Origin: Thermoplasmata archaeon
GTDB taxonomy: Archaea > Thermoplasmatota > Thermoplasmata > Thermoplasmatales > Thermoplasmataceae
Direction of reading: 5' to 3'
DNA: 57,387 bases
NCBI GenBank assembly: GCA_021835025.1
Contig: JAKBQY010000021.1
Coordinates: forward strand, 1-57,387
Shown here: positions 1 to 57,387 of the stretch, one piece after another
Position numbering within the stretch: the first letter of the stretch is position 1
How the letters are laid out: each line of letters begins with the position of its first letter
Position numbers and translations under genes: made by a program
Notes under the pieces: model-generated
What the model was told of the DNA's origin: nothing
Databases searched by the model: none
What the model saw: the letters and a program-made list of their open reading frames with translations, nothing else

Positions 1-897
1 GATCAATATGAAATAAAGCATGAAAATATTGATAATATACTCAGCGAAAACGTGGATATAAATAAATGGATTAATTTTGCAAGGAAAGCAAAGGAAAAAC
101 TTGATAAAGGATATGGAGTTGTGTTTTTCCACGGAACGGACACTATGCAGTATTCCTCATCGGCATTATCATTCATGTTTGAACAGCAGACCGCGCCTAT
201 AATATTTACAGGAAGTCAAAGAAGTTCTGACAGGCCAAGCAGTGATGCTTTTGTAAATATTGAAGGTTCAATAAATTTTTCATCTACTGATATTGGTGAG
301 GTATGTATATCTATGCATTCATCCACCTCGGATGATTCCGTTTCACTTCATCGTGGTGTAAGGGCCAGAAAAATGCATACAAGTAGAAGGGACGCATTCA
401 GGACAATAGATGCTGAAGAGTTGGGAACATATAAAAATGGAAAAGTGAAGGTAACAGGTAATTATAAAAAAAGAGGAGAGAAAAATATTTTAAAAGATAA
501 ACTCGATGAAAATGTATCAATTGTATATTTTTATCCGGGCATGGATGAATCGCAATTCCAAAATATCGCCATTGACAAAAAAGCAGTGGTAATTATGGGA
601 ACAGGTCTAGGGCATGTTTCTGAAAATATATTAAATACAATTAAAAAACTTTCAAAGGACACCTATTTTTTCATGACATCACAGTGCATCAATGGTTCGG
701 TGAATCTAAATGTATATTCTACTGGAAGGGAACTTTTGAAGGCTGGAGTGGTACCCTTGTACGATATGCTTCCTGAAACAGCAATGTTAAAGGCAATGTA
801 TCTACTGGCAAATTATCCGGACAATTTTACAAATTTGATGAAACAAAATTTGCGTGGGGAAATAAATAATAGAATATTGGTGGGTGATATTCAATGA
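1..897 (+). CDS. gatD: Glu-tRNA(Gln) amidotransferase subunit D, 5' end cut by window
   Basis: The frame is open from base 1, so the gene enters the window truncated; a GTG at 52 is internal and not the start. GatD is the asparaginase-like subunit that releases ammonia from glutamine or asparagine, used by GatE to convert Glu-tRNA(Gln) to Gln-tRNA(Gln) in archaea. The segment HGTDTM is the second catalytic motif of L-asparaginase-type enzymes, and ITGSQR-like IFTGSQR and the downstream STGRELLKAG segment fit the family. The first Thr motif (TGGT) and the N-terminal domain of about 100 residues must lie upstream. The stop overlaps the gatE start by 4 nt (ATGA), so the two are translationally coupled. 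Confidence 0.93.
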   Translation, partial: DQYEIKHENIDNILSENVDINKWINFARKAKEKLDKGYGVVFFHGTDTMQYSSSALSFMFEQQTAPIIFTGSQRSSDRPSSDAFVNIEGSINFSSTDIGEVCISMHSSTSDDSVSLHRGVRARKMHTSRRDAFRTIDAEELGTYKNGKVKVTGNYKKRGEKNILKDKLDENVSIVYFYPGMDESQFQNIAIDKKAVVIMGTGLGHVSENILNTIKKLSKDTYFFMTSQCINGSVNLNVYSTGRELLKAGVVPLYDMLPETAMLKAMYLLANYPDNFTNLMKQNLRGEINNRILVGDIQ

Positions 898-2690
898 AAA
901 TTGGGTTGGAAATTCATTTTCAATTGAAGGGTAGTAAACTGTTCTGTTCATGTTCAACAGAGGGCACAAAAAAGGATTTATATTTTCAGAGAAAAATGAC
1001 ACCAACAATGAGTGAACTTGGAAAAATAGACAGAGCCGCGGAATATGAAAATATAAGGAACAGGAATTTTACATATTATGTGAGCGATAATTCCTGCCTT
1101 GTGGAAGCTGATGAGGAACCCCCGCATGATCCAGATATGGAGAATATTAAAACTGCTATCATAATTTCTCTTGCACTTCATTGTAATGTAGTAGATTATA
1201 TTTCTTTTATGAGGAAAATAGTAATAGATGGTTCAAATACCTCTGGATTTCAAAGAACAGGTATCATTGGTATGGATGGATATATTGAAACGTCGAAAGG
1301 CAAGGTAAGGATATCAACAGTCACCCTTGAAGAAGATGCAGCAAGAAAATTATCCAATAGGGAAGATCATGTAGATTATTCCCTCGATAGATTGGGGATA
1401 CCACTGGTTGAGATATCGACTGAACCAGACATAGTGGACGAAAATCACGCAATAGAAACAGCAAAAAAAATAGGATTTATTGTTATGTCATTGAATAATT
1501 TCAGGAGGGAGGTCGATTCAATCAGGCAGGATGTTAATTTTTCAATGGGCTTTGGAAGAGTTGAAATAAAGGGTGTTTCTAAACTTTCCATGATAAGGGA
1601 AACAATAAAATATGAAGTTAAGAGGCAGTTATCACTTCAGAAAGCCTCAGAAATAATAAATGAACGGGGAAATATCCATATTTCCGACTTTATCAACGTT
1701 GATAACATTTTCGTTAATACCACTTCCAACATGATTAAAAAGGCATTTGCCGGCAATAAAAATGTGTTTGCAGCAAAACTTGAAAATCTAAACGGGCTGT
1801 TAAAAAAAGGCGATTTTAGACTTGGGAAAGAATTGGCTGATGTAACAAAAAATCTGGGTATTGGTGGATTGATGCACTCAGATGAATTTCCGGGGTACGG
1901 GATTTCAGAAACGGAATTAAATGCCATTTATGACCTGTTAAATAAGGGAGCCAATGATGCAGTTATCCTGGTACTAACGAATGCCGATACGAAGAATTCT
2001 TTAAAAAACATGATATCTGAACGTCTGAATAAAATTATAAATATGAGTCTAGAAGAAACAAGGGCTGCAATGGAGTCGGGGGAAACAAGGTATCTGAGAC
2101 CCCTTCCCGGAAAGGAAAGAATGTATCCCGAAACGGATACGGAACTTATAGAAATTGAGGACAATTTAATAAATAGCCTTATGAAAAACATTCCTGAATC
2201 CATGGATATTGTCATCTCAAAACTAAAAAATAAATATGGCTTGTCGGGGGTTGAATCAGATGCACTCTTAAACAATAATCTCTATTATACTTTTATGGAC
2301 ATGGTAAATGTTTACGAAATACCAAAGACCATTGCAAGAATCCTGTTACAGGATATTCCAGAATACGAAAGAAAATATGGAATAAAACTGGGCAATGAAA
2401 AGGTATTAAAAGTTTTACATATTGCCCACAACAATAAATGGGAAAGGAATACAATTGAAAAAGCTCTTGAAATACTTTCAACCGGTAAGGTGAATATAAA
2501 TGAACTTGAATTCATGGAAGAACTTAAAACACTTGATTATGATTCCATAAACGATATCGTTAGGAAGTTAATTATAAACGAAAATATAAATGAAAAAAAT
2601 ATCATTCCTGAATTTAGAAAACAGACGAAGGAATCCTTTAATCCGGGAACGGTTATGGAAATATACAAAAAGTTAAAGAGAAGTATATAG
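894..2690 (+). CDS. gatE: Glu-tRNA(Gln) amidotransferase subunit E
   Basis: This is the tRNA-binding, kinase/transamidase subunit of the archaeal GatDE complex. The 598 residues match the usual 600-630. The N-terminal two thirds is GatB-like, with the segment IDGSNTSGFQRT and EEDAARKL near residues 110-155. A GAD-type insertion as in bacterial AspRS follows at about 290-400 (LGKELAD...GGLMHSDEFPGYG). The end is a YqeY/GatB-like tail domain. It is co-transcribed with gatD and overlaps it by 4 nt. No closer alternative start is seen. Confidence 0.95.
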   Translation: MKIGLEIHFQLKGSKLFCSCSTEGTKKDLYFQRKMTPTMSELGKIDRAAEYENIRNRNFTYYVSDNSCLVEADEEPPHDPDMENIKTAIIISLALHCNVVDYISFMRKIVIDGSNTSGFQRTGIIGMDGYIETSKGKVRISTVTLEEDAARKLSNREDHVDYSLDRLGIPLVEISTEPDIVDENHAIETAKKIGFIVMSLNNFRREVDSIRQDVNFSMGFGRVEIKGVSKLSMIRETIKYEVKRQLSLQKASEIINERGNIHISDFINVDNIFVNTTSNMIKKAFAGNKNVFAAKLENLNGLLKKGDFRLGKELADVTKNLGIGGLMHSDEFPGYGISETELNAIYDLLNKGANDAVILVLTNADTKNSLKNMISERLNKIINMSLEETRAAMESGETRYLRPLPGKERMYPETDTELIEIEDNLINSLMKNIPESMDIVISKLKNKYGLSGVESDALLNNNLYYTFMDMVNVYEIPKTIARILLQDIPEYERKYGIKLGNEKVLKVLHIAHNNKWERNTIEKALEILSTGKVNINELEFMEELKTLDYDSINDIVRKLIINENINEKNIIPEFRKQTKESFNPGTVMEIYKKLKRSI

Positions 2691-2798
2691 GTAATATTAT
2701 TTATATATTCAAATACTATATATTATACTATAAATTTTTCCCTAAATGTTATTTTAACTTTATCATTGAACACAAGACTTTCCCGCTTAACGACATTG

Positions 2799-2809
2799 TT
2801 ATATATAAA
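2799..2809 (+). promoter_or_regulatory. TATA-like promoter of the nuo operon
   Basis: TTATATATAAA lies at 2799-2809, centred near 2804. At the spacing seen for other first genes in this window (23-26 nt) transcription would begin at about 2828, inside the longest nuoA frame. This argues that the ATG at 2813 is not the real start. Confidence 0.5.
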
Positions 2810-2824
2810 TTTATGATACGTCAA

Positions 2825-3262
2825 ATGATGTTATTAGGATATGCTTCGCTTGTCATCACGATAATTATTCTCAGTTTAGCATTATATTTGCTTTTTAAAA
2901 TTCTACCCTCCATAGAGCAGAATAGATATAGACCAAATAAAATAAGCTTCAAAACCAAAGATATTATTGAAAATTTATCCATTGAAAACAATCCACCAAC
3001 CAGTGACGATTCTTATCTTCGTCCTTTCGAAGGAGGACAGGTGGCACATGAATATAATGAAGGAAATATAACTATACAGTACTATGTTATAATATTTTTA
3101 TATGTACTGTTCGATGTGGATATGCTTTTGTTATTTCCATGGGCATTTGATTTCTATAAACTGGGGTTATTCCCATTTATTGAAACAATAATATTCATGG
3201 CAATGCCTTTATTTGGGGTATTTTATGCATTCAAGCGTGGATATATGAGGTGGATGAAATGA
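2825..3262 (+). CDS. nuoA: NADH-quinone oxidoreductase-like subunit A
   Basis: Membrane subunit of complex I with three predicted helices (about residues 5-28, 75-98 and 105-128 of the protein). The acidic loop segment [12 protein letters not shown] is typical of NuoA and helps close the quinone cavity. An ATG at 2813 opens the frame 12 nt earlier. However, a TATA box at 2799-2809 places the transcript start near 2828, so the ATG at 2825 or 2828 is the better leaderless start. It is the first gene of a twelve-gene complex I operon and overlaps nuoB by 13 nt. Confidence 0.9.
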
Positions 3263-3726
3263 TGAAAACCGGTGAATTAGGGGTTAAAACTACAACTCTG
3301 GAAAAAGCCCTTGAATGGGGAAGGTCGAATTCTCTATGGCCATTAACTATGGGTCTTGCATGCTGTGCAATAGAGATGATGGCAATGCAGGCTTCGGATG
3401 TTGATATATCCAGATTTGGAAGTGAAATATTTAGAAATTCCCCAAGACAATCAGATTTGATGATTGTTGCCGGTACAACAAATAAAAGAATGGCACCAAG
3501 AGTCAAAAGAATTTATGAGGAAATGCCGTATCCAAAATATGTTATTGCAATGGGTGTTTGTGTTATTCAGGGGGGGCCTTATGTGGACGGTTATTCCGTG
3601 GTTATGGGTGTAGACAAGGTTATTCCAGTTGATGTTTATGTTCCCGGTTGCCCACCAACTCCTCAGGCACTGACATATGGCATAATAACATTGCAGAAGA
3701 AGATTAGAAATGAGACGGACAGGTGA
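3250..3726 (+). CDS. nuoB: NADH-quinone oxidoreductase-like subunit B
   Basis: Peripheral-arm subunit holding the terminal [4Fe-4S] cluster N2 that reduces quinone. All four ligands are visible: the tandem pair Cys38-Cys39 (LACCAIEMM), Cys104 (MGVCVIQGG) and Cys134 (VPGCPPTP). The length of 158 residues is normal. It overlaps nuoA by 13 nt, and its stop TGA (3724-3726) overlaps the ribosome binding site of nuoC. Confidence 0.96.
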
Positions 3727-3731
3727 TATCA

Positions 3732-4187
3732 ATGTATAAAATTGTATCTGATGAAAAAGACAAGGTCGGTATGAGAGTGATCACAGTAGATAAGACGGAT
3801 CTCATTGAAGCCATGACTGATTTCAAAAATAAAGGATACTATTTAACCTGCCTTAATGGAAATGACATGAAGGACCATCTTGAGGTTATATATTTCCTTC
3901 ACAATTTTGACACAAACGATTATTTTGCAGTTAAAACTTCAACAAATGATGAACATTTACCATCTCTTACTAAATTATTCAAGGTAGCAGAATGGGATGA
4001 GAGGGAACAATACGACCTAATGGGAATAATTTTCGATGGGCATGACGATTTGAGGAGGATTTTTTTGCCAGATGAATGGGTGGGGCATCCATTGAGAAAG
4101 GATTATGATTTAAAAAAGGTACAATATGTAAATATGGATTCAGAAGGCAATGAGCATGTGAGCTTTGATGAAAAGGAGGGCTCATAA
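3732..4187 (+). CDS. nuoC: NADH-quinone oxidoreductase-like subunit C
   Basis: 30-kDa peripheral-arm subunit that packs against NuoD, here an independent gene rather than a NuoCD fusion. The segment EREQYDLMGIIFDGHDDLRRIFLPDEWVGHPLRKDY is the family signature. I chose the ATG at 3732 (151 residues) over the GTG at 3723 because AGGTGAT at 3721-3727 is well spaced as a ribosome binding site for 3732. The stop overlaps the nuoD ATG by one base. Confidence 0.94.
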   Translation: MYKIVSDEKDKVGMRVITVDKTDLIEAMTDFKNKGYYLTCLNGNDMKDHLEVIYFLHNFDTNDYFAVKTSTNDEHLPSLTKLFKVAEWDEREQYDLMGIIFDGHDDLRRIFLPDEWVGHPLRKDYDLKKVQYVNMDSEGNEHVSFDEKEGS

Positions 4188-5290
4188 TGCCGCATTATAC
4201 TGAATTGAATATTGGCCCTGTACATCCATCAATTCACGGTATTTTTAATTTTAAGCTTATTCTAAATGAAGAAATTATTCAAGATGTAAAGGTAACGCTT
4301 GGCTTCCTTCATAGAAATGCTGAAAAACTTTCTGAATTAAATCTTTATGCTGACAATATCATATTTTTTGACAGAATGAACTATATTGACGCAATGAATA
4401 TGGAACTTTGTTATTTGATGTCTGTTGAGAAAATAACGGGAATCGAACCCCCAGAAAGGGCGCAATGGATAAGAATGATAATGGTGGAGCTAAATAGACT
4501 TGCTGCCAGGCTTGTTGGTATGGGATCTCTTGGGCTTGACCTTGGAATGTTAACACCCTTTTTTCATGCGTTTAAGGAAAGAGAAAAGATACAGAGAATA
4601 TTCACAGAAGCATCTGGAGGTAGGCAGGAAGTAAACTATTTCAGTATCGGTGGTGTTTATCAGGATTTTACTGAAAAAATAATCAATGATATAAGGAATT
4701 TTATAGATCAATTTAAAAAAAATCTGGAAGACATGTACAACATGTTCATTCACAGTGAGATATTCTGGCAGAGAAATCAGGGTATAGGTATTATTGAACC
4801 TGAACTGGCCTTTGATTATGGTGTTACCGGTCCTGCAATTAGAGCATCCGGTATTCCTTACGATGTAAGAAAGGATGCACCCTATCTGTTTTATGACAAG
4901 GTTAATTTCGATATTCCCATTTCTCATCAAAAGGATAATTTTGGCAGATTTATGATAAAGGTGGAGGAAATGAGGCAGTCCATAAGAATTATAGAACAAA
5001 GCCTCGATAAAATTAATGATGGTCCATTTTTCAATCCGCAAGGGAAAAAGTCCCTGATGCTAAGAATAAAGGGAAATGGAGAGGCATTCAGCAGGGTTGA
5101 ATCGGACGCTGGCGAATTTGGTGTTTACGTAAAGGGAGATAATACAACAAAACCATATAGGGTTCATGCAAGAAGTCCAGGATTGAGAAATTTATCATTG
5201 TTGCCCGTCATATCAAAGGGATTAATGATAGCTGATTTCATTGCAGTTGTTGGTGGACTTGACCCTGTTGTTGGAGAGGTGGATAGATGA
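4187..5290 (+). CDS. nuoD: NADH-quinone oxidoreductase-like subunit D
   Basis: 49-kDa subunit, related to the large subunit of [NiFe] hydrogenases, forming the quinone-binding site with NuoB. The N-terminal GPVHPSIHGIF contains the His loop that contacts quinone; RMNYIDAMNMELCY and VTGPAIRASGIPYDVRKD are family signatures. The C-terminus ends in the conserved SKGLMIADFIAVVGGLDPVVGEVDR. The length of 367 residues is near the family norm. GGAGGGCTC precedes the start and serves as ribosome binding site. Confidence 0.96.
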   Translation: MPHYTELNIGPVHPSIHGIFNFKLILNEEIIQDVKVTLGFLHRNAEKLSELNLYADNIIFFDRMNYIDAMNMELCYLMSVEKITGIEPPERAQWIRMIMVELNRLAARLVGMGSLGLDLGMLTPFFHAFKEREKIQRIFTEASGGRQEVNYFSIGGVYQDFTEKIINDIRNFIDQFKKNLEDMYNMFIHSEIFWQRNQGIGIIEPELAFDYGVTGPAIRASGIPYDVRKDAPYLFYDKVNFDIPISHQKDNFGRFMIKVEEMRQSIRIIEQSLDKINDGPFFNPQGKKSLMLRIKGNGEAFSRVESDAGEFGVYVKGDNTTKPYRVHARSPGLRNLSLLPVISKGLMIADFIAVVGGLDPVVGEVDR

Positions 5291-6342
5291 ATTTACTATT
5301 CAAACTTCACCAGTGGTTTTCTTTTCTTGGAAACTATGCTTCCTATGGCATAGCCTATCTTATCGAGACAATAGTTGTTCTTGCATTTGTTGCAATTTCG
5401 TTCATCATACTAATATACGTTTTCAGAAAATATATGGCAAGAATACAGTTGAGAATCGGCCCAAATAGGGTTGGCAAGTTTGGGTTGCTACAATTGATAG
5501 CTGATGCACTCAAGCTAATGGGAAAGGAATCCATACTTCCTAAAGGGCGGGATGATATGGCATATAAAATTGCTCCTATAATAACCATGATGTCAATTAT
5601 GGTATCGTTTATCATCATACCGTATGGAGGGCTATATTATTTTGGAAATTTAACTACAACCCATTCAGATATTACACTGATATTGATATTCGGAATTCTC
5701 TCAATAATGCCAATTGGGGAGGTACTTGGTGGAATAAGTACGAGAAGCAATTATGCAATCCTTGGAACGTTAAGGGGTATTGCAAAGGATGTATCATTTG
5801 AAGTCCCAATGCTTATCAGCGTTCTTGCGATAGTCATGGTTTCCTCAAGGTCATTTGTTACGGGTGGAAGCACATACAACAGCTTAAGCCTGGCAGGCAT
5901 AGTAACAAATGAGATCATACCATATGGTATTATTGAACCACTTGGTTTGATAGTGTTTTTCATATCGATGATAGCCAGGGCATCCTACAGCCCATTTGAT
6001 CTTTCGGAAAGTGATAGTGAACTGATATCAGGATCCACAACGGAATACGGAGGAATGAGGTTTGGTTTATTTTATATAGGCTTATTTGGTATGGTTTACC
6101 TCGGATCATTTTTGGTATCGTTGCTTTATCTTGGCGGATATAATGGTCCTGTTTCATCATATTTTGGCTTTATATTCCTTTTAATAAAGGTAATAATCCT
6201 TGTTCTGATAGCATTTTTAATATGGTTATCCCTGCCAAGAATGAGAATAGACCGATTCGTTCAGTTTGGGTGGAAATATCTGCTTCCACTAGCCGTCATA
6301 AATCTTATTTATGCCGGGTTTTTTGTGTTATATATAAGGTGA
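5287..6342 (+). CDS. nuoH: NADH-quinone oxidoreductase-like subunit H
   Basis: Membrane subunit that joins the proton-pumping arm to the peripheral arm; eight hydrophobic segments are visible in 351 residues. The RIGPNRVGKFGLLQLIADALKL loop is the NuoH signature, and EVPMLISVLAIVM and RASYSPFDLSESDSEL carry the acidic residues of the E-channel. It overlaps nuoD by 4 nt (ATGA). Confidence 0.96.
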   Translation: MNLLFKLHQWFSFLGNYASYGIAYLIETIVVLAFVAISFIILIYVFRKYMARIQLRIGPNRVGKFGLLQLIADALKLMGKESILPKGRDDMAYKIAPIITMMSIMVSFIIIPYGGLYYFGNLTTTHSDITLILIFGILSIMPIGEVLGGISTRSNYAILGTLRGIAKDVSFEVPMLISVLAIVMVSSRSFVTGGSTYNSLSLAGIVTNEIIPYGIIEPLGLIVFFISMIARASYSPFDLSESDSELISGSTTEYGGMRFGLFYIGLFGMVYLGSFLVSLLYLGGYNGPVSSYFGFIFLLIKVIILVLIAFLIWLSLPRMRIDRFVQFGWKYLLPLAVINLIYAGFFVLYIR

Positions 6343-6348
6343 TATAAA

Positions 6349-6840
6349 ATGGTTGCAACAATTAAAGAAATAAAAATACCAAAAAAACCGATACCGATAA
6401 TAGGATCATTGGAGACAATGTATAATGTTGGTAGATTTATGTTTAAAAAACCAATTACCACTCAGTATCCCGAGGAAAAAGGTGAAATTCCAGAAAGATT
6501 CAGGTTCAGAATATTTTTAAGTCCGGAGTCCTGTATTGGTTGCACTCTATGCGAACAGATATGCCCAAATCACAGTATAAAAATGGAGGTATGGGAGGTT
6601 GAGAAGGAACAGGGGCTGGTTGTGGAAACCAAAAGAGGTGCAAGAGAAAACCTGCAGAACAAGCGTCACATATATCCGGATGTTAATTTTGGAACGTGCA
6701 CTGTATGCAGAAACTGTGAGGAAATATGTCCAACGAATGCAATTTACCTCACACATCAGTTTGAGGATGCAAGGACAAGAAACAGTTTTACATATTCCCC
6801 TCAGGAATTAGCAAGGCAGGAGGATGATGTAATAAAATGA
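6349..6840 (+). CDS. nuoI: NADH-quinone oxidoreductase-like subunit I (2x[4Fe-4S])
   Basis: Peripheral-arm ferredoxin subunit carrying clusters N6a and N6b. Two CxxCxxCxxxCP motifs are present: CIGCTLCEQICP near residue 64 and CTVCRNCEEICP near residue 120. With NuoEFG absent, NuoI is the most exposed iron-sulfur subunit of this complex and a natural docking point for an electron donor such as ferredoxin (inference). GGTGAT lies 6 nt before the ATG. Confidence 0.96.
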   Translation: MVATIKEIKIPKKPIPIIGSLETMYNVGRFMFKKPITTQYPEEKGEIPERFRFRIFLSPESCIGCTLCEQICPNHSIKMEVWEVEKEQGLVVETKRGARENLQNKRHIYPDVNFGTCTVCRNCEEICPTNAIYLTHQFEDARTRNSFTYSPQELARQEDDVIK

Positions 6841-7088
6841 TAACTACAATTATTTTCATGATATTTGCAGCAATTTCCATTATATTTGCAATGGCAACAA
6901 TCAATACAAAAAATCTATTACATTCAAGTGTATATCTTTTAATTTTGTTATTGACCTTTGCTGCTATTTTTATATTGCTTGGCTCTTCTTTTGTTGGAAG
7001 TGTGGAAATACTTGTTTATGCAGGTGCAATAGTGATTTTAATTGTGTTCGTTCTCATGTTAACTGGAGGAAAAGAAGATGAAGAATAA
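6837..7088 (+). CDS. nuoJ1: NADH-quinone oxidoreductase-like subunit J, N-terminal part
   Basis: 83 residues with three membrane helices, matching the first half of NuoJ (the VGSVEILVYAGAIVILIVFVLML segment includes the pi-bulge helix region of TM3). Bacterial NuoJ is about 170-180 residues in one chain; here the second half is a separate overlapping frame (7078-7299). Both halves have starts and a coherent overlap, so this reads as a stable gene split and not a recent frameshift. Haloarchaea also carry NuoJ as two genes. Confidence 0.88.
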   Translation: MITTIIFMIFAAISIIFAMATINTKNLLHSSVYLLILLLTFAAIFILLGSSFVGSVEILVYAGAIVILIVFVLMLTGGKEDEE

Positions 7089-7299
7089 AGTTCAAAAAAT
7101 AGCTGCCATACTATTTCTACTGATTTTCGGGGGCAATATACTTTTCTTAAATGCATCTTTTGTACCAAGAACGCAGAATATGGAAAATATTGGAATATTA
7201 CTGTTTTCTACATACTTTGTTCCATTTGAACTGCTATCAATTCTACTTGTAGCTTCTATTATTGGTGTAATGTATATTGCGGGGGAGGATAAACAATGA
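7078..7299 (+). CDS. nuoJ2: NADH-quinone oxidoreductase-like subunit J, C-terminal part
   Basis: 73 residues with two membrane helices (about 8-25 and 46-68) that correspond to the last two helices of NuoJ; the segment STYFVPFELLSILLVASIIGVMYIA is the family's final helix. It overlaps nuoJ1 by 11 nt in a different frame and overlaps nuoK by 4 nt, so all three are translationally coupled. Confidence 0.86.
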   Translation: MKNKVQKIAAILFLLIFGGNILFLNASFVPRTQNMENIGILLFSTYFVPFELLSILLVASIIGVMYIAGEDKQ

Positions 7300-7595
7300 A
7301 TATACTATACGTTTCAATGCTTTCAATAATTTTGTTTACAATTGGTATTTATGGAATAATAACGTCAAAAGTTGGAATGAGGATGGTCATATCTCTAGAA
7401 ATTTTGATAAATGCCGCATTACTGAACGTTATAGGCATCGCCTCACTTTACTATTCAACTAGTCTCATTGTTTTTGCTTTGTTCGTGATTGCTATTGGTG
7501 TTATTGAAACTGCTATAGGCATAGGTATATTTACAGTTGTTTATAAAAAGTTTGGAAAAATTGAAATATCTCTGCTGGGTGAGATTAAATGGTAA
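7296..7595 (+). CDS. nuoK: NADH-quinone oxidoreductase-like subunit K
   Basis: Three-helix proton-channel subunit of 99 residues, the usual length. Two buried glutamates typical of NuoK are visible: one in helix 2 (MVISLEILINAALL) and one in helix 3 (IGVIETAIGI). It overlaps nuoJ2 by 4 nt and nuoL by 7 nt. Confidence 0.95.
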   Translation: MNILYVSMLSIILFTIGIYGIITSKVGMRMVISLEILINAALLNVIGIASLYYSTSLIVFALFVIAIGVIETAIGIGIFTVVYKKFGKIEISLLGEIKW

Positions 7596-9469
7596 TACTA
7601 TACTATCTCATATTTTTGTTACCGTTAATTGCATTTCCGGTGGAATACGCAATAGGGCATTATAAATTAAGATATTCAGGCATATTTAGTTCTATAATGA
7701 TCTTTCTCTCCTTGATTCTGGTTATAGATGCATATTTTTATTTATTTAAACATGCAGTTATATATTCACATTACCAGTGGTTTTACAACATTGATGTGGG
7801 TATATACATAGACCATCTCACACTTATAATGGCATTAATGGTAACATTTGTTTCATTGATGATCAATATATTTGCTATGTTCTATATGAAGGACGATCCA
7901 AGGAAGAATGTTTATTTTGCGGAAACAAGCTTATTCGTTACTGGAATGCTGGGACTTGTGGTTGCATCAAACCTTGTTTTATTCTTTTTATTTTGGGAAA
8001 TTGTTGGTCTCTGTTCATATTTATTGATAGGATTCTGGTTTTTTAAACCAAATGCAGCTGCTGCAGCAAAAAAGGCATTCATAGTTACCAGAATTGGAGA
8101 CCTTTTGTTTATGATAGGTATGGCTGTGATATACACTTCACTATTAAAACTTGATCCATCAAGCCCATTAAGTATCCCTTACCTTATTACAAACGCATCA
8201 CACATCTCAACAGTTATTGGCCCAAACGTGCTTGCACTTGCAACATTGTTACTGCTTGCCGGAGCTATTGCCAAATCAGCGCAGTTTCCATTGCATGTAT
8301 GGTTGCCCGATTCCATGGAAGGACCCACAACCGTTTCGGCCTTGATACATGCTGCAACAATGGTTACAGCGGGAATTTACCTTGTGGCAAGACTTTATCC
8401 ATTATTTGAATTTGCCGCTCCATATACCCTTTATGTTGTTACACTAATAGGGGCATTCACGGCATTTTATGCGGGTATACTTGCCATCGTCATGAATGAT
8501 ATTAAAAGAGTACTAGCATATTCTACCATAAGCCAGCTTGGGTATATGCTTACGGCCGTTGGCCTCTCAGGCATTATTGGCTATTCGGGGGTTGCATTTG
8601 GAATGTACCATCTAGTTGTCCATGCTGTTTTCAAGGCGCTTCTATTCATGTCAGCAGCTGTTATACTTCTAGGGCTTCTTGAACTGAGGGACATAAAACA
8701 GATGGGAGGCTTATTTAGAAGGATGCCAGTCACAGCTATTTTAATGCTGATAGGGACAATAACTCTTGCAGCTATACCTCCAACAGCTGGTTATTTTTCA
8801 AAAGGGCAAATAATCAATGGAGCCTATGAATACTTCATAAACTCTGGAAATATAATTCCCTGGTTATTGCTCATATCTGGAGAGATTTTAACAGCAACAT
8901 ATATATTCAGGATGTACTTCCTTGTATTTCTTGGTAAACCCAGATCTGCAATTGCCGCCAATGCAAAAGACCCGAAAATTATATATTTAACTCCACTGAT
9001 GGTACTGGCATTTTTGTCATTAACACTGGGACTTGTACAGAAACAATTTTATACATATTTATATGCTGGAGTAGATATATACACTCCACCACTCCCAATT
9101 GAGCTTATACCGGTAACATTATCCTTTACGGGCATAGTGATAGCATATATTATTTACAGATATACAGTGTATGAAAAAATAGATATACATAAAAACGTCT
9201 TATACAAAATTATAAAAAACAAATTCTATTTTGATAAACTCTACACTCAGTATATTGCAGAAAGATTTATACTTCCATTATCTCATATATTCGGTACTGG
9301 AGATAAGGGTCTCGATAAGGGTATAGATGATTTTGGAGGTGAATTATCCGATCTTGGAGGTAAATTGAGAAAAATTGAAACAGGGTATATGACCTATTAT
9401 GTGGTTTTTCTGGTAGTCGGAATCAGCGTAATTTTTCTGGTCATAGAATTATTGGGGATGATTAACTGA
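7589..9469 (+). CDS. nuoL: NADH-quinone oxidoreductase-like subunit L
   Basis: Antiporter-like proton-pumping subunit, 626 residues, at the far end of the membrane arm. FLFWEIVGLCSYLLIGFW carries the conserved TM5 glutamate; SAQFPLHVWLPDSMEGPTTVSALIHAATMVTAG is the family core with the key lysine just before it. The region after about residue 510 includes a charged stretch followed by a final helix, consistent with the lateral helix HL and TM16. GTG start codons are not needed; the ATG at 7589 overlaps nuoK. Confidence 0.96.
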   Translation: MVILYYLIFLLPLIAFPVEYAIGHYKLRYSGIFSSIMIFLSLILVIDAYFYLFKHAVIYSHYQWFYNIDVGIYIDHLTLIMALMVTFVSLMINIFAMFYMKDDPRKNVYFAETSLFVTGMLGLVVASNLVLFFLFWEIVGLCSYLLIGFWFFKPNAAAAAKKAFIVTRIGDLLFMIGMAVIYTSLLKLDPSSPLSIPYLITNASHISTVIGPNVLALATLLLLAGAIAKSAQFPLHVWLPDSMEGPTTVSALIHAATMVTAGIYLVARLYPLFEFAAPYTLYVVTLIGAFTAFYAGILAIVMNDIKRVLAYSTISQLGYMLTAVGLSGIIGYSGVAFGMYHLVVHAVFKALLFMSAAVILLGLLELRDIKQMGGLFRRMPVTAILMLIGTITLAAIPPTAGYFSKGQIINGAYEYFINSGNIIPWLLLISGEILTATYIFRMYFLVFLGKPRSAIAANAKDPKIIYLTPLMVLAFLSLTLGLVQKQFYTYLYAGVDIYTPPLPIELIPVTLSFTGIVIAYIIYRYTVYEKIDIHKNVLYKIIKNKFYFDKLYTQYIAERFILPLSHIFGTGDKGLDKGIDDFGGELSDLGGKLRKIETGYMTYYVVFLVVGISVIFLVIELLGMIN

Positions 9470-10971
9470 TGTTACTTTTGTACTTTTTTATAGTATTTCT
9501 TGCTGCTGTAATTGTTAGCTTTTTTATGGGAAAATACTCAAAATCTTTTTCCTTGATTGTACTTGGATTACTGACCGTCTTCTTTGTGATATATTCCTTC
9601 GTGAAATTTTATAACTATAATGGCAAAATAATATCAAAATATAGTTTTCTGCTTGCAAGTTTTACCTCCAGTAATCATTCCATTACAGTTAACATTAACT
9701 TTTCACTTGGTCTTACTGGTTTTACCGACCTGCTTATAATAACAGCACTGCTTGTATCAATATTTTCTATAATAATAGGAAATAAGGAAAATGGTGGGAT
9801 ATTTTTTGGGCTTCTCATGTTTGCTGGATATGGTTTAACCGGTTTATTTGCCATGAGAGACTTCCTATTCTTCTTCATATTCTGGGAAATTGTTCTTATT
9901 CCTATATTCTTTTTAATAGCCAGGTACGGATCAGTTAATAAGGAAAAAATTTCAATTAAATTTTTTATATACACCCATGTTGGTTCGCTTTTCCTCCTTC
10001 TCTCCATATTCACTTTATCCACATACTATTTCATAAAATACAGCATATTCACCTTTCAGATCGCTGATCTAATGTCACTTTCATTTCAGAGTTCCATACC
10101 ATTATTTGCCCTTTATTTCTCATTTTTCGGATTTTTACTGGCATTTTTTATTAAACTGCCTTCATTTCCATTGCATTCCTGGCTGGCTGATACATATACA
10201 TCATCCCCATTTTCAGGAACCGTTATGCTTTCAGGAGGGCTTGTAACAATGGCTGGTTATGGGCTTCTTGGGGTATTATATCCTGTAACAAGTTTATTTC
10301 CAAAGACACTTGTATACTTTATTATATTACTTGGGCTTGTTAGTCTGGTATATTTTGGCCTTGTTGCTATGTTTCAGACTAATTTAAAAAGAATGATTGC
10401 ATATACCAGCGCAGCGGAAATGTCATTTGTTACTATAGCATTTGGAACAGCAATATTATCCACAGGTTACGTAAGAGTTCTGGATCTATCAGGAGGAATG
10501 TTCCAGACATTTTCCCATGTTTTTGTTGCATCTCTTGCATTCTCGGCATTATATTTCATTTACAAGAGGACACATACAATGGAAATATATGGTTTAGGTG
10601 GATTATACCATAAAATGCCACTAGCATCTACATTTTTCCTTGCCTCTTTTCTAGCATCACTGGGATTACCCTCATTAGCAGGATTTATTGGGGAATTTTC
10701 AATTACCGTTTCGTCCTTTCAAACCATTGGGCTTTTTACAGTTATCATAATTTTTGGCCTTATACTTGTTGCGGCATATTTAATATGGGGTGCCCAACGA
10801 TCTCTTTTCGGATTTTACAATGAGAAACTTGGGGAGTTAAAGGATCTGAATAAAATTGAATTTACAATTTTATTTTTTATTCTAATATCATCCATATTTG
10901 TTGGTGTATACCCAACGCTATTTTTTAAGATACTAAGCCTTTATGCTACTCATCTGGGGGGATTAATATGA
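9469..10971 (+). CDS. nuoM: NADH-quinone oxidoreductase-like subunit M
   Basis: Second antiporter-like subunit, 500 residues with about 14 membrane helices. FFIFWEIVLIPIFFLIARYG carries the conserved glutamate; KLPSFPLHSWLADTYTSSPFSGTVMLSG is the NuoM version of the core motif. The start ATG overlaps the nuoL stop by one base (TGATG). Confidence 0.95.
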   Translation: MLLLYFFIVFLAAVIVSFFMGKYSKSFSLIVLGLLTVFFVIYSFVKFYNYNGKIISKYSFLLASFTSSNHSITVNINFSLGLTGFTDLLIITALLVSIFSIIIGNKENGGIFFGLLMFAGYGLTGLFAMRDFLFFFIFWEIVLIPIFFLIARYGSVNKEKISIKFFIYTHVGSLFLLLSIFTLSTYYFIKYSIFTFQIADLMSLSFQSSIPLFALYFSFFGFLLAFFIKLPSFPLHSWLADTYTSSPFSGTVMLSGGLVTMAGYGLLGVLYPVTSLFPKTLVYFIILLGLVSLVYFGLVAMFQTNLKRMIAYTSAAEMSFVTIAFGTAILSTGYVRVLDLSGGMFQTFSHVFVASLAFSALYFIYKRTHTMEIYGLGGLYHKMPLASTFFLASFLASLGLPSLAGFIGEFSITVSSFQTIGLFTVIIIFGLILVAAYLIWGAQRSLFGFYNEKLGELKDLNKIEFTILFFILISSIFVGVYPTLFFKILSLYATHLGGLI

Positions 10972-12383
10972 ATTATGAATATTTTTATTCTATTATTGTA
11001 CTTGGCATTTCAGGATTTATTTCACTTGCAATCGGCATTAAAAACAATAACAAAAAAATTCTGGCCGGATTTACCGCATTGGTACTTATAGTATCTTTTA
11101 TATTAATACTTCTAGGAACGAAAAACTATGACGTACTTACAATGAATTTCAACACATTTGATGATTATTGGGCATTAATTTTTATTGCATCAACACTTTT
11201 GATAATTATACCATCCATGAATGATATCAAGGGAAGATATGATGTTTTTTATGCACTTATATTGTTCATGACATTAAGCATGCTAATAGCAGCATTTACA
11301 TACAACCTCATTGTACTTTTTGTGTCATTTGAGGGTGTTAGTGTAATAACATATGTTCTGGTGGCATTTAATAGAACAAGAAGAAATCTAGAAGGGTCTT
11401 TGAAATATTTTATTATAAGTACACTTGGCACATCATTTAACATTCTTGGGATATCATTCTTTTATCTATCAACAAAAACATTCGATCTATTTTCTGTGAA
11501 TAAAATATTTTTCAACAAGGCTTTGCTGCTTGCTCTTGTTTTTATTATAATCGGGTTTGGCTTTAAACTTGCAATATTTCCAATGCAACAATGGGCCATT
11601 GATACCTACGATGGGGCACCCAATTCAATTTCAGCGTTTTTATCAACGGGAGGAAAAGTACTTGCATACATGATTTTATTGAAAATACTCTATTTAGGAT
11701 TTGTTCATGACTATAATTACGTATTTTATTTCTTTGCAATACTTGGAATATTAACCATGACCTATGGCAATCTTTCAGCTTTATCACAGAACAACTTAAA
11801 AAGAATATTTGCATATTCAAGCGTTGCACAGGCGGGATACATGGTTCTGGTATTTGCACTGATAGGTTTTTCATATTTCCCGGCCAACGTTATACCGAGA
11901 TCAACATTTATCAGGTTTGGGATAGCTTCTGCCATGTTCTATGCAGTTGTATATATATTCATGCAAGGCGGAGCCTATATCGCTATGAATTTAATTAAAA
12001 AAGACAAAATAATGATAGAGGACCTGGATGGCCTTTCAAGGAAGTCAAGACTCTCTGCGCTTTCTTTATGGATATTTATGCTCTCCCTTACGGGCATACC
12101 ATTAACAGGAGGATTTCTGGCAAAATATTTCCTTTTCTTCTCCCTTATAGTTGGTGGTCTTTGGTGGTTGGCAATTATAGCAATATTAAATAGTGTTATA
12201 TCAGTATTCTATTATTTCAGGATAATATTGAATTCTTATGTGTCCGAAGCTTCAGAAAGTGATAATGAATTCAATTTGGCTCCTTCGGTTAGGTATCCTT
12301 TATATGTAACAGCACTTATAACAATAGCTCTTGGGGTTTCATTCTTTATATATACATATTTGATTGGATTAGCAACAATTTGA
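10968..12383 (+). CDS. nuoN: NADH-quinone oxidoreductase-like subunit N
   Basis: Third antiporter-like subunit, 471 residues. LFVSFEGVSVITYVLVAF and FKLAIFPMQQWAIDTYDGAPNSISAFLSTGGK are the glutamate and lysine regions of the family. It overlaps nuoM by 4 nt. It is the last recognisable complex I gene; nuoE, nuoF and nuoG are absent from the operon and from the window. Confidence 0.95.
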   Translation: MNYEYFYSIIVLGISGFISLAIGIKNNNKKILAGFTALVLIVSFILILLGTKNYDVLTMNFNTFDDYWALIFIASTLLIIIPSMNDIKGRYDVFYALILFMTLSMLIAAFTYNLIVLFVSFEGVSVITYVLVAFNRTRRNLEGSLKYFIISTLGTSFNILGISFFYLSTKTFDLFSVNKIFFNKALLLALVFIIIGFGFKLAIFPMQQWAIDTYDGAPNSISAFLSTGGKVLAYMILLKILYLGFVHDYNYVFYFFAILGILTMTYGNLSALSQNNLKRIFAYSSVAQAGYMVLVFALIGFSYFPANVIPRSTFIRFGIASAMFYAVVYIFMQGGAYIAMNLIKKDKIMIEDLDGLSRKSRLSALSLWIFMLSLTGIPLTGGFLAKYFLFFSLIVGGLWWLAIIAILNSVISVFYYFRIILNSYVSEASESDNEFNLAPSVRYPLYVTALITIALGVSFFIYTYLIGLATI

Positions 12384-12392
12384 GGTGATTAA

Positions 12393-12731
12393 ATGGATAT
12401 AAATGATGTAGTTGAAATATTTAAAAGTGCGATAATTCAAGGTGATTTAAATGATGCATATAATATCCTTGAAAGAAATTTAAATATATATACAAGAAAA
12501 AAATGGAAACGCAGATCGGAAATGGTAAGTATGTTATTAAAAACAATAAAAAATGAAATAACAACAGATGAACTGGAGAATTATTTAAAAAATATGAAGC
12601 ACAGTTTCCTTAAAAATATTGAAAATTATGATGAATATATGAATTCACTGATGGAATCTGTAATATATGCTAAAAATCGTTATAACATTAAATACCCAGA
12701 ATTTAATTCAAAGAGGTGCAATGACATATGA
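12393..12731 (+). CDS. uncharacterised protein co-transcribed with nuo
   Basis: I do not recognise this 112-residue protein. It is soluble, highly charged and probably all-helical, with a central basic patch (RKKWKRRSE near residue 37). It starts 9 nt after nuoN with a good ribosome binding site (GAGGTGAT at 12382) and overlaps the next gene by 4 nt, so it is almost certainly the thirteenth gene of the nuo operon. That placement suggests an assembly or donor-docking role, but nothing in the sequence demonstrates it. Confidence 0.8.
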   Translation: MDINDVVEIFKSAIIQGDLNDAYNILERNLNIYTRKKWKRRSEMVSMLLKTIKNEITTDELENYLKNMKHSFLKNIENYDEYMNSLMESVIYAKNRYNIKYPEFNSKRCNDI

Positions 12732-12973
12732 ATTACCTTGATTGTTTTAAGGATATGCATGATGAATTAAGCGCAGCAGAATGCATACATTGCCTTCAAA
12801 AATTTGGTGAAACAATATTATATGATGATGATAAGAAGAGATTGGTTATGTGGCGTGAAATATATGATAAAGAACCTGAAGAATATATGAAGAAATTAAC
12901 GGAAATTTTTAAAATAGATTCACGAGAAAAATATGAAGAAATAGATAAAGAATATAATTTAACCATGTATTGA
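12728..12973 (+). CDS. uncharacterised small acidic protein ending the nuo operon
   Basis: 81 residues, acidic, probably helical, no membrane segment. It contains a CxxC pair (AAECIHCLQKFG near residues 19-22) that could bind a metal or form a disulfide, plus a third cysteine near the N-terminus. It overlaps the preceding unknown gene by 4 nt (ATGA), so both are likely made together and may interact. No family recognised. Confidence 0.75.
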   Translation: MNYLDCFKDMHDELSAAECIHCLQKFGETILYDDDKKRLVMWREIYDKEPEEYMKKLTEIFKIDSREKYEEIDKEYNLTMY

Positions 12974-12997
12974 CTTTAAAGGCCATATTATACTTAA

Positions 12998-13043
12998 TGT
13001 GACCCCTCCCCCGATTGAATTCTTAGGTTTCCTGCTTACTGTG
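12998..13043 (-). mobile_element. right-end remnant of an IS200/IS605-type element (omega-RNA-like tail)
   Basis: Read on the minus strand, this runs GCAGGAAACC, AATTCAATC, GGGGGAGGGGTCACA. It aligns nearly base for base with the tail at 20014-20051 (GCGGGAAGCT, AATTCATTC, GGGGGGAGTTCACA). The AAGCAGGAA...GGGGAG..TCAC pattern is what I know from 3' ends of tnpB elements, where it forms the end of the guide (omega/re) RNA. No tnpB coding remains next to it: the flanks are the nuo operon and AT-rich DNA. Confidence 0.5.
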
Positions 13044-13146
13044 TTAAATTTGAGTATTCTATAATAAGTTTATTTTTAATTTTTTTATTTTCATCGATTA
13101 ATCTTGTAAATACATAAAATTATTAAATATAAAAATATGCATATAT

Positions 13147-13525
13147 GTGAATGATATTGATATTATAATTAAGAAAATTAAGGAAACCGGGAAAAATAAG
13201 GTTAAATTTATAATACTATACGGATCATTTTCAAACAATACATTTCACAATGGTTCAGATATAGATTTATGCGTTTATTATGATTGATAAAATTAATGAA
13301 AGGCAAAAATTTAGATTAAAAATTTTATCTGAAGTTAATGATATATATGACATATACATATTCCAGGATCTACCATTATATATAAGATTTGATATTTTAA
13401 AAGGAAAAATATTATATTTTGATGATAAAATATTTCTTGACAATACAGCAAAAAATACAATTGATGAATTTAATTATTATAGAAGAGGATATTATGATTA
13501 TTTGGGAATAGAGAGGATTTCATGA
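13147..13525 (+). pseudogene. MNT-type nucleotidyltransferase, frameshifted
   Basis: The first frame (GTG 13147 to TGA 13287) encodes LYGSFS...SDIDLCVYYD, the active-site signature of minimal nucleotidyltransferases. The family's second half (LPLYIRFDILKGKILYFDD and the YYDYLG tail) is in the next frame, 13280-13525, starting at an ATG inside an 8-nt overlap. Related archaeal proteins carry both parts in one chain, so a one-base shift (or programmed slippage, or an assembly error) has split it. The partner HEPN gene downstream is also only a stub, which favours real decay of an MNT-HEPN toxin-antitoxin pair. Confidence 0.75.
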
Positions 13526-13623
13526 GAATAAGTATAATAAAAAATAAGATAAATGAAATCCAAAACAGTTTAGATATTATAAATAATATGAAGCTTCATC
13601 CAGAAAACGCTTTAAATAAATGA
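13522..13623 (+). pseudogene. HEPN-protein stub (N-terminus only)
   Basis: 33 residues beginning MRISIIKNKINEIQNSLDII. It overlaps the stop of the nucleotidyltransferase by 4 nt (ATGA), exactly where the HEPN toxin starts in MNT-HEPN operons. HEPN partners are normally about 110-140 residues and carry the RxxxxH RNase motif. Here a TGA ends the frame after 33 codons and no continuation is seen in other frames. The identification rests on position and the short helical N-terminus. Confidence 0.5.
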
Positions 13624-13682
13624 CTTGTTTATATGTGTGAAATATGAATATTCAAAGATAGGGTGATATCAATTGGCAGCAT

Positions 13683-13750
13683 CTTCACAGCGTTTCAAAA
13701 ATAGTTGGAGATCAGCTACCCGCGTGAAAGTGTGAAGAACCATTTTTTAT
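13683..13750 (+). other. compound hairpin followed by a T-run; possible small RNA or element end
   Basis: CTTCACA (13683-13689) pairs with TGTGAAG (13731-13737). Inside it TTTCA (13693-13697) pairs with TGAAA (13725-13729), and at the tip TAGTTG (13702-13707) pairs with CAGCTA (13713-13718) around a 5-nt loop. Asymmetric internal loops separate the stems, and TTTTTT follows at 13743-13748. The region holds no open frame and is richer in GC than its flanks. It could be a small structured RNA, a terminator or the subterminal palindrome of a lost transposon. Confidence 0.4.
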
Positions 13751-13769
13751 TAAAATGGGATTAATGAGA

Positions 13770-14444
13770 TCATAACACACTCAATATATTATATAATCCC
13801 CTTTTATCACCGGGCGTGGATAACAAAACTGACTTTATCCCATATTTCTCAAGCTCATCGCAATATTCTCTTAAATTTTCAAAATCCACATATGGCTGTT
13901 TTATCGCCTTTATTGTTTTATAATTTTTTTGGGTTTTTATAATAATATACGGAATTATATTATATTCATTAAATGTGGATAATCTCTTTACATTATCTAT
14001 ATTCAATCCAAAATAAAAATCAGCATTTGATTTTAATCTTTTATAAATCATCAAATCGCTTTTTGAAAAACTCAATATTAAACCTGTTTTAATATCATTA
14101 TCCTTTGATATCTTTAGAGCTTTCTCAGAAGTTAAATCATTTATTTCATTACCATATTTTGGTTTATCACCCATTGTAAATACTATTGAGGAATTGATAT
14201 ATTTTGCTCCTTTTATGACTGACCTTATATTTATTTCTTCAACACTGTTCAGTGTTTGATTTATTATTATTTCCTTATTCTCATACCTTTTTCTTAAAAC
14301 ATATCCAATTAATAATGGTGGTGTTTTAGGATAGCCTAAAGGATTATCTGGTATATCAAATCCATCGTAATCTTCAAGATTCTGTATTTCTTCATTGATA
14401 TTTCTTTCCTTTGTAAATGGATATATCTCTGCATATAATTTCAT
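13770..14444 (-). CDS. methylenetetrahydrofolate reductase-like protein
   Basis: 224 residues with the layout of a short MetF-type (beta/alpha)8 flavoprotein: an N-terminal DGFDIPDNPLG strand, a central INQTLNSVEEINIRSVIKGAKYINSS-type helix-strand, then FTMGDKPKYGN, which corresponds to the LTGDPP loop of 5,10-methylenetetrahydrofolate reductases. Classic MetF is about 280-300 residues, so this is a shortened version and its substrate is uncertain. It stands alone, facing the decayed MNT-HEPN stretch. Confidence 0.6.
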   Translation of the reverse strand: MKLYAEIYPFTKERNINEEIQNLEDYDGFDIPDNPLGYPKTPPLLIGYVLRKRYENKEIIINQTLNSVEEINIRSVIKGAKYINSSIVFTMGDKPKYGNEINDLTSEKALKISKDNDIKTGLILSFSKSDLMIYKRLKSNADFYFGLNIDNVKRLSTFNEYNIIPYIIIKTQKNYKTIKAIKQPYVDFENLREYCDELEKYGIKSVLLSTPGDKRGLYNILSVL

Positions 14445-14560
14445 TAGATGTATTATACCACTATTAATATAGATTTTTTGTTTATATTTTAATAAATTAT
14501 AATTTATAATCTAATATTATTAACAGTAATATATTTTTGATTAACAGATCTAAAACATAT

Positions 14561-14660
14561 TTTTTTTATTCAGGATAAACAATTGTGAAGCACATATTTT
14601 AACGGATTTTGTATGTACACATCATTTAAGAATTGATAAAATTGTAAGGTTTTAGATAAG
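14561..14660 (+). repeat. interspersed repeat, copy A
   Basis: About 100 bp that recurs in the same orientation at 22074-22175. The shared core is TAAACAATTGTGAAGCA, then TATTTTAACGG, TTTTGTATG, ACACA and GATAAA. By eye the two copies match at roughly four bases in five. Both sit in intergenic DNA after the end of a gene, suggesting remnants of the same mobile element. Confidence 0.7.
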
Positions 14661-14724
14661 GTCAATAGAAGGCGTCCTTTGAAATCATACAAATATATAT
14701 AACTTATAAATACATTTTAAAAAA

Positions 14725-15159
14725 ATGGAAAAAACAGATAAAAGCTTTGGAATCATTCTATACAAAATAGAAAAAAATATAACAAAATATTTGTTCTTAA
14801 AGCGTTCGGGTGGATGGTTGGATTTTCCAAAAGGACATATGGAAGATAAGGAAACTGAAATTCAAGCTGCTTTAAGGGAAACACGGGAAGAAACAGGAGT
14901 AGAATTAAATATCAACGATCTGGATAAGAAATACAGATATAACCTCGATTATGTTTTTATATTCAATGGAATGAAAATTTTTAAAAGAGTAAAAATGTTT
15001 CTTGCAAGAATTAATTCAGAAACTGAAATAAAGGTTTCGTGGGAACATACTGGATATGTGTGGCTGGACTACGAAAGCGCATATGATAAACTTAAATTTC
15101 AGAATCAAAAAGACATGTTGAAAAACGTAAATATATATCTAAAAACCATAGTTAAATAA
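14725..15159 (+). CDS. Nudix hydrolase, probably diadenosine tetraphosphatase type
   Basis: 144 residues with a complete Nudix box: Gly37, Glu43, Arg51-Glu52, Glu55-Glu56, Gly58 (GHMEDKE...RETREETGV). The preceding GGWLDFPKGH and the opening FGIILYKI are typical of asymmetrical Ap4A hydrolases, which clear Ap4A and related dinucleotides. A TATA-like box at 14692-14701 lies about 26 nt before the ATG, implying a leaderless monocistronic mRNA. Substrate not proven by sequence. Confidence 0.88.
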   Translation: MEKTDKSFGIILYKIEKNITKYLFLKRSGGWLDFPKGHMEDKETEIQAALRETREETGVELNINDLDKKYRYNLDYVFIFNGMKIFKRVKMFLARINSETEIKVSWEHTGYVWLDYESAYDKLKFQNQKDMLKNVNIYLKTIVK

Positions 15160-15239
15160 TCAGTATTTAAAAATATCCCTTTTTTTGAATATTTTCATTT
15201 GCTTAATTTTGATTATATATATTATTAAAATATAGAGCT

Positions 15240-16325
15240 ATGTATAATTACAATAATAAGCCATTGCTTATATTTTATGAAACCACAAAGGCATGCGATC
15301 TGGCCTGTAAACATTGCAGGGCCTCTGCTATTAAAGATGGTTTGCCTGATGAAATGCCAATTAAGGAAAGCATAAATTTTGTTAAATCAATAAAGAATTT
15401 TGGGAAACCATATCCAATCCTGATACTTACTGGTGGCGATGTCATGAAAAAAGATGGTATTGAGGATATATTAAGAACTGCCAGAGAAAACAACATACCT
15501 GTTTCAGCAAGTCCTGCCGTAACGGATTTATTAAATGATGACGCCATTGATTTGTTGAAAAGGCATAATGTACTTTCCATATCATTAAGCCTTGATGGAA
15601 TGAAAGAAAACCATAACTGGTTGAGGGGATATGACTGGGTATATGATAAAACCATCAATACCATTGACCTTGCAAAAAAACATAATATGCCTGTACAGAT
15701 CAACACAGTTGTTTTGAAAAAAAATATCATGGATTTACCTGACATACTTAAATTGATTCTCTCAAAAAAAATCAAAATATGGGAGGTTTTCTTTTTAATA
15801 AAAACTGGGAGATCCATAGATTTTGAGGATTTGACACCCCTAGAATATGAAGATGTTAATCACTGGCTGTATTATGCAACTTCCTATAACGTAATTATAA
15901 GAACCGTTGAATCTCCAATATTCAGAAGAATAGCTGCGGAAAAGGAAACTTATCACGGTACCTCACTGTATAAAAACCTAATTAAAAAAACTCATGAGCT
16001 ACTAGGTAAACCCGATGGGAAACCATACGCCCATGTGGAGAAAACTCGTGACGGAAGAGGTATAATTTTTATTTCACATAATGGAGATGTTACTCCCAGT
16101 GGTTTCTTACCAACAGTGCTGGGCAATGTCAAAAGAGAATCCATTGTAAACATATACCAGAACAACGATATTTTACAGAGGTTAAGAGATTCCAGCAATT
16201 TTGATGGATTATGCGGTTCCTGTGGATATAATGATATTTGCGGCGGTTCACGTGCTAGAGCCTATGCAACATTCAAGGATATTTTTGAATATGATCCGTC
16301 TTGTATTAATACCTATAATTTATAA
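15240..16325 (+). CDS. radical SAM/SPASM protein (TIGR04053-like)
   Basis: 361 residues. The N-terminal radical SAM cluster motif is CDLACKHC (CxxxCxxC, about residue 20); the C-terminal SPASM domain has CGSCGYNDICGGSRARAY and a last Cys, ligands for auxiliary [4Fe-4S] clusters. The pattern LTGGDV, SLSLDGM and VSHNGDVTPSGFLP fits a group related to the haem-pathway enzymes AhbC/AhbD and NirJ. No haem genes are adjacent, so the substrate is open. A TATA-like box at 15211-15222 precedes the ATG by about 24 nt. Confidence 0.85.
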   Translation: MYNYNNKPLLIFYETTKACDLACKHCRASAIKDGLPDEMPIKESINFVKSIKNFGKPYPILILTGGDVMKKDGIEDILRTARENNIPVSASPAVTDLLNDDAIDLLKRHNVLSISLSLDGMKENHNWLRGYDWVYDKTINTIDLAKKHNMPVQINTVVLKKNIMDLPDILKLILSKKIKIWEVFFLIKTGRSIDFEDLTPLEYEDVNHWLYYATSYNVIIRTVESPIFRRIAAEKETYHGTSLYKNLIKKTHELLGKPDGKPYAHVEKTRDGRGIIFISHNGDVTPSGFLPTVLGNVKRESIVNIYQNNDILQRLRDSSNFDGLCGSCGYNDICGGSRARAYATFKDIFEYDPSCINTYNL

Positions 16326-16333
16326 TATTTATT

Positions 16334-16858
16334 TTATACAATAAGTTTAAGGTAAAAACCTGCGATTGTGACAATTATCCCTATGGTAATCATTACCGCA
16401 ATCCAGAAAGATGACCTCCCAGAAGTCGTTTTACTTATAAATAAACCAAGAATGCCAAGCGATACATATGAAAACACCAGAGGTATTATTATATTATTCC
16501 TAATAACCAATGAAGACAGTAAAGGTATAAGTGCCCCAAAAAAACCACATATTGCTGCTATAATAGAACCAGAAAGTGATTCGAGAAATATTTCATTGCC
16601 GAGTTTACCTTTAAGTAAATAGTTTGTAGATTTTAAATTTAGTTGCTTTGCAGTTCTGTGTAATTCTTCATTCAATCCGGCATATTGAGCAATAAAATAG
16701 CTAAAGGTTCCGGCAAATGCCGAACCAAATGATATTTTAATTGAAATAAATAGATCAATACCACCACCATTCAATATTCCTCCTGCTGCCAGAATTAGAG
16801 CCGTAATAATTCCATCAGATAATCCTATGCTCGTTGGAAATAAAAATTTTATTTTCAT
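16334..16858 (-). CDS. VIT1/CCC1-like membrane transporter
   Basis: 174 residues with five hydrophobic segments. The opening GLSDGIITALILAAGGIL is the first-helix signature of the VIT/CCC1 family of iron or manganese exporters, and the C-terminal half has the paired helices of that fold. The cytosolic metal-binding loop between helices is short. The ATG overlaps the stop of the DUF211 gene by 4 nt, a pairing that suggests metal handling. Confidence 0.7.
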   Translation of the reverse strand: MKIKFLFPTSIGLSDGIITALILAAGGILNGGGIDLFISIKISFGSAFAGTFSYFIAQYAGLNEELHRTAKQLNLKSTNYLLKGKLGNEIFLESLSGSIIAAICGFFGALIPLLSSLVIRNNIIIPLVFSYVSLGILGLFISKTTSGRSSFWIAVMITIGIIVTIAGFYLKLIV

Positions 16859-17121
16859 TTTATTATGTGTTTTCCTGTTATAACTTCATCGATGGAATGA
16901 ATAGCACAGCCCATTTCTTCAATGGTTTTAATCAGATAATTGTAATTTATATTTATCCCTTCAACGACAATGCTTGTACCCATGGTCTCCATATCCATTT
17001 CCGTAACAGTGATTTTTACCGCCTCTACGCCAGGTACTTCTTCAATTGAGCCAGCCAATTCAGTCAATGTAGGTCGATTAAGACCCTTATCAACATCCAG
17101 TAAAATTCTTCTTAAATTCAT
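16855..17121 (-). CDS. DUF211 protein
   Basis: 88 residues beginning MNLRRILLDVDKGL, with VPGVEAVKITVTEMDMETMGT in the middle: the DUF211 family, small ferredoxin-fold archaeal proteins reported to assemble into rings and bind metal. It is transcribed first, then the VIT-like transporter (4-nt overlap). A TATA-like AAATAAATA lies about 26 nt before the ATG. A metal-sensing or chaperone role with the transporter is an inference from this pairing. Confidence 0.85.
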   Translation of the reverse strand: MNLRRILLDVDKGLNRPTLTELAGSIEEVPGVEAVKITVTEMDMETMGTSIVVEGININYNYLIKTIEEMGCAIHSIDEVITGKHIIK

Positions 17122-17277
17122 ATCTTATTCTAACTCCCATTAAGGTTATTTATTTTTATTATTTATAATATTAATCACACATATTAAAATTTTATGAAAT
17201 TTTTAGACTTAGAAGCAATATACACATTTTAAACAGATACATAAACTAATAAATATTTTAATGATATACATTAAAAA

Positions 17278-17901
17278 ATGGTGAACACTGCAGATTATGT
17301 TAATGAATTTTTAACGACCAATACCGATATAAAAAAGTTCCTTAAAATGAGAATAATTAACCAATCAGCTCTTGCAAGAGTAATTATGAAGGAGTTTTCA
17401 ATTAACAATTTTGATGCCGTTCTAGCGGCGGTAAAAAGATTCAGTTATAATGATCAAGAAAAAGATTTAAAAATTGAGATATTGAAAAAATCAAATCTTG
17501 AAATGGCCATAGGTTTATCAATTATCGTTATAAAAAGATCCTATTCCAATTTAAAGGTCATTACAAACATTATTATAAACAAAAAAAAATTAAATTCGTT
17601 AAAAATTATAGATACTGGTGAAGGATTTGGGATACTGGTTGAGGATGTTCTTGTTCCTGAAATCAAACGCTATATTCCTAATGACCAGATTCTGAAAATA
17701 AACAGTAATCTAGGTGAACTTACAATAATAAGTAATGAGATAATAGAAAGAACTGTTGGATTTGTCAATTATGTAACGTCCCTTTTATCAGAAATGAATA
17801 TCCTGCATATAATATCATTCTATACTGATACCATAATTATACTGGAGAAGTATGATCTTACAAGGGCATTTAAGATTATTTCCTCAAAAATGGGTAAATG
17901 A
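17278..17901 (+). CDS. ACT-domain regulatory protein of unknown ligand
   Basis: 207 residues. The first 70 look like a small helical, possibly DNA-binding, domain (NQSALARVIMKEF). The rest resembles paired ACT domains as in archaeal aspartokinase-like regulatory proteins (EGFGILVEDVLV, then LLSEMNILHIISFYTDTIIILEKYDLTRAF). No kinase domain is present. A TATA-like box at 17249-17260 is about 24 nt before the ATG. Ligand and target are unknown. Confidence 0.65.
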   Translation: MVNTADYVNEFLTTNTDIKKFLKMRIINQSALARVIMKEFSINNFDAVLAAVKRFSYNDQEKDLKIEILKKSNLEMAIGLSIIVIKRSYSNLKVITNIIINKKKLNSLKIIDTGEGFGILVEDVLVPEIKRYIPNDQILKINSNLGELTIISNEIIERTVGFVNYVTSLLSEMNILHIISFYTDTIIILEKYDLTRAFKIISSKMGK

Positions 17902-17962
17902 AAGGTTTTGGATTAAATGTCCCTATCGCATATAATTTTATAGTACATAGATATAAAGAAAT

Positions 17963-18496
17963 ATGCACCCTTATGATAAAATAAACACTTTTAGAGAGAG
18001 ATTCATTCCACTCGATAAGGTGTTCAGTGCGGTGGATATAAAGGATGATGATATTATTCTGGATATAGGAGCTGGAACTGGCTTTTATGCCAATACATTT
18101 TCAACCTATTTGAAAAATGGCATTTCGTATGCCGTTGAAATAAATAAGGATGCCATTCAAAATATTAAGGGAAATGTTTATAACAATAAAAATTTGAAAA
18201 TAATTGAAGAAAATGTCTGCAAATTAAATATAAATGGGTTCAACAAGGTATTCTTTTCTAACGTATTTCACGATATCGAATGCAAGGAATATCTATTTAA
18301 TTTGATGGAAAAAAATTCAATGAGGCCATTGAAGGTCATATTAATAGAATTTAACGATAAATCTCCAATAGGTCCGCCGTTTGAAAAAAGAATAATGCAT
18401 GAAAAATTGAAAAAAATATTCGAAGATAAAGGATATACATTTGAAAGTCATCAGGAACTTGAATACAATTACATTGATGTTTATTCTCTTGAATAA
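17963..18496 (+). CDS. class I SAM-dependent methyltransferase
   Basis: 177 residues. Motif I is ILDIGAGTGFYANTF (about residues 29-43), followed by YAVEINKDAI (motif II acidic end) and VFFSNVFHDIE in the post-motif region. The domain is nearly the minimal Rossmann core, so the substrate cannot be told. TTTTATAGTA lies about 25 nt before the ATG (leaderless). Confidence 0.85.
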   Translation: MHPYDKINTFRERFIPLDKVFSAVDIKDDDIILDIGAGTGFYANTFSTYLKNGISYAVEINKDAIQNIKGNVYNNKNLKIIEENVCKLNINGFNKVFFSNVFHDIECKEYLFNLMEKNSMRPLKVILIEFNDKSPIGPPFEKRIMHEKLKKIFEDKGYTFESHQELEYNYIDVYSLE

Positions 18497-18533
18497 AAAT
18501 ATAAATAAAATGAATGCATTTAAACATGATAAG

Positions 18534-18779
18534 ATGAGTGAAGATAACAACGGAAATAGAAATTCAATTAAACCTCTACCCTCAAAGGACATTATAAATG
18601 GTAATTCAAGAAAAAAAATAAATTTCGGAAAATCCCGGATAAGGGGTGAAAAAGGAATGGTTATTGAGCCAGTAAATAATATTAACATACCTATATTTGG
18701 AAAAGGATACGATAAATCCATAATAAAAAAGAAAACCATTGATAAAAAGGACACATATTATTTTGGCATAAAAAAATGA
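18534..18779 (+). CDS. small basic protein, unknown
   Basis: About 81 residues, strongly basic and hydrophilic, with no predicted membrane helix or cysteine; probably disordered in part. The frame stays open upstream to 18441, inside the methyltransferase. However, AATATAAATAAA at 18497-18508 is placed about 26-30 nt before the ATG at 18534, so I prefer that start; the ATG at 18510 is possible. No family recognised. Confidence 0.4.
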   Translation: MSEDNNGNRNSIKPLPSKDIINGNSRKKINFGKSRIRGEKGMVIEPVNNINIPIFGKGYDKSIIKKKTIDKKDTYYFGIKK

Positions 18780-18815
18780 TTTTTGTATATATATTTTCTA
18801 CATAAAAAAAATATA

Positions 18816-19193
18816 ATGAATAGTTATAACCTGATGATAACAATGGTAATGTGTATAATGTATAATTTGAAGTTGAAGGATATTCATCCATCCACAATTT
18901 GTGTATTACTCTCCAAATTTGAGGATTCATTTAATGCCCTTCTGGATGTAATTACATCGCCACTCCCAGAAGAAAGCCTCGAGGAATTTATTGAAAACTA
19001 TGCCAGAACCGATGAAATAATGCCTGAAGATAAAACAGTGGGATTCATAATAATAAATAAAAGTAAAAAAGTTATATCTCTGTCATTTACCCAGAATTTA
19101 GGAATATCAAAAACAAACGTGAATAAAATTGTTGAAAAATACAATAAAATTGGTTTTAAAACAGAGGTAGAATTTCCAAAAACTCCCTATTAA
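18816..19193 (+). CDS. uncharacterised protein of about 125 residues
   Basis: Soluble alpha/beta protein with an acidic centre (LPEESLEEFIENYARTDEIMPEDKT) and a C-terminal strand-helix-strand (VGFIIINKSKKVISLSFTQNLG). The frame opens at 18783, but the TATA-like TATATATATTTT at 18786-18797 puts the transcript start at the ATG at 18816. I do not recognise the family. Confidence 0.6.
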   Translation: MNSYNLMITMVMCIMYNLKLKDIHPSTICVLLSKFEDSFNALLDVITSPLPEESLEEFIENYARTDEIMPEDKTVGFIIINKSKKVISLSFTQNLGISKTNVNKIVEKYNKIGFKTEVEFPKTPY

Positions 19194-19227
19194 AAATACA
19201 TATAAAATTAATAATGGGGTTAAACTT

Positions 19228-19794
19228 TTATTTTCCCATCAAATCTTTTTCTCTTAGCAGTTTAATAAATGCGCGCATCCATTCGGGATGATCCGGCCAT
19301 GCCCTCGCCGACACAAGATTTTTATCAATAACAGCAGCACTATCAATAAATTCTCCACCGGCAATAACAATATCAGGTTTCAGAGCAGGATAAGCCGCCG
19401 TTTTTCTTCCCCTAAGTACTCCGGCAGCTGCAAGCCCAAGTGGTGCATGACATAATTCAGCTACGGGCACATCATGTTTAAAGAAGTATTTCACGATTCT
19501 GATAAAATCCGGATCATTTCTTATATATTCCGGTGCTCTGCCTCCTGGTATGATTAAAGCATCATATTTTGACGGATCAACATCCTTAAATGCAACATCT
19601 GCCTGAATTTTATATCCTAACTTTTCCGTATACGTGTCAAAGCCATCTTCAAAATCATGTACAACAAGCTGTATCTTTTTCCTTTCAGGTGCAGCAATAT
19701 CTACATTAAAGCCCTCCTCCTTCATTCTTTGTAAAGGATACATCACCTCAAGCGATTCCCCTGCATCCCCAGTTAAAATCAAAACTTTTGCCAT
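19228..19794 (-). CDS. DJ-1/PfpI family protein
   Basis: 188 residues of the class I glutamine-amidotransferase-like DJ-1/PfpI fold. The nucleophile elbow is AELCHAPLGL with Cys115-His116; the oxyanion-side segment is ALIIPGGRAPEY. The family includes peptidases, glyoxalases and protein deglycases; the exact activity is not told by sequence. The longest frame starts at 19878, but that part lies in an IS remnant. A TATA-like TTTATATACGG on the minus strand (19821-19831) gives a leaderless start at 19794 (MAKVLIL). Confidence 0.85.
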   Translation of the reverse strand: MAKVLILTGDAGESLEVMYPLQRMKEEGFNVDIAAPERKKIQLVVHDFEDGFDTYTEKLGYKIQADVAFKDVDPSKYDALIIPGGRAPEYIRNDPDFIRIVKYFFKHDVPVAELCHAPLGLAAAGVLRGRKTAAYPALKPDIVIAGGEFIDSAAVIDKNLVSARAWPDHPEWMRAFIKLLREKDLMGK

Positions 19795-19860
19795 ATTAAT
19801 CATATAATATACAGCTTTCCCGTATATAAATATTATTTCTAATGATTTTAACATAATGAG

Positions 19861-20052
19861 GTGGAAATCCCATACCATTTATGTGGGGATGAAATCGAAC
19901 CTTTTTATATCACGGGAGAACATGATTCCTGTCCACTGGTAGATATAATAAAAGAAGGCCGGATCACACATAGCTCCATGTATGCCTGTGGGGAACGCCG
20001 GTAACCGTCTAAGCGGGAAGCTCACCAATTCATTCGTGGGGGGAGTTCACAG
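19861..20052 (+). mobile_element. tnpB 3' end plus omega-RNA-like right end of an IS200/IS605-type element
   Basis: 19861-20004 is open for 47 codons (VEIPYHLCGDEIEP..., ...SSMYACGERR, stop TAA). This resembles the C-terminal tail of TnpB proteins, including the YACG element. It is followed by AAGCGGGAAGCTCACC, AATTCATTCG and GGGGGGAGTTCACA, the conserved 3' tail of such elements. The right end abuts and forms the last codons of the DUF1537 gene on the other strand. The 5' part of tnpB and any tnpA are gone. Confidence 0.6.
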
Positions 20053-20470
20053 TGTCAGCGTCCAAGGTTTTAATTATTTTTAAATATATATCATTATTTC
20101 CAATACTTCCTCCTTTTAATATTACTATTTTATTATTTAGTATTCCACCATGTATCACGCCTATTGAAACCAATGGCATTATAGATTCCTTATTTTCTAT
20201 TGAAATAAATCCTGAAGAATTCAAGAAGAAATACGCAGTATACCCACCACTTAATATAAGCACATCATATTTTTTCAGTTTATCAATAAATTCTGGGGAG
20301 ATGAGACTTTTCCTACTATTTTCTGGAAAATAAAACAGATCTATATTACCAATTTCATCACTCCTATTTTTTATTTTTATATTATTTAATAACAAGAATT
20401 TTATTTGCTGTAATGTTTCTTTTCTTCTCGTTCCAATTATTATTCCACATTTTATTATATAAATCACCAT
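20030..20470 (-). CDS. four-carbon acid sugar kinase-like protein, C-terminal domain (DUF1537)
   Basis: 146 residues that match the nucleotide-binding C-terminal half of DUF1537 kinases (OtnK type, which phosphorylate 3-oxo-tetronate-like acids): LILSGGYTAYFF, then VIHGGILNNKIVILKGGSIGNNDIYLKII. The N-terminal half is the upstream frame 20470-21012; the two meet at TAATG, so translation can couple. The last six residues (VNSPHE) are encoded by the right end of the IS remnant, meaning the insertion replaced the original 3' terminus. Confidence 0.75.
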   Translation of the reverse strand: MVIYIIKCGIIIGTRRKETLQQIKFLLLNNIKIKNRSDEIGNIDLFYFPENSRKSLISPEFIDKLKKYDVLILSGGYTAYFFLNSSGFISIENKESIMPLVSIGVIHGGILNNKIVILKGGSIGNNDIYLKIIKTLDADTVNSPHE

Positions 20471-21012
20471 TATTTATTAAATTTTAAATCTTCAAAGTAT
20501 AATTTTATAAGAATTCCGGAATCAACCGGTATATAATTTTCAGAAATACATTTTAATGTAATTTTTTTTAAATCATTATAATTCCTTGAGTCCATAATTT
20601 TTATTTCATTTACACTATTTTCTGGAATTAATTTTTTTATATTTAATTTATTATTTTCCATTATTGTGAATCCATCTTTAGTAAATCTGTTGTATTCTGG
20701 TATAGTATCAGTAATAATAATTTTTTTATATTTACTTAAAATGGTTAAATATTCTTTTATATTTCCTTTCAAGGTACTATCCATCCTGAATGTGAAGGTT
20801 ACGTCCGTAAACATTTTAATTAATTTATCAAACAATTTTCCGGAATAGCCCGGTTCCGATACCCTTGTTTCCATATCTATTGAAACAAAACCATAATCTT
20901 TTAAATTGATTTTATTTATATTATGGAATGGGATAGTTACAGATCCTTTGCCAATGAGAGACGCAACACCAGAAGCCCCAGTAAGATCATCTGAAAATAC
21001 CACAAATCTCAT
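20470..21012 (-). CDS. four-carbon acid sugar kinase-like protein, N-terminal domain (DUF1537)
   Basis: 180 residues with the substrate-binding half of DUF1537: FSDDLTGASGVA at residues 6-17, SIDMETRV, and FRMDSTLKGN for the KxDSTLRGN motif. Family members are usually one chain of about 400 residues; here the protein stops (TAA) at the base where the C-terminal half starts. Either the kinase works as two chains or it is decaying. An AT-rich TATA-like stretch lies about 23 nt before the ATG. Confidence 0.78.
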   Translation of the reverse strand: MRFVVFSDDLTGASGVASLIGKGSVTIPFHNINKINLKDYGFVSIDMETRVSEPGYSGKLFDKLIKMFTDVTFTFRMDSTLKGNIKEYLTILSKYKKIIITDTIPEYNRFTKDGFTIMENNKLNIKKLIPENSVNEIKIMDSRNYNDLKKITLKCISENYIPVDSGILIKLYFEDLKFNK

Positions 21013-21117
21013 GGTGTTAAATTTTTTTTATATATATAATATATTGCATGCTATAAATTTCATTCATAAATAATGTTTAAATGAATAAATTCTTTAATAT
21101 ATAATTATATATCATCC

Positions 21118-22044
21118 ATGCACAATTACAATGAAATATTTCTTAAATTTACAAGGCGTGAATGGTCAAAATTACGGGATCATATGCCACTAAATGTTAA
21201 CGAATCAGATTTGACATATTTAATGGGACTCAATGAACCTATATCACTAAAAGAGATCAGCGATATCTATTTACCAATATCAAGATTAATAAATCTTCAT
21301 TATAATTCAAACAGAAATCTTCATGCATACAGAGATAATTTCCTAGGTCAAAAATCAATTAAGGTTCCATACATTCTTGGCATTGCGGGAAGTGTATCAT
21401 CCGGAAAAAGCACGACAGCAAGAGTATTGAAAACATTGCTTGAAAGGTCGAGTGAGAAATACAGTGTTGTAATTGTAACAACCGATAATTTTCTTTATCC
21501 AAACAAAATTTTGCGCTTACGAAATATAATGAATAAGAAGGGCTTTCCTGAGAGCTATAATATAAAAACTCTGATTAAGTTTCTGATAGGCTTGAAATCC
21601 GGAATTAAATCTCTGAAAATTCCAGTTTATTCCCATCTTGAATACAATATTTTATCAGGAAAGTATCAGGAAATAAAAGATCCAGACATTGTTATTCTGG
21701 AAGGTTTAAATATATTGCAAAAACAACAGAATGGAACAATGCATATATCTAATTTTCTGGATTTCTCAATATACATTGATGCCTCACTGAATTCATTAAG
21801 AGATTGGTTTGTACAGAGATTTTTGTTATTAAAAAGAACTGCATTTATAAACAAAAATTCCTATTTTAATAATTATGCCCGTATCAGTGACGAAGAGGCA
21901 ATTTTAAAAGCCAGTAGCATATGGAAGGATATTAACGAAAAAAATCTTATAAATAATATACTCCCAACAAAGGGAAGAGCCGATATTATTCTGGAAAAAA
22001 CAAACGATCATTCTGTTAAAAGTATTATGATGAGAAAATTATAA
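21118..22044 (+). CDS. coaA: pantothenate kinase, bacterial type I-like
   Basis: 308 residues. The P-loop is GIAGSVSSGKSTTA (about residues 89-102), followed by VIVTTDNFLYPN, KKGFPESYN and VILEGLNILQ, all hallmarks of type I CoaA. It phosphorylates pantothenate, the first step of CoA synthesis. Most archaea use pantoate kinase and phosphopantothenate synthetase instead. Thermoplasmatales lack pantoate kinase, and a distant type I homologue from Picrophilus torridus has been shown to be an active pantothenate kinase insensitive to CoA. A TATA-like box at about 21093-21101 precedes the ATG. Confidence 0.9.
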   Translation: MHNYNEIFLKFTRREWSKLRDHMPLNVNESDLTYLMGLNEPISLKEISDIYLPISRLINLHYNSNRNLHAYRDNFLGQKSIKVPYILGIAGSVSSGKSTTARVLKTLLERSSEKYSVVIVTTDNFLYPNKILRLRNIMNKKGFPESYNIKTLIKFLIGLKSGIKSLKIPVYSHLEYNILSGKYQEIKDPDIVILEGLNILQKQQNGTMHISNFLDFSIYIDASLNSLRDWFVQRFLLLKRTAFINKNSYFNNYARISDEEAILKASSIWKDINEKNLINNILPTKGRADIILEKTNDHSVKSIMMRKL

Positions 22045-22073
22045 AGACATTTTCTATTAACCTAAAAAAAGAC

Positions 22074-22175
22074 GATTTTTTACTCAGAGTAAACAATTGT
22101 GAAGCATATATTTTAACGGTGTTTTGTATGCACACACCATTTTATGATTAGATAAATTTGTGGTGGTTTTTAGAC
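22074..22175 (+). repeat. interspersed repeat, copy B
   Basis: Second copy of the repeat at 14561-14660, same orientation. The longest uninterrupted match is TAAACAATTGTGAAGCA; further matches are TATATTTTAACGG, GTTTTGTATG and CACAC. It starts about 30 bp after the coaA stop and ends 15 bp before the HAD gene's stop, so it fills the space between two convergent genes. Confidence 0.7.
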
Positions 22176-22189
22176 AATGCCTAATGATG

Positions 22190-22810
22190 TTATGCAATTA
22201 TTTTTCTATTGAATATGTCATATACGTTGTCTGATTCTATTACCACATCTGCATATCTTTTAATATCATTACTATCAGGGTTAAAAGCTATAAATTTCCC
22301 CGACGAAGATTTCATTGACAAATCCATAATTGAGCTTCCGATTGATATTACATTATTCTTTTTATAACCCAGCCTCATCCTCATTTTATTCAACATCAAG
22401 CCTTTTTTTAATGGATCAACATTTTGTATAAATTTTATTCTTCCACCTATTGATTTTATTTCATTTCCAACATATCCATCAAAGCGATACTGTTTTGATA
22501 ATAATTCTGCATATTGTTTTACACCCGTTGTAATGATTATGGCTTTTATTCCATTTTCATGCAATAAACTAACTGTATCATCTATTCCTTCATGTACTTC
22601 TTCATAATTAAATGAATTTATAATAATGTCATTTAATTCAAAATTATCCATGTTTATATTTATTTTATTGTTTAAATTGCTGTATAGATAATTAAAATTA
22701 TAATTGATATTGAAATATGGATTTCTTGAGAGTGCGTTCATTACACTATTCCACGAATTTCTATTTTTTATTAATGTGCTATCCATATTAAATGCTACCA
22801 TAGTAATCAT
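22190..22810 (-). CDS. HAD-superfamily protein lacking catalytic aspartates
   Basis: 206 residues with the phosphoserine-phosphatase-like HAD layout: motif I at residues 7-13, motif II IITTGVKQY, a motif III lysine (DPLKKG) and motif IV GSSIMDLSM. Two key acids are replaced: the nucleophile Asp of DxDST is Asn8 (FNMDST), and the first Asp of the GDxxxD motif is Ser. The rest of the fold is intact and the frame is clean, so this looks like a pseudoenzyme or a HAD with altered chemistry. GGAGGTG lies just before the ATG at 22810, which is unusually bacterial-like for this window. Confidence 0.75.
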   Translation of the reverse strand: MITMVAFNMDSTLIKNRNSWNSVMNALSRNPYFNINYNFNYLYSNLNNKININMDNFELNDIIINSFNYEEVHEGIDDTVSLLHENGIKAIIITTGVKQYAELLSKQYRFDGYVGNEIKSIGGRIKFIQNVDPLKKGLMLNKMRMRLGYKKNNVISIGSSIMDLSMKSSSGKFIAFNPDSNDIKRYADVVIESDNVYDIFNRKIIA

Positions 22811-22939
22811 ATATACACCTCCTTCCCTTTTTAACTATTTTTATCAATAAATAGAATAAAAACTTTCCTATATATAAATTCATTTTTCTATATAGTTATG
22901 TATGAATTTAGATTTCATACATTTTCAAATATTGTCATT

Positions 22940-23039
22940 TTTTAGTTGACTGTTAAAGGAATCCTAACATGAAATTGTTTTCGAAGCTTTGCATTAATCA
23001 AAAAAGAACTCTAAATACAATGAAAAAAATCAACTAAAA
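22940..23039. repeat. possible mini-element with 10-bp inverted ends
   Basis: TTTTAGTTGA (22940-22949) and its exact reverse complement TCAACTAAAA (23030-23039) bracket about 100 bp with no open frame. This is the form of a MITE-like element, but a 10-bp AT-rich inverted repeat can arise by chance and no target duplication is obvious. Confidence 0.3.
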
Positions 23040-23095
23040 CTTGGTAATTCCTGTTTTCAATAAAACTTATATATAACAAATTACTATTATTTTTT

Positions 23096-23953
23096 ATGTA
23101 CCCAGACAAATTTCAATATTTTACACCTGGAGATATAGCTAGCCTTGAAGAGCTTTTGGATAAATACAGGGACGATTCAAAAATTCTGGCTGGAGGTCAA
23201 AGCATAATTCCATTATTAAAGATGAGATTTACCTCCATACCGAATATTATAGATATTTCAAATATTAAGGGACTAAACTTTATAGAATTAAACGATGACC
23301 TTGAAATAGGCCCAATGGCTAGAACTGCCGAAGTTGCAGCAAGTAATATTGTTGCCATGAATTGTCCACTTTTATTTGATGCAGCTGGCAAAGTGGCTGA
23401 TCCACAGGTTAGAAATATGGGAACCGTTGGAGGTGATATATGTGAGGCTGATCCAAGAAATGATATGCCCGCAGTGATGCTTGCATTGAATGCCGATTTT
23501 GAAATTACAAATTCCAGCGGTAAAAGAACAGTAAATTCAACAGAATTTTTCAAGGATGCATACACCACTGCACTGGATTCAAATGATATACTTACAAAAA
23601 TAAGCATAAAAAATATTGGATACCATGGCAAATATTTTAAATTTACAACGATGGCCAGTGATTTTGCATTGTTTGCAGTTGCAATAAACATGAAATTGAA
23701 TTCTGATGAAACTGTAAAGGACATAGGCATAGGTCTTACTAATGTGTCATCAACCGCGGTTAAGGCAAATGAAGTTGAAGCCTATCTTAAAGGTAAAAAA
23801 ATAGATGAAAAAATATCAGAAGAGGCATTCAGTAAACTTTTAAATATGATTGAACTGGATGACGATTATAATGGTACAAAGGAAGAAAAGCAGAAGATTC
23901 TGAAGAAAATCTTTGTAAACGGTTTAAAAGAAGTATATGGTGATTCAAAATGA
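23096..23953 (+). CDS. molybdenum hydroxylase FAD subunit (CoxM/CutB-like)
   Basis: 285 residues, medium subunit that passes electrons from iron-sulfur clusters to FAD. Both FAD motifs are visible: LAGGQSIIPLLKMR (about residues 35-48) and VRNMGTVGGDICEADPRND (about 103-121). First gene of a three-gene M-S-L operon. The TATA-like CTTATATATAAC at 23066-23077 is centred 25 nt before the ATG. It overlaps the small subunit by 4 nt. Confidence 0.9.
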   Translation: MYPDKFQYFTPGDIASLEELLDKYRDDSKILAGGQSIIPLLKMRFTSIPNIIDISNIKGLNFIELNDDLEIGPMARTAEVAASNIVAMNCPLLFDAAGKVADPQVRNMGTVGGDICEADPRNDMPAVMLALNADFEITNSSGKRTVNSTEFFKDAYTTALDSNDILTKISIKNIGYHGKYFKFTTMASDFALFAVAINMKLNSDETVKDIGIGLTNVSSTAVKANEVEAYLKGKKIDEKISEEAFSKLLNMIELDDDYNGTKEEKQKILKKIFVNGLKEVYGDSK

Positions 23954-24438
23954 TGGTAAATATTAGGGTAAATGGGAAACAATATAAGAAGGATATTGAG
24001 CCAAGACTACTACTCGTAAATTTTCTCAGGGATGAACTGAATCTTACAGGAACACATATAGGATGTGACACATCAAACTGTGGTGCATGTACAGTCTTGA
24101 TGGATGGAAAATCGGTAAAATCATGTACCGTTCTTGCAATGCAGGCAAATAATCATGAAATTACAACCATAGAGCATGAGGACCCTGAACTGAATGCAAT
24201 AAAAGATGCCTATGTTGAAGAGCAGGGACTTCAGTGTGGTTTTTGCACTCCAGGCATGATTATGGAAACATTCTATCTTTTAAAGGATGCAGGGAATAAG
24301 GATGTGGATGATGATTATATAAAAAAGAAACTCAGTGGAAATCTTTGCAGATGTACAGGTTATAGAAGCATAATAGATTCAATAAAAAAAGCGAATGAAA
24401 AAATAAGGGAAAAGGAGGAGATTCATGTATCTAGATAG
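23950..24438 (+). CDS. molybdenum hydroxylase 2x[2Fe-2S] subunit (CoxS/CutC-like)
   Basis: 162 residues. The plant-type [2Fe-2S] site is GCDTSNCGACTVL plus a later Cys (KSCTVLA); the all-helical second [2Fe-2S] domain has QCGFCTPGM and NLCRCTGYRSI. Carries electrons from the molybdenum site to the FAD subunit. The start is ATG 23950 or the next codon, ATG 23953. It overlaps the large subunit by 14 nt. Confidence 0.93.
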   Translation: MMVNIRVNGKQYKKDIEPRLLLVNFLRDELNLTGTHIGCDTSNCGACTVLMDGKSVKSCTVLAMQANNHEITTIEHEDPELNAIKDAYVEEQGLQCGFCTPGMIMETFYLLKDAGNKDVDDDYIKKKLSGNLCRCTGYRSIIDSIKKANEKIREKEEIHVSR

Positions 24439-26437
24439 ATTTGTAAATGGCAAGGGTCAATATATAGATGATTTGAAGTTTCCCGGAATGCTTTACATGT
24501 CTGTTGTGAGAAGTCCATATGCCCATGCTAAAATTAAAAAAATTAATGGTGGGCTTAACGCCTCCGAAGTAAAGGGTTTTTACAATATGAAGGATAATGA
24601 TAATGCCGAGCCAATATTTGCTATTAATGAGGTCAGGTATGTTGGCCAGCCGGTAGCAGCGGTTTTCTCGGAAAATAGATATGAAAGTGAAGATCTTATC
24701 AGCAGTGTTGAGGTTGATTACGAACCTCTTAACGATGCCGTGACAAGCATAGAAATGGCATTAAAAAGCAAACCTATATTTGGATTAAAAAATAATATAC
24801 TTTCAACGGACGAAACAGGTAAAACATTTGATGAGGGAGATGTGGAACATGATGTTAAGGTAACAGATTCTATAGATATTGGAAGGGTACTGGCAAATCC
24901 AATGGAAACAAGGGGAATAATAGCGGATTATAGAAACGGCATTTTACACATATATGTTTCATCCCAGTCCATACATAGATTAAAAAACTATTTTGTAAAA
25001 TCATTAAAGCAATTTGGCATTTCAGAAAACAACATAGTCGTGCATCACGTAGATACTGGAGGTGCATTTGGCCTTAAGGCTGCTATGTATCCTGAATATA
25101 TTGCTGCATGCTATGCCTCCATTAGGTATAAAAAACCAGTAAAATGGATAGAAACAAGGACGGAACATATAAATTCAGCCCACGGCGGAAGAGGTATAAG
25201 GGCAGATATAACATTATACGCAAAAAAAGATGGAAAAATAACAGGATTAAAAGGAGATGTTTACATAGATAATGGTGCATATTATGTTGACACGGCATCA
25301 GATGATTTGGGAAATGTTATACACCTTATGACAGGCCCATATAAAATTGAAAAGGCACATCTATATGGTCATTATGTTTTGACCAACAAATCATTGAATG
25401 GCTGGTATCGTGGAGCTGGAAAACCAGAAGCAGGAATAGTAATGGAAAGAATGGTAGACCTTCTTGCGGATAAGCTTAATATGGACATGGCAGAAATAAG
25501 AATGAAAAATGTAATAGACGCACCATTCAAATCTCCACTTGGACTAGAATTCAAAACACCTGCAAAAACACTATTTGAAAATGCCTTGAAATATTTTGAC
25601 TATGAAAAAAAGGTAAAGGAAAAAAATGTTGGTATAGCTCTTTTTATGCTCGATCAGGACGCTGCACCTGGTGAAACATGCAGACTTATTGTAAAGAATG
25701 GAATCATTCACGTTTACTTTGGTGGTGATGTTCATGGGCAGGGCCACGAACTGTTTGCAAGAAGTATTTTAAAGGAGGCGCTTGCCGTAGATGAAAACAA
25801 CGTAACTCTTGAGCTTCCGGACACTGAAATCCTTAAAGAAGGTGTTGGCACTTGGGGATCACGATCTGCCATAATTCATGGTTCTGTTCTTTTAAAAACA
25901 GCTGAATTGCTCAAGAATGATGTGATTAAGAAATTTGGTAAATATGACAAGGACCTCCTGTTGAATAATGAATTTGATGAATACTATTACTATAAGGTGG
26001 ATTATAATGAATACACCCCTAATTTCAATATGGTTATCTCAGATCCATATGTTCCCGGCTCGATTAAAATATATTCATACTATGACATGGGAAAGATATT
26101 AAATGAAAAAAATATAATGGGGCAGATAGAAGGTGGAGCTATCCAGGCCATAAGCGAGGTTTTATGTGAAACAATAAGATATTCCGATGATGGTAATGGC
26201 CAGGTATTAACCACAAATATAGCGGATGCCGGAGTTCTCACGGCTGATAAAATGCCAGAATTCCATACGAAGCTTGTTGAGACCCCTTCTGAATTCATAG
26301 ATAAGGCAAAGGGAGTTGCAGAATCACCATCCACAGGAATACCAATTGCACTTGCAAGATCCATAGAAGTCCAGTTAAATACAAGAATCAATAAATTCCC
26401 AATAGATAAACCCGAACTTTTCAATGGAGTTCTTTAA
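24425..26437 (+). CDS. molybdenum hydroxylase large subunit (CoxL/CutA-like, form II motif)
   Basis: Catalytic subunit binding the molybdenum-pterin cofactor. GGAFGLKAAM, GQGHELFARS and the C-terminal Glu633 (GVAESPSTG) are the cofactor and catalytic-base regions. The active-site loop is WYRGAGK (residues 327-333), the form II type (AYRGAGR). True CO dehydrogenases of form I have AYXCSFR. With 670 residues it is shorter than CoxL (about 800). An aldehyde oxidoreductase, such as the glyceraldehyde enzyme of nonphosphorylative Entner-Doudoroff archaea, is a reasonable alternative to CO oxidation. GGAGGAG precedes the ATG. Confidence 0.88.
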   Translation: MYLDRFVNGKGQYIDDLKFPGMLYMSVVRSPYAHAKIKKINGGLNASEVKGFYNMKDNDNAEPIFAINEVRYVGQPVAAVFSENRYESEDLISSVEVDYEPLNDAVTSIEMALKSKPIFGLKNNILSTDETGKTFDEGDVEHDVKVTDSIDIGRVLANPMETRGIIADYRNGILHIYVSSQSIHRLKNYFVKSLKQFGISENNIVVHHVDTGGAFGLKAAMYPEYIAACYASIRYKKPVKWIETRTEHINSAHGGRGIRADITLYAKKDGKITGLKGDVYIDNGAYYVDTASDDLGNVIHLMTGPYKIEKAHLYGHYVLTNKSLNGWYRGAGKPEAGIVMERMVDLLADKLNMDMAEIRMKNVIDAPFKSPLGLEFKTPAKTLFENALKYFDYEKKVKEKNVGIALFMLDQDAAPGETCRLIVKNGIIHVYFGGDVHGQGHELFARSILKEALAVDENNVTLELPDTEILKEGVGTWGSRSAIIHGSVLLKTAELLKNDVIKKFGKYDKDLLLNNEFDEYYYYKVDYNEYTPNFNMVISDPYVPGSIKIYSYYDMGKILNEKNIMGQIEGGAIQAISEVLCETIRYSDDGNGQVLTTNIADAGVLTADKMPEFHTKLVETPSEFIDKAKGVAESPSTGIPIALARSIEVQLNTRINKFPIDKPELFNGVL

Positions 26438-26537
26438 ATTTTTTATTTAAATATTTTATAATTTAAATATATTATTATAAATATATTGTTATATTGCTGT
26501 AAGTTGCTTTTTTATGGTTTAATATCCTCATTATTGG

Positions 26538-27521
26538 TTAGTTATGCAACAACAAAAGTATATCGTTCACTACCTGTGCGGCCGTTTCAAGCGGGCCATC
26601 ATGTTTTTCAAATATCATAATATCATCGTTATTATCTGTTTTTTCTAGATAGCCCATGGATAGCGGATCAAGGCATGCCAGCGAATCCTTTAAATCAATT
26701 TCAAACAACCTGGATTCTATTCTATCAGGATTTACAACGTGGGATAATACTCTGTAAATTTTTCCTGATTGTTTCATAAGTTCAATGTTCTCAAGGTTTT
26801 CTATACCATCATATTCCACGTCCTTCAATGTTAGATCCTTATCAAGAAGTGAATTTGCTATTATCACGGTTTTTCTCGCCCCATCAAGGCCCTGTGTGTC
26901 ATCATGGTAATCGGTCTCTGCTATTCCCATATTCTGGGCTGTTTTAATTGCATCCTCAAATTCCAGCCCGCCTATAACCTGATTAAGCACATAATTTATT
27001 GTAGAACTGACCTGTCCTTTAAATTCAATCAGTTTTGATGATCTTAAACTATTCTTATTTAAATTGAAAAGTGGCACTCCTCCACCAACCGATGCCTCAT
27101 ACAATATTATTTTTTTATTTTTTCTGGCAGATTCCATAATCTCTTTCCAATGCAGTGCGAGGGGGGCTTTATTTGCTGTTACAATATTTTTTCCCATTTC
27201 GAATGCCCTTATATAACTATTCTTCCCGGTAACTCCATCTTTTGTCGCGGGTGACATATCCACTATTACATCAGAATCAAGATCAAAAATTTCATCAAAT
27301 TTTATCGATGTTTCAAGTTCGTCCATTTCATTTTTGCTTTTATACATTAAAACATCATTTAAATTCAGGCCATTTTTATTGAAAACTGTATTTTTAGAAT
27401 CAGAAACACTTATAACCTCAAGTTCTTCTCCAAACTTGGACAAAAAATAATTTTTATTCTCATTTAATATTCCAATAACTGCCTTCCCAATATGCCCTGC
27501 ACCAATAAGAGAAATTCTCAT
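26538..27521 (-). CDS. hom: homoserine dehydrogenase
   Basis: 327 residues. The N-terminal Rossmann motif is LIGAGHIGKAVIG; VTANKAPLA and the NYVLNQVIGGLEFEDAIKTAQNMGIAETDYHDDTQGLDGARK region form the catalytic domain with its lysine and acidic residues. It reduces aspartate semialdehyde to homoserine for threonine and methionine synthesis. No ACT domain, so no built-in feedback by threonine. Threonine synthase is in the same window (46585-47748) but not linked. TATTTATAAAATT lies about 23 nt before the ATG. Confidence 0.95.
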   Translation of the reverse strand: MRISLIGAGHIGKAVIGILNENKNYFLSKFGEELEVISVSDSKNTVFNKNGLNLNDVLMYKSKNEMDELETSIKFDEIFDLDSDVIVDMSPATKDGVTGKNSYIRAFEMGKNIVTANKAPLALHWKEIMESARKNKKIILYEASVGGGVPLFNLNKNSLRSSKLIEFKGQVSSTINYVLNQVIGGLEFEDAIKTAQNMGIAETDYHDDTQGLDGARKTVIIANSLLDKDLTLKDVEYDGIENLENIELMKQSGKIYRVLSHVVNPDRIESRLFEIDLKDSLACLDPLSMGYLEKTDNNDDIMIFEKHDGPLETAAQVVNDILLLLHN

Positions 27522-27584
27522 TGTAGCTAATGTAATTTAATTTTATAAATATTTCTGGTGGGTTTTCTATATAATATAAATAAT

Positions 27585-27646
27585 GTAAATTCGTAGTTAT
27601 GCCATAGCAAGGAGCTTCATTGAAATGAAACCTCCATGGGTTAACA
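27585..27646 (+). other. hairpin, possibly another IS200/IS605-type right end
   Basis: GGAGCTTCAT and ATGAAACCTCC fold into a hairpin (27611-27635) with one mismatch and a TGAA loop, followed by GGGTTAACA. The segment resembles the tails at 20014-20051 and 51418-51480 (AGC, GGAGCT, a hairpin, then GTT.ACA). It also shares GTAAATTCG with the latter. It lies between the gyrA 3' end and the hom promoter. The similarity is weak, and a simple terminator-like hairpin is possible. Confidence 0.25.
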
Positions 27647-27702
27647 TGAGAACGAACCTTCTTTATATATTTTCAATATAAACAAAATAAAAATATTAGA
27701 GG

Positions 27703-30075
27703 TTAAAGCATTGAGGCTGCCACAACCTTATCATTTTCATCAATATTTATCAATTTCACGCCGGATGTAACCCTTGAAGCTATTCTAATACCATCAACTT
27801 CTATTCTTATTGTCTTATTGAGTCTGGTTATTATCAGAACCTCATCTCCTTTTTTTACTGGAATTGCAGTTACTATTGAACCCGTTTTGTCAGTTTCTTT
27901 GAAGAATAAATTGCCTGTGGATCCTCTATGATGAATTGAAAATTCAGACACTCTGGTTCTTTTACCTATTCCATTTTCAGTAATATTCATAATTGTATCA
28001 TCATCATTAACCAAAAAAGCATTTATTACCTCGGCGCCGTTTAGCTTCATTGATTTTACACCTCTTGAAGTCCTTCCAGTTGGTGAAACCTCGCTGCTTA
28101 AAAATACTGCGGCCTTATTATTTGAAGCCACAATAAATATTTTTGATGGCTTTTCAAGATCGGATACGGAAACAACTTCATCATTTTCATCCAGCTTGAT
28201 AATTTTTAAACCGGACAACCTCATATTTAGAACATCTTTAACTGGTGTTTTCTTGATAAAGCCATTTTTGGTTACAATGATAAGATTTGATTTAATGTTT
28301 TCAGGGGACTTCATGACCTGCTTTATTTTTTCATTGTCGACAAGTTTTAAAAATGTACTCCCCGTGCTTCCCAAGGCCATTCTTGATTTTTTTTCAATTG
28401 TATATGCCTTCGTGCTCAATACCCTGCCGGTATTGGTAAAGAAATATATGCGATCATGGGACATGCATGCCAATATGCTTTTAACGCTATCCTCCTTTCG
28501 TGTTGCCGTGATAATTCCTTTCCCTCCACGTTTTTGTACATTGTATTCCTCGGATGAAACTCTTTTTATGAGGCCATTCTCACTTAAAATAATAATTGAT
28601 TCTTCATTTGGTATCAGGTCCTCATCATTCCTTTCATACAAGCCCCTCTCCAATATTTTTGTTCTTCTCTCATCGCCGAATGACTTTTTTATATCAAGCA
28701 TTTCAGTTTTCAAAACATCCCTTCTTTTATTTTCATTATTTATTATTTCATTGAGTTTTATGATATTCTCTTTTATTGATTTCAGCTCATCTTCTATTTT
28801 TATGATTTCCAATCCAGTGAGCCTCTGAAGTCTCATTTCTAGTATTGCGGTTGCCTGTTTTTCAGATAAATTAATTTTATTCATCAATGAGATTCGGGCA
28901 TTTTCCACAGTATCCGATGATTTGATTATACTTATTACAAGGTCTATATTTTTCAGTGCAATGCTCAGTCCATTGAGTATGTGCTCCCTTTCCATCAATT
29001 TATTAACATCAAAAATAGAACGTTTTTTAATAATATTAAGTCTGAAATCAATAAATCCCTTGATCATTTCCACAAGATTCATGGTTTTGGGTTGATTATC
29101 AACCAACACAAGATTATTTACGCTTATGGAAGTTTCAAGTGAAGTATGTTCCAACAGCTGGTTTACTGTGAGGCTTTTATTTTCATCGTCCTTGACCTTT
29201 ATCACTATCCTGATTCCATGGCGATCGCTTTCATCTTTTATATCCGTTATATTTGAAAGAACTTCATTTTTCACCTGTTCAGCAACATTCTGGATGTAAA
29301 GTGCTTTGTTAACTCCATAAGGCAGACTTTTTATGATTATTTTCTTCTTTTCTTCCGTAATCTCTCCCTGACATATGACCTTGCCCCTGCCTGTTCTATA
29401 TATATCTAGCATTTCACTTCCTTTATATATGATTCCTCCACCTGGAAAATCCGGACCTTTAACGAAATTCAGCAGATCATTTGTTTCCACATTTTCATGG
29501 TCAATTGCGAAAATTGTTGCATCGAGAACCTCATTGAGATTATGTGGTACCATATTGGTTGCCATTCCAACCGCTATTCCTGAGGTACCATTGATTAACA
29601 ATTGCGGTATCTTTGATGGGAAGTATATAGGTTCTTTGAGAGATCCATCAAAATTTGGCATGAATTCAACTGTATTTTTTTCAATGTCCTGGATCATGTG
29701 TTCGGACAATTTTTGCATTCTCGCTTCAGTATATCTCATAGCAGCAGGGGAATCACCATCAATAGACCCGAAATTTCCCTGACCATCAATCAGTAAATAG
29801 CGTAATGAAAAGTTCTGTGCCATTCTTGCCATGGCATCATATATAGCGACATCGCCATGTGGATGATATTTACCCATTGTTTCCCCAACAATACGGGCGG
29901 ATTTTTTATACGGTTTATCATGTGTTATCCCAAGTTCATACATTGAATACAGTATTCTTCTCTGAACAGGTTTCAAGCCATCTCTAAAATCTGGTATAGC
30001 TCTGCTAACAATTACACTCATAGCATAATCTATGTACGATGTTTTAATTTCTTCTTCAATAGGTTTCATAAGCAT
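27703..30075 (-). CDS. gyrA: DNA gyrase subunit A
   Basis: 790 residues of bacterial-type GyrA: winged-helix breakage-reunion domain with catalytic Tyr115 ([10 protein letters not shown]), coiled coil at about 350-480, and a C-terminal beta-pinwheel containing a GyrA box (QKRGGKG) needed for DNA wrapping. It introduces negative supercoils, and Thermoplasmatales are among the archaea that acquired gyrase from bacteria. At the quinolone position (E. coli Ser83) it has Val76 ([10 protein letters not shown]). AGGTGATT lies just before the ATG at 30075; the gene follows gyrB by 11 nt. Confidence 0.96.
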
Positions 30076-30086
30076 TTTTAATCACC

Positions 30087-32018
30087 TTATATATCAAGAT
30101 TTTTAACGTATTTTGCATTTTCTTCTATGAATTTTCTTCTAGGTTCAACCTTTTCGCCCATCAAAATGTTGAAAAGTTGATCTGCATAATAGGCATCTTC
30201 TATGGAAACCTGAACAAGTTTCCTTGATTCAGGATTCATGGTGGTTTCCCATAACTGTTCTGGATTCATCTCTCCAAGACCTTTAAATCTCTGTATAATA
30301 ACATTATTGCCAAGTTTTTTAACAAGGTCATCTTTTTCATTTTCAAAGAATACATAATGTATATCATTGCCCTTCTGAATTCTGAATAATGGAGGCTGTG
30401 CAAAATAAACATGACCATCATCTATCAGAGGTTTCATGTATCTATAGAAAAATGTTAAAAGCAGAGTTCTTATATGTGCACCATCAACATCAGCATCGGT
30501 CATTATAATTATTTTATCATATCTCAAATTTTTTATTTCAAATTTATCCTTTATGTTAGTTCCTATAGCCGTTATTAAATTTTTTATTTCCTCATTTTCA
30601 AGAGCCTTATTGTCATTGGATTTTTCAACGTTCAAAATTTTTCCTCTCAATGGTAGAATAGCCTGAAATTCTCTGTTACGTGCCTGTTTTGCCGAACCCC
30701 CTGCAGAATCACCCTCAACAATATATATTTCAGTTATTTTTGAATTATCAGATGAGCAATCAGCCAATTTACCTGGCAGGCTTCCACTTTCAAGAGCCGT
30801 TTTTCTTCTTATTAAATCCTTTGCTTTTCTTGAGGCTTCCCTTGCAGCAGATGCAGCAAGAACTCTTTTAATTATGCCCTCCGCCACTGGAGGAAATGAC
30901 TCAAAATAATCTTTCAAATATTTTTCAGTTATTGATGATACAACACTTTTGACTGCACTATTTCCAAGTTTTTCCTTTGTCTGCCCCTCAAACTGTGGAT
31001 TGTACATTTTTATGTGCAGAACAGCAGCAAGTCCCTCCCTCGTATCATCACCTGTTATTGCCGTCACACCCTTAACTAAATTTTTTGACTTTGCATAATC
31101 TATAATTGCCCTGGAAATTCCTGTGTGGAATCCGGTTAAATGGGTTCCACCATCAGGGGTTTTTATATTATTTACAAAGCTTTCTGCAATCTCCGCTATA
31201 TCATTATTGTATTGCATGGCAAATTCAACAGTATAATTGTTTATTTCTTCTTTGCAGTATATTGGTTCTTTATTGATTACTTCCTTGTTCTGGTTTAAGA
31301 ATTTTACGTATTCAACTATACCACCATCAAAGTGGAAATTTTCACTCTTATTATTTATTAGGTCATTCAGGTTTATTGTGATATTTGAATTAAGGAAAGC
31401 CAGGTCCATGATTCGATCTGTTATTGTGCTGTATGAAAAATCTATACTATCGAATATCTCCTTATCAGGATAAAATTTTATAATTGTACCGTGATCCGGG
31501 TAGTTAATTACAATATCCTTTAAATTCTCATCTTTGTGAATATCATTGATATTGATTTTTATTAAACCGGAAACAGGGACTCCCTTTTCAAATCTTTCAT
31601 AGAATATCTCATCGCCTTTCTTAACTATTGCGAGAAGATGTTCCGATAATGCATTCACGACATGAACGCCAACACCATGAAGTCCTCCTGTTACCTTATA
31701 TACCTTCTTGTCGAATTTAGCCCCGCTATGAAGTTCCGTCATGACTATTTCAAGCCCAGGCCTGTTGTATTTTGGATGTATATCAACAGGTATACCTCTA
31801 CCATCATCTTCCACAGATATCGATCCGTCCTTGTATATGACAATATTTATCCTGCTGGCAAATCCGGCCATAGATTCATCAATACAGTTGTCAACAACCT
31901 CATAAATCATGTGGTGCAATCCTTCCGGCCCGGTGGAACCTATATACATGCCTGGAACCTTTCTGACGGCCTTTAACCCCTCTAATATTTGTATCTGTGA
32001 TGAATCATATTTATCCAT
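30087..32018 (-). CDS. gyrB: DNA gyrase subunit B
   Basis: 643 residues. The GHKL ATPase domain has EVVDNCIDE, DDGRGIPVD and GGLHGVGVHVVNALS; the Toprim domain has EGDSAGGSA and MTDADVDGAHIRTLLLTFFYR. The end (KGLGEMNPEQLWETTMNP) is typical. It lacks the 170-residue insert of proteobacterial GyrB. ATP hydrolysis by this subunit drives supercoiling with GyrA, encoded directly downstream. ATTATATAAT lies 15-25 nt before the ATG. Confidence 0.96.
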   Translation of the reverse strand: MDKYDSSQIQILEGLKAVRKVPGMYIGSTGPEGLHHMIYEVVDNCIDESMAGFASRINIVIYKDGSISVEDDGRGIPVDIHPKYNRPGLEIVMTELHSGAKFDKKVYKVTGGLHGVGVHVVNALSEHLLAIVKKGDEIFYERFEKGVPVSGLIKININDIHKDENLKDIVINYPDHGTIIKFYPDKEIFDSIDFSYSTITDRIMDLAFLNSNITINLNDLINNKSENFHFDGGIVEYVKFLNQNKEVINKEPIYCKEEINNYTVEFAMQYNNDIAEIAESFVNNIKTPDGGTHLTGFHTGISRAIIDYAKSKNLVKGVTAITGDDTREGLAAVLHIKMYNPQFEGQTKEKLGNSAVKSVVSSITEKYLKDYFESFPPVAEGIIKRVLAASAAREASRKAKDLIRRKTALESGSLPGKLADCSSDNSKITEIYIVEGDSAGGSAKQARNREFQAILPLRGKILNVEKSNDNKALENEEIKNLITAIGTNIKDKFEIKNLRYDKIIIMTDADVDGAHIRTLLLTFFYRYMKPLIDDGHVYFAQPPLFRIQKGNDIHYVFFENEKDDLVKKLGNNVIIQRFKGLGEMNPEQLWETTMNPESRKLVQVSIEDAYYADQLFNILMGEKVEPRRKFIEENAKYVKNLDI

Positions 32019-32116
32019 ATTAAATCTATTATATAATGCAATCAGGACTTATAAATATTTATATGAAATTAATCATTCGTTAAAAAAATTAATATTAAAT
32101 ATGAATATAATGTAGT

Positions 32117-32902
32117 ATGGATCAATTTAAAATACTGCGTGATGGGACATATGAAATAGATGCTGGTGCCTATTGTGGAATTGTTCCAAAAGCACTCTGG
32201 TCAAAATATTTTGATGATACAAATAATAAATTGCGCATATCGATGAACATCCCTTTTTTTGAAACATCAAAGCATAAATTTATTCTTGATTCAGGTATAG
32301 GAAATAACTTTTCTGATAATTTTATAAAAAATTTTAACCCTGGTAAAGAATATGATCTTATACGTGAATTGAGGGAGCATGATGTTAAAAAATTGGATTA
32401 TGTTATAATTTCACACCTTCATTTTGATCATTCAGGCTATGCATTCTCTAAAAATGATGCAATCAAAAATGCAAAAATAATTGTACAAAGTAATGAAATA
32501 AAAGCATTTAAAAATCCAAACGAATTCACAAGGGGTAGCTATTTAAAGCATAGAATATATAAAAATATAAGCGCAATTGATGGGACAAAAAAAATAAATT
32601 CAAATATAAGCGTTATTCTCACTGGTGGGCATACTGAAGGGCATCAGGCAATTATTGTTTCCATCGATTCTAAAAAATATTTATACGGAGGAGACCTATT
32701 TCCATCAGCTTTTCATATAAAGCCATACTACCTTACTGCAATAGATTCATATCCAATATCCTCACTTAGAATGAAAAAAAAGCTTCTTAAAAAAGCAATT
32801 AACGAGCATATGATCATGATTTTTAATCATGACAACAAACTGCCTCTTGCGGAAATATCGGGAAACGTAAATAAACCAGAACTGAACCCCGTGGATTTTT
32901 AA
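32117..32902 (+). CDS. metallo-beta-lactamase fold hydrolase
   Basis: 261 residues. The zinc-binding motif is SHLHFDHSG (His100, His102, Asp104, His105), with GGHTEGH, the bridging Asp in YGGDLFP and a last His in FNHD. It resembles the quorum-quenching lactonase/MBL subgroup by layout, but the substrate is unknown. Monocistronic, divergent from gyrB. Confidence 0.85.
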   Translation: MDQFKILRDGTYEIDAGAYCGIVPKALWSKYFDDTNNKLRISMNIPFFETSKHKFILDSGIGNNFSDNFIKNFNPGKEYDLIRELREHDVKKLDYVIISHLHFDHSGYAFSKNDAIKNAKIIVQSNEIKAFKNPNEFTRGSYLKHRIYKNISAIDGTKKINSNISVILTGGHTEGHQAIIVSIDSKKYLYGGDLFPSAFHIKPYYLTAIDSYPISSLRMKKKLLKKAINEHMIMIFNHDNKLPLAEISGNVNKPELNPVDF

Positions 32903-32923
32903 TAAATAAAAACTCAAAATAAT

Positions 32924-33226
32924 TCAGTATTCTCTCCATCTGTAATGGCATTCAGCACATGTATAAAATTTTGTTTCAGGTTCATCGGCTGATCTGGTTT
33001 GTTTCAGTAAATAATATGCACCAGTATGACTACATTTTGGGCAAACCGCATCACTGTCTAGAGGTTCTCCATTTATCTCTTCCGATACCATTATAACTTC
33101 TTTATCGGAGCTTTTTGCCGTAATTCTTTCATTCTGGCCCTTTTTTAAAGTTTCATATCCACAATTATTACAGATATATTTACCTTTATTTGGTATCATG
33201 AGTGACCCACATTTAGGACAAAACAT
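32924..33226 (-). CDS. tfs: transcription factor S (TFIIS/Rpb9-like)
   Basis: 100 residues with two zinc ribbons: CPKCGS...CNNCGY at the N-terminus and CPKCSH...CAECHY at the C-terminus. TRSADEPET carries the acidic DE pair inserted into the polymerase active site to stimulate RNA cleavage and rescue stalled complexes. TATTTAAATAC lies about 25 nt before the ATG, shared AT-rich divergent promoter region with the CoA-binding gene. Confidence 0.95.
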   Translation of the reverse strand: MFCPKCGSLMIPNKGKYICNNCGYETLKKGQNERITAKSSDKEVIMVSEEINGEPLDSDAVCPKCSHTGAYYLLKQTRSADEPETKFYTCAECHYRWREY

Positions 33227-33300
33227 ATCTCACTGATTGCAAAAATGTATTTAAATATAATTAAATTAAAAGTTTAAATAAAAAGTTAGGATTATATTTT

Positions 33301-33687
33301 ATGGAAACTGAAGAAATACTGAAGAAGTATAAGGATATAGCAGTTGTTGGTATTTCTGACAAGCCGGATCGTTACAGCTATATTGTTTCAAAATACCTGC
33401 TGGATCATGGGTACAATATTATCCCGGTAAATCCTGCATTGAAAGAATGGTTTGGAATAAAAGCATATAAAAATATTGAATCAATTGACCACAATATTGA
33501 TGTGGTGGACATATTCAGAAAACCCGAATTCGTAACAGATATTGTCAGGGAATCAATAGGAAAAGCAAGAGTGATCTGGATGCAGGAAGGAATAATAAAC
33601 GTTGAGGCTAAAATATTAGCCGAAAAAAATAACATGCAAGTAATTATGGATAGATGCATGAAAAAAGAACTAGAAAAAATACTCTAA
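33301..33687 (+). CDS. CoA-binding domain protein (YccU-like)
   Basis: 128 residues of the CoA-binding Rossmann fold: AVVGISDKPDRYSYIVSKYLLDHGYNIIPVNP at the start, then VVDIFRKPEF and VIWMQEGIIN, with the last conserved segment VIMDRCMKKE. Relatives bind CoA, but the cellular role is unknown. AGTTTAAATAAAAA about 25 nt upstream suggests a leaderless mRNA. Confidence 0.88.
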   Translation: METEEILKKYKDIAVVGISDKPDRYSYIVSKYLLDHGYNIIPVNPALKEWFGIKAYKNIESIDHNIDVVDIFRKPEFVTDIVRESIGKARVIWMQEGIINVEAKILAEKNNMQVIMDRCMKKELEKIL

Positions 33688-33840
33688 TTTTATATAAAAC
33701 CATTCGAAACGAAAATACTTTAGTTGACAAATCTATAATATTTAAGGGCAAAATCAATTTTTGAAATATTGTATTGCTATTCTTTCTTAATTTGACTCCA
33801 TAAATAAAATATATAAATAATATTGAGATATAGGCAGGTT

Positions 33841-33924
33841 GCTGGGATAGCCTAGTCCGGTAAGACGATAGATTCGAAATCTATTGCTAGAAATAGCTCG
33901 GGAGTTCAAATCTCCCTCCCAGCG
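33841..33924 (+). tRNA. tRNA-Ser (anticodon CGA)
   Basis: The acceptor stem GCTGGGA pairs with TCCCAGC and the discriminator base is G. The anticodon arm is ATAGA-TTCGAAA-TCTAT, giving anticodon CGA. The long variable arm GCTAGAAATAGC marks a class II tRNA, as expected for serine. The T arm is GGGAG-TTCAAAT-CTCCC. No intron and no encoded CCA. ATATATAAATAAT at 33808-33820 is placed as a promoter. Confidence 0.93.
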
Positions 33925-33955
33925 TTCTTATAAAAGTTCGAATCTTTAACATATC

Positions 33956-33976
33956 AAAGGGCTCATTTGGCCCGTT
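33956..33976 (+). terminator. hairpin downstream of tRNA-Ser
   Basis: GGGC, TCATTT, GGCCC forms a short hairpin about 35 nt after the tRNA 3' end, followed by GTTTCC. It could aid 3'-end formation; archaeal terminators usually depend on T-runs, which are weak here. Confidence 0.3.
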
Positions 33977-34025
33977 TCCTTATATACACCCCAGCCAGAT
34001 TTGGAAAATTAAAAATTCCCGAATT

Positions 34026-34199
34026 TTAATGAATATATGATCCCATTCCTGTTATGCATTCAATCACAGTCAACATCTCATGATTGATCGCTTCGGATTC
34101 ACCCAGATTTGATGATATCTCAAACTTCGTGGTATCAAACGGTATTCCAAATACATGATAGGTATCCCGAATGTCCATAGGTTTATTTTGCTCAATTAT
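34026..34199 (-). pseudogene. C-terminal gene fragment, unknown
   Basis: On the minus strand a frame of about 57 codons runs to TAA at 34026-34028. It has protein-like composition (PMDIRDTYHVFGIPF, then SNLGESEAINHEML and VIECITGMGSY). An in-frame TGA stands just upstream near 34204, and no beginning is found. An ATG at 34178 could start a 50-residue peptide. It looks like the tail of a broken gene; I do not recognise the family. Confidence 0.4.
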
Positions 34200-34209
34200 G
34201 TCTTGTCAT

Positions 34210-34990
34210 TGATCCCATCATGCTTTTCATGGTATCATTGCATCCTTCAGGAAGTAATTCCTGTCAAGTCTCTTTTTATACTGTTTACTTTCAGAATGCA
34301 TTGCCTGATATCACTATCTGGATTTCTGAATCCTATCCAAATTCCACGACCATGCAAGACAGATATGATAATAGTTCGTGGAAAATTGTCAAAGACCGGC
34401 AAGGACAGTGCCATATTGAATGAAATAAACGGGCAGATGAAACAAAAGAGGATAACAGTTTCCCCTGCTCTGTGAAGGATTCTAAGATCAGCGGCGAGGC
34501 GCAGGACGCTATGACCATAACCGTCGATCCGGGAAAACGTGGGAAGAAGAAACCGCCTGACAAAGGAGGAGATAAGGGAAGCGAAGATCAGGGCAGCTGA
34601 AAACAGACAGATGAGAAGGGATGGAAATCATATTTCATCTATAAGACCATATTAGCGTGGACGGTAGGACGAACTACAAGGACAGGGGACACCCCTGAAC
34701 TGCCTGCAGATGACATGACAGAACCATGGACAGGGCAGTCAGGGTATAGAAGTTCTCCATAGATTGGGTCAAGAGGAACAAACTCATATCCCACAAACGT
34801 GCCATGGTGGAACATCTGTATGCCGTCATAAAGAGGTATTTTATTTCTCGCATGCCCTGTTCATGCTTGCGAGGAGAGTGAGGGTGAAGTTCATGTTTGC
34901 AGCTTTGTCTATATCGTACATATGCTCCAATGCAAAATGACAGGGGCAAATATGCAAATTCAGTGAAAAAAGGGAGGAACATATGCTTGG
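34210..34990 (+). mobile_element. decayed DDE transposase remnant
   Basis: Several stops and frame changes break this stretch, whose GC content is clearly above its neighbours. Conceptual pieces in order are VDPGKRGKKK (near 34510), KIRAAENRQMRRDG, and at 34750-34920 ISHKRAMVEHLYAVIKRYF followed by RVKFMFAAL in the next frame. The last part resembles the C-terminus of IS5/IS4-like DDE transposases in Thermoplasmatales, where a glutamate sits in the VE segment and RVKxMF follows. Ends and target duplications could not be located. Confidence 0.5.
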
Positions 34991-35046
34991 TGCTGAATAA
35001 AAGAATTAATAGAAACCTTTTTAATCAGGAACTAATTCTTCGATTC

Positions 35047-35601
35047 ATGGTAAAGATTGTACCGGGTTCAGTCCTGGTTATAATAGATGTGCAGAAGGGG
35101 TTTGCAGATCCAAGATGGGGTGTTAGGAACAACCCCGATGCTGAAAAGAAGATGAAAAAGGTCCTTGGGGAATTCAGGGAACACGGCCTCAGAGTGATAC
35201 ATGTTAGACATGATTCCAAGAACCCTAATTCACTGCTCCACAGCGGCAAAGAGACCTTCCAGTTCAAGGACGAGGTAAAGCCGCTGGAAGGAGAGATGAT
35301 CATAACAAAGCATGTGAATAGTGCATTCATCGGAACCAACCTTGAGGAGGTCCTGAGAGGAATGGGAAATCCTCCTGTATATTACATGGGCCTTGTTACG
35401 GATCACTGTGTTAGCACCACCGCAAGAATGTCCGGAAACCTCGGTTTCGAGTCATTTGTGATAGAGGATGCCTGTGCAGCCCATGAAGCTAAGGGGATGG
35501 ATGGGGAAAAAATACCGGCGCAGATTGTGCATAATGTTAACCTTGCCTCCATTAACGGAGAATTTGCAACGGTATTAAAATCAGAGGAAATGGAGTTCTA
35601 G
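35047..35601 (+). CDS. isochorismatase-like cysteine hydrolase
   Basis: 184 residues with the complete triad Asp14 (VIIDVQKGF), Lys88 (ITKHVNSAF) and Cys121 (GLVTDHCVSTTARM). Family members hydrolyse amides or vinyl ethers (nicotinamidase, N-carbamoylsarcosine amidase and others). The exact substrate is unknown. The frame is open back to 34897, but that part overlaps the transposase remnant, and the family begins near the ATG at 35047. The gene uses more G/C-ending codons (ctg, gag, gtc) than the rest of the window and sits among IS debris, so recent transfer is likely. Confidence 0.85.
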   Translation: MVKIVPGSVLVIIDVQKGFADPRWGVRNNPDAEKKMKKVLGEFREHGLRVIHVRHDSKNPNSLLHSGKETFQFKDEVKPLEGEMIITKHVNSAFIGTNLEEVLRGMGNPPVYYMGLVTDHCVSTTARMSGNLGFESFVIEDACAAHEAKGMDGEKIPAQIVHNVNLASINGEFATVLKSEEMEF

Positions 35602-36115
35602 CTCCTCACTTTTACCCTTTCTTCTGTATCCAGTGTCATAACGGGACATTGCAACCAGTACGTTTGATATAGTTATAGACGGAACTGTAAAATACCAGCC
35701 CTGGCCGAAGAGATCAAGTTACTCATGGTCAACAATGGATCTGTCCAGATAATATATAATATAGTTGTGTTATGATGGTTCCTATCATATGATTTTTCAT
35801 TAATGTCTATGTGATCAGGTGCGGACGTTTTTTGTGCAAGTCTACTTTTCACCCTATTCATGATGCCATGTGCAATATTCCATGTTATTCCCACTATTAT
35901 GAAAAAAATAACTTATATCCAATGAAAGAGATTTGAAAAGTATTGAGAATCGGGAATGTTTACTGGACCATGGAACTATTACCTTCAACTTTCCATGCAG
36001 AAGGGGATTTCTCGCTTAATTTTGTTAAAACCTTTCATACAATTTTATATTATAACAAATTATATAAATAAAAATATTAAAATAAATTTTTGAATTTTAA
36101 ACGCCTGATTATTTA
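35602..36115. other. gene-free stretch with possible degraded coding pieces
   Basis: 514 bp between the isochorismatase-like gene and the 3' end of the helicase gene. A minus-strand frame at 35673-35894 (73 codons) and a short piece in another frame near 35620-35690 have mixed composition, but I recognise neither. The first 300 bp have the raised GC of the transposase remnant, so this is probably more of the same decayed insertion; the last 150 bp are ordinary AT-rich spacer. Confidence 0.4.
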
Positions 36116-39100
36116 TCACTCAGCTATCTTTTTACTATCATTTTGGGCTGATAGTCTGTTGATCGTATTTATTATGTTTCTTATTATGCTTTCACGATTT
36201 TTTATATAATCAATTGACCAGATTCTGTAAAAATTCCATCCTCTGTCTTCTAATATCTTTTTTCTGAGTCTTTCCCTTTCCACAGGTGTTTTCATTCCTG
36301 CATATATATTTCCATCAGTTTCTATGCCAAGAATATAATGGCTGTCATTGAACGGGTCCATGACGGCAAGCGGTATATTATTTTTCGAATACCCAACATC
36401 CTTGTCAACCTTGAATCCCGCCTTTCTCAAGGTTTTATATACATCATTTATAATATCGTCCGTATTTGAAAATCTGCTCAAAACATCATTTTCGTCATAT
36501 AATGCAAAATGCATATATTTTTTTAAAAGTTCAGGCCCCCTTCCAACGGAGTTTGGGGGGATTTTAATATCCTCCGGCTTCATGGAGGAAACTATTATAA
36601 CCTTTTTTCTTGCCCTCGTAATTGCAACATTTAATCTTTTTTCACCACCAAGTGTGTTTAAGGGTCCAAAATTCATGGTAATTTTACCAGCGTCGTCTTT
36701 TCCATAAGCAATGCTCAAAATGATAACATCCCGTTCATCTCCCTGGACATTCTCAAGATTTTTTATAAATATATCATCACTGTTGATTATTTTTGAGAAT
36801 ACTTCATCATTTTTGGCATAATCATCCATTATATCTTCAATCATTGATCTCTGTGCCTCGCTCAATGTTACCACACCAATTGAATCAGAATCGTTCAATT
36901 CTTCTCTTATTATTTTGACAACTTCATTTGCCTCTGTTAAATTTGCACGATTTTTTCCACGTCCATATTTACCCTCAATATACTTGAAAATTATGCCAGA
37001 ATCCGCCGAATTTTTACAAGCAGAGGGGAACGTCTCAAGAGAGTTCTCGTAAAAATATTTGTTTGAAAATGCAATTAATTTATCATCTATACTTCTGTAA
37101 TGCCATTTCAGGGATATCTTCTCCAGGCCAAGAGCATCGAATTGATCCATTATATTGTCAAGCACAACATAGTTTTCATCATATTTGTTTAAATTTACAT
37201 TTTCAAAAAAACTTGTTGGTGGCAATTGTTGTGTATCTCCGGATATTATGACCTGTTTGGATCTAAATAATGATCCTACGGCCTCAGGTGGTGTAACCTG
37301 TGAAGCCTCATCGAAAATAACAATATCAAACATTAGATTTTTATCAATATAGGAACTTACATTTATGGGGCTCATCATGAGGCACGGTTTTATATCGAAT
37401 AGTATATTTGAAATTTCTGGGAATAATTTTTTTAATGGTTTTTGAAATCTTTTTTTGGCATTTTCGGTTTTTATTATCATAATTTCTTCAGGGTAGTTAT
37501 TTAATGCTTCATTTTTCCTTAAATTTAAATCCGAAATTATATTGTTTCTATAAATTTCCATTCTTTTTTTATCAAATTCAATGAACATTTTAATTAATCG
37601 TTCATGGGATGAAACATTGAAATCCTTTAAAATTTCATCATTTTTAACATAATATTCTTCAAATTTCTGATAAAATTTATGGTAAAATCCCCTTAAAATG
37701 TCATTGTCATGTACTCGTTTTCCAAGGGCATTTTTAATGTTAATACCATTCTTCTCTGTGTTTTTAATTAACTCATATAATTTTAAATATCGTTCCATAT
37801 CAAACGAGAGTAAATTTATTGCCCATTGATTTAAATTTGGAAAATCAAGTTTTTTTAATTTTTCCATAGTTTCGGAATCAAAAAGCACGGAAATATTATT
37901 CATATTTTTAATTATGTCAATATATATATCCTTCACTGGTAGGATCTCATCAATATTTACCTCACCGGACAAAATTTTTCTTATTTTGCCATTAACATTA
38001 TTGTCTGGAAAAAGCGATAAAATTGTTTTGGCAAATACAATCTTATCAATATCCTCTTCCGAAAATTCACTATGCATTTTACTTTTGACGTTCTCTATTT
38101 CCTCTTTTTTATGTTTAACTTTAAGTGCATATTCAATATCTTCAAGTATTTCATTATAATTTTTTCTTGATTTATCATTTGAAAAATCCATTATATGGTT
38201 TACAAGATTTTTATATTCGGAAGATACTCTTTTTATTCTGGATTTATATTGATTTTTTAGCATTTCGAGAATTTTGCTTAAGTCCAGGTTGAGAAGTTTG
38301 TCAGACCTTTTTTTGACAATTATATCATACATATCTTGGTATTCATTTTTTAATTTCATGAGTTTTTGTATAATTTCATAAGAATTATCAATAAAATTTT
38401 TGTCGAAAAATAGATCATTTTTAAGCTTAATTTCATCGTTCATAACAGATAATAAATTGTATACCATTTTAAGATTGTCAATATTATCCAAATTCATGTC
38501 TGTTAATTCCACAATTAAGGGAATTTTATCCATCAAAATTTCTGTATTATTCTGGAATTTTTCAAGATTTTTATAAAATTCCTCCTTCGTGTCCTTAAAT
38601 TTTTCTATATTGAATCCTATTGGAATTTCATAGTAATTTTCAATTAAATCAGTATAATCATTAAACTCCCCCAGCTGGAATTCAATATTATCCAGTTCTT
38701 CATTGGAATATGTTAATATTTCATCTCCTATATCCACATTAATATCTGTACTGTTTTTTATTATTCCATTACAGGAATCATATACTGAGATATTTGCATT
38801 GTCCCTTTTTTCATGAATGCTTGATACATAATCGTTTAAAATACCTGTAAATCTATCTTTAGGCATGATCTCCTTTTTTGCATCCTTTTTAACCTCAACA
38901 GATTTATAGAGAGATTTAATAATATCGGATTTTGATTTATTTCCGTGAAATTCAAGAATAAAATCTGAAAAACCATAGTCATCCAGTCTTTTTTTTACCA
39001 CGTCTATGGCTGCTTTCTTTTCGCTTACAAAAAGCACTTTTTTTCCATTTTTTATGGAATCAACAATAATATTGGCAATGGTCTGGCTTTTCCCTGTTCC

Positions 39101-39925
39101 AGGCGGTCCATTCAGAATAAAACTCGCTCCTTTTTGTGACGCAAGTATGGCATGAAGCTGGCTTGAATCAGCATCCATTATTGTTGTTATGTCATTATAA
39201 TCTATATTATGTGGTATTATGGAATTTATCTTTTTAACCACTTCAAAGTTTCCAGCCAAAGCCTGTGTCAATTCATTATTCTTGATTCTCTCATGATTTT
39301 CCTTTATATCATTGTAAATGATATTATTTGTAAAGGATAAGATACCAAGATAAGCATTATTTTTTACCTCCCATTTTATGTCTTTTATTGTCATTTTAAA
39401 TGTTTTAATTGCATCAACTATGTTGAGGTTTTCATTGAAATTAAAATCATATTTAATTCCATATTCTTCAAGTTTTTCTTTTAGAACGGGATTAAAAAAT
39501 ATATCACCCGCAACAGATTCTATATAGTATTCATCGTAAATTTTCTTTGTCATCTCTACAGGAACAAAAAACAATTGGGTTTCAATTGGTTTTTCCACAT
39601 CTTCCCCCCACCTGAGAATTCCAAAGGAAATGTATAGGGAAACTGATCCATGTTCCTTTATGGAATTTTGAGACCTGTAATATATATTCCTCAATGCATG
39701 AATGACCTTTTCTTTTGTAGATATTATTATCTCATCCCTTTTTCTGGTTTCATCACCATTGAGTTGAAAAGACATTTTTTTATCTTTATTCACAAGGTCA
39801 TCAAAAAGAAAATTCATAGCTGGTGATTTAATTCTTAAAAATCCACTATTATCAAAATACAGTAATTTATTGTTCCTTGACGTATCTATAACATCCTTCT
39901 CCCATTTTGAGATACTTTCTTCCAT
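36116..39925 (-). CDS. DUF4011/SF1 helicase/REase_MTES_1575-like nuclease fusion
   Basis: About 1270 residues, the longest gene here. The N-terminal 150 residues resemble DUF4011 (KWEKDVIDTSRNNKLLYF). Walker A is GPPGTGKSQ (about 277-285) and Walker B/motif II is FDEASQ (about 875). SGDTQQLPP, VQGDERDVI and NVAITRARKK are UPF1-like SF1 motifs III to VI. A long charged, probably coiled-coil insertion separates the two RecA halves (about 330-860). The last 100 residues form a PD-(D/E)XK-like nuclease: Asp1194, then GIETDG (1204-1209) and RIWSIDY. Proteins of this architecture have been proposed as single-gene phage defence. TATA-like TTATATATCTA (39946-39956, minus strand) supports the second ATG (39925) over 39937. 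Confidence 0.88.
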   Translation of the reverse strand: MEESISKWEKDVIDTSRNNKLLYFDNSGFLRIKSPAMNFLFDDLVNKDKKMSFQLNGDETRKRDEIIISTKEKVIHALRNIYYRSQNSIKEHGSVSLYISFGILRWGEDVEKPIETQLFFVPVEMTKKIYDEYYIESVAGDIFFNPVLKEKLEEYGIKYDFNFNENLNIVDAIKTFKMTIKDIKWEVKNNAYLGILSFTNNIIYNDIKENHERIKNNELTQALAGNFEVVKKINSIIPHNIDYNDITTIMDADSSQLHAILASQKGASFILNGPPGTGKSQTIANIIVDSIKNGKKVLFVSEKKAAIDVVKKRLDDYGFSDFILEFHGNKSKSDIIKSLYKSVEVKKDAKKEIMPKDRFTGILNDYVSSIHEKRDNANISVYDSCNGIIKNSTDINVDIGDEILTYSNEELDNIEFQLGEFNDYTDLIENYYEIPIGFNIEKFKDTKEEFYKNLEKFQNNTEILMDKIPLIVELTDMNLDNIDNLKMVYNLLSVMNDEIKLKNDLFFDKNFIDNSYEIIQKLMKLKNEYQDMYDIIVKKRSDKLLNLDLSKILEMLKNQYKSRIKRVSSEYKNLVNHIMDFSNDKSRKNYNEILEDIEYALKVKHKKEEIENVKSKMHSEFSEEDIDKIVFAKTILSLFPDNNVNGKIRKILSGEVNIDEILPVKDIYIDIIKNMNNISVLFDSETMEKLKKLDFPNLNQWAINLLSFDMERYLKLYELIKNTEKNGINIKNALGKRVHDNDILRGFYHKFYQKFEEYYVKNDEILKDFNVSSHERLIKMFIEFDKKRMEIYRNNIISDLNLRKNEALNNYPEEIMIIKTENAKKRFQKPLKKLFPEISNILFDIKPCLMMSPINVSSYIDKNLMFDIVIFDEASQVTPPEAVGSLFRSKQVIISGDTQQLPPTSFFENVNLNKYDENYVVLDNIMDQFDALGLEKISLKWHYRSIDDKLIAFSNKYFYENSLETFPSACKNSADSGIIFKYIEGKYGRGKNRANLTEANEVVKIIREELNDSDSIGVVTLSEAQRSMIEDIMDDYAKNDEVFSKIINSDDIFIKNLENVQGDERDVIILSIAYGKDDAGKITMNFGPLNTLGGEKRLNVAITRARKKVIIVSSMKPEDIKIPPNSVGRGPELLKKYMHFALYDENDVLSRFSNTDDIINDVYKTLRKAGFKVDKDVGYSKNNIPLAVMDPFNDSHYILGIETDGNIYAGMKTPVERERLRKKILEDRGWNFYRIWSIDYIKNRESIIRNIINTINRLSAQNDSKKIAE

Positions 39926-39993
39926 ATTTATATTCATTAAATCTGTTATATATCTATATTATCATATATTAAATTTATGATTAAAAAAATATT

Positions 39994-41211
39994 TTATTGA
40001 TAATTTATATCGATATTCGATGTTTCAAGTCCTTTTATGTACCATGTAGCTGCCCCCACAGCGCCAAGAGCCCATAGAAAAACATTTAAGAGTATAAAGT
40101 CATATAAATTAAGGCTACTGGTGAGGTAAACAAGTACTGGATAGACAACCATCGGCCCAAGTCTAACCGTTCCTATAAATGTTCCCCTGTATTTTGTTGG
40201 GAATAATTCGGGCTCAAGTGTAGTTCTAGACGCCCATGCAAATTCACTCATCATCATATTTATAAATAGTAATGGATAAAAAATGAATATATTGTTAAGT
40301 AATGGAACAAATACGAGTATCATTACAGTACTCAAGAGGCCAATAAAATATGAGTATAATGTAAAAAACCGCCTCCCCCTGGAAATCAAGGGGGCAGCAA
40401 TAAATCCTGCGACTGATGCACCAACCAGAGCAACAAATATTATCATATCATCTGTATACGCGCCAGGGAATTCATATGGCCCAATTATGTATGCCATCAA
40501 TCCAAAGGTTGTATACTGTGATATCCCTATTGATAATAAAACAAAAAAACTCAATTTATATGAAGGTTTATTTGATTTCACCCCTTCAGTATCAATATAC
40601 AGTTCGGACTTCTGCATTTCGGATTTTTCTACGTTTCTGTTTTTGAGCCATTTATATGATTCTGGAAGATTTATCCTTGATATTACCATTATAACGATTA
40701 AAATTACCGCAGATACCAATAATAAAACCCTGTCAAAAAACGTGTTGGATACAACCACAAACAGCCCCGCTATAATAGCACTTCCAATATTATCAAAATC
40801 AGCTATTATTGTTAACCATTTTGCTCTCTGTGATACAGGAGAATCCTCTGATATAAGAGACAATGACGGAATTTCCTCTCCACCAACTCCGAATTCCGCC
40901 AACATAAGCCCTATCGCCAGTGAGACAAATGTATAACTCAATGCAATCACGACTATTCCGGCACCATACATTATCATTGTTATAATGAATATTTTTTTCC
41001 GCCCAATAATATCAGATAAGAAACCTATTATAAAATTTCCAAACGGAACAAATATCGGTCCGATAAGAAGCACAAAAACTTTTAGTCCATGCGGTAAAGT
41101 ACCAATCAATGAACCAGCTGCTGCTAATGGTCCAAGTGTAGCAATCATTCCCCAGAAAGTTAACCCTGACGCACTTGAAAGAAGCATAAAATGCTGCTTT
41201 CGGGTTAACAT
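39994..41211 (-). CDS. MFS transporter, predicted thiamine (or precursor) uptake
   Basis: 405 residues, 12 membrane helices, with the MFS loop motif GFLSDIIGRKK between helices 2 and 3 (about residues 62-72). The family resembles the metabolite:H+ symporter group. A TPP riboswitch directly upstream ties its expression to thiamine pyrophosphate. Riboswitch-controlled MFS genes in Thermoplasma were earlier proposed as thiamine transporters, and the same reading fits here. GGTGA lies 6 nt before the ATG, so the mRNA is not leaderless. Confidence 0.85.
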   Translation of the reverse strand: MLTRKQHFMLLSSASGLTFWGMIATLGPLAAAGSLIGTLPHGLKVFVLLIGPIFVPFGNFIIGFLSDIIGRKKIFIITMIMYGAGIVVIALSYTFVSLAIGLMLAEFGVGGEEIPSLSLISEDSPVSQRAKWLTIIADFDNIGSAIIAGLFVVVSNTFFDRVLLLVSAVILIVIMVISRINLPESYKWLKNRNVEKSEMQKSELYIDTEGVKSNKPSYKLSFFVLLSIGISQYTTFGLMAYIIGPYEFPGAYTDDMIIFVALVGASVAGFIAAPLISRGRRFFTLYSYFIGLLSTVMILVFVPLLNNIFIFYPLLFINMMMSEFAWASRTTLEPELFPTKYRGTFIGTVRLGPMVVYPVLVYLTSSLNLYDFILLNVFLWALGAVGAATWYIKGLETSNIDINYQ

Positions 41212-41242
41212 TCAAATTCACCATTTAATTTTATATAATTCT

Positions 41243-41337
41243 CCATAGCTATCTTCCTCCGCCGGTATTAACCGGATCAGGTTCCACGGGTCGATCCCTA
41301 TCCTCTCAGCTCTCAGAGCTCCCCGGTAAGGGGTTAT
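41243..41337 (-). promoter_or_regulatory. TPP riboswitch (THI element)
   Basis: On the minus strand the aptamer reads ACCCCTTACCGGGGAGC, CTGAGAG, GCTGAGAGGA, GACCC, GAACCTGATCCGG, TTAATACCGGCGGAGGAAGA. The invariant CUGAGA and the ACCUGAUC...AAUACCGGCG box of the thi-box are both intact. It lies 32-126 nt before the MFS start codon. An AATATTTAAATATT box (41346-41359) would start transcription right at the aptamer's 5' end. The ribosome binding site is outside the aptamer, so control may act through translation or RNA end formation; a clear expression platform is not seen. Confidence 0.93.
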
Positions 41338-41602
41338 TTATTAATAATATTTAAATATTATTAAGATATTAAAATTAAAAATATGTATAAAAATAAATAA
41401 AAAATATCTTATATATATTAGTGAAATTATTTTTATAAATGAATAAGTTTATTAATATTAAAGTAAAAAAAACTACATTTTCCATATAATAACAAAAATT
41501 TAAATATTAGTAAAGTGAAATTATTTGAATATCAATATAAAACTTTATTCTATTAATACATAATTGCGTAAAATTAAATACAATTGTAAAATTATAGTAA
41601 TC
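41338..41602. other. AT-rich divergent promoter region
   Basis: About 265 bp, over 85% A+T by eye, between the riboswitch and the ferredoxin oxidoreductase operon. GTGAAATTATTT occurs twice (near 41421 and 41515). A TATA-like CAATATAAAAC at 41531-41541 faces right. No open frame. Confidence 0.4.
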
Positions 41603-43345
41603 ATGAATGATATAATTATACGTATAGGCGGATCTGCAGGTGATGGTGTACAATCATCCGGTTTATCTTTGGCAAAAACTTTGTCAAGAAGTGGTTATTA
41701 CATTACGACATACAATTATTATCAGAGCCTTATAAGGGGAGGACAGAGTTGGTACCAGGTTAGAGCTTCCGATGAAGTTGTTAAAAATCAGGGGAGTGGG
41801 CTTGATATATTGATCGCGTTGACTGAAGATGCCTTGAAAAGACACACATCAAAGAATATAAATGAAGGTGGGGCCTCAAGGTTAAACGGTATTGCAATAT
41901 TTGATGATTCAATGATCACAAATTATGAAAAATATGATGATGTAAAATATTATGGAATACCTTTGAGGGATATAGCCCTCAAATATAATTCAAATCCCTT
42001 GCTTAAAAATACCGTTGCTTTAGGTGCAGTTATGGCCTCACTTGATATGGACTTCAGTATTTACGAACAGGTTATCAAGGAAATATTTTCACATAAGGGC
42101 AAGCTAATTGATGCAAATATCGGTGCAGCAAAAGAGGGATATGAATATTACAAAAATAATTACAAGATATATAAAAGTATAAAGGTTGAGAAAAGAAAAT
42201 TATTTATGATAGGTGGAGGTGAAGCAGTTGGTCTTGGTGCTATAAATGCCGGTATGCAGATGTATTTTGCATACCCAATGACACCTGCTTCATCCGTTCT
42301 TCAATTTTTTGCTGAGCATAGTAAAAAATTTCATGTATTTTTAAAAATTACTGAGGATGAAATCTCGGCTATAAATGGGGCAATAGGCGCAAATTATGCA
42401 GGTGTAAGGGCTATGACCGGTTCTTCTGGAGGTGGATTTGCCTTGATGACAGAGGCAGTGGGAATGTCCAGTATGACCGAAGTACCCCTCGTTATTTACG
42501 AGGCACAGAGGCCAGGTCCATCAACAGGCTTGCCAACAAAAACTGAACAGGGTGATTTAAATCAGATATTGGGTGCAGGTCAAGGTGATTTTCCAAAAAT
42601 AGTTCTTGCCCCGGGAAATGTAACAGAAGCGTTTAACATGACAAAGGAAGCTTTCAACCTTGCAGAAAAATATCAGCTGCCTGTCTTTGTTGTTTCGGAT
42701 CTTTATTTAGCGGAACATATAGAAACTGTTGACTTTGATCTTAAATATGAAATGGACCATGGATTGAGGGCGCAGGAAAATGACCCGAATTTTAAGAGAT
42801 ATGAATACACTGAAAATGGTATTTCAAAGAGATCCGTACCGGGACAAAAGGGCCTGATGCACAACGCTGATTCAGATGAGCATAATGAACTTGGTGAAGT
42901 TGTAAGCGATGTAATTACTGATCCTGAGTTGAGAAGACTTTCCATGGAAAAGAGGATGAGAAAACTGGATACCTATATAAAAAATCTTCCACCTACGAAA
43001 ACTTATAAGATGGAAGATGCAGAATATGTCGTAATACAGTGGGGCTCAACAAAAGGTGTCATTGAAGAGTCTATTGACTCTTTGAGGAGTGAAGGTATAA
43101 AGGTTGGCGCAATAGAAATAGACCATATATATCCAATGAACCATGACATTGAAAAATATTTAAAAAATAAAAAAATAATAGTTATTGAAAATAACTTTTC
43201 CGGGCAATTGAATAAACTGATCAAACAGGAATTCCTTGTTGATACTAAATTTATCGGAAAATATGATGGGGAGGCATTTTTCCCGGAACAGCTTGAAAAT
43301 ATATTGAAGAATATAATAGTGGGTAAACCCATACTGGAGGAATAA
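41603..43345 (+). CDS. 2-oxoacid:ferredoxin oxidoreductase, fused gamma-alpha subunit
   Basis: 580 residues. The gamma domain comes first (IRIGGSAGDGVQSSG, then YQSLIRGGQSWYQVR), followed from about residue 200 by the alpha domain with the YPMTP motif that contacts substrate and TPP, and RAMTGSSGGGFALM. Together with the beta subunit it decarboxylates 2-oxoacids (pyruvate or 2-oxoglutarate) to acyl-CoA and reduced ferredoxin. The frame opens with TTG at 41564, and a TATA-like box at about 41538 would fit that start; homology favours the ATG at 41603. Confidence 0.93.
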   Translation: MNDIIIRIGGSAGDGVQSSGLSLAKTLSRSGYYITTYNYYQSLIRGGQSWYQVRASDEVVKNQGSGLDILIALTEDALKRHTSKNINEGGASRLNGIAIFDDSMITNYEKYDDVKYYGIPLRDIALKYNSNPLLKNTVALGAVMASLDMDFSIYEQVIKEIFSHKGKLIDANIGAAKEGYEYYKNNYKIYKSIKVEKRKLFMIGGGEAVGLGAINAGMQMYFAYPMTPASSVLQFFAEHSKKFHVFLKITEDEISAINGAIGANYAGVRAMTGSSGGGFALMTEAVGMSSMTEVPLVIYEAQRPGPSTGLPTKTEQGDLNQILGAGQGDFPKIVLAPGNVTEAFNMTKEAFNLAEKYQLPVFVVSDLYLAEHIETVDFDLKYEMDHGLRAQENDPNFKRYEYTENGISKRSVPGQKGLMHNADSDEHNELGEVVSDVITDPELRRLSMEKRMRKLDTYIKNLPPTKTYKMEDAEYVVIQWGSTKGVIEESIDSLRSEGIKVGAIEIDHIYPMNHDIEKYLKNKKIIVIENNFSGQLNKLIKQEFLVDTKFIGKYDGEAFFPEQLENILKNIIVGKPILEE

Positions 43346-43347
43346 AT

Positions 43348-44205
43348 ATGATAGCAATGGATGAATATAAAGGAAAGGTAAGTCCCGACTGGTGCCCTGG
43401 CTGTGGTAATTATTCACAGCTTAGAGCCATTTCAATGGCATTGTCAGAATTGAATATAAAGCCAGAAGATGCAGTAATATCATCTGGAATTGGATGTTCA
43501 AGCAACATGCCTGAATATATAAATGTATATGGATTCCATGGCCTGCATGGAAGATTGGTTCCGGTGGCAGAAGGTATAAAATGGGCAAACAAAAATTTGA
43601 CAGTGATTGGATATGGTGGCGATGGTGATGGATTCTTTGAAGGCACGCAGCACTTTTACCATGCCGCAAAAAGAAATGTAGATATTACATACATTGTATC
43701 AGATAACCAAGTATTTGGATTAACCACTGGGCAAGCATCTCCTACAACACCAATAGGTAGAATAACAAAGGATACACCGGATGGTAATATAGAACCGCCA
43801 TTTAACCCCCTTCATTATGCTCTGACAGCCGGAGCCACATTTGTTGCTAGAGGATTATCTGGAAATATAAAATCCCTGGCAAATATCATAAAGGCCGGAA
43901 TTCAACACAAGGGCTTTTCATTTATAGATGTTTTGAGTCCATGCGTAACATATAACAAAATAAACAGCTATGATTTCTTCAGAAAAACAACATATGAAGT
44001 AAAGGATAACAATACAAAAGACTTTTACGAGGCATTTAAACTATCTTCAATGTGGGGCGATGCACCTCAAAGTATACCAACAGGAATATTTTATGATGTA
44101 CAGTCACCAATATATGAAGATGCAGATGTTGTTCTATCGAAATACAATCTCAAGGATACAAAGCCATACCAGTTAACCGAATCGGATCTTGAAGAATTTT
44201 ATTAA
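43348..44205 (+). CDS. 2-oxoacid:ferredoxin oxidoreductase, beta subunit
   Basis: 285 residues. TPP-binding motif GYGGDGDGF (about residues 89-97). Four cysteines for one [4Fe-4S] cluster: Cys16 and Cys19 (WCPGCGNY), GIGCSSN and SPCVTYNK. The two-subunit layout (gamma-alpha fusion plus beta, no delta ferredoxin) is the Sulfolobus-like type. GGAGG precedes the ATG; the gap to the alpha subunit is 2 nt. Confidence 0.95.
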   Translation: MIAMDEYKGKVSPDWCPGCGNYSQLRAISMALSELNIKPEDAVISSGIGCSSNMPEYINVYGFHGLHGRLVPVAEGIKWANKNLTVIGYGGDGDGFFEGTQHFYHAAKRNVDITYIVSDNQVFGLTTGQASPTTPIGRITKDTPDGNIEPPFNPLHYALTAGATFVARGLSGNIKSLANIIKAGIQHKGFSFIDVLSPCVTYNKINSYDFFRKTTYEVKDNNTKDFYEAFKLSSMWGDAPQSIPTGIFYDVQSPIYEDADVVLSKYNLKDTKPYQLTESDLEEFY

Positions 44206-44255
44206 ATTTTATTTTTTGATAAAAAGAAATATAAATTATATACACATTCCAATAT

Positions 44256-45248
44256 GTGGATAATTTAAGGACGGCGGTTATCGGGATAACAAGCAATGGG
44301 GTCAATATAGCTAAAAAAATCCAGAATTCCATGAATGTGGATTTATTTTTTCCTACTGCATATAAGGACCAGGTAAATGCAAATTTTTTTGATAATATTA
44401 AAACAATTTTGGACATCATTTTTAAAAAATATGATTGTATTATATTTATAATGGCAGTGGGTGCAACAATTCGCCTTATAAATCCACATATTAAAAATAA
44501 ATTCATTGATCCAAGGATAGTGGTTATAGATGACGCATCAAAATTTACGATAAGTCTCTTATCAGGACATCGGGGTGCAAATGATATCACCCTTAAAATA
44601 TCAAAAATACTTGGAAATCAACCAGTAATAACCACTGCTTCTGACTTAAATAATATTATTTCACCGGAATATATTGCATATCGCTATAACATGAAAATTA
44701 TAAATAAAAAATTGCTTACAAAAATTTCCGCTGAAATATTAAAAAAAGGGGGAGCCCAGATTATAAATAAAACATCCTTGAAAATAAAAGAAGAGAACTT
44801 AAATGAAGATAATTTCCCAAAAATTCTTATAACGTTTACCAAAGAAAAACATGAAGGGGTATTATATATGATTCCAAAGATACTCGTTGTGGGAATTGGT
44901 TTCTCCACATCGGCAACATACGATCAGATGAAAAAATGCATATCATATGTGTTCAACAAATATAGGTTATACATATATGCAATACAAACAATTGCAACGA
45001 TTGATATAAAACGTGGAAATATTGACATAAAAAAATTGTCAAGGCATTACAACGCCGGTCTTGAGTTTTACAGCAAGGAACAGTTAAACGAATATTCTAT
45101 GGATAGATCAGATGAAGTTTATAAATATACTGGGGCTTATTCCGTTGCAAATGCTGCCGCACGACTAGCATCGAAAAATGGAAAGTATATTGTTAAAAAA
45201 GAAAAGTTTAAAGATGTTGTAATATCAGTATTTGAATATGAAAAATAA
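44256..45248 (+). CDS. cbiG: cobalt-precorrin 5A hydrolase
   Basis: 330 residues. The N-terminal domain (IMAVGATIRLINPHIKNKFIDPRIVVIDD, then ISLLSGHRGAND) and the C-terminal CbiG core (LVVGIGFSTSATYDQMKKCI) are both present. It removes the C20 fragment during anaerobic corrin ring contraction. The start is GTG at 44256. ATATAAATTATA at 44229-44240 lies about 23 nt upstream, giving a leaderless mRNA. It overlaps cbiA by 11 nt. Confidence 0.9.
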   Translation: MDNLRTAVIGITSNGVNIAKKIQNSMNVDLFFPTAYKDQVNANFFDNIKTILDIIFKKYDCIIFIMAVGATIRLINPHIKNKFIDPRIVVIDDASKFTISLLSGHRGANDITLKISKILGNQPVITTASDLNNIISPEYIAYRYNMKIINKKLLTKISAEILKKGGAQIINKTSLKIKEENLNEDNFPKILITFTKEKHEGVLYMIPKILVVGIGFSTSATYDQMKKCISYVFNKYRLYIYAIQTIATIDIKRGNIDIKKLSRHYNAGLEFYSKEQLNEYSMDRSDEVYKYTGAYSVANAAARLASKNGKYIVKKEKFKDVVISVFEYEK

Positions 45249-46584
45249 TGGTATTATCATTGCGGCTCCTTCCAGTGGATCGGGAAAGACCACTATAACT
45301 CTTGGTATAATGCTTGCTTTAAAGGAGAAGGGCTACTCTGTTCAACCTTTCAAGGTTGGACCTGATTATATAGACCCAGGATACCATACCTATGCCACTG
45401 GAAAAAAATCGGAAAATCTCGATACATGGATGGGTTCTGAAGATACGGTAAAATATATTTTTGCTAAAAGATCCCTTGGTTCCGATATATCCATTATTGA
45501 AGGCGTAATGGGCCTTTTTGATGGCAAGTCTGAAAAAAGCATAAAAGGAAGTACAGCAGAAATTGCAAAAATTCTTAAGATGCCAGTGATAATTGTTCTT
45601 GACATATCTTCCATGGCCAGAACTGCCGCTGCAATTATTAAAGGGTTGAAAGAGATGGATAGGGATATCAAAATTGCTGGAATAATTCTAAACATGGCAG
45701 GCAGTAATTACCATTGTTCAATTGTAAAATATTCAATAGAAACACTTTCAGGTATCAGGGTAATTGGGTGCATTAAAAGGGATACTAAATTAAAATTAAA
45801 CTCCCGGCATCTTGGGCTTATACCCTTTATAGAGGAATACCAAAGCAAGGAATTTTTAACATATTTATCTGGAAAAATCACCAGTGAGGTTAATATAGAC
45901 CAACTGATAGACATTTCCAAAAAATCCGGGGATTTGAATTACAGATTAAAAGAGTATAGGCCAAGAAATCCCAGAGTTACTATTGGGGTTGCTTATGATA
46001 AGGCATTCAATTTTTACTATAATGAAAATTTTGATCTTTTAAAAAACTATGGGGCCAGAATTGAGTATTTCAGCCCTATGGAGTCAAAAGAACTTCCAGA
46101 TGTTGATGGCATCTATATTGGTGGTGGATTCCCGGAAATATATGCTGAAAAACTTTCCAGCAATAAAAAGTTTTTATATGATATAAGATCGAAAATATTG
46201 AACGGTATGCCAGTATTTGCAGAATGTGGTGGATATATATATCTTTCAAAAAGTATTGAAATGGGCAATAAAAATTACAGCATGCTTGGATTAATCAACG
46301 CCAGTGTTAGCATGAAGGGATTAACTCTTGGATACAGGAATATTGTGTCAAGGGATGACAATATACTCTTTAAAAAAGGGATGAAAATAAGAGGGCACGA
46401 ATTTCATTATTCAAGGATACTGTATGATAATGATAATGAATATGCATATGATATCAATGAAGGAAAAAATGATGGATACTATGATGAAAATATACTTGCA
46501 GGATATTCGCATTTGTATTTCCCATCAAATAAAAAAATACCCGAAAGATTTGTAAAATCATGCTATATTTATTCAAAAAAATGA
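45238..46584 (+). CDS. cbiA: cobyrinate a,c-diamide synthase
   Basis: 448 residues. The DTBS-like ATP domain opens with APSSGSGKTTITLGI, and PFKVGPDYIDPGYH follows. The C-terminal glutamine amidotransferase domain has YIGGGFPEIYAE and the nucleophile Cys in VFAECGGYIY, with the later His in HEFHYS. It amidates the a and c side chains of cobyrinate. ATG 45238 is preferred over the TTG at 45232. Only cbiG and cbiA are here; the rest of the corrin pathway is not in the window. Confidence 0.93.
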   Translation: MKNNGIIIAAPSSGSGKTTITLGIMLALKEKGYSVQPFKVGPDYIDPGYHTYATGKKSENLDTWMGSEDTVKYIFAKRSLGSDISIIEGVMGLFDGKSEKSIKGSTAEIAKILKMPVIIVLDISSMARTAAAIIKGLKEMDRDIKIAGIILNMAGSNYHCSIVKYSIETLSGIRVIGCIKRDTKLKLNSRHLGLIPFIEEYQSKEFLTYLSGKITSEVNIDQLIDISKKSGDLNYRLKEYRPRNPRVTIGVAYDKAFNFYYNENFDLLKNYGARIEYFSPMESKELPDVDGIYIGGGFPEIYAEKLSSNKKFLYDIRSKILNGMPVFAECGGYIYLSKSIEMGNKNYSMLGLINASVSMKGLTLGYRNIVSRDDNILFKKGMKIRGHEFHYSRILYDNDNEYAYDINEGKNDGYYDENILAGYSHLYFPSNKKIPERFVKSCYIYSKK

Positions 46585-47748
46585 TTATTTTATCTGGTTA
46601 ATGGATAACATACTTATTTCTATATCAGTATTCATATCCTTTAAAAGATTTCCCGTCAATATGCCTATTATTTTGTCTGATTTATCCAGGACGCCCTTTT
46701 CCCGAAGTTTTTTAATACCCGCTAGAGAAGCGGCCGAGGCAGGTTCGCATCCTATACCTGATCTATCAATAATTTTTTTTGCCTGCATAATTTCATCATC
46801 ACTTACCCTTTCGACCATGCCTTTTGTGAATTCTATTGCTCTTTTAGCCTTGATATAATTTACCGGGTTTCCAATTTTTATTGCGCTTGCTATTGTTTCA
46901 GCTTTAACGGAATGCAGGATTTCTTCATGGTTATTTATAAAATTGTAAAATGGGCTTGCTCCTTCGGCCTGAACCGCAATAAGTCCAGGGGCATAGTCTA
47001 TCATTCCCATGTTCTTCATTTCCATAAGTGCCTTACCAAATGCTGATGTATTTCCAAGATTTCCTGCTGGGAAGGATATGAAATCAGGTTTCATTTTTTC
47101 CATTATTTCATATATTATTGTTTTCTGCCCCTCAATTCTCCATGGATTTATTGAGTTTAATACATAAAAATCATTTCTCTGTTTCAATGTGTTTTTTAAA
47201 TTGGTCATGGCGGTATCGAAATCCCCCGCTACATTTATAATATTGGCCCCATACGAATATGCCTGCATCAATTTATTTTTGGATATTTTCTTGCTGGGTA
47301 TAAATACATAGCTTTCAATACCGGCATAGGCACTATAGCTTGCTGCAGCGGCAGACGTGTTTCCTGTAGAAGCACATAACGTTTTTTTAAATCCAAGGCG
47401 CATGGCCTCAGAAACTGCAACCGTCATTCCTCGATCCTTGAAGGATCCTGTAGGATTTTCCCCCTCATGCTTCATATATACATCCTTGATTCCAGAATAT
47501 TCAGACATTTTAGGATGGTGATATATATTTGTATCACCCTCCATTTTTGTAATTAAAAATTTTTGATCAAGTCCGGGGTGAATTATATTTTTATATTTCC
47601 AAACACCTTTGTAATCTGTTTTTTTAAATCCATTAATATCATTTTGTATTACCTCGAGTATATTACTGCATTTATCGCAAAGATAGTCGTAACGGTCGAT
47701 ATTGTATTCTGTCCCGCATACTGGGCATTTTAAAATAGAGAATGGCAT
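46585..47748 (-). CDS. thrC: threonine synthase
   Basis: 387 residues, PLP enzyme converting O-phosphohomoserine to threonine. An N-terminal zinc ribbon (CPVCGTEY...CDKC) precedes the fold. The PLP lysine is in ENPTGSFKDRGM (about residue 103) and the phosphate loop is PAGNLGNTSAF. It ends one base after the convergent cbiA stop. ATTTTATATAAC about 26 nt before the ATG gives a leaderless mRNA. Confidence 0.95.
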   Translation of the reverse strand: MPFSILKCPVCGTEYNIDRYDYLCDKCSNILEVIQNDINGFKKTDYKGVWKYKNIIHPGLDQKFLITKMEGDTNIYHHPKMSEYSGIKDVYMKHEGENPTGSFKDRGMTVAVSEAMRLGFKKTLCASTGNTSAAAASYSAYAGIESYVFIPSKKISKNKLMQAYSYGANIINVAGDFDTAMTNLKNTLKQRNDFYVLNSINPWRIEGQKTIIYEIMEKMKPDFISFPAGNLGNTSAFGKALMEMKNMGMIDYAPGLIAVQAEGASPFYNFINNHEEILHSVKAETIASAIKIGNPVNYIKAKRAIEFTKGMVERVSDDEIMQAKKIIDRSGIGCEPASAASLAGIKKLREKGVLDKSDKIIGILTGNLLKDMNTDIEISMLSINQIK

Positions 47749-47926
47749 TTAACCCTTCAATTGAAAGTTATATAAAATATTTTTGCTATGACATTATAAC
47801 TTTGTGGCGGATTACACGTTAACAATAAGTATTTTTATTAAAATAAAAGGTAAAATTGTAATAATTCACACATAATATTTTTAACTATAAGTATTCAAAA
47901 TAAAAAATTTTTATTTAAAAATATAT

Positions 47927-48214
47927 TTATCCATATCTTAATGCTATGCCCTTTCCAAATCTTGGATATTCCCAATGTATATTTTCGTATGGGCAAGCTA
48001 TCCTGCAGGCTCCGCATTCAACGCAATTCTCATAACCTATAATTATTTTGTTATCCTCCCAGGAATAAACATTTGCAGGGCAAATGGATATGCATGGCAT
48101 AGGAAAACCATTCTCTTTTTCACATTCAATGCATTTATCCGCATCATTAATTGAAAGATGTGGTTCTTCATCTTTTTTATATCTCAATGTATATAATTTT
48201 TCTTCAAGTTTCAT
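47927..48214 (-). CDS. fixX: ferredoxin-like protein FixX
   Basis: 95 residues. CxxCGACRIACP (CVECGACRIACP) and CIECEKENGFPMPCISICP supply cluster ligands; the pattern is that of FixX, the iron-sulfur partner of FixC. It follows fixC by 4 nt with GGTGAA as ribosome binding site, last gene of the operon. Confidence 0.92.
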   Translation of the reverse strand: MKLEEKLYTLRYKKDEEPHLSINDADKCIECEKENGFPMPCISICPANVYSWEDNKIIIGYENCVECGACRIACPYENIHWEYPRFGKGIALRYG

Positions 48215-48218
48215 TTAT

Positions 48219-49412
48219 TCACCTCATATTTATTACAAAACTCAACATGTCAGGTATAATGTTCTTATAATTTTCAATCACAGTTCCACGTATACCAGAG
48301 AGATCTCCAGATGCCCAGTTTTTAAGCAATAGAGAAATCATGTTTATATATTCACTTGCTTTATTTCCAGACATAAACTCGGACTCAAGTTTCCTTTCCT
48401 TGGCAATTTTAGAGATTTCCGTATTTTTCATCATCTCATATTTGTAAATGTCTGGAGTATACCCTTCGAGTGCTGCTGTGCCAGCAAGTGATCCAGATGC
48501 TATTGCAGGGCTTATGCCGTCAAATGTTAATGGGTCAACAAGACCAAGTGCATCACCACAAAGATATACATTCCCTCTTGAAACATTCATGTTTGGGAAG
48601 CCACCTTCAGGAATTACCTTAGCCGAATATTCCCTTAAGGAATAGCCCTTTAATTTTGTTGCCAAACCGGTTTTGTCAAGAAAATCATCAAGCAATTTCT
48701 CCGGACGAATTTTTCTCTCCACCAGCTGGTTAATTGGTGAACCAATTCCAACTGATATGCTATCCTTATATGTATATAGAAAACCTGCAACCAGTGGATC
48801 AGTCATAATAAATCTCCACGACATTCCGGTATTTTCATCCGGGAAACCAAAAATTGAGTTTATATCCTCCTTTTTTACTGAATAAACCTCCTTAACTGTT
48901 TCGACGGAATTTTCTGTATTTAAATCACGTCTTATGCCAGACTTCATGGATAACAGAGCATTTACACCCTCAGCCAAAATAAAGGATTTAGCAGAAACCT
49001 CACCACGATCCGTTACCAGAGTTTTTGCATTATTTCCATCCCATATAAGATTCAATCCGGTGGTTTTGCTTATCACCATTGCTCCGGCATTTTCTGCAAC
49101 TGAGGACATCCATTTATCCAGTTTTAATCGTCCAGTGGTCACAAGATTATTTGGACGGAAATCAATGTTTATTGGGTTATCCCTTTCATATAATGATAAT
49201 TTCAGGGTATCTACTTTTCTTTCAAAGGGAATGTCTTCACCAAAAACTGATGATACAAAATCTTTTCTAATCATGGCACCGGAAACATTTTTTGATCCAG
49301 GTTCCGGTCCACGTTCAATAACAAGCACTTTTTTTCCAGCCGAAGCCGCTTTTAAAGCTGCAGCCGAACCAGCAGGTCCTGCACCAACAACTACAACATC
49401 ATAATCAAGCAT
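48219..49412 (-). CDS. fixC: electron-transfer flavoprotein:quinone oxidoreductase FixC
   Basis: 397 residues. FAD-binding VVVGAGPAGSAAALKAASAGKKVLVIERG at the N-terminus, CGDALGLVDPLTFDGISPAIASG for the second FAD contact. It lacks the C-terminal iron-sulfur domain of mitochondrial ETF-QO; FixX supplies that. It overlaps the etf fusion by 8 nt. Residues near the C-terminus may bind the membrane face. Function: moves electrons from ETF to quinone. Confidence 0.92.
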   Translation of the reverse strand: MLDYDVVVVGAGPAGSAAALKAASAGKKVLVIERGPEPGSKNVSGAMIRKDFVSSVFGEDIPFERKVDTLKLSLYERDNPINIDFRPNNLVTTGRLKLDKWMSSVAENAGAMVISKTTGLNLIWDGNNAKTLVTDRGEVSAKSFILAEGVNALLSMKSGIRRDLNTENSVETVKEVYSVKKEDINSIFGFPDENTGMSWRFIMTDPLVAGFLYTYKDSISVGIGSPINQLVERKIRPEKLLDDFLDKTGLATKLKGYSLREYSAKVIPEGGFPNMNVSRGNVYLCGDALGLVDPLTFDGISPAIASGSLAGTAALEGYTPDIYKYEMMKNTEISKIAKERKLESEFMSGNKASEYINMISLLLKNWASGDLSGIRGTVIENYKNIIPDMLSFVINMR

Positions 49413-51231
49413 TTAAATCACCTATTTTCTTTACAAGTGCTGGAACTATCTGAAATACATCTCCAACAACACCATAATCACAGTTTTCAAAGATCTGGGC
49501 ATCAGGATCCGTATTTATCGCAATAATTCTTTTTGCCCCCTGTATTCCTACAAGATGCTGTATGGCACCTGAAATTCCCAAAGCTATATACAGATCCGGC
49601 CTGATGGTTGTTCCAGTCTGCCCAACCTGCCTGTCCTTTGGATACCAGTTTGAATCCGCCAGTGGTTTGCTTACTCCAACAACTGCACCAATTTTATTTG
49701 CAAGTTTTTCAGCAATGGAAATATTTTCCTTATTTACAATTCCTCTTCCAACTCCCACAACTATTTTTGATCCTGCAAGCACACTGGTATGTTCAATGTT
49801 TTTATAATTAGTTATTTTGAATCTTGTGGATTTATCATCCATTTTTTCCTTTATTATTTTGCCCTTAAAGTCTCTTGAAGGTAAAGCTGAAAACACTCCC
49901 GACCTTGTTGTAACCATAATTGGTTTATTGTTTGGGCATATGATAGTTGAGGTTTCTTTTCCCCCAAAATCAGGTCTTGTTGATAATAGTTGCCCCTTTT
50001 CATCTACATCGAATATAATGCAATCTGCTATCAATCCTGTATTAACCTTAATTGCAACTGTTGAAGCCAATTCTCTGGAGGAGGAAGTTCCAGGGTAGAA
50101 TATTGCATCCGGCTTGTATTTGTTTATCATGAGTTCAAGAGCTCTGCTAAATATGTCATTGTCATATAATTTAATACCATCAACCTGGCAATAATAAACC
50201 TCATCAGCGCCATATTTAAATGCATCATCAGCTATGCTATCAATTCCATCTCCAACCATAATGGCACCAAGTTTGGTATTCATTAAATCAGCTATTCTCC
50301 TAGCTGCTCCAAGTATTTCAAGTGAGGTTTTATTTAACTCTCCATTCATATGGTCCATATACACCCAAACATCATTTTTTATTTCTGTAACAGCTTCTGG
50401 TTTAACATAGCCTTCTTCCATGGATTTCATTCCAATCGCAGATTCCTTTATTTTTTCTGCAAGCCATTCCACAGTCTTGTTTAAGTTTTCATTTTTTATT
50501 ATTTGTGGATTTCTCATTTTTGGTGGGGGCCTCACTCTTATAACTTTTGTTGGGGAAGCTGCAAGACCAATATGTTTTGGATCAGCATCTATATCTGTTT
50601 TTGTAAATTTATTAACGTTAAATTGTTTTGCCCTGATCAGCCCTTCGAGAGTCGCTTCTCTTGGCTCATTTGAATTTTCACCGATTGTTGCAACCAATGG
50701 ATATTGCACCTCAATAGTTTCAGTGTCAAATTCGGTTGTTCTTTGCAATTTCACCACTTTATTTTTCGTATCTATATCAAGGATTTTATCTGTATATGCC
50801 ACTTCAGGTATGCCCAGCCACATTGCTGTTTGCGGACCAACCTGCTGAGTTTCGCCATCTATTGCCCTTCTTCCAAACAGTATGATATCAGCACCACCAA
50901 GTTTTTTAATTGCCTGTGAAATGGTGTATGAGGTTGCCCATGTATCAGACCCAACCATTGCCGCATCAGATACAAGATAAACATCATCTGCACCCATTGA
51001 AATGCCTTCTCTTAAAGAAATATCGCCCTTTGGCGGTCCCATTGTTACTATTGTTACCGTGCCACCATATTTTTCCTTTAATCTTAAGCCCTCTTCAATA
51101 GCATGGAGATCAGGAGGATTCATAATAGCCGGTACTCCTTCCCTTACCAAATTATTGGTAACCGGATCTATTCTCAAATCATCTGCATCTGGAACCTGCT
51201 TTATAGAAACAATTATTTTGATTCCGCTCAT
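49405..51231 (-). CDS. fused electron-transfer flavoprotein, beta and alpha subunits (FixA-FixB)
   Basis: About 608 residues joining ETF beta (IKIIVSIKQVPDADDLRID..., SMGADDVYLV, GRRAIDGETQQVGPQ) to ETF alpha from about residue 290. The alpha part ends with the FAD-binding VGQTGTTIRPDLYIALGISGAIQH and INTDPDAQIFENCDYGVVGD. Separate genes are usual in bacteria; fused chains are known in acidophilic archaea. First gene of the fix operon. The frame opens at 51246, but TTTTTAATAATA (51250-51262, minus strand) supports a leaderless start at 51231. Confidence 0.93.
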   Translation of the reverse strand: MSGIKIIVSIKQVPDADDLRIDPVTNNLVREGVPAIMNPPDLHAIEEGLRLKEKYGGTVTIVTMGPPKGDISLREGISMGADDVYLVSDAAMVGSDTWATSYTISQAIKKLGGADIILFGRRAIDGETQQVGPQTAMWLGIPEVAYTDKILDIDTKNKVVKLQRTTEFDTETIEVQYPLVATIGENSNEPREATLEGLIRAKQFNVNKFTKTDIDADPKHIGLAASPTKVIRVRPPPKMRNPQIIKNENLNKTVEWLAEKIKESAIGMKSMEEGYVKPEAVTEIKNDVWVYMDHMNGELNKTSLEILGAARRIADLMNTKLGAIMVGDGIDSIADDAFKYGADEVYYCQVDGIKLYDNDIFSRALELMINKYKPDAIFYPGTSSSRELASTVAIKVNTGLIADCIIFDVDEKGQLLSTRPDFGGKETSTIICPNNKPIMVTTRSGVFSALPSRDFKGKIIKEKMDDKSTRFKITNYKNIEHTSVLAGSKIVVGVGRGIVNKENISIAEKLANKIGAVVGVSKPLADSNWYPKDRQVGQTGTTIRPDLYIALGISGAIQHLVGIQGAKRIIAINTDPDAQIFENCDYGVVGDVFQIVPALVKKIGDLNA

Positions 51232-51417
51232 AGGAGTATATAGCATGTATTATTAAAAAGTTTATTGTGGGAAATTATCTAATTATTCATTAAATCTGGT
51301 ACATATTGGCAATTCTATCTGGAAAGGTAAAACACATTATTTTAACATTCGCGTATGATATTTTTATTAAAACACCCTGAATTAGGGTAAAATCAATGGC
51401 ATTTATAGGTTGAATAT

Positions 51418-51622
51418 GTAAACCTCTACATGCCTGGTTATCTTATATCTGAGTGCACCCTGCTTTCAATGCTAAGCCATTCGAATTTACTGGTACAGGC
51501 ATACATGGAATCATGTGTGATTTGGACCGCTTCCGTTATGTCTGCTGGTTGGCAGGTTGGTGTTCTCTACCACTAAAAAAGGTTTCGCTTTTGTCCTACC
51601 CAAAAATATGGGATTTCCCAAT
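51418..51622 (-). mobile_element. tnpB 3' end plus tail of an IS200/IS605-type element, decayed
   Basis: On the minus strand this begins GGGAAATCCCATA and contains CACACATGATTCCATGTATGCCTGT. The equivalent segments GTGGAAATCCCATA and CACACATAGCTCCATGTATGCCTGT occur at the same spacing in the remnant at 19861-20052. It then continues through AAAGCAGGGTGCACTC to a hairpin (AACC...GGTT) ending GGTTTACA. Reading frames are broken. It fills most of the gap between the etf promoter and ribK; a 77-codon plus-strand frame here is spurious. Confidence 0.55.
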
Positions 51623-51666
51623 CAAAATGTTAAAAATTATATTATACTTCGATATTATAACCACAT

Positions 51667-52335
51667 ATGAACTCAACTATATATGAAACAATTAAAACTT
51701 TAAAACGTATTGCAGGAGGCAAAAATATACTTTATATTTCATCAAACGAACTGGCAAGGGAAATGAATGTTAGCCAGCAAACCGCATCGAGAATGATAAT
51801 AGAATTACTGGATGAGAAATACATAGATAGGAAAATGGAAAGTAGGAAGCAAAAAATAATTTTGATGGAAAAATCACTCGACATTCTCTATAAAGAATTA
51901 AATGATCTTTACTCAATTCTGGAGATTAATCAAAGTTTTGAAATGGAGGGAACCATAAAGAATGGGCTTGGAGAAGGAAAATATTATATCTCCAAAAAGG
52001 GATATATGGATCAGTTTTATTATAAATTAAAAATTAATCCATATCCAGGAACATTAAACATAAAAATATTTCCGGAATATGAAAATATATTGAGGCAGAT
52101 AAGAGGAGCAGAAGGTATACGCATAGAGGGATTCAAAGATAAGGAAAGGACTTTTGGTGGTGTAAAATGTTTCAATGCACATATTGATGGAACAAAATGT
52201 TTTATAATCTTCCCGGAAAGAAGCAATTATACTGATATTATAGAGGTTATATCGGATAAATACTTAAGGGAAAAGCTTAACCTAAAGGATAATGATATCC
52301 TAAAGATAAACATAGACTTTAATTATAATAAATAA
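51667..52335 (+). CDS. ribK: CTP-dependent riboflavin kinase with N-terminal winged helix
   Basis: 222 residues. Residues 1-90 are a winged-helix domain (SNELAREMNVSQQTASRMIIELLDEKYI); 95-220 the archaeal RibK beta-barrel (GLGEGKYYISKKGYMDQF, NPYPGTLNIKI, GIRIEGF, RTFGGVKC). It makes FMN from riboflavin with CTP. The winged helix suggests it may also bind DNA. TTATATTATA at 51638-51647 is centred 25 nt before the ATG. Confidence 0.93.
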   Translation: MNSTIYETIKTLKRIAGGKNILYISSNELAREMNVSQQTASRMIIELLDEKYIDRKMESRKQKIILMEKSLDILYKELNDLYSILEINQSFEMEGTIKNGLGEGKYYISKKGYMDQFYYKLKINPYPGTLNIKIFPEYENILRQIRGAEGIRIEGFKDKERTFGGVKCFNAHIDGTKCFIIFPERSNYTDIIEVISDKYLREKLNLKDNDILKINIDFNYNK

Positions 52336-52364
52336 AAAATTTTAACCTTCTATGTTGAATAAAT

Positions 52365-53609
52365 CTACCTTGTGAGCCATTTTGATTGTTTCCAGAAGGT
52401 AAAGAACCCGTAAAGATTTGCTATGAACATTATGGCTACTGCAACTGCACCATATACAAGGGTTCTTAATCTATCCTTTGGTATTTTTATCATAACTGCA
52501 GTAATAAAAAGGGCATTTCCTGTAATTCCCAGAATAACTGTTGCTAGTTTATTCATCAATATAAAGAAGAATATGGGATCAAAATGCTGTACACTATAAT
52601 ACCTGTCTAAGGGAAATATTTCAAAAAACATTCTCTTGCCCAAATCTTCAATGGTCAGGGAATCATAATAACCAAAACGTCTCAGCATAAAATACATTCT
52701 ATATAAAAGGAAAAGGAAACCAATAAATGGAACTATATATAAATATAAAACTTCAAAAGCATAAAATTTACCTGCTTTTATTGTTGTCCCGTTGGATAAA
52801 TTTTTAAAAAAGTAATACCAGCCATTTCTTGCCCATCTGATCTGTTGATGTAAAAATTTTTTGAAATTTTCCTGGGAATCTGTTTCCACAACAACATTAT
52901 AATCTTTTACAACCCTGTATTTGTTTTTAATTAAATAACTTGTTATTTGAATGTCATCACCAAGCACGGTTTTTTTGCCAAGTACCCTTTTATTTTTAAA
53001 ATCATCGGAAATAATGTATGGCTTTATTAAATTGGTTCTATACATGGCACATCTTCCATCTGCAACCATTATGCTTCCATGATATGACATAGCCCTGAAT
53101 ATTAGCTCTCTAGTTCTTTCAATAAATTCCGACGCATAGGATACTCTTGTTCCATTTTGCTTGATTTTTATATTTACACTCACTCCGCCTATATTATCCT
53201 TAAAATTAGAAAGCATATCTTTCAATGCATTTGCAGGTAAAACTGTATCGCTATCCACCAGCATAATATAAGGTGTAACAACATGGCCAATACCCTCAAC
53301 TAGGGCCATCCGTTTTCCTCCATGTTCCTTCATTAATATAAATGTGCCCCCATAATTTTCTGTAATTGACTTATAAGGTTCATTGCTTGAATCACCAACA
53401 ACAATAAATTTTGCCCCCTGGTTTTTTATTGACTTTATAACAGAAATGAACGTTGACTCATCTTCATTGTAAACTGGGACAAGAATGGTAGCCATTGAGG
53501 TATCAATATCATTCTTTGTCTTTTCTTGGTGGTATTTATCGGAATAATAAATATTTAAAACATAATATATAAATGATAAAGATGCAAGAATGGTTATTAT
53601 AAATATCAT
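52365..53609 (-). CDS. membrane glycosyltransferase family 2, hyaluronan-synthase-like
   Basis: About 414 residues. One N-terminal helix, then a GT-A domain: ILVPVYNED, the VDSDTVLP metal site, LGDDIQIT and the QQIRWARNGW (QxxRW) product-binding motif, followed by about four C-terminal helices. This is the layout of processive beta-glycan synthases. The TTG at 53624 opens the frame, but a TATA-like TTGATATAC upstream fits the ATG at 53609. Sugar and acceptor unknown. Confidence 0.85.
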   Translation of the reverse strand: MIFIITILASLSFIYYVLNIYYSDKYHQEKTKNDIDTSMATILVPVYNEDESTFISVIKSIKNQGAKFIVVGDSSNEPYKSITENYGGTFILMKEHGGKRMALVEGIGHVVTPYIMLVDSDTVLPANALKDMLSNFKDNIGGVSVNIKIKQNGTRVSYASEFIERTRELIFRAMSYHGSIMVADGRCAMYRTNLIKPYIISDDFKNKRVLGKKTVLGDDIQITSYLIKNKYRVVKDYNVVVETDSQENFKKFLHQQIRWARNGWYYFFKNLSNGTTIKAGKFYAFEVLYLYIVPFIGFLFLLYRMYFMLRRFGYYDSLTIEDLGKRMFFEIFPLDRYYSVQHFDPIFFFILMNKLATVILGITGNALFITAVMIKIPKDRLRTLVYGAVAVAIMFIANLYGFFTFWKQSKWLTR

Positions 53610-53701
53610 TAATATATATCTCAATGTATATCAAATGCACATTTATTTTACCTATTAATAGTTTATGATTAAAATATAAATGTTTTAAACACAAAAAAGC
53701 A

Positions 53702-53900
53702 TCCACGTAAAAATTTTACCTTTTATTTTCACGAATCTTTTTGTAACCATATCCGTACATATGGCATCCTTCTCCATTGGTATAACCTTACGGATGTTGG
53801 TCTGATCTCCACATGTGTAAATTCTAAACCGTTCATTTTCATTGAATTAAGTCCAATAAACTTTATTGTTTCCATCCACTCCATCTATTGCAAAATGGGA
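53702..53900 (-). mobile_element. probable decayed tnpB 3' end
   Basis: Minus-strand translation gives VDGNNKVYWT, a stop, then RIYTCGDQTNIRKVIPMEKDA. The TCGDQT segment resembles the TnpB C-terminal ACGDxT element. A hairpin CCATAT-GTACGG-ATATGG followed by TTACA parallels the end of the remnant at 51418. It lies in the gap between dph6 and the glycosyltransferase. Evidence is weaker than for the copies at 19861 and 51418. Confidence 0.35.
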
Positions 53901-53917
53901 CTTTTCTCTTACAATTG

Positions 53918-54544
53918 CTAAATTTCAAGTATTAAATATCCACCTGAATTTTTCCATACTATTCTCTGTGTCTTAATTTTTAAAATACAATCGGACAATC
54001 CATAAACAAATGATTCATATTCTCCGCCCTCACCTGCAATATTTATCTTGTATTTTTCATATAACTTTTTGAGGTATTTTATATATGTACTGTCTATGTC
54101 CTTACCAAGATCCTCCCTTACAAAGCCCTCAGCAGAAATGGAAACTATTTTTGCCTTAATGTTTCTGGACACCAATTCCTCGAGTATATCTTCCTGGTTA
54201 AGTCTCCATAATGGAGAATAGACAATTGTATTATGGTCATAGCACAATTTTTCTATTCTTATTTTCTGATAATCTGAAGCAATTGCCCCAGTGATTATTG
54301 CATCATACTTATCTGAAATATTTTTAATAAAATTTTCAAATTCACTCTCCATTATATATTTGATATCTAATCCCAGGAGTGATGCAGAAAATCTTGATAA
54401 ATATGCATTTGGATAGTGGAACATCATTGAATATTCCTCAGGTATTACGGTTATTCCATAGTCTATTGTATATCCCTGTTCCATTGCAATCATGCTTGAC
54501 ATAAATGAATCCTTGCCTCCCGAAAAAAGAGAAAGAGCTTTCAT
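53918..54544 (-). CDS. diphthine--ammonia ligase-like ATP pyrophosphatase
   Basis: 208 residues. PP-loop SLFSGGKDS at residues 5-13, AIITGAIASDYQK and a C-terminal GEGGEYESFVYG, the Dph6 signature. Predicted to amidate diphthine on elongation factor 2 using ATP, last step of diphthamide. No other diphthamide genes are nearby. Confidence 0.88.
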   Translation of the reverse strand: MKALSLFSGGKDSFMSSMIAMEQGYTIDYGITVIPEEYSMMFHYPNAYLSRFSASLLGLDIKYIMESEFENFIKNISDKYDAIITGAIASDYQKIRIEKLCYDHNTIVYSPLWRLNQEDILEELVSRNIKAKIVSISAEGFVREDLGKDIDSTYIKYLKKLYEKYKINIAGEGGEYESFVYGLSDCILKIKTQRIVWKNSGGYLILEI

Positions 54545-54796
54545 GCAACTTTATGTAAAACAAGTTTTTAATTTTTTATTATTATAATAAAAGACAGATG
54601 AACAAATCAACATATCCGAATAGATGTTGTTAAAGAGGAATGGAAAAAAATTAACTTGGGATTGAGTGTAAAATAAAATGTATTATGAATTTTACAAATA
54701 GTTTACAACCGAAGTCAGGTCAGAGGTATTTGGAAATTAAACATAATAACATATAAATATTATTTTCAAATAATGTATAAAATTGAAGTGAATAAA

Positions 54797-55381
54797 ATGA
54801 ATTCTTACAGTTTAATAAGAAATGAATGGAAGGATCTTAAAAAATCAGATATTTACGGCTTTCAAAAGCAAAGAATGATATCCTGGAGAAGAGGGCATTC
54901 AATAGAGCGAGTAGAATACCCTACAAGAATAGATAGGGCAAGACAGGCAGGATATAAAGCAAAGGAAGGATATGTTGTTGTCCGCTCCAGAGTTAGAAGA
55001 GGAGGACAGAATCGTCCAAAAATAATGGGTGGAAGAAGACCAAGAAGAATGGCCTATACAAAGATGACACTGAAGAAAAATATACAAGTAATAGCAGAAG
55101 AAAGGGCTGCTGACAAATATCCAAACGCAGAAGTATTAAATTCATACTATGTTGGTGAAGATGGTTTATACAAATACTATGAGGTAATTCTTGTTGTAAA
55201 AGATAGTCCCAGTATCTATAACGATAAAAAAATATCATGGATTGTTGAATCACAGAATAAAGGTAGGGCATATCGTGGATTAACATCTGCTGGATATAAA
55301 AATAGAGGTCTAGGACATGGAAGGCTTGGAAGTTCAAAAAGCAGACCCTCAATAAGATCTCATGGACGACTCAGGAAATAA
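54797..55381 (+). CDS. rpl15e: 50S ribosomal protein L15e
   Basis: 194 residues, very basic, archaeal/eukaryotic large-subunit protein. [50 protein letters not shown] and the end [17 protein letters not shown] are family signatures. An ATG at 54773 opens the frame, but the TATA box at 54751-54759 puts the transcript start near 54780, so the ATG at 54797, preceded by AAGTGA, is the better start. Confidence 0.95.
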
Positions 55382-55397
55382 ATTATAAAATTTTTAT

Positions 55398-55478
55398 GCC
55401 ACGGTGGCCCAGTGGTACGGCGCCAGCCTTGAGAGCTGGTTCCCTTGTGGATCGGGAGTTCGAATCTCTCCCGTGGCG
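55398..55478 (+). tRNA. tRNA-Ser (anticodon TGA)
   Basis: The acceptor stem GCCACGG pairs with CCGTGGC and the discriminator is G. The anticodon arm CCAGC-CTTGAGA-GCTGG gives anticodon TGA. A long variable region (TTCCCTTGTGGATC) marks a class II tRNA. T arm GGGAG-TTCGAAT-CTCTC. It begins 16 nt after the L15e stop, so it is probably transcribed from the same promoter or from ATTATAAAAT at 55382. Confidence 0.92.
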
Positions 55479-56076
55479 TGTTATACAATGTTCAAATACC
55501 GCACTATGGCGGCAAAAGAGTATTAAGTTATTTTCACAACTTTATACGAGTTACATTATGTACACAATCGGTTTTCCTTATATCTATCGTGGGTACATTG
55601 GAAGTGGCATTTGAAATTTGATTATTTTTGGCAAAGTAAAATTGTTCCATATAATAAGCTATCTTCAAATGGCAGGAAAAGAATTCAATATATTTTTCTA
55701 ATTTGTGTTACCATATTATCAAAAGAGTTCATAATATGCAACTCAAACAAGCGGTTCTCAAAACGGAGTGAAATTTCCGAAATATAGTTAAGATACATAA
55801 CCATTGGCATAGCAGTCCAATACTGTAATTTCATAACATAGGAGGCTATCTTTATAAATTGAAAAATAGAAAGAAAAATCCTAATTATCAAAAGATAAAC
55901 TAAAAATGGAAAACATAAATTGAACGAATCAATATTCTATTATAAAAAGCAATAAATTTTATTTTGGTTCCTTCAGTGATAGGGAATATATTAAGATGAA
56001 CAGTAAGCGCCCGTATACAGTCTTAGTAAAAATAGATGGCGTGGGTACATATTTTTAGAAAGGTTAAATAATAATT
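55479..56076. other. 598 bp without a supported gene, downstream of a tRNA
   Basis: AT-rich DNA with short broken frames. A minus-strand frame at 55685-55891 contains AMPMVMYLNYISE, resembling FMPMVIYLSLLSK in the membrane protein at 56077, so it may be a decayed relative. CGTGGGTACAT occurs at 55589 and again at 56040. Position after a tRNA gene and the lack of coding suggest an old integration or deletion site, but no copy of the tRNA 3' end is seen. Confidence 0.4.
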
Positions 56077-56682
56077 TTATTTATAAAAAAGCCTTTTATG
56101 ATTGTTAGTGTAAATTAAAAAGGGAAAATATAATGTCATGGTAAGCATAATACTAATTATTAATCCGTTAATAAATGAAAAAATGGATGAAAAATATGAT
56201 AATGAAAATACAGATATTAAAGGCAAAAATATAACAGTTACAATGTTGTTAACTGATTTTTTTATAAGTTTCCCTTTCCTGTTTATTTTCAAATATTTTG
56301 ATAATAGGGAAAGATATATGACCATTGGCATAAAATCCAAAACATCTGTGTAAATATTTAAAGTATTATAATCATCCTCAACATTATAAATTAATTTTTC
56401 ATTTGAATATACATTGAACTCAATATTTGAAAATTGTTCGTATCCCCATTTTATATTATAATTTTGACCTTTATATTCCATTTCGGAATCTGGATTTACA
56501 TTTCCAACATTTATATTTTCTTCTATAATGTTATATTTTTTATGTACACGTTCAAGTTTTATATTTTTGTTCCCTTTTATATTTATTATCTTTCCACGTT
56601 TTTCAACTTCTATATCTTCCTCGAAGTTATTTATTCCGGTTATTTTATTTAATTCATATACAAAATTCGTAAAATATAAACA
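56077..56682 (-). CDS. uncharacterised membrane protein, non-ATG start likely
   Basis: The ATG at 56481 gives 134 residues, but the frame stays open and protein-like for 67 more codons upstream (NNFEEDIEVEKRGK, LERVHKKYNIIEEN) to a TTG at 56682. I therefore extend it to about 201 residues; the true start is uncertain. The last 70 residues hold two hydrophobic helices, so a soluble N-terminal domain is anchored at the membrane by its C-terminus. Not recognised. Confidence 0.5.
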   Translation of the reverse strand, partial: CLYFTNFVYELNKITGINNFEEDIEVEKRGKIINIKGNKNIKLERVHKKYNIIEENINVGNVNPDSEMEYKGQNYNIKWGYEQFSNIEFNVYSNEKLIYNVEDDYNTLNIYTDVLDFMPMVIYLSLLSKYLKINRKGKLIKKSVNNIVTVIFLPLISVFSLSYFSSIFSFINGLIISIMLTMTLYFPFLIYTNNHKRLFYK

Positions 56683-56896
56683 ATAAACTAAATATAAATT
56701 TTACGAATAAAAAATAAATTTTTTTTCACATTTTAAAAAAAATCCAATAAATTAAAATAAAGTATTCTTCCATTAAAATAATAAAATTGCAAATAGCATT
56801 TTAAATTTGATAATAAATTAAATTTAAAGTTTTTAATAAAATATTTTAATGAAAGATGCAAATAAACAATTAAATAAAATATTATAATAAAGAAAA

Positions 56897-57387
56897 ATGG
56901 AAGATTCATATTTACAGAATTTAAGAAACAAAGCAATAAAATACCTTTTTAATATTGATATTATAAGAGACAATTCATATGTTTATGATACAACAATGGA
57001 ACAGGGCGGTTTGGAAAAAGAAGATCTTGAATTTTCTGACCCATCTCTAGTTTTTACAATAGATAATTTTACTTTATACAGTCCAAAAAATATGATAGAA
57101 AAGCATGGTTTATTATTTATCAATTTCAATGGCAAATTAAAATATGATGATGAACCTGAAAATTGTTTTGGAAATGAATATAAAGATCTTATTTCAACAT
57201 GCACAAATAAGGGCTTAAACATAAATTTTATAAATTTTGTACCATTGAGAACAAGGGATGTTAAAACATTTAAATCAATGTTTAATCGAACCGAATTAAA
57301 TGGAATTGTATTTATTTCTGACGTTCTTGATTATTTATATAAAAATTATATAAAAAAGGTAATTGATTATTTGGAACCAGAAACATT
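56897..57387 (+). CDS. uncharacterised protein, 3' end cut by window
   Basis: Open from ATG 56897 through the window end (163 codons seen). Soluble alpha/beta protein; segments include HGLLFINFNG, ENCFGNEYKDL and INFINFVPLRTRDVKTF, with a final VIDYLEPET. The order of a glycine-rich loop, NFVPLR and a helix before LEP is reminiscent of uracil-DNA-glycosylase-fold proteins, but the catalytic motifs are not clear and I do not assign it. Divergent from the membrane protein at 56077. Confidence 0.6.
   Translation, partial: MEDSYLQNLRNKAIKYLFNIDIIRDNSYVYDTTMEQGGLEKEDLEFSDPSLVFTIDNFTLYSPKNMIEKHGLLFINFNGKLKYDDEPENCFGNEYKDLISTCTNKGLNINFINFVPLRTRDVKTFKSMFNRTELNGIVFISDVLDYLYKNYIKKVIDYLEPET

What the first reader, a model, noticed from the sequence alone, without database searches (positions are those of the whole stretch)
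36116..39925. Single-gene DUF4011 helicase-nuclease, a candidate defence protein
The fusion joins an SF1 helicase, split by a large coiled-coil insertion, to an intact PD-(D/E)XK-like nuclease at the C-terminus. It lies beside IS remnants. Similar bacterial single-protein architectures have been put forward as phage defence; an archaeal acidophile version would be little studied.
Basis: partly seen in the sequence, partly recalled or inferred. Interest (0 to 1): 0.65.

Follow-up and report, generated by a model that had tools for sequence, protein, structure and literature searches.

The report
Archaeal defence-type helicase with disabled nuclease
A large archaeal protein of a known candidate anti-virus family (a DNA/RNA motor joined to a cutting domain) turns out to be a stably inherited gene of the Ferroplasma–Picrophilus branch whose cutting domain has lost a key catalytic residue in every member yet is still conserved, so it probably grips rather than cuts nucleic acid.

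Summary
The gene is real: 36116–39937(−), 1273 aa, DUF4011 – SF1 helicase with a ~500-aa helical insertion – C-terminal MTES_1575 (Vsr-like PD-(D/E)XK) domain. It matches PADLOC's candidate defence family PDC-S37 along its whole length (906 bits) and is a shorter relative of Hhe and ProA. (1) The nuclease is not intact. E1206 and D1208 remain, and dN/dS of the domain is 0.03–0.13, so it is constrained, not decaying. (2) It is not an IS-borne island gene. It is present in 12/12 near-complete genomes of three genera (window's genus, Ferroplasma, a Picrophilus-like genus) that form one clade, and absent from 23 near-complete relatives elsewhere in the family; its tree matches GyrB's, and it sits near the same MFS transporter gene in seven of eight genomes read. 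Best reading: a vertically inherited, probably non-cutting derivative of a helicase–nuclease defence family. Antiviral function is untested. Interest is moderate.

The parts
36116..39937 (-). Whole gene, 1273 aa, PDC-S37-type DUF4011–SF1 helicase–Vsr-like domain protein
   Evidence: ORF; families; single copy in the genome
39470..39889 (-). DUF4011 domain (residues 17–156)
   Evidence: PF13195 67 bits, cut-off 22.2; coordinates also
38903..39187 (-). Helicase domain 1A, first part (residues 251–345), Walker A GPPGTGKS at 277–284
37418..38902 (-). ~495-aa helical insertion (residues 346–840), fast-evolving, K/I/N/E/D-rich
36548..37417 (-). Helicase remainder with DEASQ, GDTQQLPP, HYRS, motifs V/VI (residues 841–1130)
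   Evidence: AAA_11/AAA_12; motif alignment; UPF1/SMUBP2-like in PDB sequence search
36161..36448 (-). MTES_1575 Vsr-like PD-(D/E)XK domain (residues 1164–1259), PD Asp replaced
   Evidence: PF18741 85 bits, cut-off 38.2; AF2 pLDDT 81 and Foldseek to endonuclease-like 3hrl and Vsr-like 3r3p
36371..36373 (-). Codon of residue 1189: Pro at the conserved catalytic Asp position
   Evidence: P/A in 13/13 clade members, D in 37/38 others
36314..36322 (-). Codons of E1206-T-D1208, retained acidic pair of strand beta-3
   Evidence: D1208 invariant
39994..41211 (-). MFS transporter, conserved upstream neighbour in the window genus (2 of 3 genomes) and Ferroplasma
33925..36115 (.). Variable interval between the gene and tRNA-Ser(CGA): isochorismatase-like gene 35050–35601 and a lone repeat; a MvaI/BcnI-type R-M pair sits here in the sister genome

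Best explanation
It is a vertically inherited, clade-fixed member of the PDC-S37/Hhe/ProA superfamily of DUF4011 helicase-nucleases, and most likely works without cutting. Shown: an intact SF1 (UPF1-like) ATPase/helicase core; a C-terminal Vsr-like fold whose PD-motif Asp was replaced, most simply once, on the stem of the Ferroplasma + window genus + Picrophilus-like clade, and never restored; strong purifying selection on that domain since; descent that follows the species tree. Inferred: the protein loads on exposed or abnormal nucleic acid (foreign replication intermediates, ends, R-loops), moves along it with ATP, and uses the Vsr-like domain as a grip or end-binding module instead of a blade, stripping or remodelling the target, in the way the Vsr-like RAP domain of FASTKD4 binds RNA without cleaving. 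Whether its targets are viruses or the cell's own damaged DNA/RNA is open; I lean slightly to anti-element surveillance because the closest named relatives are defence proteins.
For: Family: PDC-S37 906 bits, ProA 899, Hhe 593/442 bits; same profile for clade relatives. Helicase motifs invariant. Residue 1189: P in 7 and A in 6 of 13 in the clade, D in 37/38 outside, D also in nearly all remote viral-contig relatives; of 127 columns conserved >=85% outside, only 10 differ in the clade and this is the most drastic. Domain dN/dS 0.03-0.13, whole protein 0.04-0.11. The clade's stem is among the longest internal branches of the tree (~1.0 change per column), followed by slow evolution, which fits a change of role. 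Gene tree agrees with GyrB tree; carriers are one clade, support 100/98. Fixed: window genus 3/3, Ferroplasma 8/8, g19 1/1 near-complete genomes. Fold: endonuclease-like 3hrl, Vsr-like 3r3p and mitoribosomal chains are the top Foldseek hits. FASTKD4: Vsr-like, binds RNA without cleavage (PMC11879112).
Against: Loss of one metal ligand is not proof of inactivity: E1206, D1208 and E1220/E1222 remain, and PD-(D/E)XK active sites are known to migrate (own knowledge). Foldseek E-values are weak (best 0.012). No expression, phenotype or virus data. All clade sequences probably share one ancestral event, so 13/13 is one observation, not thirteen.
Confidence: 0.55

Rival explanations
1. Active single-protein anti-phage helicase–nuclease: the helicase finds viral DNA and the C-terminal nuclease cuts it, with the metal site rebuilt from other acids (E1206, D1208, E1220 or D1194).
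For: Full-length PDC-S37 match and homology to anti-phage Hhe/ProA; retained E1206/D1208; domain under selection.
Against: PD Asp replaced by Pro/Ala in the whole clade. D1194 is Asn in the Picrophilus-like genus and variable elsewhere. Vertical descent with mainly housekeeping neighbours; only 2 of 7 genomes examined (8 loci) carry R-M genes within ~8 kb.
Confidence: 0.18
2. Housekeeping nucleic-acid maintenance factor (UPF1/SMUBP2/DNA2-like), not defence at all: the DUF4011 family has cellular branches, and this is one, acting in replication, R-loop or RNA turnover of these acidophiles.
For: Clade-wide fixation and gene/species tree concordance. Another family of the class (f6) carries DUF4011 proteins in 43/45 near-complete genomes, mostly a ~1245-aa form. 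In P. aeruginosa a large DUF4011 gene is a core gene flanking defence hotspot cDHS1, present in every isolate (PMC10250203). Best solved relatives by sequence are UPF1 and SMUBP2.
Against: Absent from 23 near-complete genomes of other genera of the same family, so not needed by the order. Closest named relatives are anti-phage. The f6 form keeps its Asp, so core status there need not mean the same role here.
Confidence: 0.25
3. A degenerating relic of a defence gene, kept by drift.
For: Loss of a catalytic residue; missing C-terminal tail (matches only 1–1348 of the 1550-position profile); low G+C (27–30%).
Against: No stops or frameshifts in 11 full-length orthologues across three genera; dN/dS 0.04–0.11; Walker and motif VI invariant. 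The tail-less form also occurs in Asp-bearing relatives in f7.
Confidence: 0.02

Closest known systems
PDC-S37 (PADLOC phage defence candidate, single gene)
   Same: Aligned end to end over profile 1–1348 of 1550, 906 bits; same order DUF4011–helicase–insert–helicase–MTES_1575.
   Different: C-terminal ~200 profile positions missing; PD Asp of the nuclease replaced. PDC-S37 is itself only a predicted defence gene.
Hhe (DUF4011 anti-phage protein, NF042953) and ProA (NF058533)
   Same: Homologous helicase–REase core (593 and 899 bits; Klebsiella Hhe aligned).
   Different: Both profiles are 1800–1900 positions with extra regions; scores far below their curated cut-offs (2000, 1500); the Klebsiella Hhe keeps the Asp.
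Mokosh MkoA/MkoC helicases
   Same: Related SF1 helicase core (107 and 100 bits).
   Different: Similarity limited to the helicase; no Mokosh partner found among the neighbours scanned.
UPF1 / SMUBP2 (IGHMBP2) SF1B helicases
   Same: Best solved relatives by sequence over the helicase motifs (8e-17).
   Different: No DUF4011, no Vsr-like domain, different insertion.
FASTKD4 RAP domain (Vsr-like, non-cutting RNA binder)
   Same: Vsr-like fold reported to bind nucleic acid without cleavage (PMC11879112); analogy of fold and fate.
   Different: Eukaryotic mitochondrial; keeps the Asp but was reported catalytically inactive; no helicase. Analogy, not membership.
Hachiman HamAB
   Same: Works-like comparison: a helicase senses aberrant DNA and controls a nuclease effector (abstract of PMC12278908).
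   Different: Two proteins, other families; active nuclease.

Membership tests
PDC-S37 (PADLOC) | Full-length match to the PADLOC profile PDLC05009 | tested here: met
   906 bits, protein 1–1269 against profile 1–1348 of 1550; Ferroplasma and g19 orthologues 910 and 924 bits
PDC-S37 (PADLOC) | C-terminal profile region 1349–1550 | tested here: not met
   Protein ends after the REase; also absent in Asp-bearing archaeal relatives L062 and L064, so a sub-type trait rather than a defining exclusion
PDC-S37 (PADLOC) | Demonstrated anti-phage activity | not testable with these tools
   Candidate family; no functional paper found
Hhe (NF042953) | Score over curated equivalog cut-off (2000 bits) | tested here: not met
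   592.8 bits
ProA (NF058533) | Score over curated equivalog cut-off (1500 bits) | tested here: not met
   898.9 bits
MTES_1575 REase (PF18741) | Domain score over gathering cut-off | tested here: met
   84.9 bits against 38.2
Active PD-(D/E)XK nuclease of MTES_1575/Vsr type | PD-motif Asp on strand beta-2 | tested here: not met
   Pro1189; P/A in 13/13 clade members, D in 37/38 others
Active PD-(D/E)XK nuclease of MTES_1575/Vsr type | Acidic pair on strand beta-3 (E-x-D-G) | tested here: met
   E1206 and D1208 retained
Active PD-(D/E)XK nuclease of MTES_1575/Vsr type | Cleavage activity | not testable with these tools
   Needs purified protein
SF1 helicase (UPF1-like) | Walker A, Walker B/DEAS, QLPP, motif VI | tested here: met
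Defence-island gene | Patchy distribution and defence neighbours | tested here: not met
   Clade-fixed; neighbours mainly housekeeping; R-M only in L018 and L019 among 7 genomes, 8 loci

The most novel reading that the evidence does not exclude
A mobile defence helicase-nuclease was taken in once by the ancestor of Ferroplasma, the Picrophilus-like genus and the window's genus, lost its blade, and became a fixed, non-cutting nucleic-acid surveillance factor: a prokaryotic counterpart to the non-cleaving Vsr-like RAP domains of eukaryotes.
Probability: 0.4. Interest if true: 0.55.

Novelty: new variant of a known kind. Interest (0 to 1): 0.4.

Why it matters
Automated defence annotation with the PDC-S37 profile would label every Ferroplasma genome as carrying a candidate helicase–nuclease defence gene. 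The evidence here says the gene is lineage-core and probably not a nuclease, so such labels need an active-site and distribution check. It also points to a cultured host (Ferroplasma acidiphilum; the length of genome G009, 1,826,943 bp, equals the published size of strain Y, PMC5473848) in which to test what a DUF4011 helicase does without cutting, and makes the role of DUF4011 and of the large helicase insertion testable apart from cleavage.

Tried and rejected
Asp1194 as the catalytic residue: rejected, variable column. Universal housekeeping in Thermoplasmatales: rejected, absent in 16 of 19 sampled genera of the family. Recent IS-borne arrival: rejected, orthologue near the same MFS gene in Ferroplasma and window genus. 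Pseudogene: rejected by dN/dS. Functional partner gene: no adjacent gene is kept in all three genera; g19 has a CobN/Mg-chelatase operon and DHODH beside it. Fold search with the N-terminal 860 residues gave nothing usable; the model is too poor. Literature on ProA, PDC-S37 or DUF4011 mechanism: none found in the open-access library. The genome-contig scan returned only the sister MAG. The phage collection gave one long match, an unannotated 11-kb record.

Full report
Observation. The gene is a single open frame on the − strand, 36116–39937, 1273 aa, single-copy in its genome. Pfam gives DUF4011 (17–156), a split SF1 helicase (AAA_11/AAA_12) and a C-terminal MTES_1575 REase (1164–1259), all above curated cut-offs. 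All helicase motifs are intact. Between the helicase halves lies a ~495-aa insertion, K/I/N/E/D-rich, predicted almost wholly helical but with low confidence; relatives have an insertion at the same place and it is the family's least conserved part.

Family. PADLOC's candidate profile PDC-S37 matches end to end with 906 bits; Hhe scores 442. NCBIfam gives ProA 899 bits (cut-off 1500) and Hhe 593 (cut-off 2000). It is therefore a PDC-S37-type protein and a relative, not a member, of the ProA and Hhe families. It lacks the last ~200 profile positions. Relatives of about 27–35% identity sit on haloarchaeal, cyanobacterial and proteobacterial plasmids and on some contigs of a viral collection.

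The nuclease is not intact. The alignment holds 51 sequences that cover this region. Outside the window's family the PD-motif Asp ('IDLAV') is Asp in 37 of 38, including haloarchaeal, cyanobacterial, Bacteroides and Klebsiella (Hhe) proteins; inside it is Pro (7) or Ala (6) in all 13. Remote relatives on viral contigs nearly all carry Asp, L149 being an exception. Only 10 of 127 columns conserved at ≥85% outside differ in this clade (two clade fragments lacking the C-terminus were counted on the outside for N-terminal columns; this does not touch residue 1189). The residue is 1189. E1206 and D1208 are kept. AlphaFold2 gives a fair model (pLDDT 81, pTM 0.69), with 1189 on one strand and 1206 on the next. 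Foldseek's first and third hits are the endonuclease-like 3hrl and the Vsr-like homing endonuclease 3r3p (probability 1.0 and 0.96, weak E-values), with mitoribosomal chains from Tetrahymena and Toxoplasma between and after them; I take these, from my own knowledge, to be RAP-domain proteins. FASTKD4's RAP domain is Vsr-like and reported to bind RNA without cleaving (PMC11879112). One replaced ligand makes loss of cleavage likely, not certain.

The domain is still in use. dN/dS between near relatives is 0.03–0.13 for the REase region and 0.04–0.11 for the whole protein. Its identity between genera is as high as that of DUF4011 or higher.

Distribution and descent. In the family, the gene occurs in three genera only: window genus 3/3, Ferroplasma 8/8 near-complete (9/10 in all), and a Picrophilus-like genus 1/1 near-complete (2/2 in all); no other genus of the family has a DUF4011 hit. 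Ferroplasma is identified by G009's contig length of 1,826,943 bp, the published genome size of F. acidiphilum Y (PMC5473848); the name Picrophilus for g19 is my inference from genome size and phylogeny. In a GyrB tree the carriers form one clade (100/98), and the DUF4011 tree shows the same branching within it, on a long stem. So: one gain (or losses elsewhere), one change of the active site, then vertical inheritance. The species tree rests on one marker, the gene tree on a quick search, and G035's row joins two fragments from separate contigs.

Neighbourhood. In the window genus and Ferroplasma the gene lies next to or near the same MFS gene in seven of the eight genomes where that side was read; G035 is the exception. 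Around it are POR, CbiG/CobQ-like, PALP and GyrB genes. In eight loci (seven Ferroplasma and G035) its last codons and stop lie in 20 bp overlapping, antisense, the 3' end of tRNA-Ser(GGA), the kind of place where integrating elements land; in the window and its sister that tRNA is elsewhere. The interval next to it is variable: a MvaI/BcnI-type restriction enzyme and methyltransferase in the sister genome, an isochorismatase-like gene and a lone repeat in the window. PADLOC scanning of 90 neighbours found R-M genes in two of seven genomes (eight loci) and only isolated weak hits otherwise; no random-region control was run, so neither enrichment nor its absence is claimed. A similar arrangement is published for P. 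aeruginosa, where a core DUF4011 gene bounds defence hotspot cDHS1 (PMC10250203).

Wider point. The family f6 of the same class carries DUF4011 in 43/45 near-complete genomes, mostly a ~1245-aa Asp-bearing form; that these are gut-type methanogens is my inference. Some branches of this 'defence candidate' family are thus lineage-core genes, which weakens inference of defence from the profile alone.

Mechanism. Shown: intact helicase motifs; altered but constrained Vsr-like domain; vertical fixation. Inferred: ATP-driven loading and translocation on abnormal or foreign nucleic acid with a binding, not cutting, C-terminal module. Defence versus maintenance is undecided; I put about 0.55 on the non-cutting derivative, 0.25 on plain housekeeping, 0.18 on an active nuclease with a rebuilt site.

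Noticed in passing
L019, L020, L021, L022, L023, L025, L082, L083: 3' end of the DUF4011 gene: The gene's last codons and stop (…SAGREI*) are encoded by 20 bp overlapping, antisense, the 3' end of tRNA-Ser(GGA) in all eight loci checked; suggests acquisition at a tRNA attachment site. In the window's lineage the tRNA is elsewhere.
   Followed up: partly
L018:11758-13734 (sister genome, interval matching window 33925-36115): MvaI/BcnI-type restriction enzyme and methyltransferase inserted between the DUF4011 gene and tRNA-Ser(CGA); a possible small turnover site, compare P. aeruginosa cDHS1 bounded by a DUF4011 core gene.
   Followed up: partly
window 35998-36030: ~30-bp element (AGAAGGGGATTTCTCGCTYAATTTTGTTAA) with 13 other copies in the genome, many preceded by a CCCC/CCCT-rich stretch that could form a small hairpin; likely an IS200/IS605-type end, one copy lies by an OrfB_IS605 gene (L102).
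   Followed up: partly
family f6 of the same class (e.g. L071, L073, L075, L088, L095): A ~1245-aa Asp-bearing DUF4011 helicase–nuclease is near-universal (DUF4011 in 43/45 near-complete genomes), i.e. core in that family, while Hhe-like ~1900–2000-aa forms are patchy there.
   Followed up: partly
L068:4696-14146: Two different PDC-S37-like genes in tandem (1503 and 1621 aa).
   Followed up: no
L111 and L112 (haloarchaeal plasmids): DUF4011 gene close to a UvrD-helicase gene plus a PD-(D/E)XK nuclease gene (AddAB-like pair) on two different haloarchaeal plasmids.
   Followed up: no
window 35050-35601: Isochorismatase-family gene in a stretch of higher G+C (about 42% against 27–35% around it), no second copy of this DNA in the genome; looks foreign.
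   Followed up: no
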